DNA of 36,118 bases from a virus: the IMG/VR virus record IMGVR_UViG_3300025759_000277, positions 1 through 36,118 of that record; one strand, given 5' to 3'. The notes below the pieces were generated by a model. The model made no database searches and was not told the origin of the DNA. It was given only the letters and a program-made list of their open reading frames with translations. How positions within the stretch are numbered: the stretch's first letter is position 1; each line of letters starts with the position of its first letter. A program made the position numbers and the translations under genes. Shown here piece by piece: positions 1 to 36,118 of this stretch.

Positions 1-13
1 GTCAAGCACCACC
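1..13. repeat. Left copy of 13-bp terminal direct repeat (candidate cos overhang)
   Basis: The first 13 bases, GTCAAGCACCACC, are identical to the last 13 bases of the window, and the match stops there on both sides. The repeat lies upstream of the small terminase gene, where lambda-like phages carry cosN. GpA-family terminases are known for short cohesive ends (12 nt in lambda). Either the sequence is a virion genome with the overhang written twice, or it is a circular assembly with a residual overlap; the sequence alone cannot separate these. Confidence 0.7.
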
Positions 14-38
14 TGCGGCCGAACCCCCAGGAAGTACC

Positions 39-476
39 TTAAGCCCCAAGATCTACAGCCACATCCTTCAGCACCCTTCTAGTATAGGCTAGGCTCTCTG
101 GTGTACTGTATGGCTCTTGTCTCTCGTATGGTGTACCTGCGCGGCCTACTATGTATGTCTTGGCGATGAGCCTTGTTGCCTGCCTAGCTGGTGAGTAAAC
201 AACAGAGAATGTAATCCTGTTGGTTGGCTCCCGCCCATACATAGAGGATGCTATTGCCGCACCCATACCCCCCTGCATGTGCTTGTCGAACTGCATGTAG
301 AATGCGTTGCTATCTGTTAGCCGCCATCCATCATCAATCATTACCATATGCAATGCTGATGTTACGGCCTCACGGCTTACGTTGGTGTATGTTGCCGCCG
401 TCTGCGGCTCTGGTCGCTCTGGTGTTGTCACACACCCCGCAAGAAACAGCACCGCCGCAATTGCTGCCGACCTCAT
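39..476 (-). CDS. Small phage lipoprotein
   Basis: 145 residues. The first 15 residues form a lipoprotein signal: MRS, a hydrophobic run, then the lipobox LAGC with the lipidated cysteine at position 15. The mature part is a compact soluble domain of about 130 residues ending in VDLGA that I do not recognise. It should be anchored in the outer or inner membrane facing the periplasm. Its start overlaps the stop of the upstream gene by 4 nt (ATGA), and its stop lies about 95 nt before the small terminase gene across the window ends. It is therefore the last gene of the fibre block. Phage lipoproteins are known to block receptors or superinfection, which is one possible role here; that is inference. 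Confidence 0.75.
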   Translation of the reverse strand: MRSAAIAAVLFLAGCVTTPERPEPQTAATYTNVSREAVTSALHMVMIDDGWRLTDSNAFYMQFDKHMQGGMGAAIASSMYGREPTNRITFSVVYSPARQATRLIAKTYIVGRAGTPYERQEPYSTPESLAYTRRVLKDVAVDLGA

Positions 477-1087
477 CTGCGGCTATCCCAAGCCTTCTTA
501 AAGGCTCTGTCCAGCTTCTTGGGGAACATCCCCCGCGCCGCCTTCTCAACGTTCCTGTAGAAGCGCAGCCTGGGCGTTACCTTCACCGTTGGGACCAGAG
601 TATACAGCATAAGGAGCTTATTCTTCTTCTTCTGCCAGATTGCCTCATTGCCCGTCTTGCCCTTGGCTACAAACACATCCGGCTTCTGGAGTATCTGCCT
701 TGGCCTCTGGCCTTGCGGCACACCCCTAGCCGTCCGCCTGATCTTGCCCCGCCCGTGCTGTGGAACTGCAATGTGTTGCCCCCGTGGCCTGCGTGGCTTG
801 CCTTCTTCGTGCTGTTCCTCAAGGTATGAGAGCGCTTGACTGTCGTATAGCTTGCCCGTTAGCGTTTGCTTGTTGGCCTTCTTAACCCGCATTGTCGCGC
901 CATTAAGAAAGCCACGATTGCGCCCATCCCTGAATGCCGCCCTGAATGTGCGCGGGACAACCCGCTTTTTAATATCGAACAGCGTATCATTTATGGCTCT
1001 CATCGTAGCAAATGGCATCTGCTTGCGCTGGAATCGCCGCAGTTCTTTGCTATAAGCTTTGGCGTCCGACTTTACAGATATTCGCAT
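473..1087 (-). CDS. gpZ-like minor tail / tail completion protein
   Basis: 204 residues, strongly basic. The N-terminal segment KELRRFQRKQMPFATMRAIND resembles the start of lambda gpZ-like tail completion proteins, which typically carry a QLPFA...ALND stretch followed by a basic helix (here FDIKKRVVPRTFRAAF). The rest is rich in Arg, Lys and Gln and ends in FKKAWDSRR. In lambda-like phages this gene usually lies between the head and tail genes. Here it lies far away in the fibre block, downstream of a small structural gene (overlap of one base, TAATG) and upstream of the lipoprotein. The assignment rests on the N-terminal motif and the charge pattern only. Confidence 0.5.
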   Translation of the reverse strand: MRISVKSDAKAYSKELRRFQRKQMPFATMRAINDTLFDIKKRVVPRTFRAAFRDGRNRGFLNGATMRVKKANKQTLTGKLYDSQALSYLEEQHEEGKPRRPRGQHIAVPQHGRGKIRRTARGVPQGQRPRQILQKPDVFVAKGKTGNEAIWQKKKNKLLMLYTLVPTVKVTPRLRFYRNVEKAARGMFPKKLDRAFKKAWDSRR

Positions 1088-1293
1088 TAGTGCAGCGTGA
1101 CCTTAGCTGTAACAGCCAGACCAATATCAGGATCACCAGAAACGGCAAAATCAATCTTGGCATTGCCTGTCACCGCTGAGTTGAATGTGATCTGGTCGCT
1201 GGTAATCTCTCCGTTCCCGTCAATTACCAAAAAGCCGCGCGTAACAATATACCCGCCCTGTCCTACACCGAACCCACGAGTAACAATCTTCAT
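1087..1293 (-). CDS. Small conserved virion-associated protein
   Basis: 68 residues starting MKIVTRGFGVGQGGYIVTRGF. The N-terminus repeats a short VTRGF element and is glycine rich. Short proteins with a G-F-G-x-G-Q-G-G-Y-I-V-T-R-G pattern commonly accompany tail fibre genes in phages; their function is unknown to me. The C-terminal half looks like beta structure (alternating hydrophobic residues, AVTAKVTLH at the end). It overlaps the fibre gene stop (TGATG) and the next gene start (TAATG), so translation of the block is coupled. Confidence 0.6.
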   Translation of the reverse strand: MKIVTRGFGVGQGGYIVTRGFLVIDGNGEITSDQITFNSAVTGNAKIDFAVSGDPDIGLAVTAKVTLH

Positions 1294-3794
1294 CAGGTCG
1301 CCCGCGTCATGCTGGTTGGATCACTCGCATCATCAATCGTGAATGTCGCAGCCGTAGTAGAGCCATCCAGCTTCTTGGTTGTCCAGGTCGTGCCACTCAA
1401 GCCAAACTCGGTCAAGTGCTGCATTATCAGCATGACCGCCTGCGTCAACGTTGGCGCAACACCGTCAGCCGCATAACTCTCTGTGAGCTGCGTTTGCAGA
1501 ATGTCAGCAATAGATACATTCTCAAGCGCGGCAATCAGTGCCGGTACGTCGTCTGCCTGTAGCTCGTTCGTATCTGCCAGCACATCAATAAGCAATGCGC
1601 CTACGGTCCCCGGTGTCGTATGGCCTGCTGTGGCCTCGTCTAGCACGGCGTCCGCAATAGCGGCGGCTGTTGGGTCATTAAGACCGCTGATCTGCGCCGG
1701 AATGGTTGTGCCGGTATCAGTCAGAATCGAATCAACGTTAGCATCCACCGTAGCAAGCGCAGAGGCCGTGGCCAAAGCCGCATCACTAATGGCCAGATCA
1801 GCCTGCGCGTTTACGTCAGCCGCAGACAAGTCATTAAGGCCCGCAATGAGGCCCGGCACGTCGTCACTTTGTAGCTCGTTGGTGTCAGCCTCAATATCAG
1901 TAATGGCTTTACCAAGTGAACCCACCCCGACATGACCTGCCAGTGCTTCATCAAGAACTGCGTCAGCAATGCTCGCCGCTGTTGGGTCGTTAAGTGCTGC
2001 CAACCCTGCGTCCAATTCGGCTTTCGTTGGGCCGTCATAGTCTGCTAACGCAGTATCTACCTCTGCGTTGACCTGTGCAGCGGATAAATCATTCAATGCA
2101 CTAATCGAGGCCGGGATTGTGGTTCCGGTATCTTCCAGAATGGCCGTTGCGTCTGCCTCAATGTCAGCCAACGCCTTACCAGCAGAACCAGCCGTTGTAT
2201 GCCCAGAAAGCGCCTCGTCCCATACCGCATCAGCGATTGCAGAAGCAGAAGCGCCGCCGCCTGTTGGTCCCTCTTCAAGAGCGTTAGCAGTAAAGCGCGA
2301 AACGCCCGCATCATTCTCAACTAACTCGTTGAGCAATGCAGTAGCCGTCCCCGGCTTGGCTGCGGGGTCGTAATCTGTGGCGAATAAATGATCCAGATGA
2401 ATATCGCTCAGCGCCGTGTCAACCTCTGCGTTTACATCGGCTGCTGAAATGTTCTCAAGTGCTGCTAGACCGGCATCAAACTCGGCCTTGGTCGGTGCCC
2501 CTGAATTAGCCGTGATCAAGAGCCTGTCAATATGCAAAGAAGGCGAAGATTGGTTGTTAGCGAAGAAGCGGATGTAAACCTTGCCCTCGTCAGCGCCTGT
2601 GCCTGTGTGCCGCGAGTATAGCGGGAAGCTATAGGGGAAATTAGTCGTTTCGGCTGTCCCCGTCATGTCTCCGAGAGTGTCCCATCCTGCCGCATCGAAG
2701 TCATAGGCATACACAACACACGTATCATTGCTGCCGTTTATTCGACCACTAAAGTTCGCCGAAATCGCCGTGCTATCTGCGCCAACATCTGCGCCATAGA
2801 CAATGCTTATGTCGTTCTCAACAGCCGCCCCTCCTGTGCCTGTTGAATTGATCTCATGCTCTGACCGGAGAGCCTTCAAATCCAAATATGTACCCGTGTT
2901 CTCGACCCCTTGGAACGAAGACCCCTTAATTGAACTGCTCGTATTGTCCTCTGTTATCTCGACATTTCTCGCGCCAGAGTGGAAGGGGCCATATGCGGCG
3001 AAAGCCTCGCCCAAATCCGCATTGGTCGCTGCATCATAGTCAACCAAAGCCGTGTCAACCTCTGCGTTTACGTCAGCCGCAGACAAGTCATTTAGCGCCG
3101 TGATCTGCGCCGGAATAGTGGTTCCCGTGTCAACCAGAATTGCGTCAACATTCGCGTCTACTGTGGCCAAAGCAGAAGATGTTGCCAGTGTGGCGAGTGT
3201 TGTCGGTATGTCATCGCTCTGCAATTCACTTGTGTCAGCCTCAATATCAGCGACAGCCTTGCCTAGAGTGCCCGCCGTAACATGCCCCGACAAAGCCTCA
3301 TCAAGAACCGCGTCCGCGATAGCCGCAGCCGTTGGGTCATTCAAGCTGTTTATATCGCTGGTCAGCTCCGCCCGCGTTGGCGGGTCGTAATCTGTTAGAG
3401 CGGTGTCCGCTTCCGCGTTGACATCTGCTTTTGCTTGAGTAGATAGATCAACTGTAAAATTATCAGTTCCACCAACCAGAGTATCATATGCTTCAGCCGG
3501 AAGAACCATGAAATCAGCAATAACAGGTAGGGCACCGGATTCCTTACACATCAGGCGCAAATGCCCCAACGTGTTCGTGTCAGTAGCGTCCAGGTCCACC
3601 ATGTAGTTACCGCCGTAACGGTGAGTGGCCGCCGTAGCATCATTCTTTTGAGCAGAGGCAGCACCATTCTTGGACAGGTGCAGGTCTGCCTGAGAAAGCG
3701 TCAGCGCTTCTTCTGTTGTCTTGCCATCCGTGTCGTCCACGAAGGGGCCAAGCATTACATCAACTGCTGTGGATTGTTTAAGCCATCGGACCAT
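1293..3794 (-). CDS. Repeat-rich tail fibre protein
   Basis: 833 residues. The N-terminal 120 residues (DVMLGPFVDDTDGK, then HLSKNG and HRYGGNY) resemble a domain found at the start of many phage fibre or baseplate-attached proteins. The remainder is built from repeats with the motifs SAADVNAEVDTAL, DPTAAAIADAVLDEA, GHxTxGxxGKA and IEADTxELQSDD, which predict a long coiled or fibrous shaft. At roughly residues 265-430 a non-repetitive beta-rich domain (from GPFHSGARNVEI to LHIDRLLITANSG) interrupts the repeats and could be a carbohydrate-binding module. The C-terminal 60 residues are non-repetitive. It is probably involved in host adsorption. Tandem repeats of this kind expand and contract by recombination. 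Confidence 0.75.
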   Translation of the reverse strand: MVRWLKQSTAVDVMLGPFVDDTDGKTTEEALTLSQADLHLSKNGAASAQKNDATAATHRYGGNYMVDLDATDTNTLGHLRLMCKESGALPVIADFMVLPAEAYDTLVGGTDNFTVDLSTQAKADVNAEADTALTDYDPPTRAELTSDINSLNDPTAAAIADAVLDEALSGHVTAGTLGKAVADIEADTSELQSDDIPTTLATLATSSALATVDANVDAILVDTGTTIPAQITALNDLSAADVNAEVDTALVDYDAATNADLGEAFAAYGPFHSGARNVEITEDNTSSSIKGSSFQGVENTGTYLDLKALRSEHEINSTGTGGAAVENDISIVYGADVGADSTAISANFSGRINGSNDTCVVYAYDFDAAGWDTLGDMTGTAETTNFPYSFPLYSRHTGTGADEGKVYIRFFANNQSSPSLHIDRLLITANSGAPTKAEFDAGLAALENISAADVNAEVDTALSDIHLDHLFATDYDPAAKPGTATALLNELVENDAGVSRFTANALEEGPTGGGASASAIADAVWDEALSGHTTAGSAGKALADIEADATAILEDTGTTIPASISALNDLSAAQVNAEVDTALADYDGPTKAELDAGLAALNDPTAASIADAVLDEALAGHVGVGSLGKAITDIEADTNELQSDDVPGLIAGLNDLSAADVNAQADLAISDAALATASALATVDANVDSILTDTGTTIPAQISGLNDPTAAAIADAVLDEATAGHTTPGTVGALLIDVLADTNELQADDVPALIAALENVSIADILQTQLTESYAADGVAPTLTQAVMLIMQHLTEFGLSGTTWTTKKLDGSTTAATFTIDDASDPTSMTRAT

Positions 3795-5093
3795 CTAAGC
3801 CCCCATCATTCTCAGGTAGTGATTCGTAAACACCGGAACAGAAACCCCGTCAGAAGGAACGACGATCCAGCCAAGGTAGTGGAAGTTCGCCCCACCTGCC
3901 ACAGCAGCAAAGTTATGATTTGATCCATCAGACGCCCAACTGTCAAAAGATGCCTTCACCTGATACCCCGAGCTTTGCGGGGAGAAGATGTTTGGCACAC
4001 CCAAAGACCTTGAAGACGCATTAGAACCCGTAGCAGTCGTGCCAACACCATCATCAACACCGCCACCTACAGCATAAGAGTTGGTGCCGTCAATAGCGGA
4101 AACATGCAAGGTGCCAGGATCGTTATTGCTTCGGATGCCTGTGTTGTTTCTCGACCCACAACCAGACAGCATTTCAATCGCAGGCGTTCCCGTTCCGCCA
4201 AACGCAATCCCGTAGTCCAGCTTGTTCACACCTGTTGTCGTGTAGTTATTATTGTCAAATGGCTCTAGCCGAACATCACACCCGCTGTTCCATTCAAGCG
4301 CCAAATACCCGACACTGTCTGAGTTGCTGACATCGCTGCTCGTCGTAAATCCACTGGCACTCCATGTGCCCACCGTCATGTTGTAGTCAAAGCCGCTACT
4401 GCCGGTGTCCGTAAGCTTGGAAATCACACAAGACTCTTCCCAAGCCGAAGCAGGGGCCGATGTAGACAATCCATCCCGCATCAGCATAGACCAACCAAGG
4501 TTGGAAGAAGTCGAACTGGAGAATGTGCTTGTATCCAGCCCCATCCCAAACATCATGTGGGCACCATTCTGAACAGTGCCGCTGGCAATCCCGGTTCCAA
4601 TAGCTGCCATAATAACCTGATTAACAGCAAACCCCGGAGCCGTTACCGTAGCGCCCGTCCCACAAGTGCCGACATATGCGTTAGCAAGGTCCGTCCCACC
4701 GAGTAGTACTACAAAGCCCTGAAACCCGGATGGCGATGCATCAGACCAGTTAATCCGCACCCCATTCGTAATCCAACTACTGAAAGCCGCCTTGTACGTC
4801 TGCGCACCAGTCCCATCAATTCCCCTCAGAACAGCATCCGTATACGCCGCACTGTAGTCGTCCGTTGTAGTCACGCCCGTTTCTGAATGCACTACCGAAT
4901 AGAACTCATTCGTTCCATCAGTCATGCCCATCGTGAAATGAAAAGGCGTAGAGGGTGTATCAGCTAGAGTCGTCTTCTCTGTCATAAAGAACAACGCCGC
5001 CTTCGGGTTCTCCCCGCCCAAAGAACCTGTGATGTCCTGCGTACCCGTACTCGTATTCGCAGTGAAGTTCACAACCGACGCATAAAGGCTCAT
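3795..5093 (-). CDS. Putative receptor-binding or virion surface protein
   Basis: 432 residues, rich in Gly, Ser, Thr, Asn and aromatic residues, with almost no charged helices, which is typical of a secreted-type beta fold on a virion. It starts MSLYASVVNFTANTSTGTQD. Two stretches look like related halves: residues 30-130 (KAALFFMTEKT, FHFTMGMTDGTNEFY) and residues 150-210 (GFAVNQVIMAAIGTG, MMFGMGLDTS). No enzymatic motif is evident. Its stop codon directly abuts the start of the fibre gene, and the 104-residue gene lies just upstream. From position and composition it is a fibre-tip or receptor-binding candidate; I do not recognise the family. Confidence 0.6.
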   Translation of the reverse strand: MSLYASVVNFTANTSTGTQDITGSLGGENPKAALFFMTEKTTLADTPSTPFHFTMGMTDGTNEFYSVVHSETGVTTTDDYSAAYTDAVLRGIDGTGAQTYKAAFSSWITNGVRINWSDASPSGFQGFVVLLGGTDLANAYVGTCGTGATVTAPGFAVNQVIMAAIGTGIASGTVQNGAHMMFGMGLDTSTFSSSTSSNLGWSMLMRDGLSTSAPASAWEESCVISKLTDTGSSGFDYNMTVGTWSASGFTTSSDVSNSDSVGYLALEWNSGCDVRLEPFDNNNYTTTGVNKLDYGIAFGGTGTPAIEMLSGCGSRNNTGIRSNNDPGTLHVSAIDGTNSYAVGGGVDDGVGTTATGSNASSRSLGVPNIFSPQSSGYQVKASFDSWASDGSNHNFAAVAGGANFHYLGWIVVPSDGVSVPVFTNHYLRMMGA

Positions 5094-5096
5094 GGC

Positions 5097-5411
5097 CTAT
5101 ACCCCGCTGGTGGCGCTGGTCAGCTTGCTAAAGAAAGTCGTGGCGTCGTCCATATTGAAGTGACCGCCCTCCGCCAACCGCATAGCATTCAACGCAATCG
5201 CCAGGAATAACCGCTTGTTCGTCGCCCCGGCATACATCGACTTGAACTGAACCCATTCGGGATCAGAAGGGTCAAGATCAAACTCCGCCTCAATCTGAGC
5301 CACAGTAGGCTGACCAATTAACGTATAAAGCTCAATGGCAGCCGACAATGGCTGAATCGGCAACTTCGGCTCCGTCAACGTCCTGCTGACCAACCGCGCA
5401 TGAAATCCCAT
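5097..5411 (-). CDS. Hypothetical protein of the fibre block
   Basis: 104 residues from the ATG at 5411; a TTG three bases upstream would add one residue but is less likely. The sequence starts MGFHARLVSRTL and contains a helical C-terminal half (NKRLFLAIALNAMRLAEGG). An acidic stretch FDLDPSDPEWVQF sits in the middle. It is coupled to the upstream 52-residue gene (TGATG overlap) and lies three bases before the 432-residue virion protein. A chaperone or connector for the fibre module is possible, but I recognise no family. Confidence 0.6.
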   Translation of the reverse strand: MGFHARLVSRTLTEPKLPIQPLSAAIELYTLIGQPTVAQIEAEFDLDPSDPEWVQFKSMYAGATNKRLFLAIALNAMRLAEGGHFNMDDATTFFSKLTSATSGV

Positions 5412-5569
5412 CAAAATCTCCTGTTTTCAACCGCTTCCTGGAGGATGCCTATTGCCCGTATGTCCCACGGGGCCAACCCTAGCATATCCATATGGGCTAC
5501 CGCCGCCTCTATAGCGGCCCCTATAGCCTGAAAACCCGCTGTATTAACAATATTTTTGTGTACCGTCAT
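5411..5569 (-). CDS. Small hypothetical protein, first gene of the fibre block
   Basis: 52 residues starting MTVHKNIVNTAGFQAIGAA, with an alanine-rich amphipathic helix and the ending LQEAVENRRF. The reading frame fills the gap upstream of the 104-residue gene and ends in a TGATG overlap with it, which supports translation. An AAAGG element lies about 12 bases before the ATG. The start is just leftward of a divergent plus-strand promoter. I see no convincing sigma70 promoter for the minus strand here. The function is unknown. Confidence 0.5.
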   Translation of the reverse strand: MTVHKNIVNTAGFQAIGAAIEAAVAHMDMLGLAPWDIRAIGILQEAVENRRF

Positions 5570-5577
5570 TTTTTATG

Positions 5578-5606
5578 TTGACCTTTGGTGTTGTAACATA
5601 TATATA
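5578..5606 (+). promoter_or_regulatory. Sigma70-like promoter of the small plus-strand cassette
   Basis: TTGACC at 5578-5583, 17 bases, then TATATA at 5601-5606. An alternative -10 TATATT sits at 5603-5608. The first gene starts at 5640. The spacing and hexamers are close to consensus, and the element lies in the only AT-rich gap of this area. Confidence 0.65.
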
Positions 5607-5617
5607 TTGATCATCAA
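5607..5617. promoter_or_regulatory. Candidate operator palindrome
   Basis: TTGATCATCAA is a perfect 5+5 palindrome around a central C, immediately downstream of the -10 element and ahead of the ribosome binding site. This is a typical place for an autoregulatory repressor site. The last gene of the cassette encodes a ribbon-helix-helix protein that could bind it. The pairing is inferred. Confidence 0.4.
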
Positions 5618-5639
5618 CAACGCACATAAGGAACGTCCA

Positions 5640-5885
5640 ATGTCAAACTCCAAAAAGCAAACCATCATCGCATACACCGCTGGCACCAATTCTGTAGAGG
5701 CTGTAGTAGAACCATCACCCCGACAACGCGGCCCACGCTACCAAGCAAAGTGCACTATAACCTTCACCAACAACGGCGGCGTCAATGCCTCACATCACAA
5801 GACAGAAATGTTCGACAGAAAAGACCACGCTGCCGCATGGGCAATGCAGGTTGCCGGTGAAATGTTCCAGCAGCGCGTTTATTAA
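5640..5885 (+). CDS. Small hypothetical protein, first gene of the plus-strand cassette
   Basis: 81 residues from the ATG at 5640, preceded by AAGGA at 5628-5632. A longer frame from 5556 would begin upstream of the promoter and is rejected. The protein is soluble and moderately basic: MSNSKKQTIIAYTAGTNS, a PSPRQRGPRYQAKCTITF segment, and a helical end AAWAMQVAGEMFQQRVY. I do not recognise a family. It is an orphan gene at the head of an isolated operon that ends with a regulator, an arrangement seen for morons and for anti-CRISPR operons; that comparison is by context only. Confidence 0.65.
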   Translation: MSNSKKQTIIAYTAGTNSVEAVVEPSPRQRGPRYQAKCTITFTNNGGVNASHHKTEMFDRKDHAAAWAMQVAGEMFQQRVY

Positions 5886-5918
5886 GAGCCACCAACCAAC
5901 CCCGAAAGGACAAGTCCA

Positions 5919-6050
5919 ATGGAAATCATAATCTTTCTTATCCTCGCCTACGCTGCCATCCGCGTAGGCTGGTGGTTGTTGCAAGCTGCCGTTTTCGTTC
6001 TTATTGCGTTGATTGCTATGATTGGCGCAGCATTCAGGGGTGATCTATAA
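5919..6050 (+). CDS. Small membrane protein
   Basis: 43 residues, MEIIIFLILAYAAIRVG then WWLLQAAVFVLIALIAMIG, ending AAFRGDL. Nearly the whole chain is hydrophobic, forming one long or two short membrane spans. It has a good GAAAGGA ribosome binding site at 5904-5910. The stop codon shares bases with the next start (TAATG). The function is unknown; small phage membrane peptides are often superinfection-exclusion or lysis-timing factors. Confidence 0.6.
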   Translation: MEIIIFLILAYAAIRVGWWLLQAAVFVLIALIAMIGAAFRGDL

Positions 6051-6232
6051 TGAACACCAAATCAATCAAACGACTTTGTGCCTGTTGTGGCACAGCCGCA
6101 ATAATTCTGGGCCAAGTTTTAGCTATCATTGCCGGGCAGTGGTTCCATGTAGTCGCTGGCGGCATTCTAACACTAGCTGGTGCCGCCCTATGCGCCGCTG
6201 CTATGATTATCCACTGTGAACTAGAGGACTAA
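6050..6232 (+). CDS. Small two-span membrane protein
   Basis: 60 residues. After a short basic start (MNTKSIKRLCACC) come two hydrophobic spans, about residues 15-30 (AAIILGQVLAIIAG) and 34-55 (VVAGGILTLAGAALCAAAMII), then an acidic end HCELED. Its translation is coupled to the preceding 43-residue membrane gene by TAATG, so the two probably work together. I do not recognise the family. Confidence 0.6.
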   Translation: MNTKSIKRLCACCGTAAIILGQVLAIIAGQWFHVVAGGILTLAGAALCAAAMIIHCELED

Positions 6233-6238
6233 AAGAAT

Positions 6239-6418
6239 ATGGAAAAGAGAAAACCTGGACGCCCTAAACTGGCAGAAGAACAACGCAAGCGCGGCACCCG
6301 CCAAACCATATACATCAACAAGGTTACACTGGACAAAATCGACGCCCTACGCGCCGTCACTGGCGAATCCCGACAGCAAATCATCTATGAAGCCATCAGC
6401 AAGCTGTTGGAAGGATGA
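6239..6418 (+). CDS. Ribbon-helix-helix DNA-binding protein with AT-hook-like N-terminus
   Basis: 59 residues. The N-terminus MEKRKPGRPKLAEEQR has a GRP core typical of AT-hook-like minor-groove binding. It is followed by a ribbon (TRQTIYINK) and two helices (VTLDKIDALRAVTG and SRQQIIYEAISKLLEG), the usual Arc/MetJ/CopG pattern. It should dimerise and bind a palindromic operator; the best nearby candidate is at 5607-5617. It closes the plus-strand cassette and is followed by an intrinsic terminator. It is likely an autorepressor of this operon and may also act on other phage promoters. Confidence 0.75.
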   Translation: MEKRKPGRPKLAEEQRKRGTRQTIYINKVTLDKIDALRAVTGESRQQIIYEAISKLLEG

Positions 6419-6426
6419 ACAGTAAA

Positions 6427-6462
6427 CCCCCGGCCACATATGCCGCTAGGCGTGACCGGGGG
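6427..6462 (-). terminator. GC-rich hairpin ending the leftward replication operon
   Basis: Arms CCCCCGG at 6427-6433 and CCGGGGG at 6456-6462, extended by CAC/GTG after one mismatch, enclose a 14-base loop. Read on the minus strand the hairpin is followed by TTTACT, a short U tract. It lies 90 bases beyond the stop of the leftward HTH gene. It could act on the minus strand, or cooperate with the adjacent plus-strand terminator. Confidence 0.5.
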
Positions 6463-6482
6463 AGTACCGGGAGAAAACCTTT

Positions 6483-6512
6483 AGCTAGCGCAACAACGCT
6501 AGCTTGACTGTT
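6483..6512 (+). terminator. Intrinsic terminator of the plus-strand cassette
   Basis: A perfect 8-bp stem AGCTAGCG/CGCTAGCT (6483-6490 and 6497-6504) with loop CAACAA is followed on the plus strand by TGACTGTTTTTGT. It lies 65 bases after the ribbon-helix-helix gene and faces the convergent minus-strand operon, so it insulates the two transcripts. Confidence 0.75.
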
Positions 6513-6550
6513 TTTGTAGCACGACTGTAAAGAAATTCAAAGCATTCCGT

Positions 6551-7084
6551 TCATTTTTTGTTCTTTTTCTTGCTCACCACCTGATGATAGGCATCTAAGC
6601 CCGCCCTGAGCCTCTTTGCAGCCGTTGGCCTAGACCTGCCAAACGCCCGCGCCATCTTGTTGATCGACATACCCTCTACGGCCAGCCCGATCACAAATTT
6701 ATGGCACTCTTTATCGCCATACCGGGCCAGTTCTTCCCGCCATGCGCTATAACGCATTTGCTGGGCCGTATTTGCTTCCTGATGGGCAGAAGCGTTGGAA
6801 TGGTCTACCCGGTCTAAAGACCCACTGGCGTAGCCCTGTGAGGCTGTGAGGCCCATATAGGCACTGGCAATGTCCGACAGGGCGCGCTCATCATCGGAAT
6901 CTAGAAAGCCTGATGAAACCAGCCGGTCTATCGCGTGGGGTTCGACCTTGGCCTTGGTCTCTGGCGTTGGGCCTGCTCTGCCAGTTTTGGCCTCCAGGTT
7001 TTGCTGGTCACGCTCAACAGCGATCATCTTGCGAACTCGCCGCGCTTCCTGCTTTTGCCTGCGCCTCATGTGTTCTACACTCAC
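6551..7084 (-). CDS. HTH DNA-binding protein, last gene of replication operon
   Basis: 177 residues. The N-terminal third is basic and helical (HMRRRQKQEARRVRKM). The middle has KVEPHAIDRLVSSGFLDSDD, reminiscent of a domain in alphaproteobacterial DUF6456-like proteins. The C-terminus carries a helix-turn-helix (EGMSINKMARAFGRSRPTAA then KRLRAGLDAYHQVV) and a lysine tail. Its start overlaps the previous stop by 4 nt. As the promoter-distal regulator of the replication operon it may control the switch to late transcription; that is inference from position and the HTH. Confidence 0.65.
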   Translation of the reverse strand: MSVEHMRRRQKQEARRVRKMIAVERDQQNLEAKTGRAGPTPETKAKVEPHAIDRLVSSGFLDSDDERALSDIASAYMGLTASQGYASGSLDRVDHSNASAHQEANTAQQMRYSAWREELARYGDKECHKFVIGLAVEGMSINKMARAFGRSRPTAAKRLRAGLDAYHQVVSKKKNKK

Positions 7085-7332
7085 CGTACATATCTCCCCG
7101 GCCTGTTCATATTTTGTGAACTTTTCGACATATGGTTAAACAACCTACGCAAACCATACTGCCTCGCAAAGCTCACAGCCGTGAAGACAGCCGTGATCTC
7201 TAACGCCTCATGCAGTTTAGGCACGAAGCCCCAAAAAGGCATGAGCCAATATGTCACCGCTGCGCTCAGGGCAATACCCACAATGATGTTCGTGCCTGCT
7301 TCTATGGCACTCCAGGTTTTGTTCTGGCTCAT
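7081..7332 (-). CDS. DUF7220-like two-span membrane protein
   Basis: 83 residues. The pattern MSQNKTWSAIEAGTNIIVG, then a first membrane span (about residues 16-34), a loop with FWGF, and a second amphipathic stretch ITAVFTAVSFARQYGLRRLF matches small phage membrane proteins I know as DUF7220 (S-x-x-E-A-x-x-N...VG...V-S-x-x-R-x-Y-x-x-R-R-x-F). The biochemical role is unknown. It sits between the helicase and the HTH gene with ATGA overlaps at both ends. Confidence 0.7.
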   Translation of the reverse strand: MSQNKTWSAIEAGTNIIVGIALSAAVTYWLMPFWGFVPKLHEALEITAVFTAVSFARQYGLRRLFNHMSKSSQNMNRPGRYVR

Positions 7333-8744
7333 CGCAATTCCTCCGGCACAATATCATAACCGCCCGTGCTGATGTTGAACACCGCGAGTTCATCACCAGG
7401 CACACCGATCTGATCGTGATATTTGGATTTCGCCGTCCTGAGAATGGTCCCGGTTTCATCCCTGTGAACCACCAACCCCACATCGCACTTGTTGTACCAG
7501 TGCGCGGAATCAGAAATATCGTACAGGGTCGGGACCGAATAGGTGCCGTCTTCCTTCTTCTGCTGCTTGGCTGGATGGGCCGCGACGATCAGGTGGATTT
7601 GATATTTGCGGGCAAAAGCCTTGAACTGCTTTATCGCAAATCCGGTATATTCTGTCAGGCTCATGCCGCGTGGGCGGTCATGGTCCATTTCATTCCAAGG
7701 GTCGATCACTACGATCTTAACCCCGTGCTGGATCACCGATGCAGCCGCCCTTTCCAACATCCAAGTCAGCGTGACATCATCCTCAAACCCCGGCACGATA
7801 AAGCTGAAATTATTGTCAATCCAATCGTCAGCCCTTGCCTTCTCTTCATCGGTCTGGTGGATGACCTTCTTTTTGTTGAACCAGGTTCTCAGGTTCCGCT
7901 TGTGATCTGACTGCGGGTGTTGCTCGAAGCTGGCGTAAGCTACGCCCCAGCCATAGCGACACGTCATGCGGCAGCAAATGTCGTTAATCAGGGCCGTCTT
8001 GCCATGCCCCGGTATCCCCGTGACAACTGTGAAATCGCCCAGCCTGATCTTGTAGTGTTCATCAATCAGGCCAGTTTCATGCGGCTTCCTGTACGGCTCT
8101 GGCGCGAGTTCCGACATCCGGTAGACGCCATCAACCTCGAACCACTTTGCACGGTTCATTGTCTCTGTGACCGCCTTGTGGCCGTAGGCAACGAACGCCT
8201 CGTTCAAATCTTTGCAGTCCTTGGGATATTTCACCCACTTGCAGCGATGCCGCCCTATCTTTAGGGCCAGATCATTCATCAGGTTAATGCCCTGCGGGTC
8301 GCTGTCCGTACAGAGGATGATTTCATCAATATCCCGTAGCTGCTGGAAAACTTCGTCCACATAGGAATATTTCGCCCCGTCCAAATCTTCCACCTGCTGC
8401 TTTGGCGCACCATCTGGCACAGAGACTACCCTTTGATAGCCACACTGCATGGCAATCATGGCATCAAATTCACCCTCTGTGATGGTTAGGGGCTGGTCCT
8501 TTAGCGTTGGGTCGGTAATGGCGTTGCGGTTCCAGAATACCTTCCGGGCATCCGCATCCTGCATAAACCGCTTTTCGTCGCCCAGAGTACGATACTTGTG
8601 ATTGACCACCGCATCGCCGTCGAGATACGGGATTGCTATGCAGTCACCACTTAGCTTGTCTGAACTGCTTACGCCAAGCATCACTAGCAGCTCCGCGTCG
8701 AGTCCCCGTTCTTCCAGAATTTTTAAATGTTTCTCGTTTAGCAT
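7329..8744 (-). CDS. Toprim primase-helicase (T7 gp4-like), lacking the zinc finger in frame
   Basis: 471 residues from the ATG at 8744, which follows GGAGAGG; a GTG at 8762 in the same frame is possible. After a short helical start (ERGLDAELLVMLGV) comes a Toprim domain with glutamate in ITEGEFDAM (about residue 90) and CTDSDPQG (about 145-152). A RecA-like hexameric helicase core follows, with Walker A GIPGHGKT (about 243-250) and a Walker B-like IVVIDPWNE. It should prime and unwind at the fork. In T7-type enzymes a zinc-binding domain precedes Toprim in the same chain. Here that domain lies in an overlapping frame immediately upstream, so either two proteins cooperate or a frameshift joins them. 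Confidence 0.85.
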   Translation of the reverse strand: MLNEKHLKILEERGLDAELLVMLGVSSSDKLSGDCIAIPYLDGDAVVNHKYRTLGDEKRFMQDADARKVFWNRNAITDPTLKDQPLTITEGEFDAMIAMQCGYQRVVSVPDGAPKQQVEDLDGAKYSYVDEVFQQLRDIDEIILCTDSDPQGINLMNDLALKIGRHRCKWVKYPKDCKDLNEAFVAYGHKAVTETMNRAKWFEVDGVYRMSELAPEPYRKPHETGLIDEHYKIRLGDFTVVTGIPGHGKTALINDICCRMTCRYGWGVAYASFEQHPQSDHKRNLRTWFNKKKVIHQTDEEKARADDWIDNNFSFIVPGFEDDVTLTWMLERAAASVIQHGVKIVVIDPWNEMDHDRPRGMSLTEYTGFAIKQFKAFARKYQIHLIVAAHPAKQQKKEDGTYSVPTLYDISDSAHWYNKCDVGLVVHRDETGTILRTAKSKYHDQIGVPGDELAVFNISTGGYDIVPEELR

Positions 8745-8958
8745 TTGTGCCTCTCCATCCACAATGATGGCAGAACCAAACCATGTCTGCCCCGTCTATT
8801 TTTACCGACAAGCACCGATCATGCTTGTTGCGCCTTGTGTGTGAGCATTTTGGGCAAAAGGTTTTGTGATTGCCGTTCGCCCTGCTCCTGAGTTGAATGT
8901 CATCCACCGGCAGGACTCGCCATTTTGCTTCGCCCATCAACCGTAGGGGCAAGTTCAT
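8644..8958 (-). CDS. Primase-type zinc-finger protein (split N-terminal part of primase-helicase)
   Basis: 104 residues. Residues 35-68 hold a four-cysteine zinc ribbon: CPKC, then CLSVKIDG, then WFCHHCGWRG, as in phage primases. After the zinc finger the chain turns into a basic, low-information tail ending FRQAKW. Over these last 35 codons the other frame encodes the well-conserved start of the Toprim-helicase, so the tail looks like read-through beyond an ancestral fusion point. An alternative start is the ATG at 8937. It overlaps the initiator gene by 59 nt (38 nt from the later start). It probably recognises primer sites on single-stranded DNA for the Toprim partner. Confidence 0.75.
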   Translation of the reverse strand: MNLPLRLMGEAKWRVLPVDDIQLRSRANGNHKTFCPKCSHTRRNKHDRCLSVKIDGADMVWFCHHCGWRGTNAKRETFKNSGRTGTRRGAASDAWRKQFRQAKW

Positions 8959-9550
8959 CTAGCCAGCCATCCCGGTTAAGCCATGTCGAGGCGTGAGGGA
9001 TATATTTTGGATCTGTCCCCGTTTGCCGCCAAGCCTTAACCTGGCAAGTTAGGCCGCCCATAATTTCAGAGAAATCTGCCCGCTTTAATGCCCTTTCATA
9101 AGCCTTCTCTGCTGTTCTCTTGCCAATCTTGCGGGGATACAAAAACCAGAAATCCTCAAACTGCTGGTTAATGTTGGTTACTTTGGTGGTTATTGGTGGA
9201 TAGTCCGCAGTTGCTGCGGGGGGTACCCGCAAGTCCTGCGGGGGTTCTGCCGCATCTCCTGCGGGGGCTTCCTGCATCTCCTGCGGGGCATCAGCGTCGA
9301 GCCTGAGTTGGTACTGAGTGACCCGACCAGGTTTGCGATCTGCCACAATCAGGCCGTTATCTTCAAGCCACTTAATTGCTGGCGAAACCGCCCTTTCAGA
9401 CAGGCCCGTGCATCGCATAATGGTGGCGATTGATGGGAAGCATGACCCGCCCTGCTTGTCGGCATAGTTAGCCAGAGCGATAAGCACAGCCTTCTGGGTT
9501 GGCTTCTTTAGGGGTAGGTCAAACGCCCAATTTAATGCCTCAATACTCAT
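8900..9550 (-). CDS. Lambda O-like replication initiator
   Basis: 216 residues from the ATG at 9550; an in-frame upstream start at 9565 is less likely. The N-terminal winged helix (MSIEALNWAFDLPLKKPTQK, then ALANYAD, SIATIMRCTGLSERAVSPAI) is of the helix-turn-helix type found in phage replication proteins. A Pro/Ala/Gln linker (about residues 88-120) follows. The C-terminal domain has FEDFWFLYPRKIGKRTAEKA, KAWRQTG and IPHASTWLNRDGWLDE, the motif that recruits helicase or loader in O/DnaT-like proteins. The linker is encoded by iteron-like repeats (9211-9290). It overlaps the upstream 90-residue wHTH gene by 11 nt. Confidence 0.8.
   Translation of the reverse strand: MSIEALNWAFDLPLKKPTQKAVLIALANYADKQGGSCFPSIATIMRCTGLSERAVSPAIKWLEDNGLIVADRKPGRVTQYQLRLDADAPQEMQEAPAGDAAEPPQDLRVPPAATADYPPITTKVTNINQQFEDFWFLYPRKIGKRTAEKAYERALKRADFSEIMGGLTCQVKAWRQTGTDPKYIPHASTWLNRDGWLDELAPTVDGRSKMASPAGG
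9211..9290. repeat. Iteron-like repeats inside the initiator gene (candidate replication origin)
   Basis: Four copies of a CCTGCGGGGG-like core start near 9213 (variant GCTGCGGGGG), 9235, 9258 and 9280, a spacing of 22, 23 and 22 bp, or about two helical turns. The last two copies share ATCTCCTGCGGGG. An AC-rich, AT-containing stretch of short repeats (about 9165-9205) adjoins them. Lambda has its origin as four iterons within gene O next to an AT-rich unwinding region. The alternative is a purely protein-level Pro/Ala/Gln repeat. Confidence 0.5.
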
Positions 9551-9812
9551 TGGGCGCCCCCACATTAAGAGAAATGCCGCCTTCTACAAAATCAATCAGA
9601 TTGCCCGCCCGCAAGCAATCCAATATGTATTCAACGCGCTCCTCTGTCTCGTTTGAGAACGCCGCTAGCCTTGCAAGCGAACAAACCCCGTTGCGGTCAA
9701 TAGAAACCATGTTGTTGCAGTCTGCGCTGTTTGATAGGTATATCAGGACCAGCCTTTGTGAATTTGAGAGGTTGTCTAGGGCGAAAGCCCACGCAGTTGC
9801 TTCGGCACTCAT
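9540..9812 (-). CDS. Small winged-helix protein, paralogue of the initiator N-terminus
   Basis: 90 residues from the ATG at 9812, which overlaps the previous stop (ATGA). MSAEATAWAFALDNLSNSQR followed by LVLIYLSNSAD aligns by eye with the start of the next gene (MSIEALNWAFDLPL...VLIALANYAD). It therefore looks like a free-standing copy of the initiator's DNA-binding domain. A second helical unit (LARLAAFSNETEERVEYILD) and a short beta end follow. It may modulate origin binding as a partner or competitor; that is inference. Confidence 0.65.
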   Translation of the reverse strand: MSAEATAWAFALDNLSNSQRLVLIYLSNSADCNNMVSIDRNGVCSLARLAAFSNETEERVEYILDCLRAGNLIDFVEGGISLNVGAPNEY

Positions 9813-10144
9813 GCGTTCAACTCCATGCTGGAGCGAAACACCGCGACATTCGGGCGGGTCATATTCAGGCGGGGTTCCGGGCGGCAAGCACGGGGGTCAT
9901 CTTCAAAGCGTATGCCTTCGGGCCATTGACCAAATTGGGTAGCCTTGTAGTCACCCGCCTTGTCATGGGATAAGCCCCTGCTGGTTTTCTTGGCACCACT
10001 CTTGACATCATATCCATAGGCCATGACGCGAGAGGCAACAGATTGATAGGTGCGGCCCAGAGCCTCTGCGATTTCTTTCCGGGTTTTGCCCTCTTCCACC
10101 AGAATTTCCAGCTTGTCGTGTTCTTCTTTAGTCCATCGTTTCAT
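9809..10144 (-). CDS. GcrA/Myb-like HTH DNA-binding protein
   Basis: 111 residues from the ATG at 10144, preceded by GGAGAGAAGAAG. The N-terminal 42 residues (KRWTKEEHDKLEILVEEGKT, RKEIAEALGRTYQSVASRV) form a Myb/SANT-like or GcrA-like helix-turn-helix with the conserved W-T-x-E-E start. The remaining 65 residues are unstructured-looking and basic-polar. GcrA proteins are sigma70 co-activators in alphaproteobacteria, and phage copies exist; this one may redirect host transcription. It lies second in the operon after the Hjc-like gene, overlapping it by 17 nt. Confidence 0.65.
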   Translation of the reverse strand: MKRWTKEEHDKLEILVEEGKTRKEIAEALGRTYQSVASRVMAYGYDVKSGAKKTSRGLSHDKAGDYKATQFGQWPEGIRFEDDPRACRPEPRLNMTRPNVAVFRSSMELNA

Positions 10145-10463
10145 CTTCTTCTCTCCAGTTTTCGATGAAGTACTCAATGGGCATGACAACAAGGGGCGTA
10201 TGCCGATCCTGTTTGATAATCAGTATATCGACGCCTTCTTCTTCCAGCCATTCGTACAGATTAGTGAAGCCTTTTGCGCGAACCTTTAGCTCAGCAACTG
10301 TCGGGTCGGCTTCCATGCCCGCCAGGTAAATATCTACATCACCCTTTGCATAACTGGTGCCACCAGAGAGGGGGACACGTTGTGCCCACACACCATTCTC
10401 CCTGAACCAGTTGGTGATTTGGCGCTCGAACTCGTATCCCTTGCGCCTCTGCATCTTTCCCAT
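10128..10463 (-). CDS. Hjc-like Holliday-junction resolvase / PD-(D/E)xK nuclease
   Basis: 111 residues. The catalytic pattern of archaeal-type Hjc nucleases is complete: RRKGYEFER (Glu13), GDVDIYL (Asp42), VAELKVRAK (Glu58 and Lys60). The length is right for a single-domain dimeric resolvase. It should cut branched DNA made by recombination or replication before packaging. It is the first gene of the leftward operon, with an AGGAG ribosome binding site at 10470-10474. Its roughly 110-nt leader folds into a three-way junction (10475-10573). The MGKM start allows Met1 or Met4. Confidence 0.85.
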   Translation of the reverse strand: MGKMQRRKGYEFERQITNWFRENGVWAQRVPLSGGTSYAKGDVDIYLAGMEADPTVAELKVRAKGFTNLYEWLEEEGVDILIIKQDRHTPLVVMPIEYFIENWREEDETMD

Positions 10464-10474
10464 CTTTTTCTCCT

Positions 10475-10573
10475 GTTGGGTGGGTCGCAGGCAGGATTCA
10501 ATACCTGCTTAGAACCGGGGAAAATACAACCAAAACCCTGACCAGTTACCGCTGGTCCACGCTGCGACCCAAC
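10475..10573 (-). ncRNA. Structured 5' leader RNA (three-way junction) of the resolvase operon
   Basis: A 9-bp closing stem joins GGGTCGCAG (10482-10490) with CTGCGACCC (10562-10570), and GTTGGG/CCCAAC can extend it. Inside are two hairpins: GACCAG/CTGGTC with a 6-base loop (10540-10557) and GCAGG/CCTGC with an 8-base loop (10491-10508). The shape resembles a tRNA body without a proper anticodon arm. Transcription from the promoter at 10580-10608 would start at the base of the stem, and the 3' arm ends directly before the AGGAG site, so folding could control translation. Confidence 0.5.
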
Positions 10574-10579
10574 ATCAAC

Positions 10580-10608
10580 AAGATAATTCAGATTGGGCGG
10601 CGCGTCAA
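10580..10608 (-). promoter_or_regulatory. Leftward promoter of the replication operon
   Basis: On the minus strand TTGACG (10608-10603), 17 bases, then TATCTT (10585-10580). The predicted start is near 10573, giving a leader of about 110 nt before the Hjc-like gene. The -35 matches consensus at five of six positions and the -10 at four of six. Confidence 0.6.
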
Positions 10609-10616
10609 CATTGTTG
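10606..10616. promoter_or_regulatory. Candidate operator between divergent early promoters
   Basis: CAACATTGTTG is a perfect 5+5 palindrome around a central T, overlapping the leftward -35 and 16 bases upstream of the rightward -35. A bound protein here could coordinate both early transcripts. No cognate regulator is proven. Confidence 0.35.
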
Positions 10617-10631
10617 GTTGCAAAAAATTAA

Positions 10632-10659
10632 TTGACAGGAAAATTCATTGCTGTATAAT
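10632..10659 (+). promoter_or_regulatory. Strong rightward early promoter
   Basis: TTGACA at 10632-10637 and TATAAT at 10654-10659 are both perfect sigma70 hexamers, separated by 16 bases. Transcription should start near 10666, only about 15 bases before the ATG at 10681. This rules out the in-frame ATG at 10648 as the start. Confidence 0.85.
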
Positions 10660-10680
10660 GGCAATCGCAAGGAGAAACAG

Positions 10681-10896
10681 ATGAACTTTGTTATCGAAAA
10701 GAACGTGCCAATCCCCCCACCGGGCCAAACCAAATATCCTTGGGCTGAAATGGAAGTAGGGGATTCTTTTTTGGTCCCGGCTGATAAAGGCAATTCAGCC
10801 AAGACCGCCGCCTCACACTTCATTCGCAGAAACCCCGGCAAGAAATTCTTGTCCCGTGCCGAAGGCGATGAACTTCGTATCTGGAGAGTAAAATGA
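10681..10896 (+). CDS. DUF7303-like small phage protein
   Basis: 71 residues, with ribosome binding site AAGGAG at 10669-10674. The pattern PIPPPGQTKYPWAEMEVGDS, then FLVPADKG, a helix with ASHFIRRNPGKKF, and the end GDELRIWRVK matches a widespread small phage family (K-Y-P-x-x-x-M-x-V-G-D-S-F ... R-x-W-R), which I know as DUF7303. It is probably a DNA-associated early protein. It is the first gene after the rightward promoter. Confidence 0.7.
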   Translation: MNFVIEKNVPIPPPGQTKYPWAEMEVGDSFLVPADKGNSAKTAASHFIRRNPGKKFLSRAEGDELRIWRVK

Positions 10897-11090
10897 TTTA
10901 CTCAGAAGAAGAAAAGAGAGAGACGGCCCGCGCTGTTGAGGTGCTCTTGGGCGCGGCGCATGCAGCACTGTTGGCGGCAGGTTCGCTTATGATAGACGAT
11001 GCTGACTTCCATGACCTTGACCTGTTTATTGACAGGGTAAGCAAGGAAGTTGACGCGGAAGCCTATAATCTGGGGGAGAAATTTGGATGA
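10893..11090 (+). CDS. Small hypothetical early protein
   Basis: 65 residues, acidic and almost wholly helical: MIYSEEEKRETARAVEVLLG, an alanine-rich middle, then DDADFHDLDLFIDRVSKEVD. It overlaps the previous stop by 4 nt (ATGA). No family is recognised. Its position in the operon suggests an accessory role in early takeover. Confidence 0.65.
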   Translation: MIYSEEEKRETARAVEVLLGAAHAALLAAGSLMIDDADFHDLDLFIDRVSKEVDAEAYNLGEKFG

Positions 11091-11158
11091 GAATGTTCAC
11101 CAGTCTCGTAATGGTTTTGGCTCTCGCCATGTTCATCCAGATAGGGATGTCGCTATGA
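11087..11158 (+). CDS. Very small membrane peptide
   Basis: 23 residues, MRMFTSLVMVLALAMFIQIG then MSL: one hydrophobic span with a basic N-terminus. It overlaps both neighbours by 4 nt (ATGA at each end), which is the main evidence that it is translated. It could be a functional micropeptide or serve only to keep ribosomes coupled across the operon. Confidence 0.5.
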   Translation: MRMFTSLVMVLALAMFIQIGMSL

Positions 11159-11376
11159 CAGACACAACGATTGATGGGGAAGAAGACTTCGACCCCGGTG
11201 AAATGTTGACGGCGGAGCTTTGCAAGGTGGCAGGCACCATCATCCGAAACCCTGAGCTTTTGGATGCCCAGCAGCGGGAAGATGTCAGAGAACAATGCAA
11301 AGAGCTAGTGGAGAAGCTGAATGTTGAATATCAACCTAGGGGGGTTGTCCCAGGAACAGATAGCCAAGCGAGTTAA
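11155..11376 (+). CDS. Small acidic early protein
   Basis: 73 residues from the ATG at 11155. It begins MTDTTIDGEEDFDPGEML and continues as helices (CKVAGTIIRNPELL, REDVREQCKELVEKL). The last 18 codons overlap the start of the exonuclease gene in another frame. I recognise no family. A helix-rich acidic protein directly ahead of a recombination exonuclease could be a regulator of it, but this is only context. Confidence 0.6.
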   Translation: MTDTTIDGEEDFDPGEMLTAELCKVAGTIIRNPELLDAQQREDVREQCKELVEKLNVEYQPRGVVPGTDSQAS

Positions 11377-12148
11377 CTCAATTGGCGGCTCTGATGCAAA
11401 CACGATCATGTCTGGCAATTCGGAATGGATTGAAGAACTGTGGCTTGAGAAGCGCGGCGAAAGGGAGCACAAAAACCTGGACGACAACCTTCCTGTAGTC
11501 ATGGGGCAGTTCACCGAACCCCTGAACGCCTACTGGTACGGCAAGCAGACCGGGCGCGAGGTTCTGGAAATGGGCCGCGAAGTCACCCACTGTAAACATA
11601 CATGGCGCACTGCCACGCTGGACGGGGTGCTGCGTGAGAACGACGATCCTATGGGCATCACTGATGCTGTATGGGAAGCCAAGCACGTTAATGCTTGGAG
11701 CAAAGAGGATGAAGTGCTGGCAAAGTATATGCCCCAGCTTCATCACAATATGGATTGCCTTGGTGCAGATCGCGCTGTTCTGTCTGTCTTCATTGGCACC
11801 CAAAAACATGTTTTCTTTGATGTCGAACATGATCCTATTTACGCCATTGACGTACTGCGGGCAGAACAGGCTTTTTGGGATTGTGTAAAGACAGGGGAGC
11901 GACCAGTAGCTATTGAGGTCGAGGCTCCCATGCCTGACAAGTTGCGCCAGGTTGACATGACCGGGAACAACAAATGGGCCGATGCAGCCGCTGACTTTAT
12001 TGAGTATCAGGCCGCATCAAAGAAATTCGATGCCTCTAAAAAGGCGATGAAGGGACTTATCAGCAAGGACGTTGGCCTTGCCGAAGGTCACGGCGTAACA
12101 GCAAAACGCGCCAAAAACGGTGCTATCAATATAGGAGAAACCAAATGA
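11321..12148 (+). CDS. YqaJ-type recombination exonuclease
   Basis: 275 residues. The YqaJ/lambda-exonuclease PD-(D/E)xK core is visible: SIGGSDANTIMSG near residues 20-32, LDGVL with Asp101, then VWEAKHV with Glu119 and Lys121. It should resect double-stranded DNA ends to give 3' single strands for annealing by the next gene's product. The two genes overlap by 4 nt. The start at 11321 has GGAG upstream and keeps the conserved N-terminal LGG...A-x-R motif. Confidence 0.85.
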   Translation: MLNINLGGLSQEQIAKRVNSIGGSDANTIMSGNSEWIEELWLEKRGEREHKNLDDNLPVVMGQFTEPLNAYWYGKQTGREVLEMGREVTHCKHTWRTATLDGVLRENDDPMGITDAVWEAKHVNAWSKEDEVLAKYMPQLHHNMDCLGADRAVLSVFIGTQKHVFFDVEHDPIYAIDVLRAEQAFWDCVKTGERPVAIEVEAPMPDKLRQVDMTGNNKWADAAADFIEYQAASKKFDASKKAMKGLISKDVGLAEGHGVTAKRAKNGAINIGETK

Positions 12149-12804
12149 GTAATTACGCAGAAATCTGGCAGAAGCTTTCTGCCATTGATGTGTCCAGCAT
12201 GACGGAAACCAAGCAGGCCGGGAGCGTAAAGCTCACCTATCTGTCATGGGCACATGCTTGGGCGGTGATGATGGAGCACTATCCTGACATGTATATCACC
12301 TTCACATCGTATGAGCGCAGCACAGAAACTGCCACCACACACAATGATGTGCAGTACTACCGTGACGGCTCTGCCGCTGTAAAGTGCAATGTCACCATTG
12401 GTGGCTGTATTAGGTCATTCACCCTGCCCGTTATGGACCATAAGAACAAGGCAATCCAGAACCCTGACGCATGGGCGATCAATACCGCCAAGCAGCGGTG
12501 CATGGTGAAGGTGTTCGCCCTGTTTGGTCTGGGCCATTACATCTACGCCGGTGAAGACCTACCTGTTGAGCCGAAAAGTGAGAGTGCAACAACCGGCGTT
12601 CAGTCTGATGCACCAGTTGACAAGGCGCGGGAAATCTACAAGGCCATTCAAAAGGCTAGCAGCGTCAAGGCAATCACCACCGCCCTTGATGGTAACGAGG
12701 AATACCTTGATCTTCTGAAGGTCAATGACCTGGAGAAGTGCAGGGCCATTGAAGATTTGGTTAAGCGGAAAACAGATGCTCTAACAGAGAAGGAAGCAGC
12801 ATGA
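12145..12804 (+). CDS. Sak3/DUF1071 single-strand annealing protein
   Basis: 219 residues. DUF1071 hallmarks: LTYLSWAHAWAVM (30-42), a beta-rich middle, LPVMDHKNKAIQNPD (94-108), and AINTAKQRCMVKVFALFGLG followed by HYIYAGEDLP (111-140). The family is known as Sak3, annealing proteins partnered with phage exonucleases. The C-terminal third is a helical tail. Its ribosome binding site and first seven codons (12131-12165) are duplicated, inverted, at 20005-20039 ahead of an unrelated gene. Confidence 0.85.
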   Translation: MSNYAEIWQKLSAIDVSSMTETKQAGSVKLTYLSWAHAWAVMMEHYPDMYITFTSYERSTETATTHNDVQYYRDGSAAVKCNVTIGGCIRSFTLPVMDHKNKAIQNPDAWAINTAKQRCMVKVFALFGLGHYIYAGEDLPVEPKSESATTGVQSDAPVDKAREIYKAIQKASSVKAITTALDGNEEYLDLLKVNDLEKCRAIEDLVKRKTDALTEKEAA

Positions 12805-13049
12805 GCCAGTATGACGAAGAACTGAACATCGTAATTTTCACGAACAATAAAGACGGCAATGATGCCCGCCCAGACTTCACGGGCAAGACAACCGTCGAAG
12901 GTGTAGAATACCGCGTTGCCCTGTGGAAGAAGCAGGGGAAGAACGGAACCTTCCTGTCTGGGAAGCTGTCTTTGCCGCAAGGCGGGCAGAAGCCGAAGCA
13001 GGAGTCGAGCAACAGCCTTGATGACCTGAATGATGACATCCCTTGGTGA
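12801..13049 (+). CDS. SSB-like small protein with acidic IPW tail
   Basis: 82 residues. The first 58 look like a small OB or DUF736-like beta fold (FTNNKDGNDARPDFTGKTTV, then GVEYRVALWKKQGKNG). A flexible Gln/Lys linker leads to the end SLDDLNDDIPW. This acidic tail mimics the C-terminal tip of bacterial SSB (D-D-D-I-P-F), which docks repair proteins. It follows the Sak3 gene with a 4-nt overlap, completing an exonuclease / annealase / SSB set. Confidence 0.65.
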   Translation: MSQYDEELNIVIFTNNKDGNDARPDFTGKTTVEGVEYRVALWKKQGKNGTFLSGKLSLPQGGQKPKQESSNSLDDLNDDIPW

Positions 13050-13054
13050 TCGAC

Positions 13055-13078
13055 ATGAAGGGGGCCACTAAACACTGA
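13055..13078 (+). CDS. Possible 7-codon leader peptide (MKGATKH)
   Basis: A short frame MKGATKH ends in a TGATG overlap with the start of the HNH gene at 13078, which itself has no well-placed ribosome binding site. It may couple translation. It could also be chance, since only seven codons are involved. Confidence 0.25.
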   Translation: MKGATKH

Positions 13079-13377
13079 TGCTGCCGAAAGCACCAAGGCA
13101 CGGCAGGATCAAGCCCAAAGCCCAGAAGAACAAGTTGAGTAAGTATCTGGACTTTGTAAGGGAGCAGGGTTGCTTAGTGTGCAAGCGCCCTGCTTCCGCC
13201 CACCACCTAACAACGGTGTCACCAAGAGATGACCGCTGGGTTGTTCCACTCTGCCCAGAGCATCACCAGCACGGCAAGGGGGCTATTCACGCGATAGGGT
13301 GGAAGATGTTTGAGGAGCAGCATAACCTGGACCTTGAACAGATCGCACAAGAACTATGGGAGAATTACAATGAGTGA
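13078..13377 (+). CDS. HNH / Ref-DUF968-like nuclease
   Basis: 99 residues. A basic start (RIKPKAQKNKLSKYLDFVRE) leads to CLVCKRPASAHHL (Cys-x-x-Cys and His-His) and VPLCPEHHQHGKGAIHAIGW (Cys-x-x-His-His). This is the zinc-bound beta-beta-alpha metal fold of HNH proteins, closest to phage DUF968/Ref-like proteins. Ref proteins cleave DNA coated with RecA filaments. Its place in a recombination operon fits a role in recombination or DNA damage, by inference. Confidence 0.7.
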   Translation: MLPKAPRHGRIKPKAQKNKLSKYLDFVREQGCLVCKRPASAHHLTTVSPRDDRWVVPLCPEHHQHGKGAIHAIGWKMFEEQHNLDLEQIAQELWENYNE

Positions 13378-13795
13378 AGAAGATGAAAAGGCTTTTTACC
13401 GCAGGGAATATGTCGGGTTTGTACCAGCCAGTGCGAAGGCCCAGGAGTTCTTTGAGAAGACAAAGATTGGAACGCTTGTAGAATTGAAGGGAAGCAAGCC
13501 GCGCAACCCTGACTTTCACCGCCTGTTCTTTGCCATGATTAGACATTGTGCTGACAACACAGAATACACAGCCAAGCAGTTCCTGCTGATCGTGAAGATT
13601 GGTGTGGGGCATGTGGATTGGATTATGACACCGGGCGGCGATGCTGTTCCAATGCCGCGCTCAATATCCTTCGCCAAGATGGGCGAATATGAGTTCAGGG
13701 AATTTTACAATCAAACACTGAACTATATCTGTGAGCACGTTATTCCTGGTCTGCTGCCTAGTGATGTGGATGCAGTTGTGAGAGAGTTCGGATGA
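13370..13795 (+). CDS. DUF1367-like phage protein
   Basis: 141 residues from the ATG at 13370, preceded by GGGAG. The features FVPASAKAQEFFEKTKIGTL, RNPDFHRLFFAMIRHCADNT and a helical end (YNQTLNYICEHVIPGL) match the prophage family DUF1367, which is found in recombination or nin-type regions and has no established function. It overlaps the HNH gene by 8 nt and the next gene by 4 nt. Confidence 0.7.
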   Translation: MSEEDEKAFYRREYVGFVPASAKAQEFFEKTKIGTLVELKGSKPRNPDFHRLFFAMIRHCADNTEYTAKQFLLIVKIGVGHVDWIMTPGGDAVPMPRSISFAKMGEYEFREFYNQTLNYICEHVIPGLLPSDVDAVVREFG

Positions 13796-14508
13796 TTGTT
13801 TTGTCTCTTTTTGATTACACTGGTGTAGCTGGCCGACCTTGGGCAGAAGCGGGATACTCAGTCCTTAACTGCGACATCCAACATGCAGGGCCAACGCACC
13901 ACCAGAACAACGCCCACTTTATCAATTGGGACGTTACTAGCCCACCAGACCGTGCTTTGGCGAAAGGCGTTGACGCTGGGCTAATCTCAATGTTCCCGCC
14001 ATGCACCGACCTCGCATCTTCTGGTGCCCGCCACTGGAAGGCCAAGGCAGAGCGTGATCCTGACTTCCAGAAGAAGGCAATGGACATGGTTATGTGGGGT
14101 GTGGAGATTGCAGAAGCAATTGGCTGCCCTTGGTATCTGGAGAACCCCAGGGGCCGTGTCAGCACACTCTGGCGCAAACCAGACCTGACCTTCGACCCCT
14201 GCGACTATGGTGGCTACCTGCCAGAAGGTGAGCCACACCCACTGTGGCCCGACTACATAGCCCCGCAGGATGCCTATACCAAACTGACCTGCATCTGGCA
14301 TGGTGGTGGATTTGTTGTGCCTGAGAAGAAACCTGTGGAACCAATTATGGAAACGGCGGTGAGGGCTGATGGCACGACAACAAGCTCAAACCGTGCATGG
14401 AAGAAGCTGGGGGGCAAGTCCCTCAAAACCAAGAACATCCGGTCAGCCACGCCCAGGGGATGGGCGCAAGCCGTATTTGAAGCAAACGGGAAAATAAACC
14501 ATGACTAA
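13792..14508 (+). CDS. C5-cytosine methyltransferase-like protein
   Basis: 238 residues. SAM-binding motif I is SLFDYTGVAGRPWAEAGY (5-22). The catalytic loop is FPPCTDLASSGARHW (68-82, Cys71), and motif VI is YLENPRG (115-121). A C-terminal SATPRGWAQAVFEAN resembles the last conserved motif. At 238 residues it is shorter than classical Dcm enzymes (over 300) and has little room for a target-recognition domain. It could be a minimal methylase protecting phage DNA or a diverged base-modifying relative. Its stop overlaps the first MTKFDPTKP leader. Confidence 0.75.
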   Translation: MIVLSLFDYTGVAGRPWAEAGYSVLNCDIQHAGPTHHQNNAHFINWDVTSPPDRALAKGVDAGLISMFPPCTDLASSGARHWKAKAERDPDFQKKAMDMVMWGVEIAEAIGCPWYLENPRGRVSTLWRKPDLTFDPCDYGGYLPEGEPHPLWPDYIAPQDAYTKLTCIWHGGGFVVPEKKPVEPIMETAVRADGTTTSSNRAWKKLGGKSLKTKNIRSATPRGWAQAVFEANGKINHD

Positions 14509-14572
14509 ATTTGACCCAACTAAACCAGTGCAGATCCGTGATGGGAGTGAAGCGGTGAGGGACTTCGCATGA
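14501..14572 (+). CDS. Leader peptide 1 with MTKFDPTKP start
   Basis: A 23-codon frame starts MTKFDPTKPVQIRDG, begins within the methylase gene's last codons and ends in ATGA overlapping the start of the beta-helix gene. Its first 11 codons recur at 15315. MTKFDPTKPVQTRDG-like N-termini are common to a family of short phage proteins that normally continue with R-K-A-R-I. It therefore looks like a truncated family member, now positioned to couple translation of the next gene. Confidence 0.55.
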   Translation: MTKFDPTKPVQIRDGSEAVRDFA

Positions 14573-15303
14573 AAAGACAAGTGAAAAAGTACGAACTGAC
14601 AGACGAAACAAACGAACAAGGTTTATTCCGTATCAAAGCCTTGCGTGACTTTGGTGGCGTTAAAGAAGGCGATCTTGGCGGCTTCATTGAAAGCGAAGAT
14701 AACCTATCGCACAAGAACAACGCATGGGTCTTTGACAACGCACTGGTCTCTGACAACGCACGGGTCTTTGGCAACACACGGGTCTATGACAACGCACTGG
14801 TCCATGGCAACGCACTGATCTCTGACAACGCACGGGTCTATGGAGATGCACAGGTCCATGACAACGCACGGGTCTCTGGCAACGCATGGGTCTTTGACAA
14901 CGCATGGGTCTTTGGCAACGCACTGGTCTCTGACAACGCACTGGTCTCTGACAACGCACAGGTCTGTGGCAGCGCACGGGTCTTTGGCAACGCACGGGTC
15001 TCTGGCAACGCACGGGTCTTTGACAACGCACGGGTCTCTGGCAACGCACGGGTCTTTGACAACACACGGGTCTTTGGCAACGCACTGATCTCTGGCATCA
15101 TGCGCTCTGACGGATATGCCTTTATTGCCGTTCCTTGTTCTGATGGTCTTGTTCGAGTAATTGCAGGTTGCCGCTACTTCACCTTTGAAGAAGCCTATGA
15201 CCATTGGAACAAGACGCGAAAAGGAACACTATTAGGCGATGAAACCATGATTATTCTCAACATGATGAACGAAATGGTCAAGCTCAAGGGATATTCAGGA
15301 TAA
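14569..15303 (+). CDS. Hexapeptide-repeat left-handed beta-helix protein
   Basis: 244 residues. The N-terminal cap (KKYELTDETNEQGLFRIKAL then GGVKEGDLGGFIESEDNLS) precedes about 21 hexads of the form (G/D)-N-A-x-V-x (residues 50-175), predicting roughly seven turns of a left-handed beta-helix. The C-terminal cap contains CSDGLVRVIAGCRYFTFEEA and HW. This cap-repeat-cap layout recurs in phage and prophage proteins of unknown function. The repeats are near-identical at DNA level. A structural or binding role is plausible; no catalytic residues are evident. Confidence 0.8.
   Translation: MKRQVKKYELTDETNEQGLFRIKALRDFGGVKEGDLGGFIESEDNLSHKNNAWVFDNALVSDNARVFGNTRVYDNALVHGNALISDNARVYGDAQVHDNARVSGNAWVFDNAWVFGNALVSDNALVSDNAQVCGSARVFGNARVSGNARVFDNARVSGNARVFDNTRVFGNALISGIMRSDGYAFIAVPCSDGLVRVIAGCRYFTFEEAYDHWNKTRKGTLLGDETMIILNMMNEMVKLKGYSG
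14716..15093 (+). repeat. 18-bp tandem coding repeats
   Basis: About 21 imperfect copies of an 18-bp unit close to GGTCTYTGRCAACGCAC encode the hexads of the beta-helix protein. Several adjacent units differ by only one or two bases. The array should gain or lose whole 18-bp units without shifting frame. It also creates long spurious open frames on the other strand. Confidence 0.85.
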
Positions 15304-15314
15304 GGAGGCTACCA

Positions 15315-15362
15315 ATGACTAAATTCGACCCAACCAAGCCGGGGCAGTTCGATGAAGATTGA
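15315..15362 (+). CDS. Leader peptide 2 with MTKFDPTKP start
   Basis: A 15-codon frame MTKFDPTKPGQFDED with a strong AAGGAGG site at 15302-15308 overlaps the start of the next gene (ATG at 15352). Of 33 bases shared with leader 1, about 28 match, and four of the five changes are silent. The peptide, rather than the DNA, appears conserved. It probably loads ribosomes for the 122-residue gene. Confidence 0.55.
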   Translation: MTKFDPTKPGQFDED

Positions 15363-15720
15363 TCTTGTGAGCCTTGATGAATGCCCCGAAGGATTGTTCC
15401 TGTTTAATGGAACGCTTTGCTTCAAGTCGGAATACCACACGCAATCGCAGGTCACGGGGTATTCGCAGTGTGACGCCTACGTTGTGTCGTCGGGGGAATA
15501 CTTTTGGGGCGGTGCCTCAACAGCTAAAGAACGGGGCGCATTGCTGGTTGAACCAGTGGCCGCCGACATCATCGACGCGCTCACCAAAGAGAACGAGCGG
15601 CTGCGGGAGTTACTCGCGGATATGGACAGGACCATTGAGTGGGGAGCGGCCTGCCCGGCCTTTGGTCATCAATTTCAAGAGAGAATTGAGGCAGCACTAC
15701 AGGAGCAAGACGATGGATGA
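15352..15720 (+). CDS. Hypothetical accessory protein with C-terminal coiled coil
   Basis: 122 residues. The N-terminal 60 residues (DECPEGLFLFNGTLCFKSEY, AYVVSSGEYFWGG) form a small beta domain seen in variable phage accessory proteins. Then comes a heptad stretch DALTKENERLRELLADMDRT, and the end is AFGHQFQERIEAALQEQDDG. Proteins with an E-N-E-R-L-R-E coiled coil are common in the variable early region of lambdoid phages (Ea-like). The function is unknown. It overlaps the next gene by 8 nt. Confidence 0.65.
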   Translation: MKIDLVSLDECPEGLFLFNGTLCFKSEYHTQSQVTGYSQCDAYVVSSGEYFWGGASTAKERGALLVEPVAADIIDALTKENERLRELLADMDRTIEWGAACPAFGHQFQERIEAALQEQDDG

Positions 15721-16141
15721 AGGCAAATATGTTCCGAAAGAGCGGGGTAAAGTGCCGGGTCCGAGCAACCCCCCAAAGCGCCCACCGTCATTGCGGCGTG
15801 TTGGACGGGGTGTCTTGCCCTTCGAGGGTTCAGGTTTTGGCTACATGCATGGCCACGGCACTGTGATCAAAGACGATGGTCCCTATTATTGCGACACTGA
15901 CGAGAAGTGCACGCCTGAGAACGCCCGGCCTTGTGCTAGGTGCGGGCTGGACCCCAAGGATTACGACGACAACGACCCATGCCTGCACAATCTACCGGGG
16001 GTTCGTAACGCTTGCTGCGGGCACGGCAATCAGCAGGCGTTCATCCAATTCGAGAATGGCATCCTGATCCAGGGGGAGTTTGAGGTCTGTAACGGCCCCG
16101 CTGCTAGGCGGCACAAGGCAGGGGTTACGTCCAATGACTGA
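15713..16141 (+). CDS. Cysteine-rich conserved phage protein
   Basis: 142 residues from the ATG at 15713. It has a basic, proline-rich start (KERGKVPGPSNPPKRPPSLR) and a zinc-binding-like middle with CDTDEKC, CARCGLD, DPCLHNLPGVRNACCGHG and an end FIQFENGILIQGEF. The NLPGVRNACCGHG motif recurs in small proteins of many phages and suggests a structural zinc site. I know no function. It overlaps both neighbours by 8 nt. Confidence 0.65.
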   Translation: MDEGKYVPKERGKVPGPSNPPKRPPSLRRVGRGVLPFEGSGFGYMHGHGTVIKDDGPYYCDTDEKCTPENARPCARCGLDPKDYDDNDPCLHNLPGVRNACCGHGNQQAFIQFENGILIQGEFEVCNGPAARRHKAGVTSND

Positions 16142-16526
16142 CAAAGCAACACTGGAAGCCGTGAGGTTCGCCGTAGGTGGTATAACCGCTGGCCCGGAAG
16201 ATGACTGGTGCGACAATCTCACTGTCGCCTTGTGCACGTATTTTGAAAGCCACCCCGGAAAGCCCGACACCGACGAAGAAACAGAGCACGGATGGCACCC
16301 GTGGGCCGAAGAGCAAGCGGATAGCCTGATTGAAGCAATCGCCCAAGCCGCCATTGACGCGATGCCGGGGTGGGACTGGGCCTGTGATTCTATGGCGGAC
16401 GCCTTTTTATATAAACCCGGCAAGCGGCCAGACCACGATCATATGGACGTCATGGGGTGTGCTAAAAACAGCCCCGCCACCGCATTTGCCATCGCGATGC
16501 TGCGGGCTGTAGGAGAGAAAGAGTGA
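16134..16526 (+). CDS. Hypothetical acidic early protein
   Basis: 130 residues from the ATG at 16134. It is acidic and tryptophan rich: DDWCDNLTVALCTYFESHPG, GWHPWAEEQADSLIEAIAQA, MPGWDWACDSMADAFLY and a hydrophobic helical end ATAFAIAMLRAV. It is probably a small helical domain. No recognised family. It is coupled to the preceding gene (8-nt overlap) and to the next one (TGATG). Confidence 0.6.
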   Translation: MTDKATLEAVRFAVGGITAGPEDDWCDNLTVALCTYFESHPGKPDTDEETEHGWHPWAEEQADSLIEAIAQAAIDAMPGWDWACDSMADAFLYKPGKRPDHDHMDVMGCAKNSPATAFAIAMLRAVGEKE

Positions 16527-16672
16527 TGATAACTGCGGTATTTGGCTTAATCACCTCTATCGCCGGGGTTGCCTGCCTGTTTATGGCGCTGGTCATAAAA
16601 TCACAGGATAAAAAAATCTCTGCACTGGAAAAGGAGTTGCGAGCAAGGAAATCAATTCTAGAGCGCAACTGA
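16526..16672 (+). CDS. Small membrane-anchored coiled-coil protein
   Basis: 48 residues: one membrane span (MITAVFGLITSIAGVACLFM, ALVI) followed by a charged coil (SQDKKISALEKELRARKSIL). It lies in the same frame register as its operon neighbours, with a one-base overlap upstream. The architecture resembles small spanin- or holin-associated peptides, but it lies in the early operon, so its role stays open. Confidence 0.55.
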   Translation: MITAVFGLITSIAGVACLFMALVIKSQDKKISALEKELRARKSILERN

Positions 16673-16675
16673 GTG

Positions 16676-16828
16676 ATGAAGCCTAACCCATACGCTCCGT
16701 ATCTGCACAAGCTGTCCCTTTTTCAGAGGGTGGGGAGAAAGATTGACTGCTTTCGGTTCGGGCATGATTACAAATATTCGGGCGGCTGTCGTCATTGTGG
16801 AAAGAAGCTGGTGAGGAAGAATGGGTAA
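16676..16828 (+). CDS. Small zinc-ribbon-like protein (DUF1660-like)
   Basis: 50 residues, basic. CFRFGHDYKYSGGCRHCGKK provides Cys-x4-His and Cys-x-x-Cys, matching the phage DUF1660 pattern C-x-x-F-G-H-x-W/Y ... C-x-x-C-G. It is the last gene of the rightward operon, just before the terminator at 16849. It probably binds zinc; the function is unknown. Confidence 0.6.
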   Translation: MKPNPYAPYLHKLSLFQRVGRKIDCFRFGHDYKYSGGCRHCGKKLVRKNG

Positions 16829-16848
16829 AGAGGAACTGGCATAAGAAA

Positions 16849-16880
16849 AGCCCCGCCCAACCGTTAGGTCAAGCGGGGCT
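16849..16880. terminator. Terminator between convergent operons
   Basis: Stem AGCCCCGC (16849-16856) and GCGGGGCT (16873-16880) enclose a 16-base loop. On the minus strand it is followed by TTTTCTT, a good U tract, so it mainly ends the leftward lysis unit. On the plus strand the tail AATTCTT is weaker. It sits between the last genes of the two convergent operons. Confidence 0.75.
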
Positions 16881-16897
16881 AATTCTTCACTGAGGGA

Positions 16898-17023
16898 TTA
16901 CGGCCAGGTTATGTTGTCAAAGTCTGGCTTGAACTTGTGTGTATACCAATGTCGCACATATAGAGCCTGCCCGAATAAGGTGGCAATCACCCCAAGCAGG
17001 AAGCAGGCCAGATACCCTATCAT
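16898..17023 (-). CDS. Small single-span membrane protein
   Basis: 41 residues: MIGYLACFLLGVIATLFGQA forms one membrane span, followed by a basic then polar tail (RHWYTHKFKPDFDNITWP). It starts in an ATGA overlap with the stop of the preceding secreted protein and is the last gene before the terminator. It could belong to the lysis apparatus; no family recognised. Confidence 0.55.
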   Translation of the reverse strand: MIGYLACFLLGVIATLFGQALYVRHWYTHKFKPDFDNITWP

Positions 17024-17517
17024 TCAACTGGCTCTTGTGTGGACCGCCGTGCAGCCGCTAGGCCGATAGACGTAGTGCCACGGTTGTTGGATGAAGACTC
17101 GCCATTGCCAAGCGTAGTCCCCATGATGGAGAACTCTTGACGGCGGGTGAAGTTAATGTCAGCAGACGGGCCGCTGGTTACTTCTACAGAGCAAATCTCA
17201 ACCGGATTCCCATTGGCGTCAACTGAACGCGTGCATTGCTCCGAATAGGTATCTTCCAGCCGTCGAACCTCTTTGGTGACACGGCCTTCTTCATCAACCT
17301 TCTTATATAGGTAGGTCTGCGGAGCCTTGATGCAGTTAGTCTGCCCGTCGAGCATGACGCCCGGCGTAGGGAGCTTGGAACAAGCGGTTCCTGAGAACCC
17401 GGCCTGAAACAAGGCGGATTGCTCCCGCACCCAAAAGCTGTTCTTGTCGCCCGCCAAAGCACTGGTGCTGATTGTTACAAATACCAGGGTAGATAGAATA
17501 TTAGTCAGTGCTTTCAT
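17020..17517 (-). CDS. Secreted periplasmic protein
   Basis: 165 residues from the ATG at 17517 (GAGGAG upstream); a GTG three bases earlier is also possible. A Sec signal peptide (MKALTNILSTLVFVTISTSA then LAG) ends near residue 22. The mature part has four or more cysteines (ACSKL, NCIKA, QCTRS, EICSV) that could form disulfides, and a polar tail. No hydrolase motif is seen. It lies in the lysis unit, so it may act on the envelope during lysis or superinfection exclusion. Family unknown. Confidence 0.6.
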   Translation of the reverse strand: MKALTNILSTLVFVTISTSALAGDKNSFWVREQSALFQAGFSGTACSKLPTPGVMLDGQTNCIKAPQTYLYKKVDEEGRVTKEVRRLEDTYSEQCTRSVDANGNPVEICSVEVTSGPSADINFTRRQEFSIMGTTLGNGESSSNNRGTTSIGLAAARRSTQEPVE

Positions 17518-17683
17518 CACACACTCTCCTCTCGTGAATCTTCGTTATTACCGCTGCCTCTGCGGGGCGCGTCCCCACTACCGCTAAGGCGTGTATTGTC
17601 CTCTCCGTCCCGCAAGCGATTGGGGGAAGGACGGCGCAGGCCCCAAGAAGGCCAACGCACCCAACGAGGCCAAGCCATTTCAC
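17501..17683 (-). CDS. Small lipoprotein of the lysis unit
   Basis: 60 residues from a GTG start that overlaps the stop of the holin-like gene (GTGA). The start KWLGLVGCVGLLGAC is a lipoprotein signal with the lipobox LGAC. The mature part of about 45 residues is short (VLPPIACGTERTIHALAVVG). Position and size recall Rz1-type outer-membrane spanin lipoproteins, but it lacks their proline-rich character and no inner-membrane Rz partner is evident. Confidence 0.55.
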   Translation of the reverse strand: MKWLGLVGCVGLLGACAVLPPIACGTERTIHALAVVGTRPAEAAVITKIHERRVCDESTD

Positions 17684-17841
17684 TTGGACTCAGCCATGAT
17701 GATCGCAACGAAACCCAGAGCGCCAGCGATAGCGCCAACGTACAGGTCAAACTCGTCTTGCGTCAGACCAAACAACAGCGCCAGCCCGGACAGGCCAGCA
17801 TAAGTGCTTGGCTCTTTCAGTCGATCAATCAGTGTCTGCAT
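17680..17841 (-). CDS. Small holin candidate
   Basis: 53 residues. MQTLIDRLKEPSTYAGLSGL begins the first hydrophobic stretch (about 13-25), a short polar turn QDEFDLY follows, and a second span (VGAIAGALGFVAIIM) precedes a short end AESK. This two-span layout with K-E-P-x-T-Y-A-G resembles small phage holins found next to endolysins. It should form the membrane lesion that releases the endolysin. It lies two genes downstream of the M15 endolysin. Confidence 0.6.
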   Translation of the reverse strand: MQTLIDRLKEPSTYAGLSGLALLFGLTQDEFDLYVGAIAGALGFVAIIMAESK

Positions 17842-17879
17842 GATTACCTCCATGCTTTAGTTTACGTTTGTAGCTTCCC

Positions 17880-18029
17880 TTACCCCGCTTCGGGGGAATC
17901 TTCTTCTGCTGGAATATCCCCATCCTCAAAGCCATCGCAGTCGAGTTCCTGTAGGATAAGCGAGACGGCGTCAAGGCAGTCTTGCTGCTTCTTCTTCCTG
18001 TACTCATCTATAAACAAAACCTCTCCCAT
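17880..18029 (-). CDS. Small acidic hypothetical protein between endolysin and holin
   Basis: 49 residues: MGEVLFIDEYRKKKQQDCLD, then a helical stretch and the acidic end EDGDIPAEEDSPEAG. The start overlaps the endolysin stop (TGATG), which supports it over the basic competing frame at 17825-18007. Function unknown. Over its 3' end the DNA can form a CCCC-GCTTC-GGGG hairpin. Confidence 0.5.
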   Translation of the reverse strand: MGEVLFIDEYRKKKQQDCLDAVSLILQELDCDGFEDGDIPAEEDSPEAG

Positions 18030-18424
18030 CAATAGCTCCAGATGGTCTTTTCAGGCTTATCCATACCAAGATGAATAAACCGCCTGTCATATGGGCCTGT
18101 CTGGTTCACGCCAATGCGCGTAAATCCCCTCCTATGAGCCAAACACACTAGCTCTAGGGCATCGCCCCACTTCACACGGACATCCGCTGCACGGGCCGTT
18201 AAATGCCCACTATTGGGGCTTCCGCCCACAGCCTTGTTGTGGTCAAGGCAACGATGTGCGCTTGTGATAGGCATGGGCTTACCGAAAGCGTCCCGCAGCC
18301 ACTGAAGGCTGTCCATGAACTGCTCATCAATCATGGACTCACAGCCACACCGACAGAGCATTTCAGAGGGTGTAAAGCTGTTCCATCGCCAAGGCACTCT
18401 GTTGCCGTCAGTTGTTAGGAACAT
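18029..18424 (-). CDS. M15-family peptidase endolysin
   Basis: 131 residues from the ATG at 18424; an ATG at 18436 is an alternative, and the longer open frame upstream overlaps the previous gene. The peptidase M15/VanY-like zinc site is complete: SGHLTARAADV gives His74 and Asp81, and FIHLGMD gives His118. The N-terminal WNSFTPSEMLCRCGCES is the usual start of small phage M15 endolysins. It cleaves peptide cross-links of peptidoglycan. It has no signal peptide, so it depends on a holin. Confidence 0.85.
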   Translation of the reverse strand: MFLTTDGNRVPWRWNSFTPSEMLCRCGCESMIDEQFMDSLQWLRDAFGKPMPITSAHRCLDHNKAVGGSPNSGHLTARAADVRVKWGDALELVCLAHRRGFTRIGVNQTGPYDRRFIHLGMDKPEKTIWSY

Positions 18425-18785
18425 GTCGCCCCCCATTAACCCTCGCCTCATAGGCCCCAGCAACATTCGCGCTAATCTGCTTTTGGGGGAGGCTTTCAGG
18501 CTTTCCCTCTGTTGCCAACTGCCCCATAATCGCGGCATAGGCGGCCATGTCCACAAAGTCGTCAGGGTTAGTCGAGCCTGCCTTGGTTCGGGCCAGCTTT
18601 ATACAAACCATGATGCCCGCCATCTGTTCCTCACTAATCGGTGTCCCAAGGTAGGCCCCGACCATTCTTGCCATATTGCGGTGATTCTCCCGAATATCGC
18701 CGTGTTGTTCTGCGCGGTCCCCTGTCACCAGGCTATCCGCCGTTTGCAGAACTTCTCCAACCGTCATTTTGTCCAGCTTACCCAT
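18408..18785 (-). CDS. DUF6378-like phage protein
   Basis: 125 residues. The pattern ADSLVTGDRAEQHGDIRENH, MARMVGAYLGTPISEEQMAG, IMVCIKLARTKAG and DDFVDMAAYAAIMGQL matches DUF6378, a small all-helical phage family in which the R-x-x-x-H-G-D and K-x-A-R...D-x-x-D-x-A-x-Y residues are conserved. These are reminiscent of MazG-like nucleotide pyrophosphohydrolases, though no activity is established. It overlaps the metallophosphoesterase by 22 nt. Confidence 0.7.
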   Translation of the reverse strand: MGKLDKMTVGEVLQTADSLVTGDRAEQHGDIRENHRNMARMVGAYLGTPISEEQMAGIMVCIKLARTKAGSTNPDDFVDMAAYAAIMGQLATEGKPESLPQKQISANVAGAYEARVNGGRHVPNN

Positions 18786-19981
18786 GCTTTCTCCGCTCCT
18801 GCTTTTGGTTCTTCAAGGTAAATTGGCATCTGGTGCGTGATGCCCCGCTGTGGATGTGTAATCCACAATGCCTGCGCCGGGACTTCATACGAGAAATTCC
18901 CCTGATAGGCATATTCGTCATACCCCTTGAGCGACCCATTAACAATCAGGTTGGGTAGCTGCATAAGGGTGTGAAAGTGCCCGACCATCATGGTCTGGAA
19001 GTCCATATCAATGGCCGCGTTGCGAGATGCCTTCTTGTGCCGTCCTCGCGTGATCGGGCCAAGCGGGCCAATAATCCCGTCACCGCCCCGAAACTGGTCG
19101 CCGTGGGTCAGAAGATATTCATGCCCGTATATGCGGAACAAGCAATCCGACCCCTCTGCTATATTGAACTGAACCCTGTTATCCTCACAGAAATGCTTTT
19201 CCAGAAGGCAGTAAACCAGCCAATCGAAGTTGGTGGCGTTCCGCTCCTTTGCCTGCACTTTCTTTGTAATTCTACCATGATTCCCCGTCACGCAGGGGAC
19301 ATATACCTTGCCGAACTTATCGGCAAGGGTGCTGATGCACCAGATAAGGTTCTCGAACAGGTCAACAACCGTGGGCATGATCGGAGCATCGTTGGTCTTG
19401 GACAATTCCTCGTGGATGTCGCCCGTTACCATGTCCCCGCCCAAGGCAAAGACAATGCCCGGATAATCCGCACTTCTGAACTCTTGGTGTAGGAGATTGA
19501 CCGCCGTAGTCACTAGCTTGCGACAACGCTCTTTTGCAATATCCAGGTTGAACTTGTTTACGCCATGAATCTCATCAGGGTTCACAACTTCGCCCCAATG
19601 CCAATCAGAGGCAAACAGGGTAGGAACACCCATAACGCCAGAGGAGCTTTTCTTGACCAGCCACTTTGGTGGCTCTGGGTCTTTATCGCTTATCAGACCA
19701 ACCCAATCCCGCACATTGCTGCGCGTGATTTCATCGCTCTTCATCTGCGTGAGTTGCAGGCGAACATCCCGAAGCTCCTGCTTCAAGACATCAACCTCAC
19801 TAACCTCAACAGGAAGGTCTTGCGGCACGAACCCGGCTTCACGGGCCGTTCTTAATCGGTGGGAAAATCCGGCCTGCTTGCAGGGCCAGCGCGAATGCTT
19901 ACACGCCTCAGCAATAATCTTGTGGCGGGCAAGCAAGTCAACAGCTTCTTGAAGCTGCTCATCTGTAAGAGATATAGTCAT
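18764..19981 (-). CDS. Metallophosphoesterase with N-terminal helical domain
   Basis: 405 residues. The calcineurin-like di-metal site is complete: SDWHWGE (Asp126, His128), GGDMVTG (181-187), GNHGR (233-237), LTHGD (291-295) and GHFHT (334-338). Residues 1-55 look like an HTH-type DNA-binding segment (LTDEQLQEAVDLLARHKIIA...), followed by a coiled linker (VDVLKQELRDVRLQLTQMK). Similar phage proteins exist; Mre11-type nuclease or phosphatase activity is possible. It is the first full gene of the leftward lysis unit, preceded by a leader peptide copied from the Sak3 gene. Confidence 0.8.
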   Translation of the reverse strand: MTISLTDEQLQEAVDLLARHKIIAEACKHSRWPCKQAGFSHRLRTAREAGFVPQDLPVEVSEVDVLKQELRDVRLQLTQMKSDEITRSNVRDWVGLISDKDPEPPKWLVKKSSSGVMGVPTLFASDWHWGEVVNPDEIHGVNKFNLDIAKERCRKLVTTAVNLLHQEFRSADYPGIVFALGGDMVTGDIHEELSKTNDAPIMPTVVDLFENLIWCISTLADKFGKVYVPCVTGNHGRITKKVQAKERNATNFDWLVYCLLEKHFCEDNRVQFNIAEGSDCLFRIYGHEYLLTHGDQFRGGDGIIGPLGPITRGRHKKASRNAAIDMDFQTMMVGHFHTLMQLPNLIVNGSLKGYDEYAYQGNFSYEVPAQALWITHPQRGITHQMPIYLEEPKAGAEKAWVSWTK

Positions 19982-20025
19982 ACTGCCGTTGATGTGTCCA
20001 GCATGATTTCTGCGTAATTACTCAT
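19978..20025 (-). CDS. Leader peptide copied from the Sak3 gene start
   Basis: A 15-codon frame, MSNYAEIMLDTSTAV, begins with the first seven residues of the Sak3 protein and carries its AGGAG ribosome binding site. It ends in ATGA overlapping the start of the metallophosphoesterase gene. The second half (LDTSTAV) is encoded by the opposite strand of another Sak3 segment. It probably delivers ribosomes to the next gene by coupling. Confidence 0.6.
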   Translation of the reverse strand: MSNYAEIMLDTSTAV

Positions 20026-20039
20026 TTGGTTTCTCCTAT
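19984..20039. repeat. Fold-back duplication of the Sak3 gene start
   Basis: Positions 20005-20039 are an exact reverse complement of 12131-12165 (35 bp: ribosome binding site plus seven codons). Positions 19984-20006 match 12180-12202 in direct orientation (22 of 23). The two pieces are fused in opposite orientation with a 2-base microhomology, as after template switching. Confidence 0.85.
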
Positions 20040-20058
20040 GCTAATTGCGCCGTTCAAT

Positions 20059-20087
20059 AATATAGATGATATATCAATATATATCAA
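20059..20087 (-). promoter_or_regulatory. Leftward promoter of the lysis unit
   Basis: On the minus strand TTGATA (20087-20082), 17 bases, then TATATT (20064-20059). It sits in an AT-rich gap 34 bases before the copied leader peptide. It separates the metallophosphoesterase and lysis genes from the tail operon upstream. Confidence 0.7.
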
Positions 20088-20115
20088 ATGTTTTTATTTA
20101 TATGCTTTGGTATAT

Positions 20116-20502
20116 CTAAAGGATAAGCCCCGCTGCCGAAGCACAGGCAATGAAGCCTATTCTCTGGGCATTTCTTACGCCATTCGCGCCTTCTGTCATA
20201 TTCCAATGGGAGATAACGGCCATGCCCGCACTCACAACAAGCCAGACGCGGGTAAAGATAGCAAATAGAACGAACCCTATTTCCTGATAAGAATTGCCGA
20301 CAATGGGCCATGTAATCTGCCAAGCCATGATAGAAACAATCATGCACAGGCAAACGCATTGAACCGCCCTGGCGTCCATACGCATTGCGCCTTCTGTACC
20401 GCTGATCCACTTTGACCGCTGATAGACCCAAATGGACATCATGGCGATCATCATATAGCCGAAGTAATCCCTGATAATATCTAGTGTGCTAATATCAAAC
20501 AT
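20116..20502 (-). CDS. Multi-span membrane protein (alternative holin candidate)
   Basis: 128 residues with about four hydrophobic spans: near 14-27 (YFGYMMIAMMSIWVY), 46-69 (AVQCVCLCMIVSIMAW...), 75-97 (IGFVLFAIFTRVWLVVSAGM) and 115-128 (IGFIACASAAGLIL). It is the last gene of the tail operon, overlapping the upstream coiled-coil gene by 8 nt. Holins and antiholins often follow the tail tip gene, so a lysis role is plausible. No family recognised. Confidence 0.6.
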   Translation of the reverse strand: MFDISTLDIIRDYFGYMMIAMMSIWVYQRSKWISGTEGAMRMDARAVQCVCLCMIVSIMAWQITWPIVGNSYQEIGFVLFAIFTRVWLVVSAGMAVISHWNMTEGANGVRNAQRIGFIACASAAGLIL

Positions 20503-20650
20503 GTTCTTTCTGCTTCAATGCCTCTGATAATTTCCCCAACTCTGTTCTCAGAGCATCATTGGCTTTCTTGTGCTTCTCTATAACATCAACAGCCCGCTTC
20601 TCGCACTCCTGCTTTGAACTTAATGCCCTCTTGATCTTACGCAACATCAT
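20495..20650 (-). CDS. Small basic coiled-coil protein
   Basis: 51 residues from the ATG at 20650, which overlaps the previous stop (ATGA). It begins MMLRKIKRALSSKQECEKRA and continues as a heptad-like helix (VDVIEKHKKANDALRTELGK). A longer frame from 20854 would overlap the whole upstream gene and is rejected. It may partner with the two neighbouring membrane proteins. Function unknown. Confidence 0.5.
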   Translation of the reverse strand: MMLRKIKRALSSKQECEKRAVDVIEKHKKANDALRTELGKLSEALKQKEHV

Positions 20651-20847
20651 CGACCCTGCCCCATCAGATAGGTCCGAATATCCGTAATTGCTTGTGCAAT
20701 AGTCTGTTGCGAATTGGCATTTTCGCTCAGGGCTTCTGTCAATTCCGAGATGGTCTTTGATTGCGCTCTGTCGCGGATTAGCTGCCACGCCAGCCATGCG
20801 CCTAGCGGCCCATAGCCTAGCAATAGACTGTCTATCCATTCCGGCAT
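20647..20847 (-). CDS. Small membrane-anchored helical protein
   Basis: 66 residues. One N-terminal span (LLLGYGPLGAWLAWQLI, about 8-24) is followed by a polar helix rich in Gln, Asn, Ser and Thr (SKTISELTEALSENANSQQT). A GAGGTG ribosome binding site precedes the ATG. Many phages carry such a protein (Y-G-P-L-G-x-W-x-x-W) just after the tail tip or in the lysis region, with unknown or holin-like function. Confidence 0.55.
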   Translation of the reverse strand: MPEWIDSLLLGYGPLGAWLAWQLIRDRAQSKTISELTEALSENANSQQTIAQAITDIRTYLMGQGR

Positions 20848-20850
20848 ATA

Positions 20851-21051
20851 TCACCTCTTTAACTCCGGCTTCCCCGTCTCAGGGTCAAACTTGTGTGTTT
20901 TAATCTTCACCATTGGCCCGTCTGAGACATACATTCTCTGGCCTGGGCGGAGCCTCTCTAACTTGCGCAACTGAGAACGCGGCGGGCAATGCCCCGTCTC
21001 AAGAATGTCGCCCGTCACTTCATCCCAAATGGCATAATTTCTCTGCCTCAT
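20851..21051 (-). CDS. Small hypothetical protein after the tail tip gene
   Basis: 66 residues, basic, beta-like: MRQRNYAIWDEVTGDILETG, then RKLERLRPGQRMYVSDGPMV and the lysine-rich end KFDPETGKPELKR. It begins at the stop of the gpJ-like gene (TAATG). It is probably a virion or tip accessory protein, by position only. Confidence 0.55.
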   Translation of the reverse strand: MRQRNYAIWDEVTGDILETGHCPPRSQLRKLERLRPGQRMYVSDGPMVKIKTHKFDPETGKPELKR

Positions 21052-23489
21052 TATTTACCCCTCAGAACCAACGCATAGGCTTGGATAGACTCTGCGTCCA
21101 TGTCGTCGGTGGCATGGTTGGCAGAACAGTCGCCGATTGTCATTGCCATGCAAAATGTATAATCGCCCGTGCTGGTAGGCGTCCATATATAGCTATCATT
21201 ATACCAATTGGCATATGTGCCAGCCGCATCTTCGTCGAGCGTGGCAACCTTCTCCCAATTGTCCAAGGTTGGATCAGTCCCGTCAGCATCGGTGAGACTA
21301 GGACCACCATCATCCCCTAGCAGCCACTCACTAATCCCAACGGTTCCGGACTTCTCAACGCCAACTTTAGCGTAGAGACCAAGATACGAACCCGAAAACC
21401 CCGTTGATTGAAGAAGCATCTTGACTTTTATTTCGATTGGCTCATTAACCGTATCTGCGTCAACTGTAATATCTAACTCAACAACGGCCTCGCCCCAATA
21501 ATCGGTGAAGTTGTTCTGCGTGAACATCTCATCGTCAACCGTAGACGTGCCAAAGCCGGTGCGCTCTGGTGTGCCGTCATACTTATCAGAAAGAGAACGC
21601 GGTCCTGCTACTGTCGCAGAGATAACCGTCGTGACTGCTTCATCAGCAATCTCCGCCGTGTCAACAGTATCTAAGACCGCCAAGCCGCCCTGGTTAAGGA
21701 TAGTCCCGGCAATAGTGGAGTCCGTCACGCTGATAGAGCCGCTTACGGCTGGCGTGTCAGAGCGCATCATACCGTTGGATATGTGGAAAACCCTGACCTT
21801 GTACGTCGTCCCTTTAACTAGCCCTGTGATAATAGCGCCGTCGCCACTTTCCTCTGGAGCCGTTCCGTAGTTCAGCCACGTTGTGCCATCATCACTTGAT
21901 AGCTGGACCTCCGTTCCAATCACGAACGGCCCCGGATCTGTCCATGTAACCTCAAGAGCAGGCAGTTTGGTCCCGTCCGAACCAACCAGCGTCCCCGTGG
22001 AGACCGATAGACCAGAGGGATTAACAACGGCAAAATCTACTACAGAAACGGACCCGGCAGGATCGTCGTAATCTTGCTCATCACTTGCCGCCGTCCAACT
22101 ATAAACGGAACTTGCTTCCTCTTTAACCCCAAGGTCAATAGTCAGGTCCGGATTAAGCGTCCAGCTTGTGATCTTGAGAACCTTGTCTGTCCAACCCATA
22201 TCAGAAAGCGTGAATTTCTGGTTGTCCCACACCCGGACGCCCGCCGCAGACAAGTTACACCGAATAACACCCTCCCCGCGCTGCCTCGCCCTGTTCTTGG
22301 CGATGGTCGCGATACGCTGCGCCCGTCTGTTGTCTTGCTCAAACGGCAAATCCAGCGTGAGCGGGAGAACATCCCCGCCATCTTCGGTTACTGCCGTAGC
22401 GTCAGAGATCGTTGGATAATTTGACGGCTGGTGAGACTTGTCGGCATCAACAAAGAGGCCGTTGACCTCATTTACCAATTCGCGCCGTGATGGCGCAGGC
22501 TTCCAGCTAACAAGCTCTATGATATTGCTCTCATCCAGCGTGTCAGTGTTCGGCGTGTCATACTCGCCTGGGTGCATCCTGAAAACGCCGCCCGTGAATG
22601 TAATTGTCCCCGCCATCGCGTCCGAGAAGAAGTCAACAACATCTTTGTGGGTCAGGTCTGAATTGATTATGCCGTTCACAGCATATCGGGAGATAGTGCC
22701 GCCAGCTTTAACCGTTACGGACTCATCACACACATTAGCCGCCGCAATCAGGTTGTCCGTATCGAAAGCAGACATGGGGAAGGCCGGACCAATAAAGCTG
22801 TCCCTCAGATAGTCCAACAAGCCAAGAACCGGATTCTCTGACCATTCCCACGTTGTAGCGTCATCGTCCCTGTGGGAGCCGCTGCCGCCAGATACCGTGC
22901 TATCTAGCCGGGGGTCGTAGACCTTGCGACCCTTCACCACCACAGACAGGTTAGGCAGGCCCGTTGGGAACACATCCCGGTCATAAATCAGCTTCCAGAC
23001 CGCATAGGCACAGCCGCGCAAGCGATGGTTTGTAGTCCAATTAGTAGAGGCTGCGTCCAGATTAGTCTCAACCGTTTGACTGTCTTGCCCGCTCTTTGTG
23101 TAGACGTAGGCAAACCCGTTATATGGAGACGTGGTAACGGCGTTGGCGGAGACGCTTACTAGCTTATCATCAATGTAAAAGCTCTCGAAACTATCAACCT
23201 CATGGTCCGCATAGTCAGAGACCAGCCAAAGAATCTCGTTCTTTGTCCCCGTGCTTTCCAGATAGGGGATTGTTCCGCCCGTTCTGGTGCGCCCATAGAT
23301 ATATTCCCGTGGCGCAGCAGCGTCCCTTGACATATTGATAACAGTTCCAATATCGCCAAGATTGCTCTTTGGCTTAAATATCAGCGAAGTTACGGCGGTG
23401 ACGGCCAGCGTAATGATGGCTGTTAGAATCTTTCCTAGCCCTGCGGCCTTCAGAGCCGCCCCAACCACTACAGGTATAATCTGCGGCAT
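21051..23489 (-). CDS. gpJ-like tail tip / host specificity protein
   Basis: 812 residues from the ATG at 23489, chosen because GGAGG lies seven bases upstream and the upstream gene ends at 23491; an in-frame extension to 23573 would overlap that gene. The N-terminus is hydrophobic and glycine rich (VVVGAALKAAGLGKILTAI). The central part resembles lambda gpJ-type tip proteins (PREYIYGRTRTGG, ENPVLGLLDYLRD, VRVWDNQKFTLSDMGW). A fibronectin III-like domain follows (about 510-600: ALEVTWTDPGPFVIGTEVQL...YKVRVFHISNG). The C-terminal 180 residues are a variable beta domain that probably contacts the receptor. Confidence 0.8.
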   Translation of the reverse strand: MPQIIPVVVGAALKAAGLGKILTAIITLAVTAVTSLIFKPKSNLGDIGTVINMSRDAAAPREYIYGRTRTGGTIPYLESTGTKNEILWLVSDYADHEVDSFESFYIDDKLVSVSANAVTTSPYNGFAYVYTKSGQDSQTVETNLDAASTNWTTNHRLRGCAYAVWKLIYDRDVFPTGLPNLSVVVKGRKVYDPRLDSTVSGGSGSHRDDDATTWEWSENPVLGLLDYLRDSFIGPAFPMSAFDTDNLIAAANVCDESVTVKAGGTISRYAVNGIINSDLTHKDVVDFFSDAMAGTITFTGGVFRMHPGEYDTPNTDTLDESNIIELVSWKPAPSRRELVNEVNGLFVDADKSHQPSNYPTISDATAVTEDGGDVLPLTLDLPFEQDNRRAQRIATIAKNRARQRGEGVIRCNLSAAGVRVWDNQKFTLSDMGWTDKVLKITSWTLNPDLTIDLGVKEEASSVYSWTAASDEQDYDDPAGSVSVVDFAVVNPSGLSVSTGTLVGSDGTKLPALEVTWTDPGPFVIGTEVQLSSDDGTTWLNYGTAPEESGDGAIITGLVKGTTYKVRVFHISNGMMRSDTPAVSGSISVTDSTIAGTILNQGGLAVLDTVDTAEIADEAVTTVISATVAGPRSLSDKYDGTPERTGFGTSTVDDEMFTQNNFTDYWGEAVVELDITVDADTVNEPIEIKVKMLLQSTGFSGSYLGLYAKVGVEKSGTVGISEWLLGDDGGPSLTDADGTDPTLDNWEKVATLDEDAAGTYANWYNDSYIWTPTSTGDYTFCMAMTIGDCSANHATDDMDAESIQAYALVLRGK

Positions 23490-23490
23490 A

Positions 23491-23895
23491 TCAAATCCTC
23501 CAGGCGAACTTACAATCTGAGACTGGCAGGCGAACAAGACCACCAACACCCGGCCCAACGGCCTCTCTGCCAACGCAGATCAGGAGACTTGGAGCGCCAT
23601 CCATCCTGGCCAACATCAAATCCCCGCGCTGCGCAGCCGCAGGCTTCATAGGCTTGCCAAACTTATTGCGAATAGTGCGGTACAAGTCACCAGCGCCAAT
23701 ATTCCTCAAGGCGCTAACGGCCTGTTCTTCTGTCTCATACCGCCCCGTGAACTCTTCCATCCACCGGATGCCAGTCATTGCCTCAACGGCACCAGCGGCA
23801 AACGTGCAACAGTCATGCTTGCCCCATGAAAAAGAGGCGGCTTCATGCTGCCCAACATATTCAACAAGCCTCTCAGGCCAATCGTCGCGCCTCAC
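23491..23895 (-). CDS. NlpC/P60-like tail peptidase (DUF6950-like)
   Basis: 134 residues. WPERLVEYVGQHEAASFSWG followed by KHDCCTFAAGAVEAMTG gives the conserved W-G-x-x-D-C-x-x-F-A core of DUF6950/NlpC-P60-like tail proteins, with a candidate catalytic cysteine at about residue 28-29. The typical catalytic His is not clearly visible in the C-terminal half. Such proteins sit between the distal tail protein and gpJ and probably digest peptidoglycan locally during DNA entry. It overlaps the previous gene by 5 nt. Confidence 0.7.
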   Translation of the reverse strand: MRRDDWPERLVEYVGQHEAASFSWGKHDCCTFAAGAVEAMTGIRWMEEFTGRYETEEQAVSALRNIGAGDLYRTIRNKFGKPMKPAAAQRGDLMLARMDGAPSLLICVGREAVGPGVGGLVRLPVSDCKFAWRI

Positions 23896-24503
23896 TTGTT
23901 GATCTTGCGAAGATTCTTGCGGGATTGTTTGGTTTGGTTGGCGTCAGCTTGGCCCCAATTGACCGGAGTATCTTGTATCTCCGCGTTATACTCAAAGCCA
24001 AGATCACCAGAAAAGCGAGCCTGCTGGTCGTGATTAGTCCTGCGGCGGCTGTTCTTGCGCTCAAGAACACGCATCCAACTCTCACAATAAATAGAGATAG
24101 ACGCCTTGTCCCCTGACCGCTTAACTTCAGCATAATCCATCAGGCCACCAAAGTACTCGAACGGATCAGCAACAACAGCGTTGTCAGAGTCAAATAGAGC
24201 AAGCCATACATTAACCGCCCGGCCTTGGTAATCTTCAGTCAGAACGCTTGTGAGAAGCGAGGAATCATTAAAAGAAAGCCCAAGATTCAGCCCCGTGGCC
24301 ACTGCGCCAGGTTGCTCCTGTATAGCGGAAACCGAACCCAACTCACCTACACCCTCCCAAGTCTGGCTGTTCCATGACAATTGGCCTATTCCAGACCATA
24401 CGCGGACAATACCGGATGAGAAATCAAGTTTTGCCAGGAATGCCGCGTTGACCGTCGAGGAATTTGCCGCCGTATCAAAAGCCGCCGTTACGCCCCTGCT
24501 CAT
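23892..24503 (-). CDS. Distal tail / hub-associated protein
   Basis: 203 residues. It starts MSRGVTAAFDTAANSSTVNA with FLAKLDFSSGIVRVWSGIG, and continues GELGSVSAIQEQ and GLNLGLSFNDSSL. This pattern is common in tail proteins encoded between the tape measure and the NlpC-like gene (DUF2163-like neighbourhood). The C-terminus is basic (KQSRKNLRKINK). It is probably part of the tail tip complex, equivalent in position to lambda gpL. ATGA-type overlaps join both neighbours. Confidence 0.65.
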   Translation of the reverse strand: MSRGVTAAFDTAANSSTVNAAFLAKLDFSSGIVRVWSGIGQLSWNSQTWEGVGELGSVSAIQEQPGAVATGLNLGLSFNDSSLLTSVLTEDYQGRAVNVWLALFDSDNAVVADPFEYFGGLMDYAEVKRSGDKASISIYCESWMRVLERKNSRRRTNHDQQARFSGDLGFEYNAEIQDTPVNWGQADANQTKQSRKNLRKINK

Positions 24504-25114
24504 GTGCGCAAATCCTCAACGGCTGAGAACTTCATGCGGCCCATTTCTATAAGGTCAATATCCCAAGAAACCATATCATCAACCAAGCGGAATTTGCCCT
24601 TTGGATTAGAAACCGTAATTGCAGCATTGTCGGCAGGCTCTTGCCCCGGCCATAACCCCGGCGATATATCCAGCGTTGCATTGCCAAGGCCGTCAGAGTC
24701 CGAGTCCGCAACAACCATCCTGAGCAGGCCGTTTACCTCAATCCAATCACCAGCCTTGAGAATGCCAGTCTGGCCCGTTGTCCACCCGTCCGTTATTAAC
24801 TCATAGCCTGTCTGGTCCGCGCCATTGACTAACGGCGTCCCCGTGGCCACGCCACGCGCCGTAGTCGCCGTTCTGTCGTACCCATAGAAAGAGCCAAACG
24901 AACCCCTAAGAGAGAGGCCCCACGCCTGCCACGCAGCCGCATCAGCGCGTGACTTTGGAGGAAGCGAGAACTCCAGCATCAGCAGATCACCCGGCTTGCT
25001 TATCGTCTGCGCAACATTGCTCAATGATACATTTGTCAGGTTGTTAAACTGGACGCCAACCTTGGCAGATGTCCAATCATCATCAGGCATATTGAGAGGA
25101 AACGTGATTGCCAT
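24500..25114 (-). CDS. Distal tail protein (gpM-position)
   Basis: 204 residues. It begins MAITFPLNMPDDDWTSAKVG and contains MLEFSLPPKSRADAAAWQAW, a region GSFYGYD, and a beta-rich second half (DWIEVNGLLRMVVADSDSDG...TLDISPGLW). This matches distal tail proteins that follow the tape measure gene in many proteobacterial siphophages, in the position of lambda gpM. It should link tail tube and tip. Confidence 0.65.
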   Translation of the reverse strand: MAITFPLNMPDDDWTSAKVGVQFNNLTNVSLSNVAQTISKPGDLLMLEFSLPPKSRADAAAWQAWGLSLRGSFGSFYGYDRTATTARGVATGTPLVNGADQTGYELITDGWTTGQTGILKAGDWIEVNGLLRMVVADSDSDGLGNATLDISPGLWPGQEPADNAAITVSNPKGKFRLVDDMVSWDIDLIEMGRMKFSAVEDLRT

Positions 25115-27081
25115 CAGATATACTCCCCGCCGCTGCGTTGCTGGGCATCACGAACAGCCCGCGCAGACTCGTTTGCAATTCTTGGTGTTGCCTGCTCAAT
25201 TCTCTGGTCAACACTCTCAAGCCCGACATCAAAGCGAATATTCTGCACCACCGTTACGCCGCTAGCATTCGGCGAAGACATCCCCAGCTTGTGATTGGGG
25301 ATAATGTCGCCGGATGTGTTGGGCTTGAATATCTCCGGCCCTTCTTCGCCAACAAGGTAAGCCGTGCCACCAGAAACGTGGCCACCAGCCGCCTTTCCCT
25401 CCTTGGGGGCGCCGAGCAGGGCGCCGAGCAGGCCGCCGACGACACCCTCGCCTCGTTTGTCGCCAAAAAGCGCATCCATCAGCGGCTTGATCACCATCAG
25501 GCGATAGAACTCGCTGATAATTTCGTTCACTGCACTCTTAGCCGCATTTTCCATGCCGCCAAACATATCGCCCGCGAATATGTCAATCTCTGCCATGCGG
25601 TAGTCAATATCATCAAATGCCCGCGCCATAGCGCCCTGCATGGTATCCGCCGCCAGTATAGACTCGCTCTTCAAATCAGAAACGGCTCTGTTATAAGTGC
25701 CAAGCGTGATTGTCCCGGCGACCAAGAGCGTCTTTAGCTCACCGATGGCAAGATTTAACCGCTCTTGCGGGTCCAAATATGCCTCAGTAATAGCCGCTCC
25801 ATCGGCAACCGCATCATCATATATGCGCTGCGCTTCTATCGCGGACGGAAGGGTGTCACGATAGTTAATCAGCGCCGCCGTTGCCTCTGACTGAGTAAGC
25901 CCTCCCTCACCCATAAGCGCGTTTAGTCTGGCCTGCTCATCGTTGAGCATCTGCGTCTCTGTTCTGAGCGATTGCCTAACCGCTAGAATATCAGCAGCCC
26001 TTTTCTCAGCAGCCTTCGCGGCGTCAATAGCACCTTGCTTGTCTGCCTCAATACCTTCCATCAAGGGGGTTGTATCAATAACCTCCTCTGCCTCCGGCTT
26101 CACTGGTACTTCTGCGGTTTCTTTTTTGGCATTCAGCAAATTGTTTTGCTGCTCTACAAGCTCTTTAACCCGTGCAGCCGCTTTTCTATATTCCTCCGAC
26201 TCAGGGGCCATGTCCTGCATATCGCGCAAGAGCAGATTCGCTTCAAGGCGAACCGCCTCGAGCGGCGTCTTGTCAATAAAGCCAATGACTTTGCCCAGAT
26301 AATCAAAGCCCGTTGTTGCATCAGCCAGAACACCAATCGCCCAATTTCTAGCCTTGCCCAGCCACCCCGTCAGCTTCTCCAGAGCTTCCGCGTTGTCAAG
26401 GATAACCCTCGCCGTCTCTGCGTCAGCCGCAGATTTAAGCTCATTGAAGGCATCGACCAGGCCCACACCTTCTTTGATCTGCTCGCCAGAAAGAACAAGG
26501 CGCAACTCTTCGGCACGGTCCCGTGACTCGTTCAAGCCCTCAATGCCGTCTTTTAGCAAGAGCGCCATCTTCTTACCGGCATCATCCCCGAAAAGGACGC
26601 TGGCCTGCGCCGTTAATTCGGCCTGGTCTTCTATCTTGGATAACGCAAGAAGAACATCCTCCAGAATATCCTCTTGATCGCGCAAACCACCGCCCACATT
26701 GCGAATACTTACGCCTAGCTCGTCGTATGTCTTGGCGTATGTAGTATTGCCTTTGTGCGCGAGGCCCGTGCGCCGGACCAAGGCAAGGAGAGACATGTCA
26801 AGCTGACCGGTTGCAATGCCCGCTTGACCTGCCGCGAATTTGAGTCGCTGGTAACCCTCTGCACTAATCCCCGCCGCGCCAGATGCCTTGTCAATGCTAT
26901 CAGCAAGACTTAAAGAGCGTTGGACCAGCGTTGCCGTTCCGGCAACAGCCACCGCGATGGCTGCGGAGACCCCTAACATGCTCTTTTTCATGCCATCCAC
27001 AGAACGATTGACAGAGGCAAAGGCCGCGCTCGTTTTGTCTTTAGCTGTTAGGGTCGTTTCTAACTTGCGTCCGGCCATCAT
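25114..27081 (-). CDS. Tail tape measure protein
   Basis: 655 residues, mostly helical. It starts MMAGRKLETTLTAKDKTSAA, followed by a hydrophobic segment (about 35-55, GVSAAIAVAVAGTATLV) that may enter the host membrane. Then come long coiled regions and a C-terminal domain with AKSAVNEIISEFYRLMVIKP typical of lambda gpH-like tape measures. The length predicts a tail of roughly 100 nm by the usual 0.15 nm per residue. Its start overlaps the end of the frameshifted chaperone (TGATG region). Confidence 0.85.
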   Translation of the reverse strand: MMAGRKLETTLTAKDKTSAAFASVNRSVDGMKKSMLGVSAAIAVAVAGTATLVQRSLSLADSIDKASGAAGISAEGYQRLKFAAGQAGIATGQLDMSLLALVRRTGLAHKGNTTYAKTYDELGVSIRNVGGGLRDQEDILEDVLLALSKIEDQAELTAQASVLFGDDAGKKMALLLKDGIEGLNESRDRAEELRLVLSGEQIKEGVGLVDAFNELKSAADAETARVILDNAEALEKLTGWLGKARNWAIGVLADATTGFDYLGKVIGFIDKTPLEAVRLEANLLLRDMQDMAPESEEYRKAAARVKELVEQQNNLLNAKKETAEVPVKPEAEEVIDTTPLMEGIEADKQGAIDAAKAAEKRAADILAVRQSLRTETQMLNDEQARLNALMGEGGLTQSEATAALINYRDTLPSAIEAQRIYDDAVADGAAITEAYLDPQERLNLAIGELKTLLVAGTITLGTYNRAVSDLKSESILAADTMQGAMARAFDDIDYRMAEIDIFAGDMFGGMENAAKSAVNEIISEFYRLMVIKPLMDALFGDKRGEGVVGGLLGALLGAPKEGKAAGGHVSGGTAYLVGEEGPEIFKPNTSGDIIPNHKLGMSSPNASGVTVVQNIRFDVGLESVDQRIEQATPRIANESARAVRDAQQRSGGEYI

Positions 27082-27218
27082 TGCGCCTCATTCTTGATCT
27101 TAAAATAGGCCCGCCAATGAGTGAACTCATCCAGCGGCATGGCCATAATCTCCGATGCAGACTTGCTCAACGCCTCGCCTAACGCATAGACATCGCGCAA
27201 GAGTGCATCGCTAGTTAG
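27078..27218 (-). CDS. Frameshift extension of tail assembly chaperone (gpT-like part)
   Basis: This 46-codon open frame has no start of its own and lies in the -1 frame relative to the upstream chaperone gene. Read through a slip at 27218-27224 it gives LTSDALLRDVYALGEALSKS...PLDEFTHWRAYFKIKNEAQ. The end with E-F-x-x-W-x-A-Y-F is typical of gpG-T fusion proteins. The fused product is about 159 residues. It ends exactly at the tape measure start. Confidence 0.8.
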   Translation of the reverse strand, partial: LTSDALLRDVYALGEALSKSASEIMAMPLDEFTHWRAYFKIKNEAQ

Positions 27219-27556
27219 TTTTTTTCCGCGTCCTCGAAGCTGATTGAAAGCAGCATTTCAGCCGCCAACTGGCTCAGAATATCAGGCCGCGCAAACTTCT
27301 TGAGAATGGGCTTGTCTTTAATCGTGAAAATAGGCTCACCATGCTCATCAAGAGCCTTCATCACTATGATGCCGACAACCTGGTCATCGTTGCCATCCAA
27401 CTTTGCTATCTTGGCCCGTTCTGCAAGGTTTATGGGGAGCCAAAAAACTTCATATTCAAGCTCCTCTCCGTCTACAACTAGGGACAAGACACGCGATCGC
27501 ATGTCTTGCCCCTTGTAGTCAGCAGCCAACGCCTCCGCTAGTGTTGGCCTGCTCAT
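27215..27556 (-). CDS. Tail assembly chaperone (gpG-like)
   Basis: 113 residues: MSRPTLAEALAADYKGQDMR, a beta segment LSLVVDGEELEYEVFWLPIN, and a helical end AEMLLSISFEDAEKN. Its position between tail tube and tape measure and the slippery sequence at its last codons identify it as the short chaperone of the gpG/gpG-T pair, which coats the tape measure during tail assembly. It begins at the tail tube stop (TAATG). Confidence 0.8.
   Translation of the reverse strand: MSRPTLAEALAADYKGQDMRSRVLSLVVDGEELEYEVFWLPINLAERAKIAKLDGNDDQVVGIIVMKALDEHGEPIFTIKDKPILKKFARPDILSQLAAEMLLSISFEDAEKN
27218..27224 (-). promoter_or_regulatory. Programmed -1 frameshift site A_AAA_AAC
   Basis: On the minus strand the last codons are GCG GAA AAA AAC TAA. 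The heptamer A AAA AAC is in the right phase for a canonical X XXY YYZ slip just before the stop, and the -1 frame then stays open for 46 codons to the tape measure gene. Confidence 0.85.
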
Positions 27557-27948
27557 TAGGCCACCGTGGAGGCAGTCAGAGCGCCGTTACCCTTAAACGT
27601 AAAGGATACCGCGACAATATCGTCCTGCGGAACAGAGCGAGAAATGCCCTCAACAGTAGCGGTTCCTGTGTAGTAATCAGCACCCGAGCCATCGCCCTCT
27701 GGATACAGGTTGAGCGTAACGCTCGCGCCAATTGTCAGCGCATCCTGCCCGTTCGTATCGTCCGGGTCCCAGTGGCACTCAACAGAGCCGGACCAGCTAT
27801 TTTTGCCAGTTACATGGCTCCGCCAAGTATCACCCATTGCAGAATCGTCGGCGGTTTCAGCCGTCTCATCTACAGACCAAGATTTGATTTCACCTACAGC
27901 ATTGGCACCAAGTTCAACTGTGCCGCTGTTCCCATGATGTGTAGCCAT
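27556..27948 (-). CDS. Major tail tube protein
   Basis: 130 residues: MATHHGNSGTVELGANAVGE, IKSWSVDETAETADDSAMGD, and GSVECHWDPDD, ending in beta structure (VSFTFKGNGALTAS). This is the compact tail tube fold seen in many siphophages (H-x-G-x-x-G-x-V...W...E-x-A-x-x-D-x-x). It polymerises into the tail tube. Gene order tail tube / chaperones / tape measure supports the call. Confidence 0.8.
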   Translation of the reverse strand: MATHHGNSGTVELGANAVGEIKSWSVDETAETADDSAMGDTWRSHVTGKNSWSGSVECHWDPDDTNGQDALTIGASVTLNLYPEGDGSGADYYTGTATVEGISRSVPQDDIVAVSFTFKGNGALTASTVA

Positions 27949-28106
27949 TATTCTACATCCTCTTCATTTATGGCGGGTTCTTCCGCCGTTTCAATTTCTG
28001 GTGAGTCAACAGCGACACTCCAGCCTTTGGAAGTCAGGTAATCAACCTGATCGTCCCAAATTTCAATTACAGTCTGTCCAGACTGCATTTTAACTCTTTT
28101 GCCCAT
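27948..28106 (-). CDS. Small protein between tail terminator and tail tube genes
   Basis: 52 residues: MGKRVKMQSGQTVIEIWDDQ, VDYLTSKGWSV and an acidic tail (SPEIETAEEPAINEEDVE). It has a perfect AAGGAGG site upstream and a TAATG overlap with the tail tube gene. Short proteins with a Y-L-x-x-K-G-W core often sit among phage head and tail genes. Function unknown. Confidence 0.6.
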   Translation of the reverse strand: MGKRVKMQSGQTVIEIWDDQVDYLTSKGWSVAVDSPEIETAEEPAINEEDVE

Positions 28107-28117
28107 TGCCTGCCTCC

Positions 28118-28561
28118 TTATAGTGCTGTCTCTGGGTCATTCTCTGCAAAGTGATAAACCGCAAGCCATGTCATCTCTGACATCATCATCCGGGTTTCAG
28201 CCTCGTCTTCGTAAGCCGTCTCGACGCCCTCAAGCGTCAGGCCAACGCCCTTTAATACGCCTGAAAGATCATTTGACGCCAAAGCAACCTGTACCTCTTT
28301 TAGAAGCGTATCCCGGCTATCTTCTGGCGATGTGGCATTGATAACCAACGCCTGAATTTTAACCTCAAGTTCGGCCTGCACCGTCCTGGGTGCGGTCATT
28401 GTCGTATATTCGATTGCCTCATCCCCGCAATCCACAATGAGCGCCAGTGTTGTTGCTTTGGGCAAGTCATAAACCCTGCTCTCATAAACTGTCGCGCCAC
28501 AGGCCAAGCCCGTTACCGCCGTGGCAACCGCTTCCCTGATCTGCTGCCTTATGTGGCTCAT
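28118..28561 (-). CDS. Tail terminator (gpU-like)
   Basis: 147 residues: HIRQQIREAVATAVTGLACG at the start, VYESRVYDLPKATTLALIVD, a beta strand pair with ELEVKIQALVINA, and the end MTWLAVYHFAENDPETAL. This is the alpha-beta fold and sequence pattern of tail terminators of the gpU family (R...V-Y-x-L-P...E...W-x-V-x-Y). It caps the tail tube and joins it to the head. It follows the FII-like gene with a 4-nt overlap. Confidence 0.75.
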   Translation of the reverse strand: MSHIRQQIREAVATAVTGLACGATVYESRVYDLPKATTLALIVDCGDEAIEYTTMTAPRTVQAELEVKIQALVINATSPEDSRDTLLKEVQVALASNDLSGVLKGVGLTLEGVETAYEDEAETRMMMSEMTWLAVYHFAENDPETAL

Positions 28562-28878
28562 GCCGCCTCCAACATAAGGACCGTGACGCCGGTCCCGTCA
28601 GGGTGAATGCCCCTGATAGTGTAATTCGTCTTTGTTCCGTCTTCCGCCGTGATGCGCACTGCATCCCCGTGCGCGGCATCGCTAATGTCTGCCGCTCTGC
28701 AAGTCAGCATAGGAACGGAAGTCTCAACTCCCACGTCCCCAAGTAACTCTGCCGCCGCATATTCATTATCCAGGATGGCCGTAAAGTTCACACGCCCGCC
28801 AGCGGCAAGGGTGAGCCGACAGGACAGGCCAAAGTCAGCAAGCATGGCCAGCCTGTCAGCAGCACTCTCAACACTCAT
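28558..28878 (-). CDS. Head-tail joining protein (gpFII-like)
   Basis: 106 residues: RLAMLADFGLSCRLTLAAGG, AILDNEYAAAELLGDVGVET, and TNYTIRGIHPDGTGVTVLML. The pattern matches the gpFII/head-tail stopper family, with a beta-rich body and a final strand pair. It docks on the connector and receives the tail. Its position between head decoration genes and the tail terminator agrees. Confidence 0.7.
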   Translation of the reverse strand: MSVESAADRLAMLADFGLSCRLTLAAGGRVNFTAILDNEYAAAELLGDVGVETSVPMLTCRAADISDAAHGDAVRITAEDGTKTNYTIRGIHPDGTGVTVLMLEAA

Positions 28879-29084
28879 TTTTTAGACTTCTTGACCGTTG
28901 CCCCGCTGGTGCGGGTTGTCATCGGCTGGTCATCTTCTGGTGTGCGCGTCTTCTTCGCCTTGCCCTCTTCCGCCTTGCCGATAGCAAGCAAATATAGAGC
29001 AGCGGAGTCAGATGCATCGACCGTCTTGCCTGCGGCAACCTTCTTGCCGTCAACAATAGTGCCCTTCAATACCTTAATCAGCAT
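28875..29084 (-). CDS. Small head-region protein with basic tail
   Basis: 69 residues. MLIKVLKGTIVDGKKVAAGK, TVDASDSAALYLLAIGKAE, then a lysine/threonine tail (TVKKSKK). The first 45 residues resemble a small SH3-like domain found in phages next to capsid genes (DUF7210-like). It could be a head accessory protein. It overlaps both neighbours (one base upstream, 4 nt downstream). Confidence 0.55.
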   Translation of the reverse strand: MLIKVLKGTIVDGKKVAAGKTVDASDSAALYLLAIGKAEEGKAKKTRTPEDDQPMTTRTSGATVKKSKK

Positions 29085-29464
29085 TATCGCACCTGTTTCA
29101 TGCCAGCCAGGATAACGGCAAACGGAAACGACTCATCGCCATTCTCTGACAGATCGCAAACAACCTTGATGTAGCGCTTTTGGGCGTCCGCATCAATGTA
29201 GATGGTTTCCGTCAGGTCAGCCGCAGCCGTTACCTGCGTCCATGCCGCGCCGCTAATGTCGGCATAAGAGCCGCCAGAAGTAGCACAATCTTGAACCTTC
29301 GCGTCCAACGTGTCTGCGGTAGACGCAGCCGCAGATACAAGAGTCAGAGCAACGCGGCCAACATAGTCCTTTAGATCAACCGCAGCACTCGTAACATCAT
29401 TCGCCCTGACGGCACAAGGAACAACTTCTTCAATGGTCAATTGACCAACTGGATCACCACTCAT
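29084..29464 (-). CDS. Putative head decoration / capsid accessory protein
   Basis: 126 residues, beta rich: QLTIEEVVPCAVRANDVTSA, LKDYVGRVALTLVSAAAS, TDTLDAKVQDCATSGGSYAD, and IKVVCDLSENGDESFPFAVI. The first ORF after the capsid gene, it has a perfect AAGGAGG site and lies beyond a hairpin terminator. Decoration proteins usually sit here, though lambda gpD lies before its capsid gene. The assignment is by position and composition. Confidence 0.5.
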   Translation of the reverse strand: MSGDPVGQLTIEEVVPCAVRANDVTSAAVDLKDYVGRVALTLVSAAASTADTLDAKVQDCATSGGSYADISGAAWTQVTAAADLTETIYIDADAQKRYIKVVCDLSENGDESFPFAVILAGMKQVR

Positions 29465-29497
29465 GGCAAACCTCCTTAATTTTGTTAAGAAATAGAA

Positions 29498-29519
29498 GGG
29501 AGCGCCCTAAGACGCTCCC
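29498..29519 (-). terminator. Hairpin downstream of the capsid gene
   Basis: GGGAGCG and CGCTCCC (7 bp) enclose an 8-base loop, and on the minus strand the stem is followed by TTCTATTTCTT. It lies 14 bases after the capsid gene stop, so it may partly terminate and make capsid mRNA more abundant than the downstream tail genes. Confidence 0.65.
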
Positions 29520-29532
29520 AAACTACTAGCTA

Positions 29533-31443
29533 TTACGCGCCATCGTTGTTGTAAGCAAAGCTCACAGCATGGCGAACGGCTACATCAACGCTCTGGTGAG
29601 CTACAATGCGAACCGTGCCGCTCAGGCTATTGGTGTAAGGATCAACAAGGATGTCCAAGCCGCCCCAAAGGCCAATTACCACATCAGCCCAATTACCAAA
29701 GAACACATCGCCAGCCGTTACCTGGTTGGAGACAACCGCGTTGTAGCCGTTGACTTCATTGCCCATCCATACGAACTGGCCCGTGTCGGTGCCTTTGTCC
29801 TTTGACTTCAGCCCGCCGCGTGTGGTCGGGTCGGTCAAATAGGCCAGAGTGCCAACCAATGCGTTGTCAACATCAACCTGAGTTTCCATGTCGATCATTT
29901 CTGCAAAAGTCGGAACAGCAGCCGCAAACGCCGTTGGGGCGTTAATGCCGCTGGTGTTGGCTACACCCGTAGGCTGACCAGATGAACCGGAGCCATACAG
30001 CGCACCAGCATCAATCAGGGTGGCCATGCCCTGCGCAAGATCATTACGCAAGAAGGCTTCCAGGCCGATACTGGACTGCTGGAGAAGCTGGCGAGTCACT
30101 TCAGTGTAAGTGCCAGCCGTTTTCGGAGACATCGTAACCTGGTCGAACTGCGGGTCAGACTGTGCAGCGTTGCCGCCTTCCGTGCTAATCCATGCAGAAG
30201 CCGAGCCACTGGTAACACGCGGGATAGCAACGTCACCAACCAGACCCTCAAGGGTCGTGGCACCAAGGCCCATAACAACGGAACGATTGCGGAGAACGTC
30301 AATCAAGGAGCCTGAAAGCAGGTCCGTTGATACCAGTTCCGCGCCGTCTGTTGCCGTGCCAGCCGACAGATCACGAACCATGCGGCCCGTCATATAGCGA
30401 GACAGGGCTTCAGGCGGGATGACAATGCCCTTTGGCTGCGGAAGGTTGTTCTTGCGGACAAACTCCTGCGATGCCTCAATGGCATGGCCAGCCTTACGGC
30501 GAGCCTCAGAATCATTCGGGTTCAACTGATAATTCACAATATCCACAATGCGGATGTTGTCAATGTCTTCAGTTGTCAGGCCAATTGGCTTGGCCTTCTC
30601 TTCGCGGATTTCACCGCTCTCAGCGGCAGGCTTCGCGTCCTGGGCAGCGTCCTTGGCATCAAGAACGCGCTCACGCGTCTCATCCATAGACCAACCAGAC
30701 CGCACAGCCTCATCAGCCATTTCTGGCAGACCACGCTTGGCACAATAAGCCGTAACGTCAGAAACGCGCTTGCGCTCCTGTGCTACAGCCGTTTCAGATG
30801 CGACAGTTGCAGCAGCGCGCACAGCCTCATCATTTGCAGGAGCTTCCTGCTTTACTTCTTCACTCATAATAGGTTTATCCTCTGTTCGAGTGGTTTCACT
30901 AGAGCGCCCCATGCCAACCGTATGGTCCGCTGGTACGCCAACAATTGAGGCTTCATGCAAGGTCCAGCGGGTCACAGAGACTTCACCAGCCCCCTCTTCC
31001 CACTCATCCCAGCGATAACCAATAGACACATCAGACCGAATGCCATCGCGGACATCAGCCTCAATATCTTTGGCAAGCTGGGAATTTCCGAACTTGACTG
31101 CACCTCTTAGTTTCCCGTCTTCCACCCGAACATCATCGACGCGCCCAATAAGCTCATCGGTCCTATGGTTGTGAAGCAAGGGAAGCCCTCTATGTGCAGC
31201 CCGCTCCAGGTTTACGGAGTCAGGCGTATGCACAAGAATCTCTTTGTAATCGCCCCGGTCATAAGCAATGTCGCTTGAGAGCGACAACTCAAAAACCGGC
31301 TTCTCTGAATCGCCGTCCATACGGCTTGAAATAGAGCCGTTAAAATTACGATCCAGGGACCGCAGATCATCTTTGCTGCGGCCATTAAAAAACCCGGCAC
31401 TCTGGCCGGGTTCTGTTAGTTTCATGTCTTTATCTTCAGGCAT
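29533..31443 (-). CDS. Fused prohead protease and HK97-fold major capsid protein
   Basis: 636 residues. The N-terminal 180 residues are an S78-type prohead protease: GLPLLHNHRTDELIGRVDDV (His93) and RSDVSIGYRWDEW (Ser140). The segment from about 200 to 290 is acidic and helical like an HK97 scaffold or delta domain (EEVKQEAPANDEAVRAAATV). The C-terminal 330 residues are HK97-type capsid (LLSGSLIDVLRNRSVVMGLG, VAIPRVTSGSASAWISTEGG, YGSGSSGQPTGVANTSGI). Protease, scaffold and shell are thus made as one chain and presumably separated by self-cleavage. An AGGAGG site supports the start; a terminator-like hairpin spans codons 11-20. Confidence 0.9.
   Translation of the reverse strand: MPEDKDMKLTEPGQSAGFFNGRSKDDLRSLDRNFNGSISSRMDGDSEKPVFELSLSSDIAYDRGDYKEILVHTPDSVNLERAAHRGLPLLHNHRTDELIGRVDDVRVEDGKLRGAVKFGNSQLAKDIEADVRDGIRSDVSIGYRWDEWEEGAGEVSVTRWTLHEASIVGVPADHTVGMGRSSETTRTEDKPIMSEEVKQEAPANDEAVRAAATVASETAVAQERKRVSDVTAYCAKRGLPEMADEAVRSGWSMDETRERVLDAKDAAQDAKPAAESGEIREEKAKPIGLTTEDIDNIRIVDIVNYQLNPNDSEARRKAGHAIEASQEFVRKNNLPQPKGIVIPPEALSRYMTGRMVRDLSAGTATDGAELVSTDLLSGSLIDVLRNRSVVMGLGATTLEGLVGDVAIPRVTSGSASAWISTEGGNAAQSDPQFDQVTMSPKTAGTYTEVTRQLLQQSSIGLEAFLRNDLAQGMATLIDAGALYGSGSSGQPTGVANTSGINAPTAFAAAVPTFAEMIDMETQVDVDNALVGTLAYLTDPTTRGGLKSKDKGTDTGQFVWMGNEVNGYNAVVSNQVTAGDVFFGNWADVVIGLWGGLDILVDPYTNSLSGTVRIVAHQSVDVAVRHAVSFAYNNDGA
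31387..31412 (-). terminator. Intrinsic terminator-like hairpin inside the protease-capsid gene
   Basis: On the minus strand AACCCGGC, loop CAGAGT, GCCGGGTT, then TTTT: a perfect 8-bp GC-rich stem, a 6-base loop and a six-T run. It encodes codons 11-18 of the fusion gene (EPGQSAGFF). A translating ribosome would cover it; uncoupled transcripts should stop here. Confidence 0.65.
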
Positions 31444-32890
31444 CTTCAGCCTCCTCTATTTGCTCTTGAGCAGCAGGGTCCGACAGACTCAACCCCATCG
31501 ACGCCGCCAACTCTTGTTCTGCCTTCAAATCCTTAAACACATCCTCCAAATCACGGCCAGCAGCCGCCGCGATAATCGTGCGCGATGTAACGCCCATGCC
31601 CAACTCGCTCATATTTGCGTTTGCTTCTTTAACTGGGTCAACCCATGCCCAGCCGCGTGGTTGCCATGTGGCCGCGTTGAACTTCTCATATCGTGACGCA
31701 GGCAAGTTGAGCGCCGTAGAGCCAAGCGAGGCAATGAGCCAACGCTCGAAGATAGGCGCGCAAATGGCGCCAATCATCCATTGCTGAATAATTCGCCATT
31801 GATCCTGCTCCATCAGGTTTCCTTGCCGCAGGCTGGAGAAATTAACGCCTTCAAGATCGCCAGCAAGATAGTTGTAAGCAGTACCCAGACCAGCAGAAAC
31901 ACCCCTCAACATCGACTTGAGGAAGTCGCCAAATTGGCTCATAGGGTGCTGCGGGTCAAACGCCTCAAACCGGCTGCCCTCTGGCAACTGCTCAATAACG
32001 CCCGGTTCCACCTCTTGAATCAGGTTGCCCATGCTGTCCGTATCGTCAGGATCGTAGCCGTCACCGTCCTGTGAATAAATAAAGCCCATTTTTGAAGCCG
32101 CTGAGCGAGCCGCTACAAGTTCTGCTTCTTCATAGCCGTGCAGCATCTTTAGGCGCTGCATCCCGGCATGTAACCAGGGGACGCCACGCCAAGCGCCAAT
32201 CTCTTCTGGCATGAAAGCGTGTAGAATCTGGTCAGCAGGAACACGGCGATATTTACGGCCACCCTTTAGATGGCCATGCTCTTCTGGGTGTTCATTCAAA
32301 AACCAATAGGCGATAGGGCGCGACCACTCATCCGCTTCAACCCCTAGTCGAATATTGCGCCCACCATATGTATCATTCAGGTTATGGTCTAGCTTATCAG
32401 GCTCAATAAATTGCATGGCGAAACCGTATGGCCCCGCGCTACGCCCCTCGACAAGCTGGATAATAACCTCGCCGTCCACCGCCACCGATTGAATGGCCTG
32501 CTTTTGGGCATCCAGCCACGAATAACGGCCATCCATTGTGCAGCTACGGCCCCACTCGCGCCAAGCTGCCTCAATACGCTCATTTGCAAGCGTGTCATAA
32601 CCGCTTCCAATATCATTACGCACCCGCATCTGGAGCTTGATGCCGTGCGGCCCAACCACGTTGGCCACCAGTAGCTTGCCATATTTACGCGCATAGTCAT
32701 TGTTGCGGAAAAGATGCCGGGAACGCGCCCGCATTGTCTTCAAACCAACGTGGATATTCTGGTTCGGCGTCTTGTCTGCGACATTAAAGTCAGAGGTCAA
32801 GCGGGAAATAATCCCCGCGTCATAGCCCCTGACGCGCGGCATGTGTTGTTTGCGGCGAGGACTTTTGCGGAAACGATCAAACATACTCAT
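31436..32890 (-). CDS. Portal protein (lambda gpB / phage_portal_2 family)
   Basis: 484 residues. The family signature is RARSRHLFRNNDYARKYGKL with LVANVVGPHGIKLQM at about 53-90, then AWREWGRSCTMDGRYSWLDA, FIEPDKLD and AGLGTAYNYLAGDLEGVNFS near 330. The basic N-terminus RFRKSPRRKQHMPRVRGYDA is usual. It forms the dodecameric DNA channel. It overlaps the gpW-like gene (ATGA) and the protease-capsid gene (8 nt). Confidence 0.9.
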   Translation of the reverse strand: MSMFDRFRKSPRRKQHMPRVRGYDAGIISRLTSDFNVADKTPNQNIHVGLKTMRARSRHLFRNNDYARKYGKLLVANVVGPHGIKLQMRVRNDIGSGYDTLANERIEAAWREWGRSCTMDGRYSWLDAQKQAIQSVAVDGEVIIQLVEGRSAGPYGFAMQFIEPDKLDHNLNDTYGGRNIRLGVEADEWSRPIAYWFLNEHPEEHGHLKGGRKYRRVPADQILHAFMPEEIGAWRGVPWLHAGMQRLKMLHGYEEAELVAARSAASKMGFIYSQDGDGYDPDDTDSMGNLIQEVEPGVIEQLPEGSRFEAFDPQHPMSQFGDFLKSMLRGVSAGLGTAYNYLAGDLEGVNFSSLRQGNLMEQDQWRIIQQWMIGAICAPIFERWLIASLGSTALNLPASRYEKFNAATWQPRGWAWVDPVKEANANMSELGMGVTSRTIIAAAAGRDLEDVFKDLKAEQELAASMGLSLSDPAAQEQIEEAEDA

Positions 32891-33444
32891 GGCTTAATGA
32901 ACCTCGCTAGAATCTTGCGGCCACCCTTACCGTTAGCCGCACGTTCTTCCCTGATAACATGCGCCCGTGCCGTTCCCTGGAGCGTTAGAAGTTCCTCGAA
33001 ACTGTACCGGGAAAGAGAACGCCCTGCAATTGAATAGCTTTGCTGGTCACTGCTGGCCTTGCCCTCAATAACCGCCGACACGTTGTCATAAACGCGCTTC
33101 CAATAGCTGCGCGTATCTCTGCCGCCATGAACTCCAGCAATATCAGCCTCAACCGTCACCGTACCCCGGTAAACCGTGAACCGCTGGGTGCCGTCATCAA
33201 CGTATCCCGTGAGCGTATATTCACCGCCCGCCAGCGTTGCCGTCACAGCAGCAGTAATTGTCACCTGATAATCGTTGCCATCCTCTGCGGCTGTCTGCTC
33301 TGCAATGCCGTCATTCAGCCCCACAATGGTATACTTGAGGGACCAGGAAGCCGGAGGATAGTCGCCGTGCAGGTCTGTTCGTTCCCATTTGACGGTATCA
33401 CCCGCAACAAATGAAGTTGGCTCTTTAGGAAGAAAATCACTCAT
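32887..33444 (-). CDS. Connector protein with Ig-like N-terminus and gpW-like C-terminus
   Basis: 185 residues. The first 105 form a beta domain (FVAGDTVKWERTDLHGDYPP, YTLTGYVDDGTQRFTVYRGT). The end (about 120-185) has a helix-loop-helix with RYSFEELLTLQGTARAHVIR and REERAANGKGGRKILARF, resembling the gpW head completion family. Lambda has gpW at this place, between large terminase and portal. The extra N-terminal domain is unusual for gpW, which is about 68 residues. Confidence 0.6.
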   Translation of the reverse strand: MSDFLPKEPTSFVAGDTVKWERTDLHGDYPPASWSLKYTIVGLNDGIAEQTAAEDGNDYQVTITAAVTATLAGGEYTLTGYVDDGTQRFTVYRGTVTVEADIAGVHGGRDTRSYWKRVYDNVSAVIEGKASSDQQSYSIAGRSLSRYSFEELLTLQGTARAHVIREERAANGKGGRKILARFIKP

Positions 33445-33745
33445 CAGCGTTCACCGCCTCACACCGAATGGTATATTGTTTCTGCAACCCTGCGCCGCCA
33501 TTGACTGAAATAACGACATCGTAGCGGGAGCCAACTTGTAGCGCCGCGTCATCGGGGACCGTCCCTGCATAGTTACCATTAGACGCCGCCACATAACTCA
33601 AAGTCACTGGCCCTTCAACGAGAGTCCCGGTCAGGTCATTAACATTAGCCGTAATGGTGGCGGAGTTTAGGTAAGCGTCAGTAAGACGGTTTTTCAGCCC
33701 CGTAATCTGCAAGAGATTATCAGAACTGACGTAAAGTTTTTCCAT
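33437..33745 (-). CDS. Hypothetical beta-domain head-region protein
   Basis: 102 residues from the ATG at 33745 (GAGG upstream); a longer frame overlapping the large terminase gene is rejected. MEKLYVSSDNLLQITGLKNR, YLNSATITANVNDLTG, SNGNYAGTVPD and YDVVISVNGGAGLQKQY suggest a small Ig-like or BppU-like beta sandwich. It overlaps the gpW-like gene by 8 nt, whose N-terminus has a similar beta character. Possibly a decoration or connector accessory. Confidence 0.6.
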   Translation of the reverse strand: MEKLYVSSDNLLQITGLKNRLTDAYLNSATITANVNDLTGTLVEGPVTLSYVAASNGNYAGTVPDDAALQVGSRYDVVISVNGGAGLQKQYTIRCEAVNADE

Positions 33746-33755
33746 TATCGCTACC

Positions 33756-35627
33756 TCAGTAATTACTGACAAAGCCGCCCCTGCGGCCCGCCCGCCTGCG
33801 CGGCTTGGGCTTAGACGCAACCGCCTGCCATTGTTCCGGCGCTTCCTCTTGAACTTCAGGCTCCAGATCAACAACCCTATCTGCCCGCCTGTTCAGGTCG
33901 ATGTTTCTACCAATCATCGCCGCATACGCATAAACGCGGCAGTCAAGCGCCTCATTTCTTTCTTTTCTTTGATACCACTCACGAACCGGGACGCCGCGAA
34001 CATACTTTGTTCTTACGCTCTCCGCGCCAAGCTGCGCGTAATATTCTTCATCGTAGCAATCAAGAGCAGGCCAGTGCATATAGCCCGGACCAGGCTCATT
34101 GATCTTGTTGAGCCGCCCGTAGATGACCTCTTTGGCCGCATCTACACCAAGCGTAAACAGAGGCGCACGGGTTCTGCCCGCCCGCGATGTCCTGCGCGGC
34201 CATACAGGCTTACCCGCACCAGACACACCCTTGATCGCCCACCACCGCCGTTTGGCGTTCGCCGCTGTAAACCTGTAAACCTTATCAGCCTTAAAGCCGC
34301 TATCTATGCAAGCGGCCTCAATCCTGAGTGTGCGCCCGTTCTCTGTCGTATATGTGCCGTTTAGCCAACCGGCCAATTCAGACCAGACTCCAGCTTGGTC
34401 GGGGTCGCCCCTGAATATCCGATATTCAACGCCCCATGATTCCTCATCGGCACCCCAGCCAACACATTCGGCCTCAAGCCTGTCCCCTTGAACGTCCACG
34501 CCGACCGTTAGCAATACCACCTCATCGGGAAGGCTGTCCGGGTCATATGACTCTGTTCTAGCGGCAACGCCCTCCGCGTTGACCGTCTGGCCTTCTTCTT
34601 CCCAAGTCTCACCCAGTGCCGTGTTCACCCAAGTTTTAAGTTGTTCAGGATGAGGCTTGGCATCAAGAAAGTTGCGCACCGTCTCGCTCAACTTCACCCA
34701 AGGCGATGCAAGCTCATTAAGCCTAAAACCAGCAACCCCGTTGAAGTCAGCAGAGGCCAACCAATCTGACCGGCCTATCGCCTCCCAGCGCGCAGCGTCA
34801 TCCCACAACACGCCGCAATGCTCACAAGCATATGAAGCCGTCTCTGGCTCCCCCTCGTTCCATTTTACTTGCGCCCACTTTAGCTCTTGACTGCCCCCAC
34901 AGTCAGGACACGGCACGCGCAGCCTGCGCTGGTCGGATTTATCATAAGCCACCTCAATGCGGCTATGCCCTTTGATGGTTGGCGTGGATACAAGAATCAG
35001 CTTCCTATTCCAAAATGTTGTCGATCTTTTCCGCGCCAAATTTACTGGATCACCCTCACTCCCCGCTGAAGGGGGAAACCTGTCGATTTCATCTGCCAAA
35101 ACAATGCGTATAGGGCGCGAGGCCAGCGAGGCAGGGCTATTAGCCCCCGCCATCGTTATATGCCCGCCCGTGAATGTCTTGTGCCTTACCGTATTGCCCG
35201 AATCCCGCGAGCGCGGGTCTTTTACAGAGTTCTTGAGGGATGGAGTATCGCGCAGCATCGGTGCCAAGCGATCTTTAGACCATGCTTCCGCCATCTCCAG
35301 AGTTGGCTGCAATAAAAGCATCGGCGCTGGGTCTTGGTCGATGTGATACCCAACAATATTATTGAGAATCTCCGTCTTGCCAATCTGCGAACTTGACATG
35401 ATAACCACGGTATGAACCGCTGGATCACTCACAGCGTCCATAATGGCCCGCTGGTACTCTGCCCTAGCGGTTATCCATTGCCCCGGCTCAGAACTGCTCT
35501 CCGGACTAAGACGCCGCTTCTGGTCCGCCCACTGGCTCACCGTCAGTTTTGGTGGTGGCCGCAGAACCCCCCGCGCTCTTTTTACTACTTTTGTTGGTTT
35601 TGCCAGACAAGTCTGCCAAGGCTTCAT
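33756..35627 (-). CDS. terL: Terminase large subunit (lambda GpA family)
   Basis: 623 residues. GpA family start: LTVSQWADQKRRLSPESSSE. The ATPase has Walker A SSSQIGKT (78-85) and Walker B RIVLADEID (174-182). A zinc ribbon CPDC (240-243) and CEHC (268-271) follows. The nuclease domain starts near GVDVQGDRLEAE (Asp378). It cuts the cos site and drives packaging. The ATG at 35627 has GGGGAG upstream but overlaps the small terminase gene by 122 nt; a GTG 29 codons later would nearly remove the overlap while keeping most of the domain. Confidence 0.92.
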   Translation of the reverse strand: MKPWQTCLAKPTKVVKRARGVLRPPPKLTVSQWADQKRRLSPESSSEPGQWITARAEYQRAIMDAVSDPAVHTVVIMSSSQIGKTEILNNIVGYHIDQDPAPMLLLQPTLEMAEAWSKDRLAPMLRDTPSLKNSVKDPRSRDSGNTVRHKTFTGGHITMAGANSPASLASRPIRIVLADEIDRFPPSAGSEGDPVNLARKRSTTFWNRKLILVSTPTIKGHSRIEVAYDKSDQRRLRVPCPDCGGSQELKWAQVKWNEGEPETASYACEHCGVLWDDAARWEAIGRSDWLASADFNGVAGFRLNELASPWVKLSETVRNFLDAKPHPEQLKTWVNTALGETWEEEGQTVNAEGVAARTESYDPDSLPDEVVLLTVGVDVQGDRLEAECVGWGADEESWGVEYRIFRGDPDQAGVWSELAGWLNGTYTTENGRTLRIEAACIDSGFKADKVYRFTAANAKRRWWAIKGVSGAGKPVWPRRTSRAGRTRAPLFTLGVDAAKEVIYGRLNKINEPGPGYMHWPALDCYDEEYYAQLGAESVRTKYVRGVPVREWYQRKERNEALDCRVYAYAAMIGRNIDLNRRADRVVDLEPEVQEEAPEQWQAVASKPKPRRRAGRRGGFVSNY

Positions 35628-36048
35628 TGATTAAGCTCCCCGCGATCTCCACAATCACCGCATTACTTTTCTTCCCCACAACGAGAGGCGCTAACTTCGA
35701 TGGCAAGGCGAGCAGGTGAGACCGAAGCCGCCCATAGTCAGCCTCTACCGCCGCCTGCATTTCTTCAGCAGAAACAAGCTCGCCCGCCGTCTCCTTCAAC
35801 TCAATTTCTGCAAGGCCAGCATCGGCAACCGCCTTCCTACGGCGAGCCTCTGCAATATCCTCATCTTCCTTGGTTCCAGAACTAAACCGAATGTAATCTT
35901 GGACGCATTGCCGAATGTCGTATTTGCCAACCGCATCTTTATGAATGTGGCCCTCTGCAACGAGTTGCGTCACCCGCCGAGGCGAAACGCCCAATATTTC
36001 GGCAAGATCACCCGGCCCGATATATTTCGGCATTATTGCTTTGCTCAT
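35506..36048 (-). CDS. terS: Terminase small subunit (Nu1-like)
   Basis: 180 residues. The N-terminal winged helix (YIGPGDLAEILGVSPRRVTQ, LVAEGHIHKDAVGKYD) is of the lambda Nu1 type. Then a helical dimerisation region (AEARRRKAVADAGLAEIELK) and a low-complexity Lys/Gly/Ser tail follow. It should bind cosB and recruit the large subunit. The candidate binding repeats at 36057-36093 and the terminal repeat lie directly upstream. The ribosome binding site is weak (CGAGAT). Confidence 0.85.
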   Translation of the reverse strand: MSKAIMPKYIGPGDLAEILGVSPRRVTQLVAEGHIHKDAVGKYDIRQCVQDYIRFSSGTKEDEDIAEARRRKAVADAGLAEIELKETAGELVSAEEMQAAVEADYGRLRSHLLALPSKLAPLVVGKKSNAVIVEIAGSLINEALADLSGKTNKSSKKSAGGSAATTKTDGEPVGGPEAAS

Positions 36049-36056
36049 TGGCTATC

Positions 36057-36093
36057 TCGCTAGTAGGAACTCAGGTTAAATTTCTGTCGCTAG
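36057..36093. repeat. TCGCTAG direct repeats upstream of the small terminase gene (candidate cosB)
   Basis: TCGCTAG occurs at 36057-36063 and 36087-36093, 30 bp apart, about three helical turns. In lambda the Nu1-binding R sites lie between cosN and the nu1 gene, which matches this position exactly. No third copy is seen in this gap. Confidence 0.45.
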
Positions 36094-36105
36094 AAAACTA
36101 TTGCG

Positions 36106-36118
36106 GTCAAGCACCACC
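36106..36118. repeat. Right copy of 13-bp terminal direct repeat (candidate cos overhang)
   Basis: Identical to positions 1-13. It lies 58 bases upstream of the small terminase start and next to the TCGCTAG repeats, so a packaging cut here would place terminase at one end of the virion DNA and the lipoprotein and fibre genes at the other. Confidence 0.7.

Follow-up and report, generated by a model that had tools for sequence, protein, structure and literature searches.

In the uncultured phage genome examined here, a metallophosphoesterase gene is preceded by a 15-codon mini-cistron that carries the ribosome binding site (RBS) of sak and ends in the ATGA with which the phosphoesterase begins, and the gene pair that overlaps by that same ATGA in relatives now lies 134 nt apart. 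We consider it probable that a microhomology-mediated, multi-jump template-switch insertion placed the yqaJ-sak translation start, from this phage or a close relative, before the phosphoesterase gene, swapping coupling to a neighbouring gene for coupling to the mini-cistron. The features discussed are collected in Table 1, and the window is the whole stretch of DNA that was analysed, 36,118 nt.

Table 1. Features of the source locus, the copied pieces and the phosphoesterase locus, in window positions.
Feature	Position	Strand	Basis or remark
YqaJ/RecE-like exonuclease gene	11321-12148	+	PF09588 1e-11, phrog_434 1e-40
Sak-family single-strand annealing protein, source gene	12145-12804	+	PF06378 8e-41, phrog_8492 9e-42
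Source piece 1: last yqaJ codons (NGAINIGETK, stop), RBS, first 7 sak codons	12116-12165	+	inverted repeat
Hairpin TGGCAGAA-GCT-TTCTGCCA within sak	12166-12184	+	perfect, 8 bp; also in predicted RNA fold
Source piece 2: SAIDVSSM codons of sak; sense reversed in the copy	12179-12202	+	23/24 match
Metallophosphoesterase (Mre11 / exonuclease-like), 405 codons	18764-19981	-	phrog_284 exonuclease 5e-50; motifs; Foldseek
Leader mini-cistron MSNYAEIMLDTSTAV, stop; 15 codons	19978-20025	-	TGA overlaps phosphoesterase ATG (19981) as ATGA, 19981-19978
Predicted RNA hairpin UCAUGCUG (20006-19999) / CAGUAUGA (19985-19978) enclosing phosphoesterase AUG	19978-20006	-	-8.8 kcal/mol
Insert between upstream gene and phosphoesterase, 134 nt	19982-20115	-	absent in L004, L006, L007
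Copied piece 2, sense opposite to piece 1	19983-20006	+	23/24 match to 12179-12202
Copied piece 1: yqaJ fossil (NGAISIGETK, stop), RBS, leader start	20005-20054	-	repeat finder
Leader Shine-Dalgarno (SD) AGGAG	20033-20037	-	7 nt before ATG; anti-SD duplex -7.3 kcal/mol
Promoter-like site TTGATA-17-TATATT	20059-20087	-	consensus match only, 10/12, in AT-rich DNA
Perfect dyad TGATATAT-CAAT-ATATATCA, overlapping -35 of promoter-like site	20067-20086	.	operator-like or merely AT-rich
Upstream membrane-protein-like gene	20116-20502	-	54% identical to upstream gene of L004, L006, L007

The copied pieces and their source

The source lies at the junction of yqaJ and sak. The Sak protein scores 139.5 bits against PF06378, for which the curated cut-off is 22.3, and its gene is uninterrupted over 219 codons. 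Since the N-terminal EIWQ-LSAID of Sak is conserved among distant relatives, sak is the original and 19983-20054 the copy. A sequence-only reading of the window had described an exact 35-bp inverted copy, 20005-20039 against 12131-12165; the coordinates are correct, and the repeat finder extends the homology to 50 nt at 90% identity (20005-20054 against 12116-12165). The second piece, given there as a direct match of 22 in 23, is slightly larger, with 23 of 24 nt identical between 19983-20006 and 12179-12202. The repeat coordinates also bear out the opposite orientation of the two pieces and the 2-nt microhomology at their joint, where they overlap at 20005-20006. Four points were absent from that reading: the greater length of the homology, the synonymous differences in the yqaJ frame, the hairpin in sak where the switch lies and, in relatives, the ancestral overlap at ATGA. 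Read on the minus strand, the product consists of AACGGCGCAATTAGCATAGGAGAAACCAAATGAGTAATTACGCAGAAATC, ATGCTGGACACATCAACGGCAG and TATGAC, that is, the RBS followed by the leader frame, with its TGA overlapping the ATG at 19981.

Sensitive self-BLAST of the window and a search of the record recovered the same pair and found no further copy beyond the sak source. The number of exact inverted 35-mers expected by chance in the window is about 5e-13, which excludes chance; for the 23/24 match, the expectation is 2e-4. In a control set of 162 loci (1.66 Mb), made up of the window and the fetched related viral and genome loci, the inverted pair 12116-12165 / 20005-20054 is the sole inverted repeat of at least 24 nt with copies more than 200 bp apart, and the sole such repeat, direct or inverted, that contains an RBS and a start. 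The window also holds about 20 tandem 18-nt repeats at 14646-15169, in a gene (14569-15303) for a YdcK-type beta-solenoid protein (PF18836), and several diverged repeats of 40-138 nt at 1542-3439, inside a large gene, 1293-3794(-), that has a single, marginal PHROG match.

The junction pattern GCAGAAATCATGCTGGACACATC gave 0 matches in viral_contigs, an exact 21-mer was absent from genome_contigs, and a degenerate MSNYAEI pattern matched six genes, all unrelated. When phage records were searched by DNA, the phosphoesterase locus was unmatched and the sak locus gave one weak match. These counts bear on the nearest natural precedent, the MIRU of mycobacteria, which inserts at overlapping start/stop codons with its ORF coupled at -4 nt (PMC12548453). 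The outcome is alike, a small inserted ORF coupled at -4 to the next gene, and the leader might then belong to a mobile repeat family that inserts at start codons. MIRUs, however, are repeated and apparently mobile, whereas the leader occurs once, and its templates are two pieces of one of the phage's own genes, taken in opposite senses; apart from the sak source there is one copy in the window and none in viral_contigs or genome_contigs, and pieces in opposite senses are unlike a moved unit. With the several dispersed copies of such a family not found, we regard membership in one as scarcely credible.

The switch point, between 12165 and 12166, is the 5′ base of the 8-bp sak hairpin, 12166 being its first base, and piece 2 terminates six bases into the 3′ arm. 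This hairpin is one of just 7 perfect hairpins of at least 8 bp with a loop of 3-8 in the 36-kb window, and 0.06% of window positions are no more than 1 nt from the 5′ base of one. We propose that DNA synthesis through the start of sak came to a halt at the hairpin base, and that the 3′ end, ...TC, re-paired 37 nt off on the opposite strand, at 12202. Back-copying from 12202 would have run into the hairpin arm as far as 12179, and the new end would then have joined at GGCAG/GGCnG beside the phosphoesterase ATGA. The strand switch put forward in the sequence-only reading thus gains support from a short opposite-sense copy, a 2-nt overlap and a switch at the base of a hairpin, which are the marks of a quasipalindrome switch. 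In E. coli, polymerase stalls at quasipalindromes and then switches strand, the established mechanism of quasipalindrome mutation, whose first examples came from yeast and phage T4 (PMC7202029). Those events, and the short-range template switches described in RNA genes (PMC8794818), share with the present case the stall at an inverted repeat, the short copy of the opposite strand and the small microhomology. Classical quasipalindrome events, however, return to the original template in the same locus. Since the product here lies 7.8 kb off and sak is intact, a multi-jump templated insertion of the MMBIR/FoSTeS type is a likelier model than a classical in-place event.

The copy differs from its source at 6 of 74 sites. 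Five of these differences are in the yqaJ part, within the 15 nt at the upstream end of the copy. They preserve the yqaJ frame, in that four codons are changed, three of them synonymously and one from N to S in a column that is variable among relatives; after five random substitutions, at most one amino-acid change was obtained in about 1.5% of trials (P about 0.015). With its frame preserved in this way, the copy looks like a fossil of coding sequence, from a donor that would be a related phage or from a source that drifted afterwards. A pattern search for a donor encoding NGAIxIGETK found none. The earlier view that the start was taken from a recombination gene of the same genome therefore holds for the yqaJ-sak source, but not for a donor that is simply the same present-day genome, given the five frame-keeping differences.

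The same differences bear on the possibility that the inverted joint was made in vitro, as an assembly or multiple-displacement-amplification (MDA) chimera. MDA chimeras are mostly inverted joins with an intervening deletion and a short complementarity of at least 2 nt (PMC1855051), and the 12165/12202 joint has the form typical of them. The joined pieces are nevertheless not identical to their parent, and the frame-keeping yqaJ differences imply evolutionary time. A chimera would need three switches in 74 nt plus an unrelated AT-rich segment, and yet restore RBS, frame and ATGA. An artefact is unlikely on account of these differences, the three switches and the functional fit.

The landing site and its earlier arrangement

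Phosphoesterase relatives with 81-83% identity were fetched from viral contigs. In three of these loci, L004, L006 and L007, the stop of the orthologous upstream gene overlaps the phosphoesterase start (ATGA, -4) and there is no insert; among the five closest relatives, L005 and L008 have other genes upstream of the phosphoesterase. The orthologues came via the phosphoesterase loci, and the upstream gene used as a pattern query returned no relatives. L006 and L007 are near-identical here, so that the three loci amount to about two independent comparisons of the earlier state. They suggest that the phosphoesterase was probably already ATGA-coupled to its upstream gene before the event, which would have swapped the partner and parted the two genes. 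It had been proposed beforehand that related phages with unrelated sequence and no leader at this place would speak against a transplanted start. The relatives are literally of this kind, and what they indicate is a lineage-specific insertion and no refutation; from the loci compared, lineage-specific is how we classify it.

The insert comprises AT-rich promoter-like DNA, the RBS and the leader. The upstream protein of the window is about 7 residues shorter at its C-terminus than those of the relatives. At the landing site, GGCAGTATGAC of the copy aligns gap-free to GGCCGCATGAC of the relatives, and from this alignment we suggest that the final leader codons and the stop may be a remnant of the former upstream gene. 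The promoter-like site and the dyad sit in the 60 bp with the highest AT content of the window (85%); this segment had no match in viral_contigs by pattern and no second copy in the window. A perfect sigma-70 consensus, TTGACA-16-TATAAT, is found elsewhere, at 10632-10659 (+), followed by an RBS and ATG, and is probably the early promoter.

The other end of the phosphoesterase gene also differs from that in relatives. In the window a DUF6378 gene (18408-18785) starts at an ATG overlapping the phosphoesterase 3′ end, the position at which the M15 endolysin gene starts in relatives such as L006 (11203-11616 of that locus). Judged from this comparison, the DUF6378 gene is an insertion that captured an overlapping start, and the phosphoesterase gene has an insertion point at each end.

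The leader, its translation signals and the phosphoesterase

The sequence confirms the earlier reading of an intact RBS and of a 15-codon frame whose end forms the ATGA overlap with the phosphoesterase start. The anti-SD energy of the leader equals that of sak itself. The phosphoesterase's own SD-like site, AGGTGG with -5.9 kcal/mol in L004, L006 and L007, is lost in the window, where the value is -3.0. The -4 stop/start overlap and a strong upstream versus a weak downstream initiation signal (-7.3 versus -3.0) are those of a coupled pair, and from them we infer that translation of the phosphoesterase would depend on the leader. The predicted hairpin around the phosphoesterase AUG has a modest score, z -2.1 versus shuffles. 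Ribosomes would load at the leader RBS, open the hairpin that holds the AUG, terminate at the leader UGA and reinitiate at the AUG that overlaps it. The phosphoesterase would thereby be translated independently of its old upstream partner, and perhaps be transcribed from the AT-rich promoter-like site. Experiments with other gene pairs found that coupling requires overlaps or very short gaps and that a separation of about 20 nt removes it almost completely (PMC10666635); hence the old coupling cannot act across 134 nt, and the geometry required is supplied again by the leader.

The leader peptide itself is probably without function, and no conserved counterpart was found in viral_contigs or genome_contigs. 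A leader peptide of the attenuator type was considered and set aside: there is no terminator-like site between leader and gene, no codon run and no Rfam match. Rfam and tRNA scans gave no matches.

The identification of the downstream gene as a metallophosphoesterase is borne out by its motifs and by its best fold match. It has the calcineurin-like set DxH, GDxxxGD, GNH (extended as GNHGR), HGD and GHxH; the residues DWH 126-128, GNH 233-235, HGD 293-295 and GH-H 334-337 are invariant in 20 homologues, and GD 182-183 nearly so. No Pfam match was found for the protein, and among its phage homologues several carry the annotation exonuclease or DNA polymerase II small subunit. With an AlphaFold model (mean pLDDT 72.5), the top Foldseek match was Mre11 (E 3e-5), and the DNA polymerase delta holoenzyme ranked 6. 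Because the TM-scores are low, 0.3-0.4, the modelled fold supports assignment to the superfamily and not an exact function. A PDB sequence search gave TIR-adapter matches only, which are spurious.

It might be argued that the insertion is real but a neutral scar, the leader having no role and the phosphoesterase using other signals or being poorly expressed. The case is a single genome, and its leader peptide is without a conserved counterpart. Against this, neither the RBS nor the leader frame is broken, and the leader ends in a stop that overlaps the start of the phosphoesterase gene. That gene has a weak SD of its own, an intact coding frame and conserved motif residues. Furthermore, within the copy it is the RBS and the first seven codons that match exactly, whereas the yqaJ part has diverged. 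We therefore hold a neutral scar to be doubtful, with a small chance of being right.

A further possibility is cross-talk between RNAs, in which the mimic of the sak RBS and 24 nt antisense to sak codons 12-19 would allow sak and the phosphoesterase to be coordinated, either by the two mRNAs themselves or by an RNA-binding regulator common to them. Leader and sak mRNA are complementary at 23 of 24 nt by construction, and 35 identical nt across the RBS are common to both mRNAs. This complementarity, however, is an automatic result of the fold-back origin, and the antisense target is inside the sak coding region rather than at the sak RBS. We know of no regulator that would serve. Such cross-talk appears very improbable.

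Comparison with coupled pairs and meaning

Returning to the coupled mini-cistron, its closest functional parallels are found among ATGA termination-reinitiation pairs (PMC10666635) and in the RNA phage GA, where coat and lysis genes are coupled at an overlapping stop/start without an SD (PMC9955659). The 4-nt overlap, the weak downstream SD and the start codon in a hairpin are shared with these; unlike them, the upstream cistron here is a 15-codon transplant that replaces a full-length coupled gene. Engineered bicistronic designs use 17-codon leaders (PMC5995908), and they resemble the present arrangement in the strong SD1, the short leader and the overlapping stop/start. The leader described here differs in its natural origin and in having no strong second SD inside it.

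Translational coupling and templated insertion are each already known; what is new is a coupled mini-cistron made by templated insertion. In a literature search of limited scope, no paper combined template switching, phage and coupling, although absence elsewhere is not thereby proven. To our knowledge, ribosome profiling reveals new short coupled ORFs widely, but where they come from can seldom be traced. In the present case the sequence itself reveals the donor, the hairpin switch point, the restored ATGA and, through relatives, the probable earlier gene arrangement, and one mutation event is directly testable as the source of a working translation start. A further caution is that a short inverted copy in a viral contig is not necessarily a chimera. 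The yqaJ-sak region that donated the start signal itself encodes annealing machinery. It is tempting to speculate, as a long shot, that phage replication by annealing and recombination moves translation-start modules, that yqaJ-sak donated its start via a hairpin-triggered strand switch, and that this may be a recurrent route to coupled mini-cistrons (uORFs).

Follow-up and report, generated by a model that had tools for sequence, protein, structure and literature searches.

A 36-nucleotide in-frame insertion carrying a predicted intrinsic terminator at the start of a phage protease-capsid gene

Introduction

Late transcription in phage λ involves the terminator tR′, which sits just after the late promoter, in the late transcript, and which the late polymerase must pass in the tR′/Q arrangement. 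Terminators are normally expected after genes. Here we analyse a 36,118-nucleotide stretch of viral DNA, referred to below as the window, in which nature has seemingly placed an in-frame terminator at the start of the gene that the phage needs most, encoding a fusion of prohead protease and major capsid protein. In the literature listings searched, no title dealt with a terminator within the capsid gene of a phage.

The influence of translation on intrinsic terminators has been measured in Escherichia coli. In one study, translation from an AUG that lay 30 bp ahead of λ tR2 cost the terminator only approximately 10% of its efficiency, since a ribosome that has just started is too slow to prevent termination (PMC4824070). 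The same study describes how ribosomes finishing at a nearby stop codon upstream mask a terminator: at 17–18 bp from the stop, efficiencies of 0.12 or 0.8 were measured, according to the sequence, and the maximum (~0.9) was reached beyond about 27–30 bp (PMC4824070). In a second study, the pyrL terminator within a translated E. coli reporter still cut expression approximately 18-fold (PMC5021804).

Results

The minus strand of the window reads AACCCGGC CAGAGT GCCGGGTT TTTT exactly from position 31412 to position 31387. The stem is perfect, with eight Watson–Crick pairs of which six are G–C, and its last two bases are also the first two T's of the T6 run, leaving four unpaired T's followed by AAT. 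Two features of an intrinsic terminator, a GC-rich perfect stem with a short loop (8 bp, 6 GC, loop of 6) and a U tract adjoining the stem (T6, with two paired in the stem), were both found. RNAfold assigned the 22-mer –13.7 kcal/mol and a 41-nt segment –16.2 kcal/mol, the longer fold having 10 pairs (one A–U and one G–U extra), and in each case none of 200 shuffles was as stable. A static fold of 100 nt contained only small, weak helices upstream of the stem, none of them competing with it. By sequence, the element is a genuine intrinsic terminator, and its activity and efficiency in termination are predictions. The preliminary description of this DNA had reported a canonical terminator in the protease-capsid coding sequence, and its coordinates, 8-bp stem, 6-nt loop and six T's were all confirmed. 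The features discussed here are collected in Table 1.

Table 1. Positions of the terminator, the insertion and neighbouring or related features in the window
Feature	Position	Strand	Basis or remark
Intrinsic terminator: 8-bp stem, 6-nt loop, T6	31387..31412	–	Sequence, shuffles, fold
36-nt insertion, 12 codons, KLTEPGQSAGFF, carrying the terminator	31387..31422	–	DNA alignment
Prohead protease / major capsid fusion, 636 aa, ATG at 31443	29533..31443	–	Peptidase_S78 + Phage_capsid
Portal gene, λ type	31436..32890	–	TGA 31438–31436 overlaps capsid start, 23 nt upstream of the 8-bp stem
Capsid Shine–Dalgarno region, AGAGGAGGC	31449..31457	–	Predicted anti-SD pairing –12.0 kcal/mol
Further 9-bp hairpin with a weak T tail, immediately past capsid stop	29498..29519	–	
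177-aa ORF (P0003), C-terminal HTH, weak match to Q-like family phrog_79	6551..7084	–	E 6.6e-4, residues 119–169

Other identities for the same bases were rejected. An Rfam scan of the window produced no match at the gathering threshold, and the sub-threshold matches at the terminator, mostly to small-RNA families, had E values of at least 0.29 and were taken as chance. A slippery heptamer must sit in a particular phase to act, and the TTTTTTA at the T run is out of the required phase as read from the sequence. For a mobile palindrome family (RPE, REP or MITE), there was one copy in the window and there were no exact 23-mers in viral_contigs.

Chance expectation was assessed with a strict definition (perfect stem of at least 8 bp, at least 6 GC, loop of 3–8, T-rich tail), which was fixed after the hit was known. 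The terminator was the sole match on both strands of the window. No strict match appeared in 60 synonymous shuffles or in 60 codon-order shuffles of 21 window ORFs (22,101 nt), and when the first 30 codons of the capsid gene were shuffled synonymously 20,000 times, a strict terminator was present in 4. The 161 related-phage loci (1.99 million strand-bases) contained two strict sites, with none within sense ORFs of at least 200 aa (0.87 million strand-bases); this set excludes loci L011–L130, which were fetched by the terminator pattern and scanned separately. A loose scan of this half of the window, which reported the terminator site for the plus strand only, gave 22 terminator-like sites against 16.4 (sd 4.0) in shuffles, no clear excess. 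Under the strict definition, post hoc as it is, the terminator is far beyond chance.

In the ORF at 31443–29533 the stem spans the second position of codon 11 through the second position of codon 18, and the terminator overall occupies codons 11–19 of the fusion gene. The stem begins 31 nt past the A of the capsid ATG, and the portal stop lies 21–23 nt upstream of the stem. AGGAGG stands at good spacing ahead of ATG 31443, and the predicted anti-SD pairing at this start exceeds the –7.1 kcal/mol calculated for each of two close relatives, L002 and L003. The first in-frame ATG, GTG or TTG 3′ of the hairpin is codon 42, which is without a Shine–Dalgarno sequence (–1.7 kcal/mol). Codons 20–41 differ from those of L002 and L003 by 11–12 synonymous and 6 non-synonymous changes (dN/dS 0.15–0.17). 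Because AGGAGG precedes 31443, no further start occurs until codon 42 and codons 20–41 are under purifying selection, the capsid ORF is, as far as sequence can tell, translated through the terminator. The ORF concerned is a structural one of 636 aa, not a short leader peptide ORF of the pyrBI type. The earlier view that a terminator at such a place in a capsid gene is unexpected was upheld; the element is real and lies inside translated sequence.

DNA alignment with the closest complete-gene relatives, L002, L003 and L004 (89% protein identity), showed that the terminator belongs to a 36-nt insertion. This consists of AAACTAACAG followed by the terminator, with the last T of the run as its 3′ edge. 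It is in frame, contains no stop codon and has its edges at codon boundaries, where we placed them (MAFFT moves them slightly and adds one codon upstream). The 36-nt segment, including its amino acids, is missing in all three relatives, whose capsids align to the window from residue 19 only, and the portal-capsid overlap and start are the same in the window and in L002–L004. Collinear blocks shared with L002, of ~5.9 kb (76% DNA identity) and ~2.9 kb (71%), together ~8.8 kb, contain the insertion as their only indel of at least 6 nt; blastn breaks it into three adjoining pieces. One other indel of this size, a 12-nt intergenic gap, was found in the comparison with L003. That the terminator belongs to a discrete in-frame insertion makes the observation stronger than first claimed.

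The N-terminal leader of the capsid is variable among relatives. In 58 unextended relatives the distance from the start to the conserved SS strand had a median of 36 residues and was at most 47 in 54; these are the loci kept, out of 148, by automatic choice of the start nearest the portal stop and an SS-strand pattern, L002–L004 having entered by their second ATG and many dropped loci having long N-terminal extensions. The corresponding distance in the window is 57, or 45 without the insertion. Long leaders do occur, with 55–67 residues before the SS strand in 4 of the 58. From these distances, the window most likely gained the segment, by insertion rather than through deletion in the relatives. 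The terminator stem retains its perfect pairing, a state compatible both with a recent arrival and with selection to keep it.

No comparable terminator was present in 115 distinct portal-capsid junctions of relatives, where just two weak 6-bp stems were seen (shuffles for this survey were plain base shuffles). Scans with the capsid, the portal and the 23-mer found no second phage of the window's lineage carrying the insertion. Searched with capsid and portal, viral_contigs yielded no full relative in the identity range 52–85%, and genome_contigs yielded no further close relatives.

An exact 26-mer of the terminator was found in three bacterial genomes in genome_contigs, from Roseibium, Pseudomonas and Luteibacter. 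Each copy lies tens of bases or less past a stop codon, with no evident sense gene over it, a placement judged by eye from upstream stops and not from annotation; two of the three are covered by long open frames on the opposite strand, of 299 and 628 codons. The flanks of these copies showed no resemblance to the first 10 nt of the insertion. At least 120 viral contigs carry the form AACCCGGC-N6-GCCGGGTTTTTT. Among the matches listed, 123 places had the same arms and T6; 25 were in same-strand ORFs of at least 100 aa, and one was in a same-strand ORF of at least 200 aa, that of L093, where the start is over-called and an ATG follows soon 3′ of the terminator. By sequence, the terminator of the insertion is a gene-end terminator, since the same 26-mer follows stop codons in three bacteria and the form is rarely found in long same-strand ORFs.

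L011–L130, also among the matches listed, gave 138 strict matches, nine of them inside sense ORFs of at least 200 aa and 27–420 nt past the first possible start. An ATG directly follows the T run in seven of these nine and shortly follows it in L093; as the ATG comes at once or soon, these eight ORFs are merely over-called upstream. The loci L019, L049, L050, L067, L069, L078 and L100 have AGGGTGCC-N4-GGCACCCT-TTTTT and then immediately the ATG of a gene of ~800 codons. A terminator abutting a start codon, as in this AGGGTGCC group, makes automatic ORF calls extend upstream through the terminator.

The window also has a second hairpin, beyond the other end of the capsid gene. GC-rich hairpins of other sequence occupy the same place in L002 (~5890–5920) and L003 (~4520–4557), and a terminator-like hairpin just after the capsid gene was seen in 9 of 114 relatives' regions, so that hairpins at the capsid 3′ end may be recurrent. 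Elsewhere in the window, a promoter at 10632–10659 (plus strand; TTGACA-16-TATAAT, 12/12 consensus) lies ahead of rightward genes for a RecE-like exonuclease and a Sak-like annealing protein. At 16880–16849 on the minus strand lies a hairpin of 14 pairs, very strong at –27.6 kcal/mol (46 nt), whose tail is TTTTCTTATG. An imperfect palindrome at 27474–27519, with 27-nt arms (85% complementary) and the centre GCGATCGC, lies inside the ORF at 27215–27556.

The ORF matching the Q-like family is placed after the replication genes. It matched no Pfam family above cut-off and no NCBIfam family, and no relatives of it were found in phages or in viral_contigs. As a candidate antiterminator it is only a hint. 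Just after it, at ~6463–6420 on the minus strand, inspection of the region 5050–6700 by eye showed arms rich in C and in G with TTTACTG after them, a possible tR′-like terminator with a large loop.

Discussion

The sequence of the element, its insertion relative to the relatives and the signs of translation through it were observed directly; from these we infer termination and its efficiency, together with the source, recency and near-neutrality of the insertion. The reading that we think probable is that a recently captured, active but leaky terminator is tolerated in the late operon. The 36-nt piece would have entered whole at the portal/capsid boundary in this lineage. Its probable origin is illegitimate recombination involving a terminator from a gene end in a bacterium or in another phage; alternatively, it would be what remains of a cargo gene since lost. 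By luck it would have been in frame and so have lengthened the N-terminal leader, a variable part of the capsid-protease polyprotein, by 12 residues. When the last T is transcribed, the nascent hairpin would form and a fraction of polymerases would stop, ending the late transcript after portal. Ribosomes starting on the capsid gene would arrive too late to interfere, and those just off the portal gene would partly mask the terminator. The phage would tolerate it because termination is incomplete, because the late polymerase is antiterminated, or both.

The geometry of the window closely fits the E. coli measurements (PMC4824070), by which the terminator should be partly active and partly masked; E. 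coli rules may not hold in the host of this phage. With the portal stop 21–23 nt upstream and the capsid AUG ~30 bp away, masking would come from portal rather than capsid ribosomes, and we infer that portal translation tunes the terminator more than capsid translation does. The preliminary description had suggested that the terminator could make capsid transcription depend on active translation or a late antiterminator. A dependence on ribosomes, antitermination or both should hold, whereas the protecting role that the description gave to capsid translation is probably wrong here, judging from the same study (PMC4824070). A terminator before the gene whose product must be made in hundreds of copies should be a burden, and this need for capsid implies that termination is leaky or that the late polymerase is antiterminated.

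The main rival to a captured, tolerated terminator is a selected valve or checkpoint in the late operon, at which unmodified polymerase would halt after the terminase, connector and portal genes until the capsid and tail genes were opened by a Q-type antiterminator or by heavy translation of portal. Such a device would account for a terminator that is intact and sited where capsid ribosomes shield it least; the ORF at 6551–7084 weakly matches a Q-like family, and the capsid Shine–Dalgarno sequence, stronger than that of relatives (–12.0 vs –7.1 kcal/mol), could offset fewer transcripts. However, the Q-like assignment comes from the HTH only, in a protein with no Pfam match above cut-off and no NCBIfam or phage match, and a checkpoint is hard to reconcile with the lack of the terminator in 3/3 close relatives and of anything comparable at 115 distinct junctions. 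We regard it as unlikely, and the checkpoint after portal suggested in the preliminary description is, as an evolved device, not upheld on these last two grounds. Highly unlikely, in our estimate, is that the captured element is a domesticated, ribosome-read valve, heavy portal translation, with ribosomes halting 21–23 nt ahead of the stem at the border of the repression zone, letting polymerase into the capsid and tail genes and the stronger Shine–Dalgarno sequence being a compensating change. If this were true, shell and tail mRNA would be made only when portal is well translated.

The hairpin could instead terminate little in the host, its 12 residues making merely a longer linker. Just four T's lie outside the stem before AAT, the N-terminal leader is variable among relatives, and portal ribosomes stop within the zone that was partly repressed in the E. 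coli work (PMC4824070). Yet the stem is typical in energy and form, the 26-mer is found at gene ends in three bacteria, and even the translated pyrL terminator reduced expression strongly in E. coli (PMC5021804), so that an inert insert seems distinctly unlikely to us. An erroneous join of a 36-nt piece during assembly or library preparation is extremely doubtful: the evidence is a single metagenomic contig whose 23-mer is in no record of viral_contigs, a set that may be without records near the window, but an accidental join would rarely combine a length that is a multiple of three, the lack of a stop and ends at codon boundaries. Scarcely conceivable is a start of translation after the hairpin, which would make the terminator intergenic and the long ORF over-called. 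That is the pattern elsewhere, where the nine strict in-ORF matches (such as L093 and the AGGGTGCC group) lie near ORF starts, with an ATG after the T run in eight; here, however, the next start, codon 42, has no Shine–Dalgarno sequence to set against AGGAGG at ATG 31443, and codons 20–41 are under purifying selection.

A captured, leaky terminator would illustrate one way in which a gene can gain a regulatory signal along with a short extension of its protein. The pair of phages with and without the insertion, their proteins 89% identical, offers a means of measuring how translation, antitermination and dosage accommodate an internal stop signal.

Like λ tR′, the window terminator would lie in a late transcript; unlike tR′, it is in the capsid gene, and Q is only a candidate. 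In the construct W48, which has λ tR2 within the first 100 bp of an ORF, the hairpin lies, as in the window, ~30 bp beyond an AUG and close to a stop codon upstream, but W48 is an engineered E. coli plasmid (PMC4824070), whereas the window terminator is natural, lies in the late operon of a phage and is followed by a long gene. Attenuators of the pyrBI type (PMC4824070, PMC5021804) resemble the window in having a translated intrinsic terminator governed by ribosome position; the window differs from them in being without a leader peptide, a competing helix in the static fold or a known signal. Bacterial gene-end terminators of the form AACCCGGC-N6-GCCGGGTTTTTT have their arms, loop size and T run in common with the terminator of the window. 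As far as examined they stand between genes, whereas that of the window appears to be read as protein at the start of the capsid.
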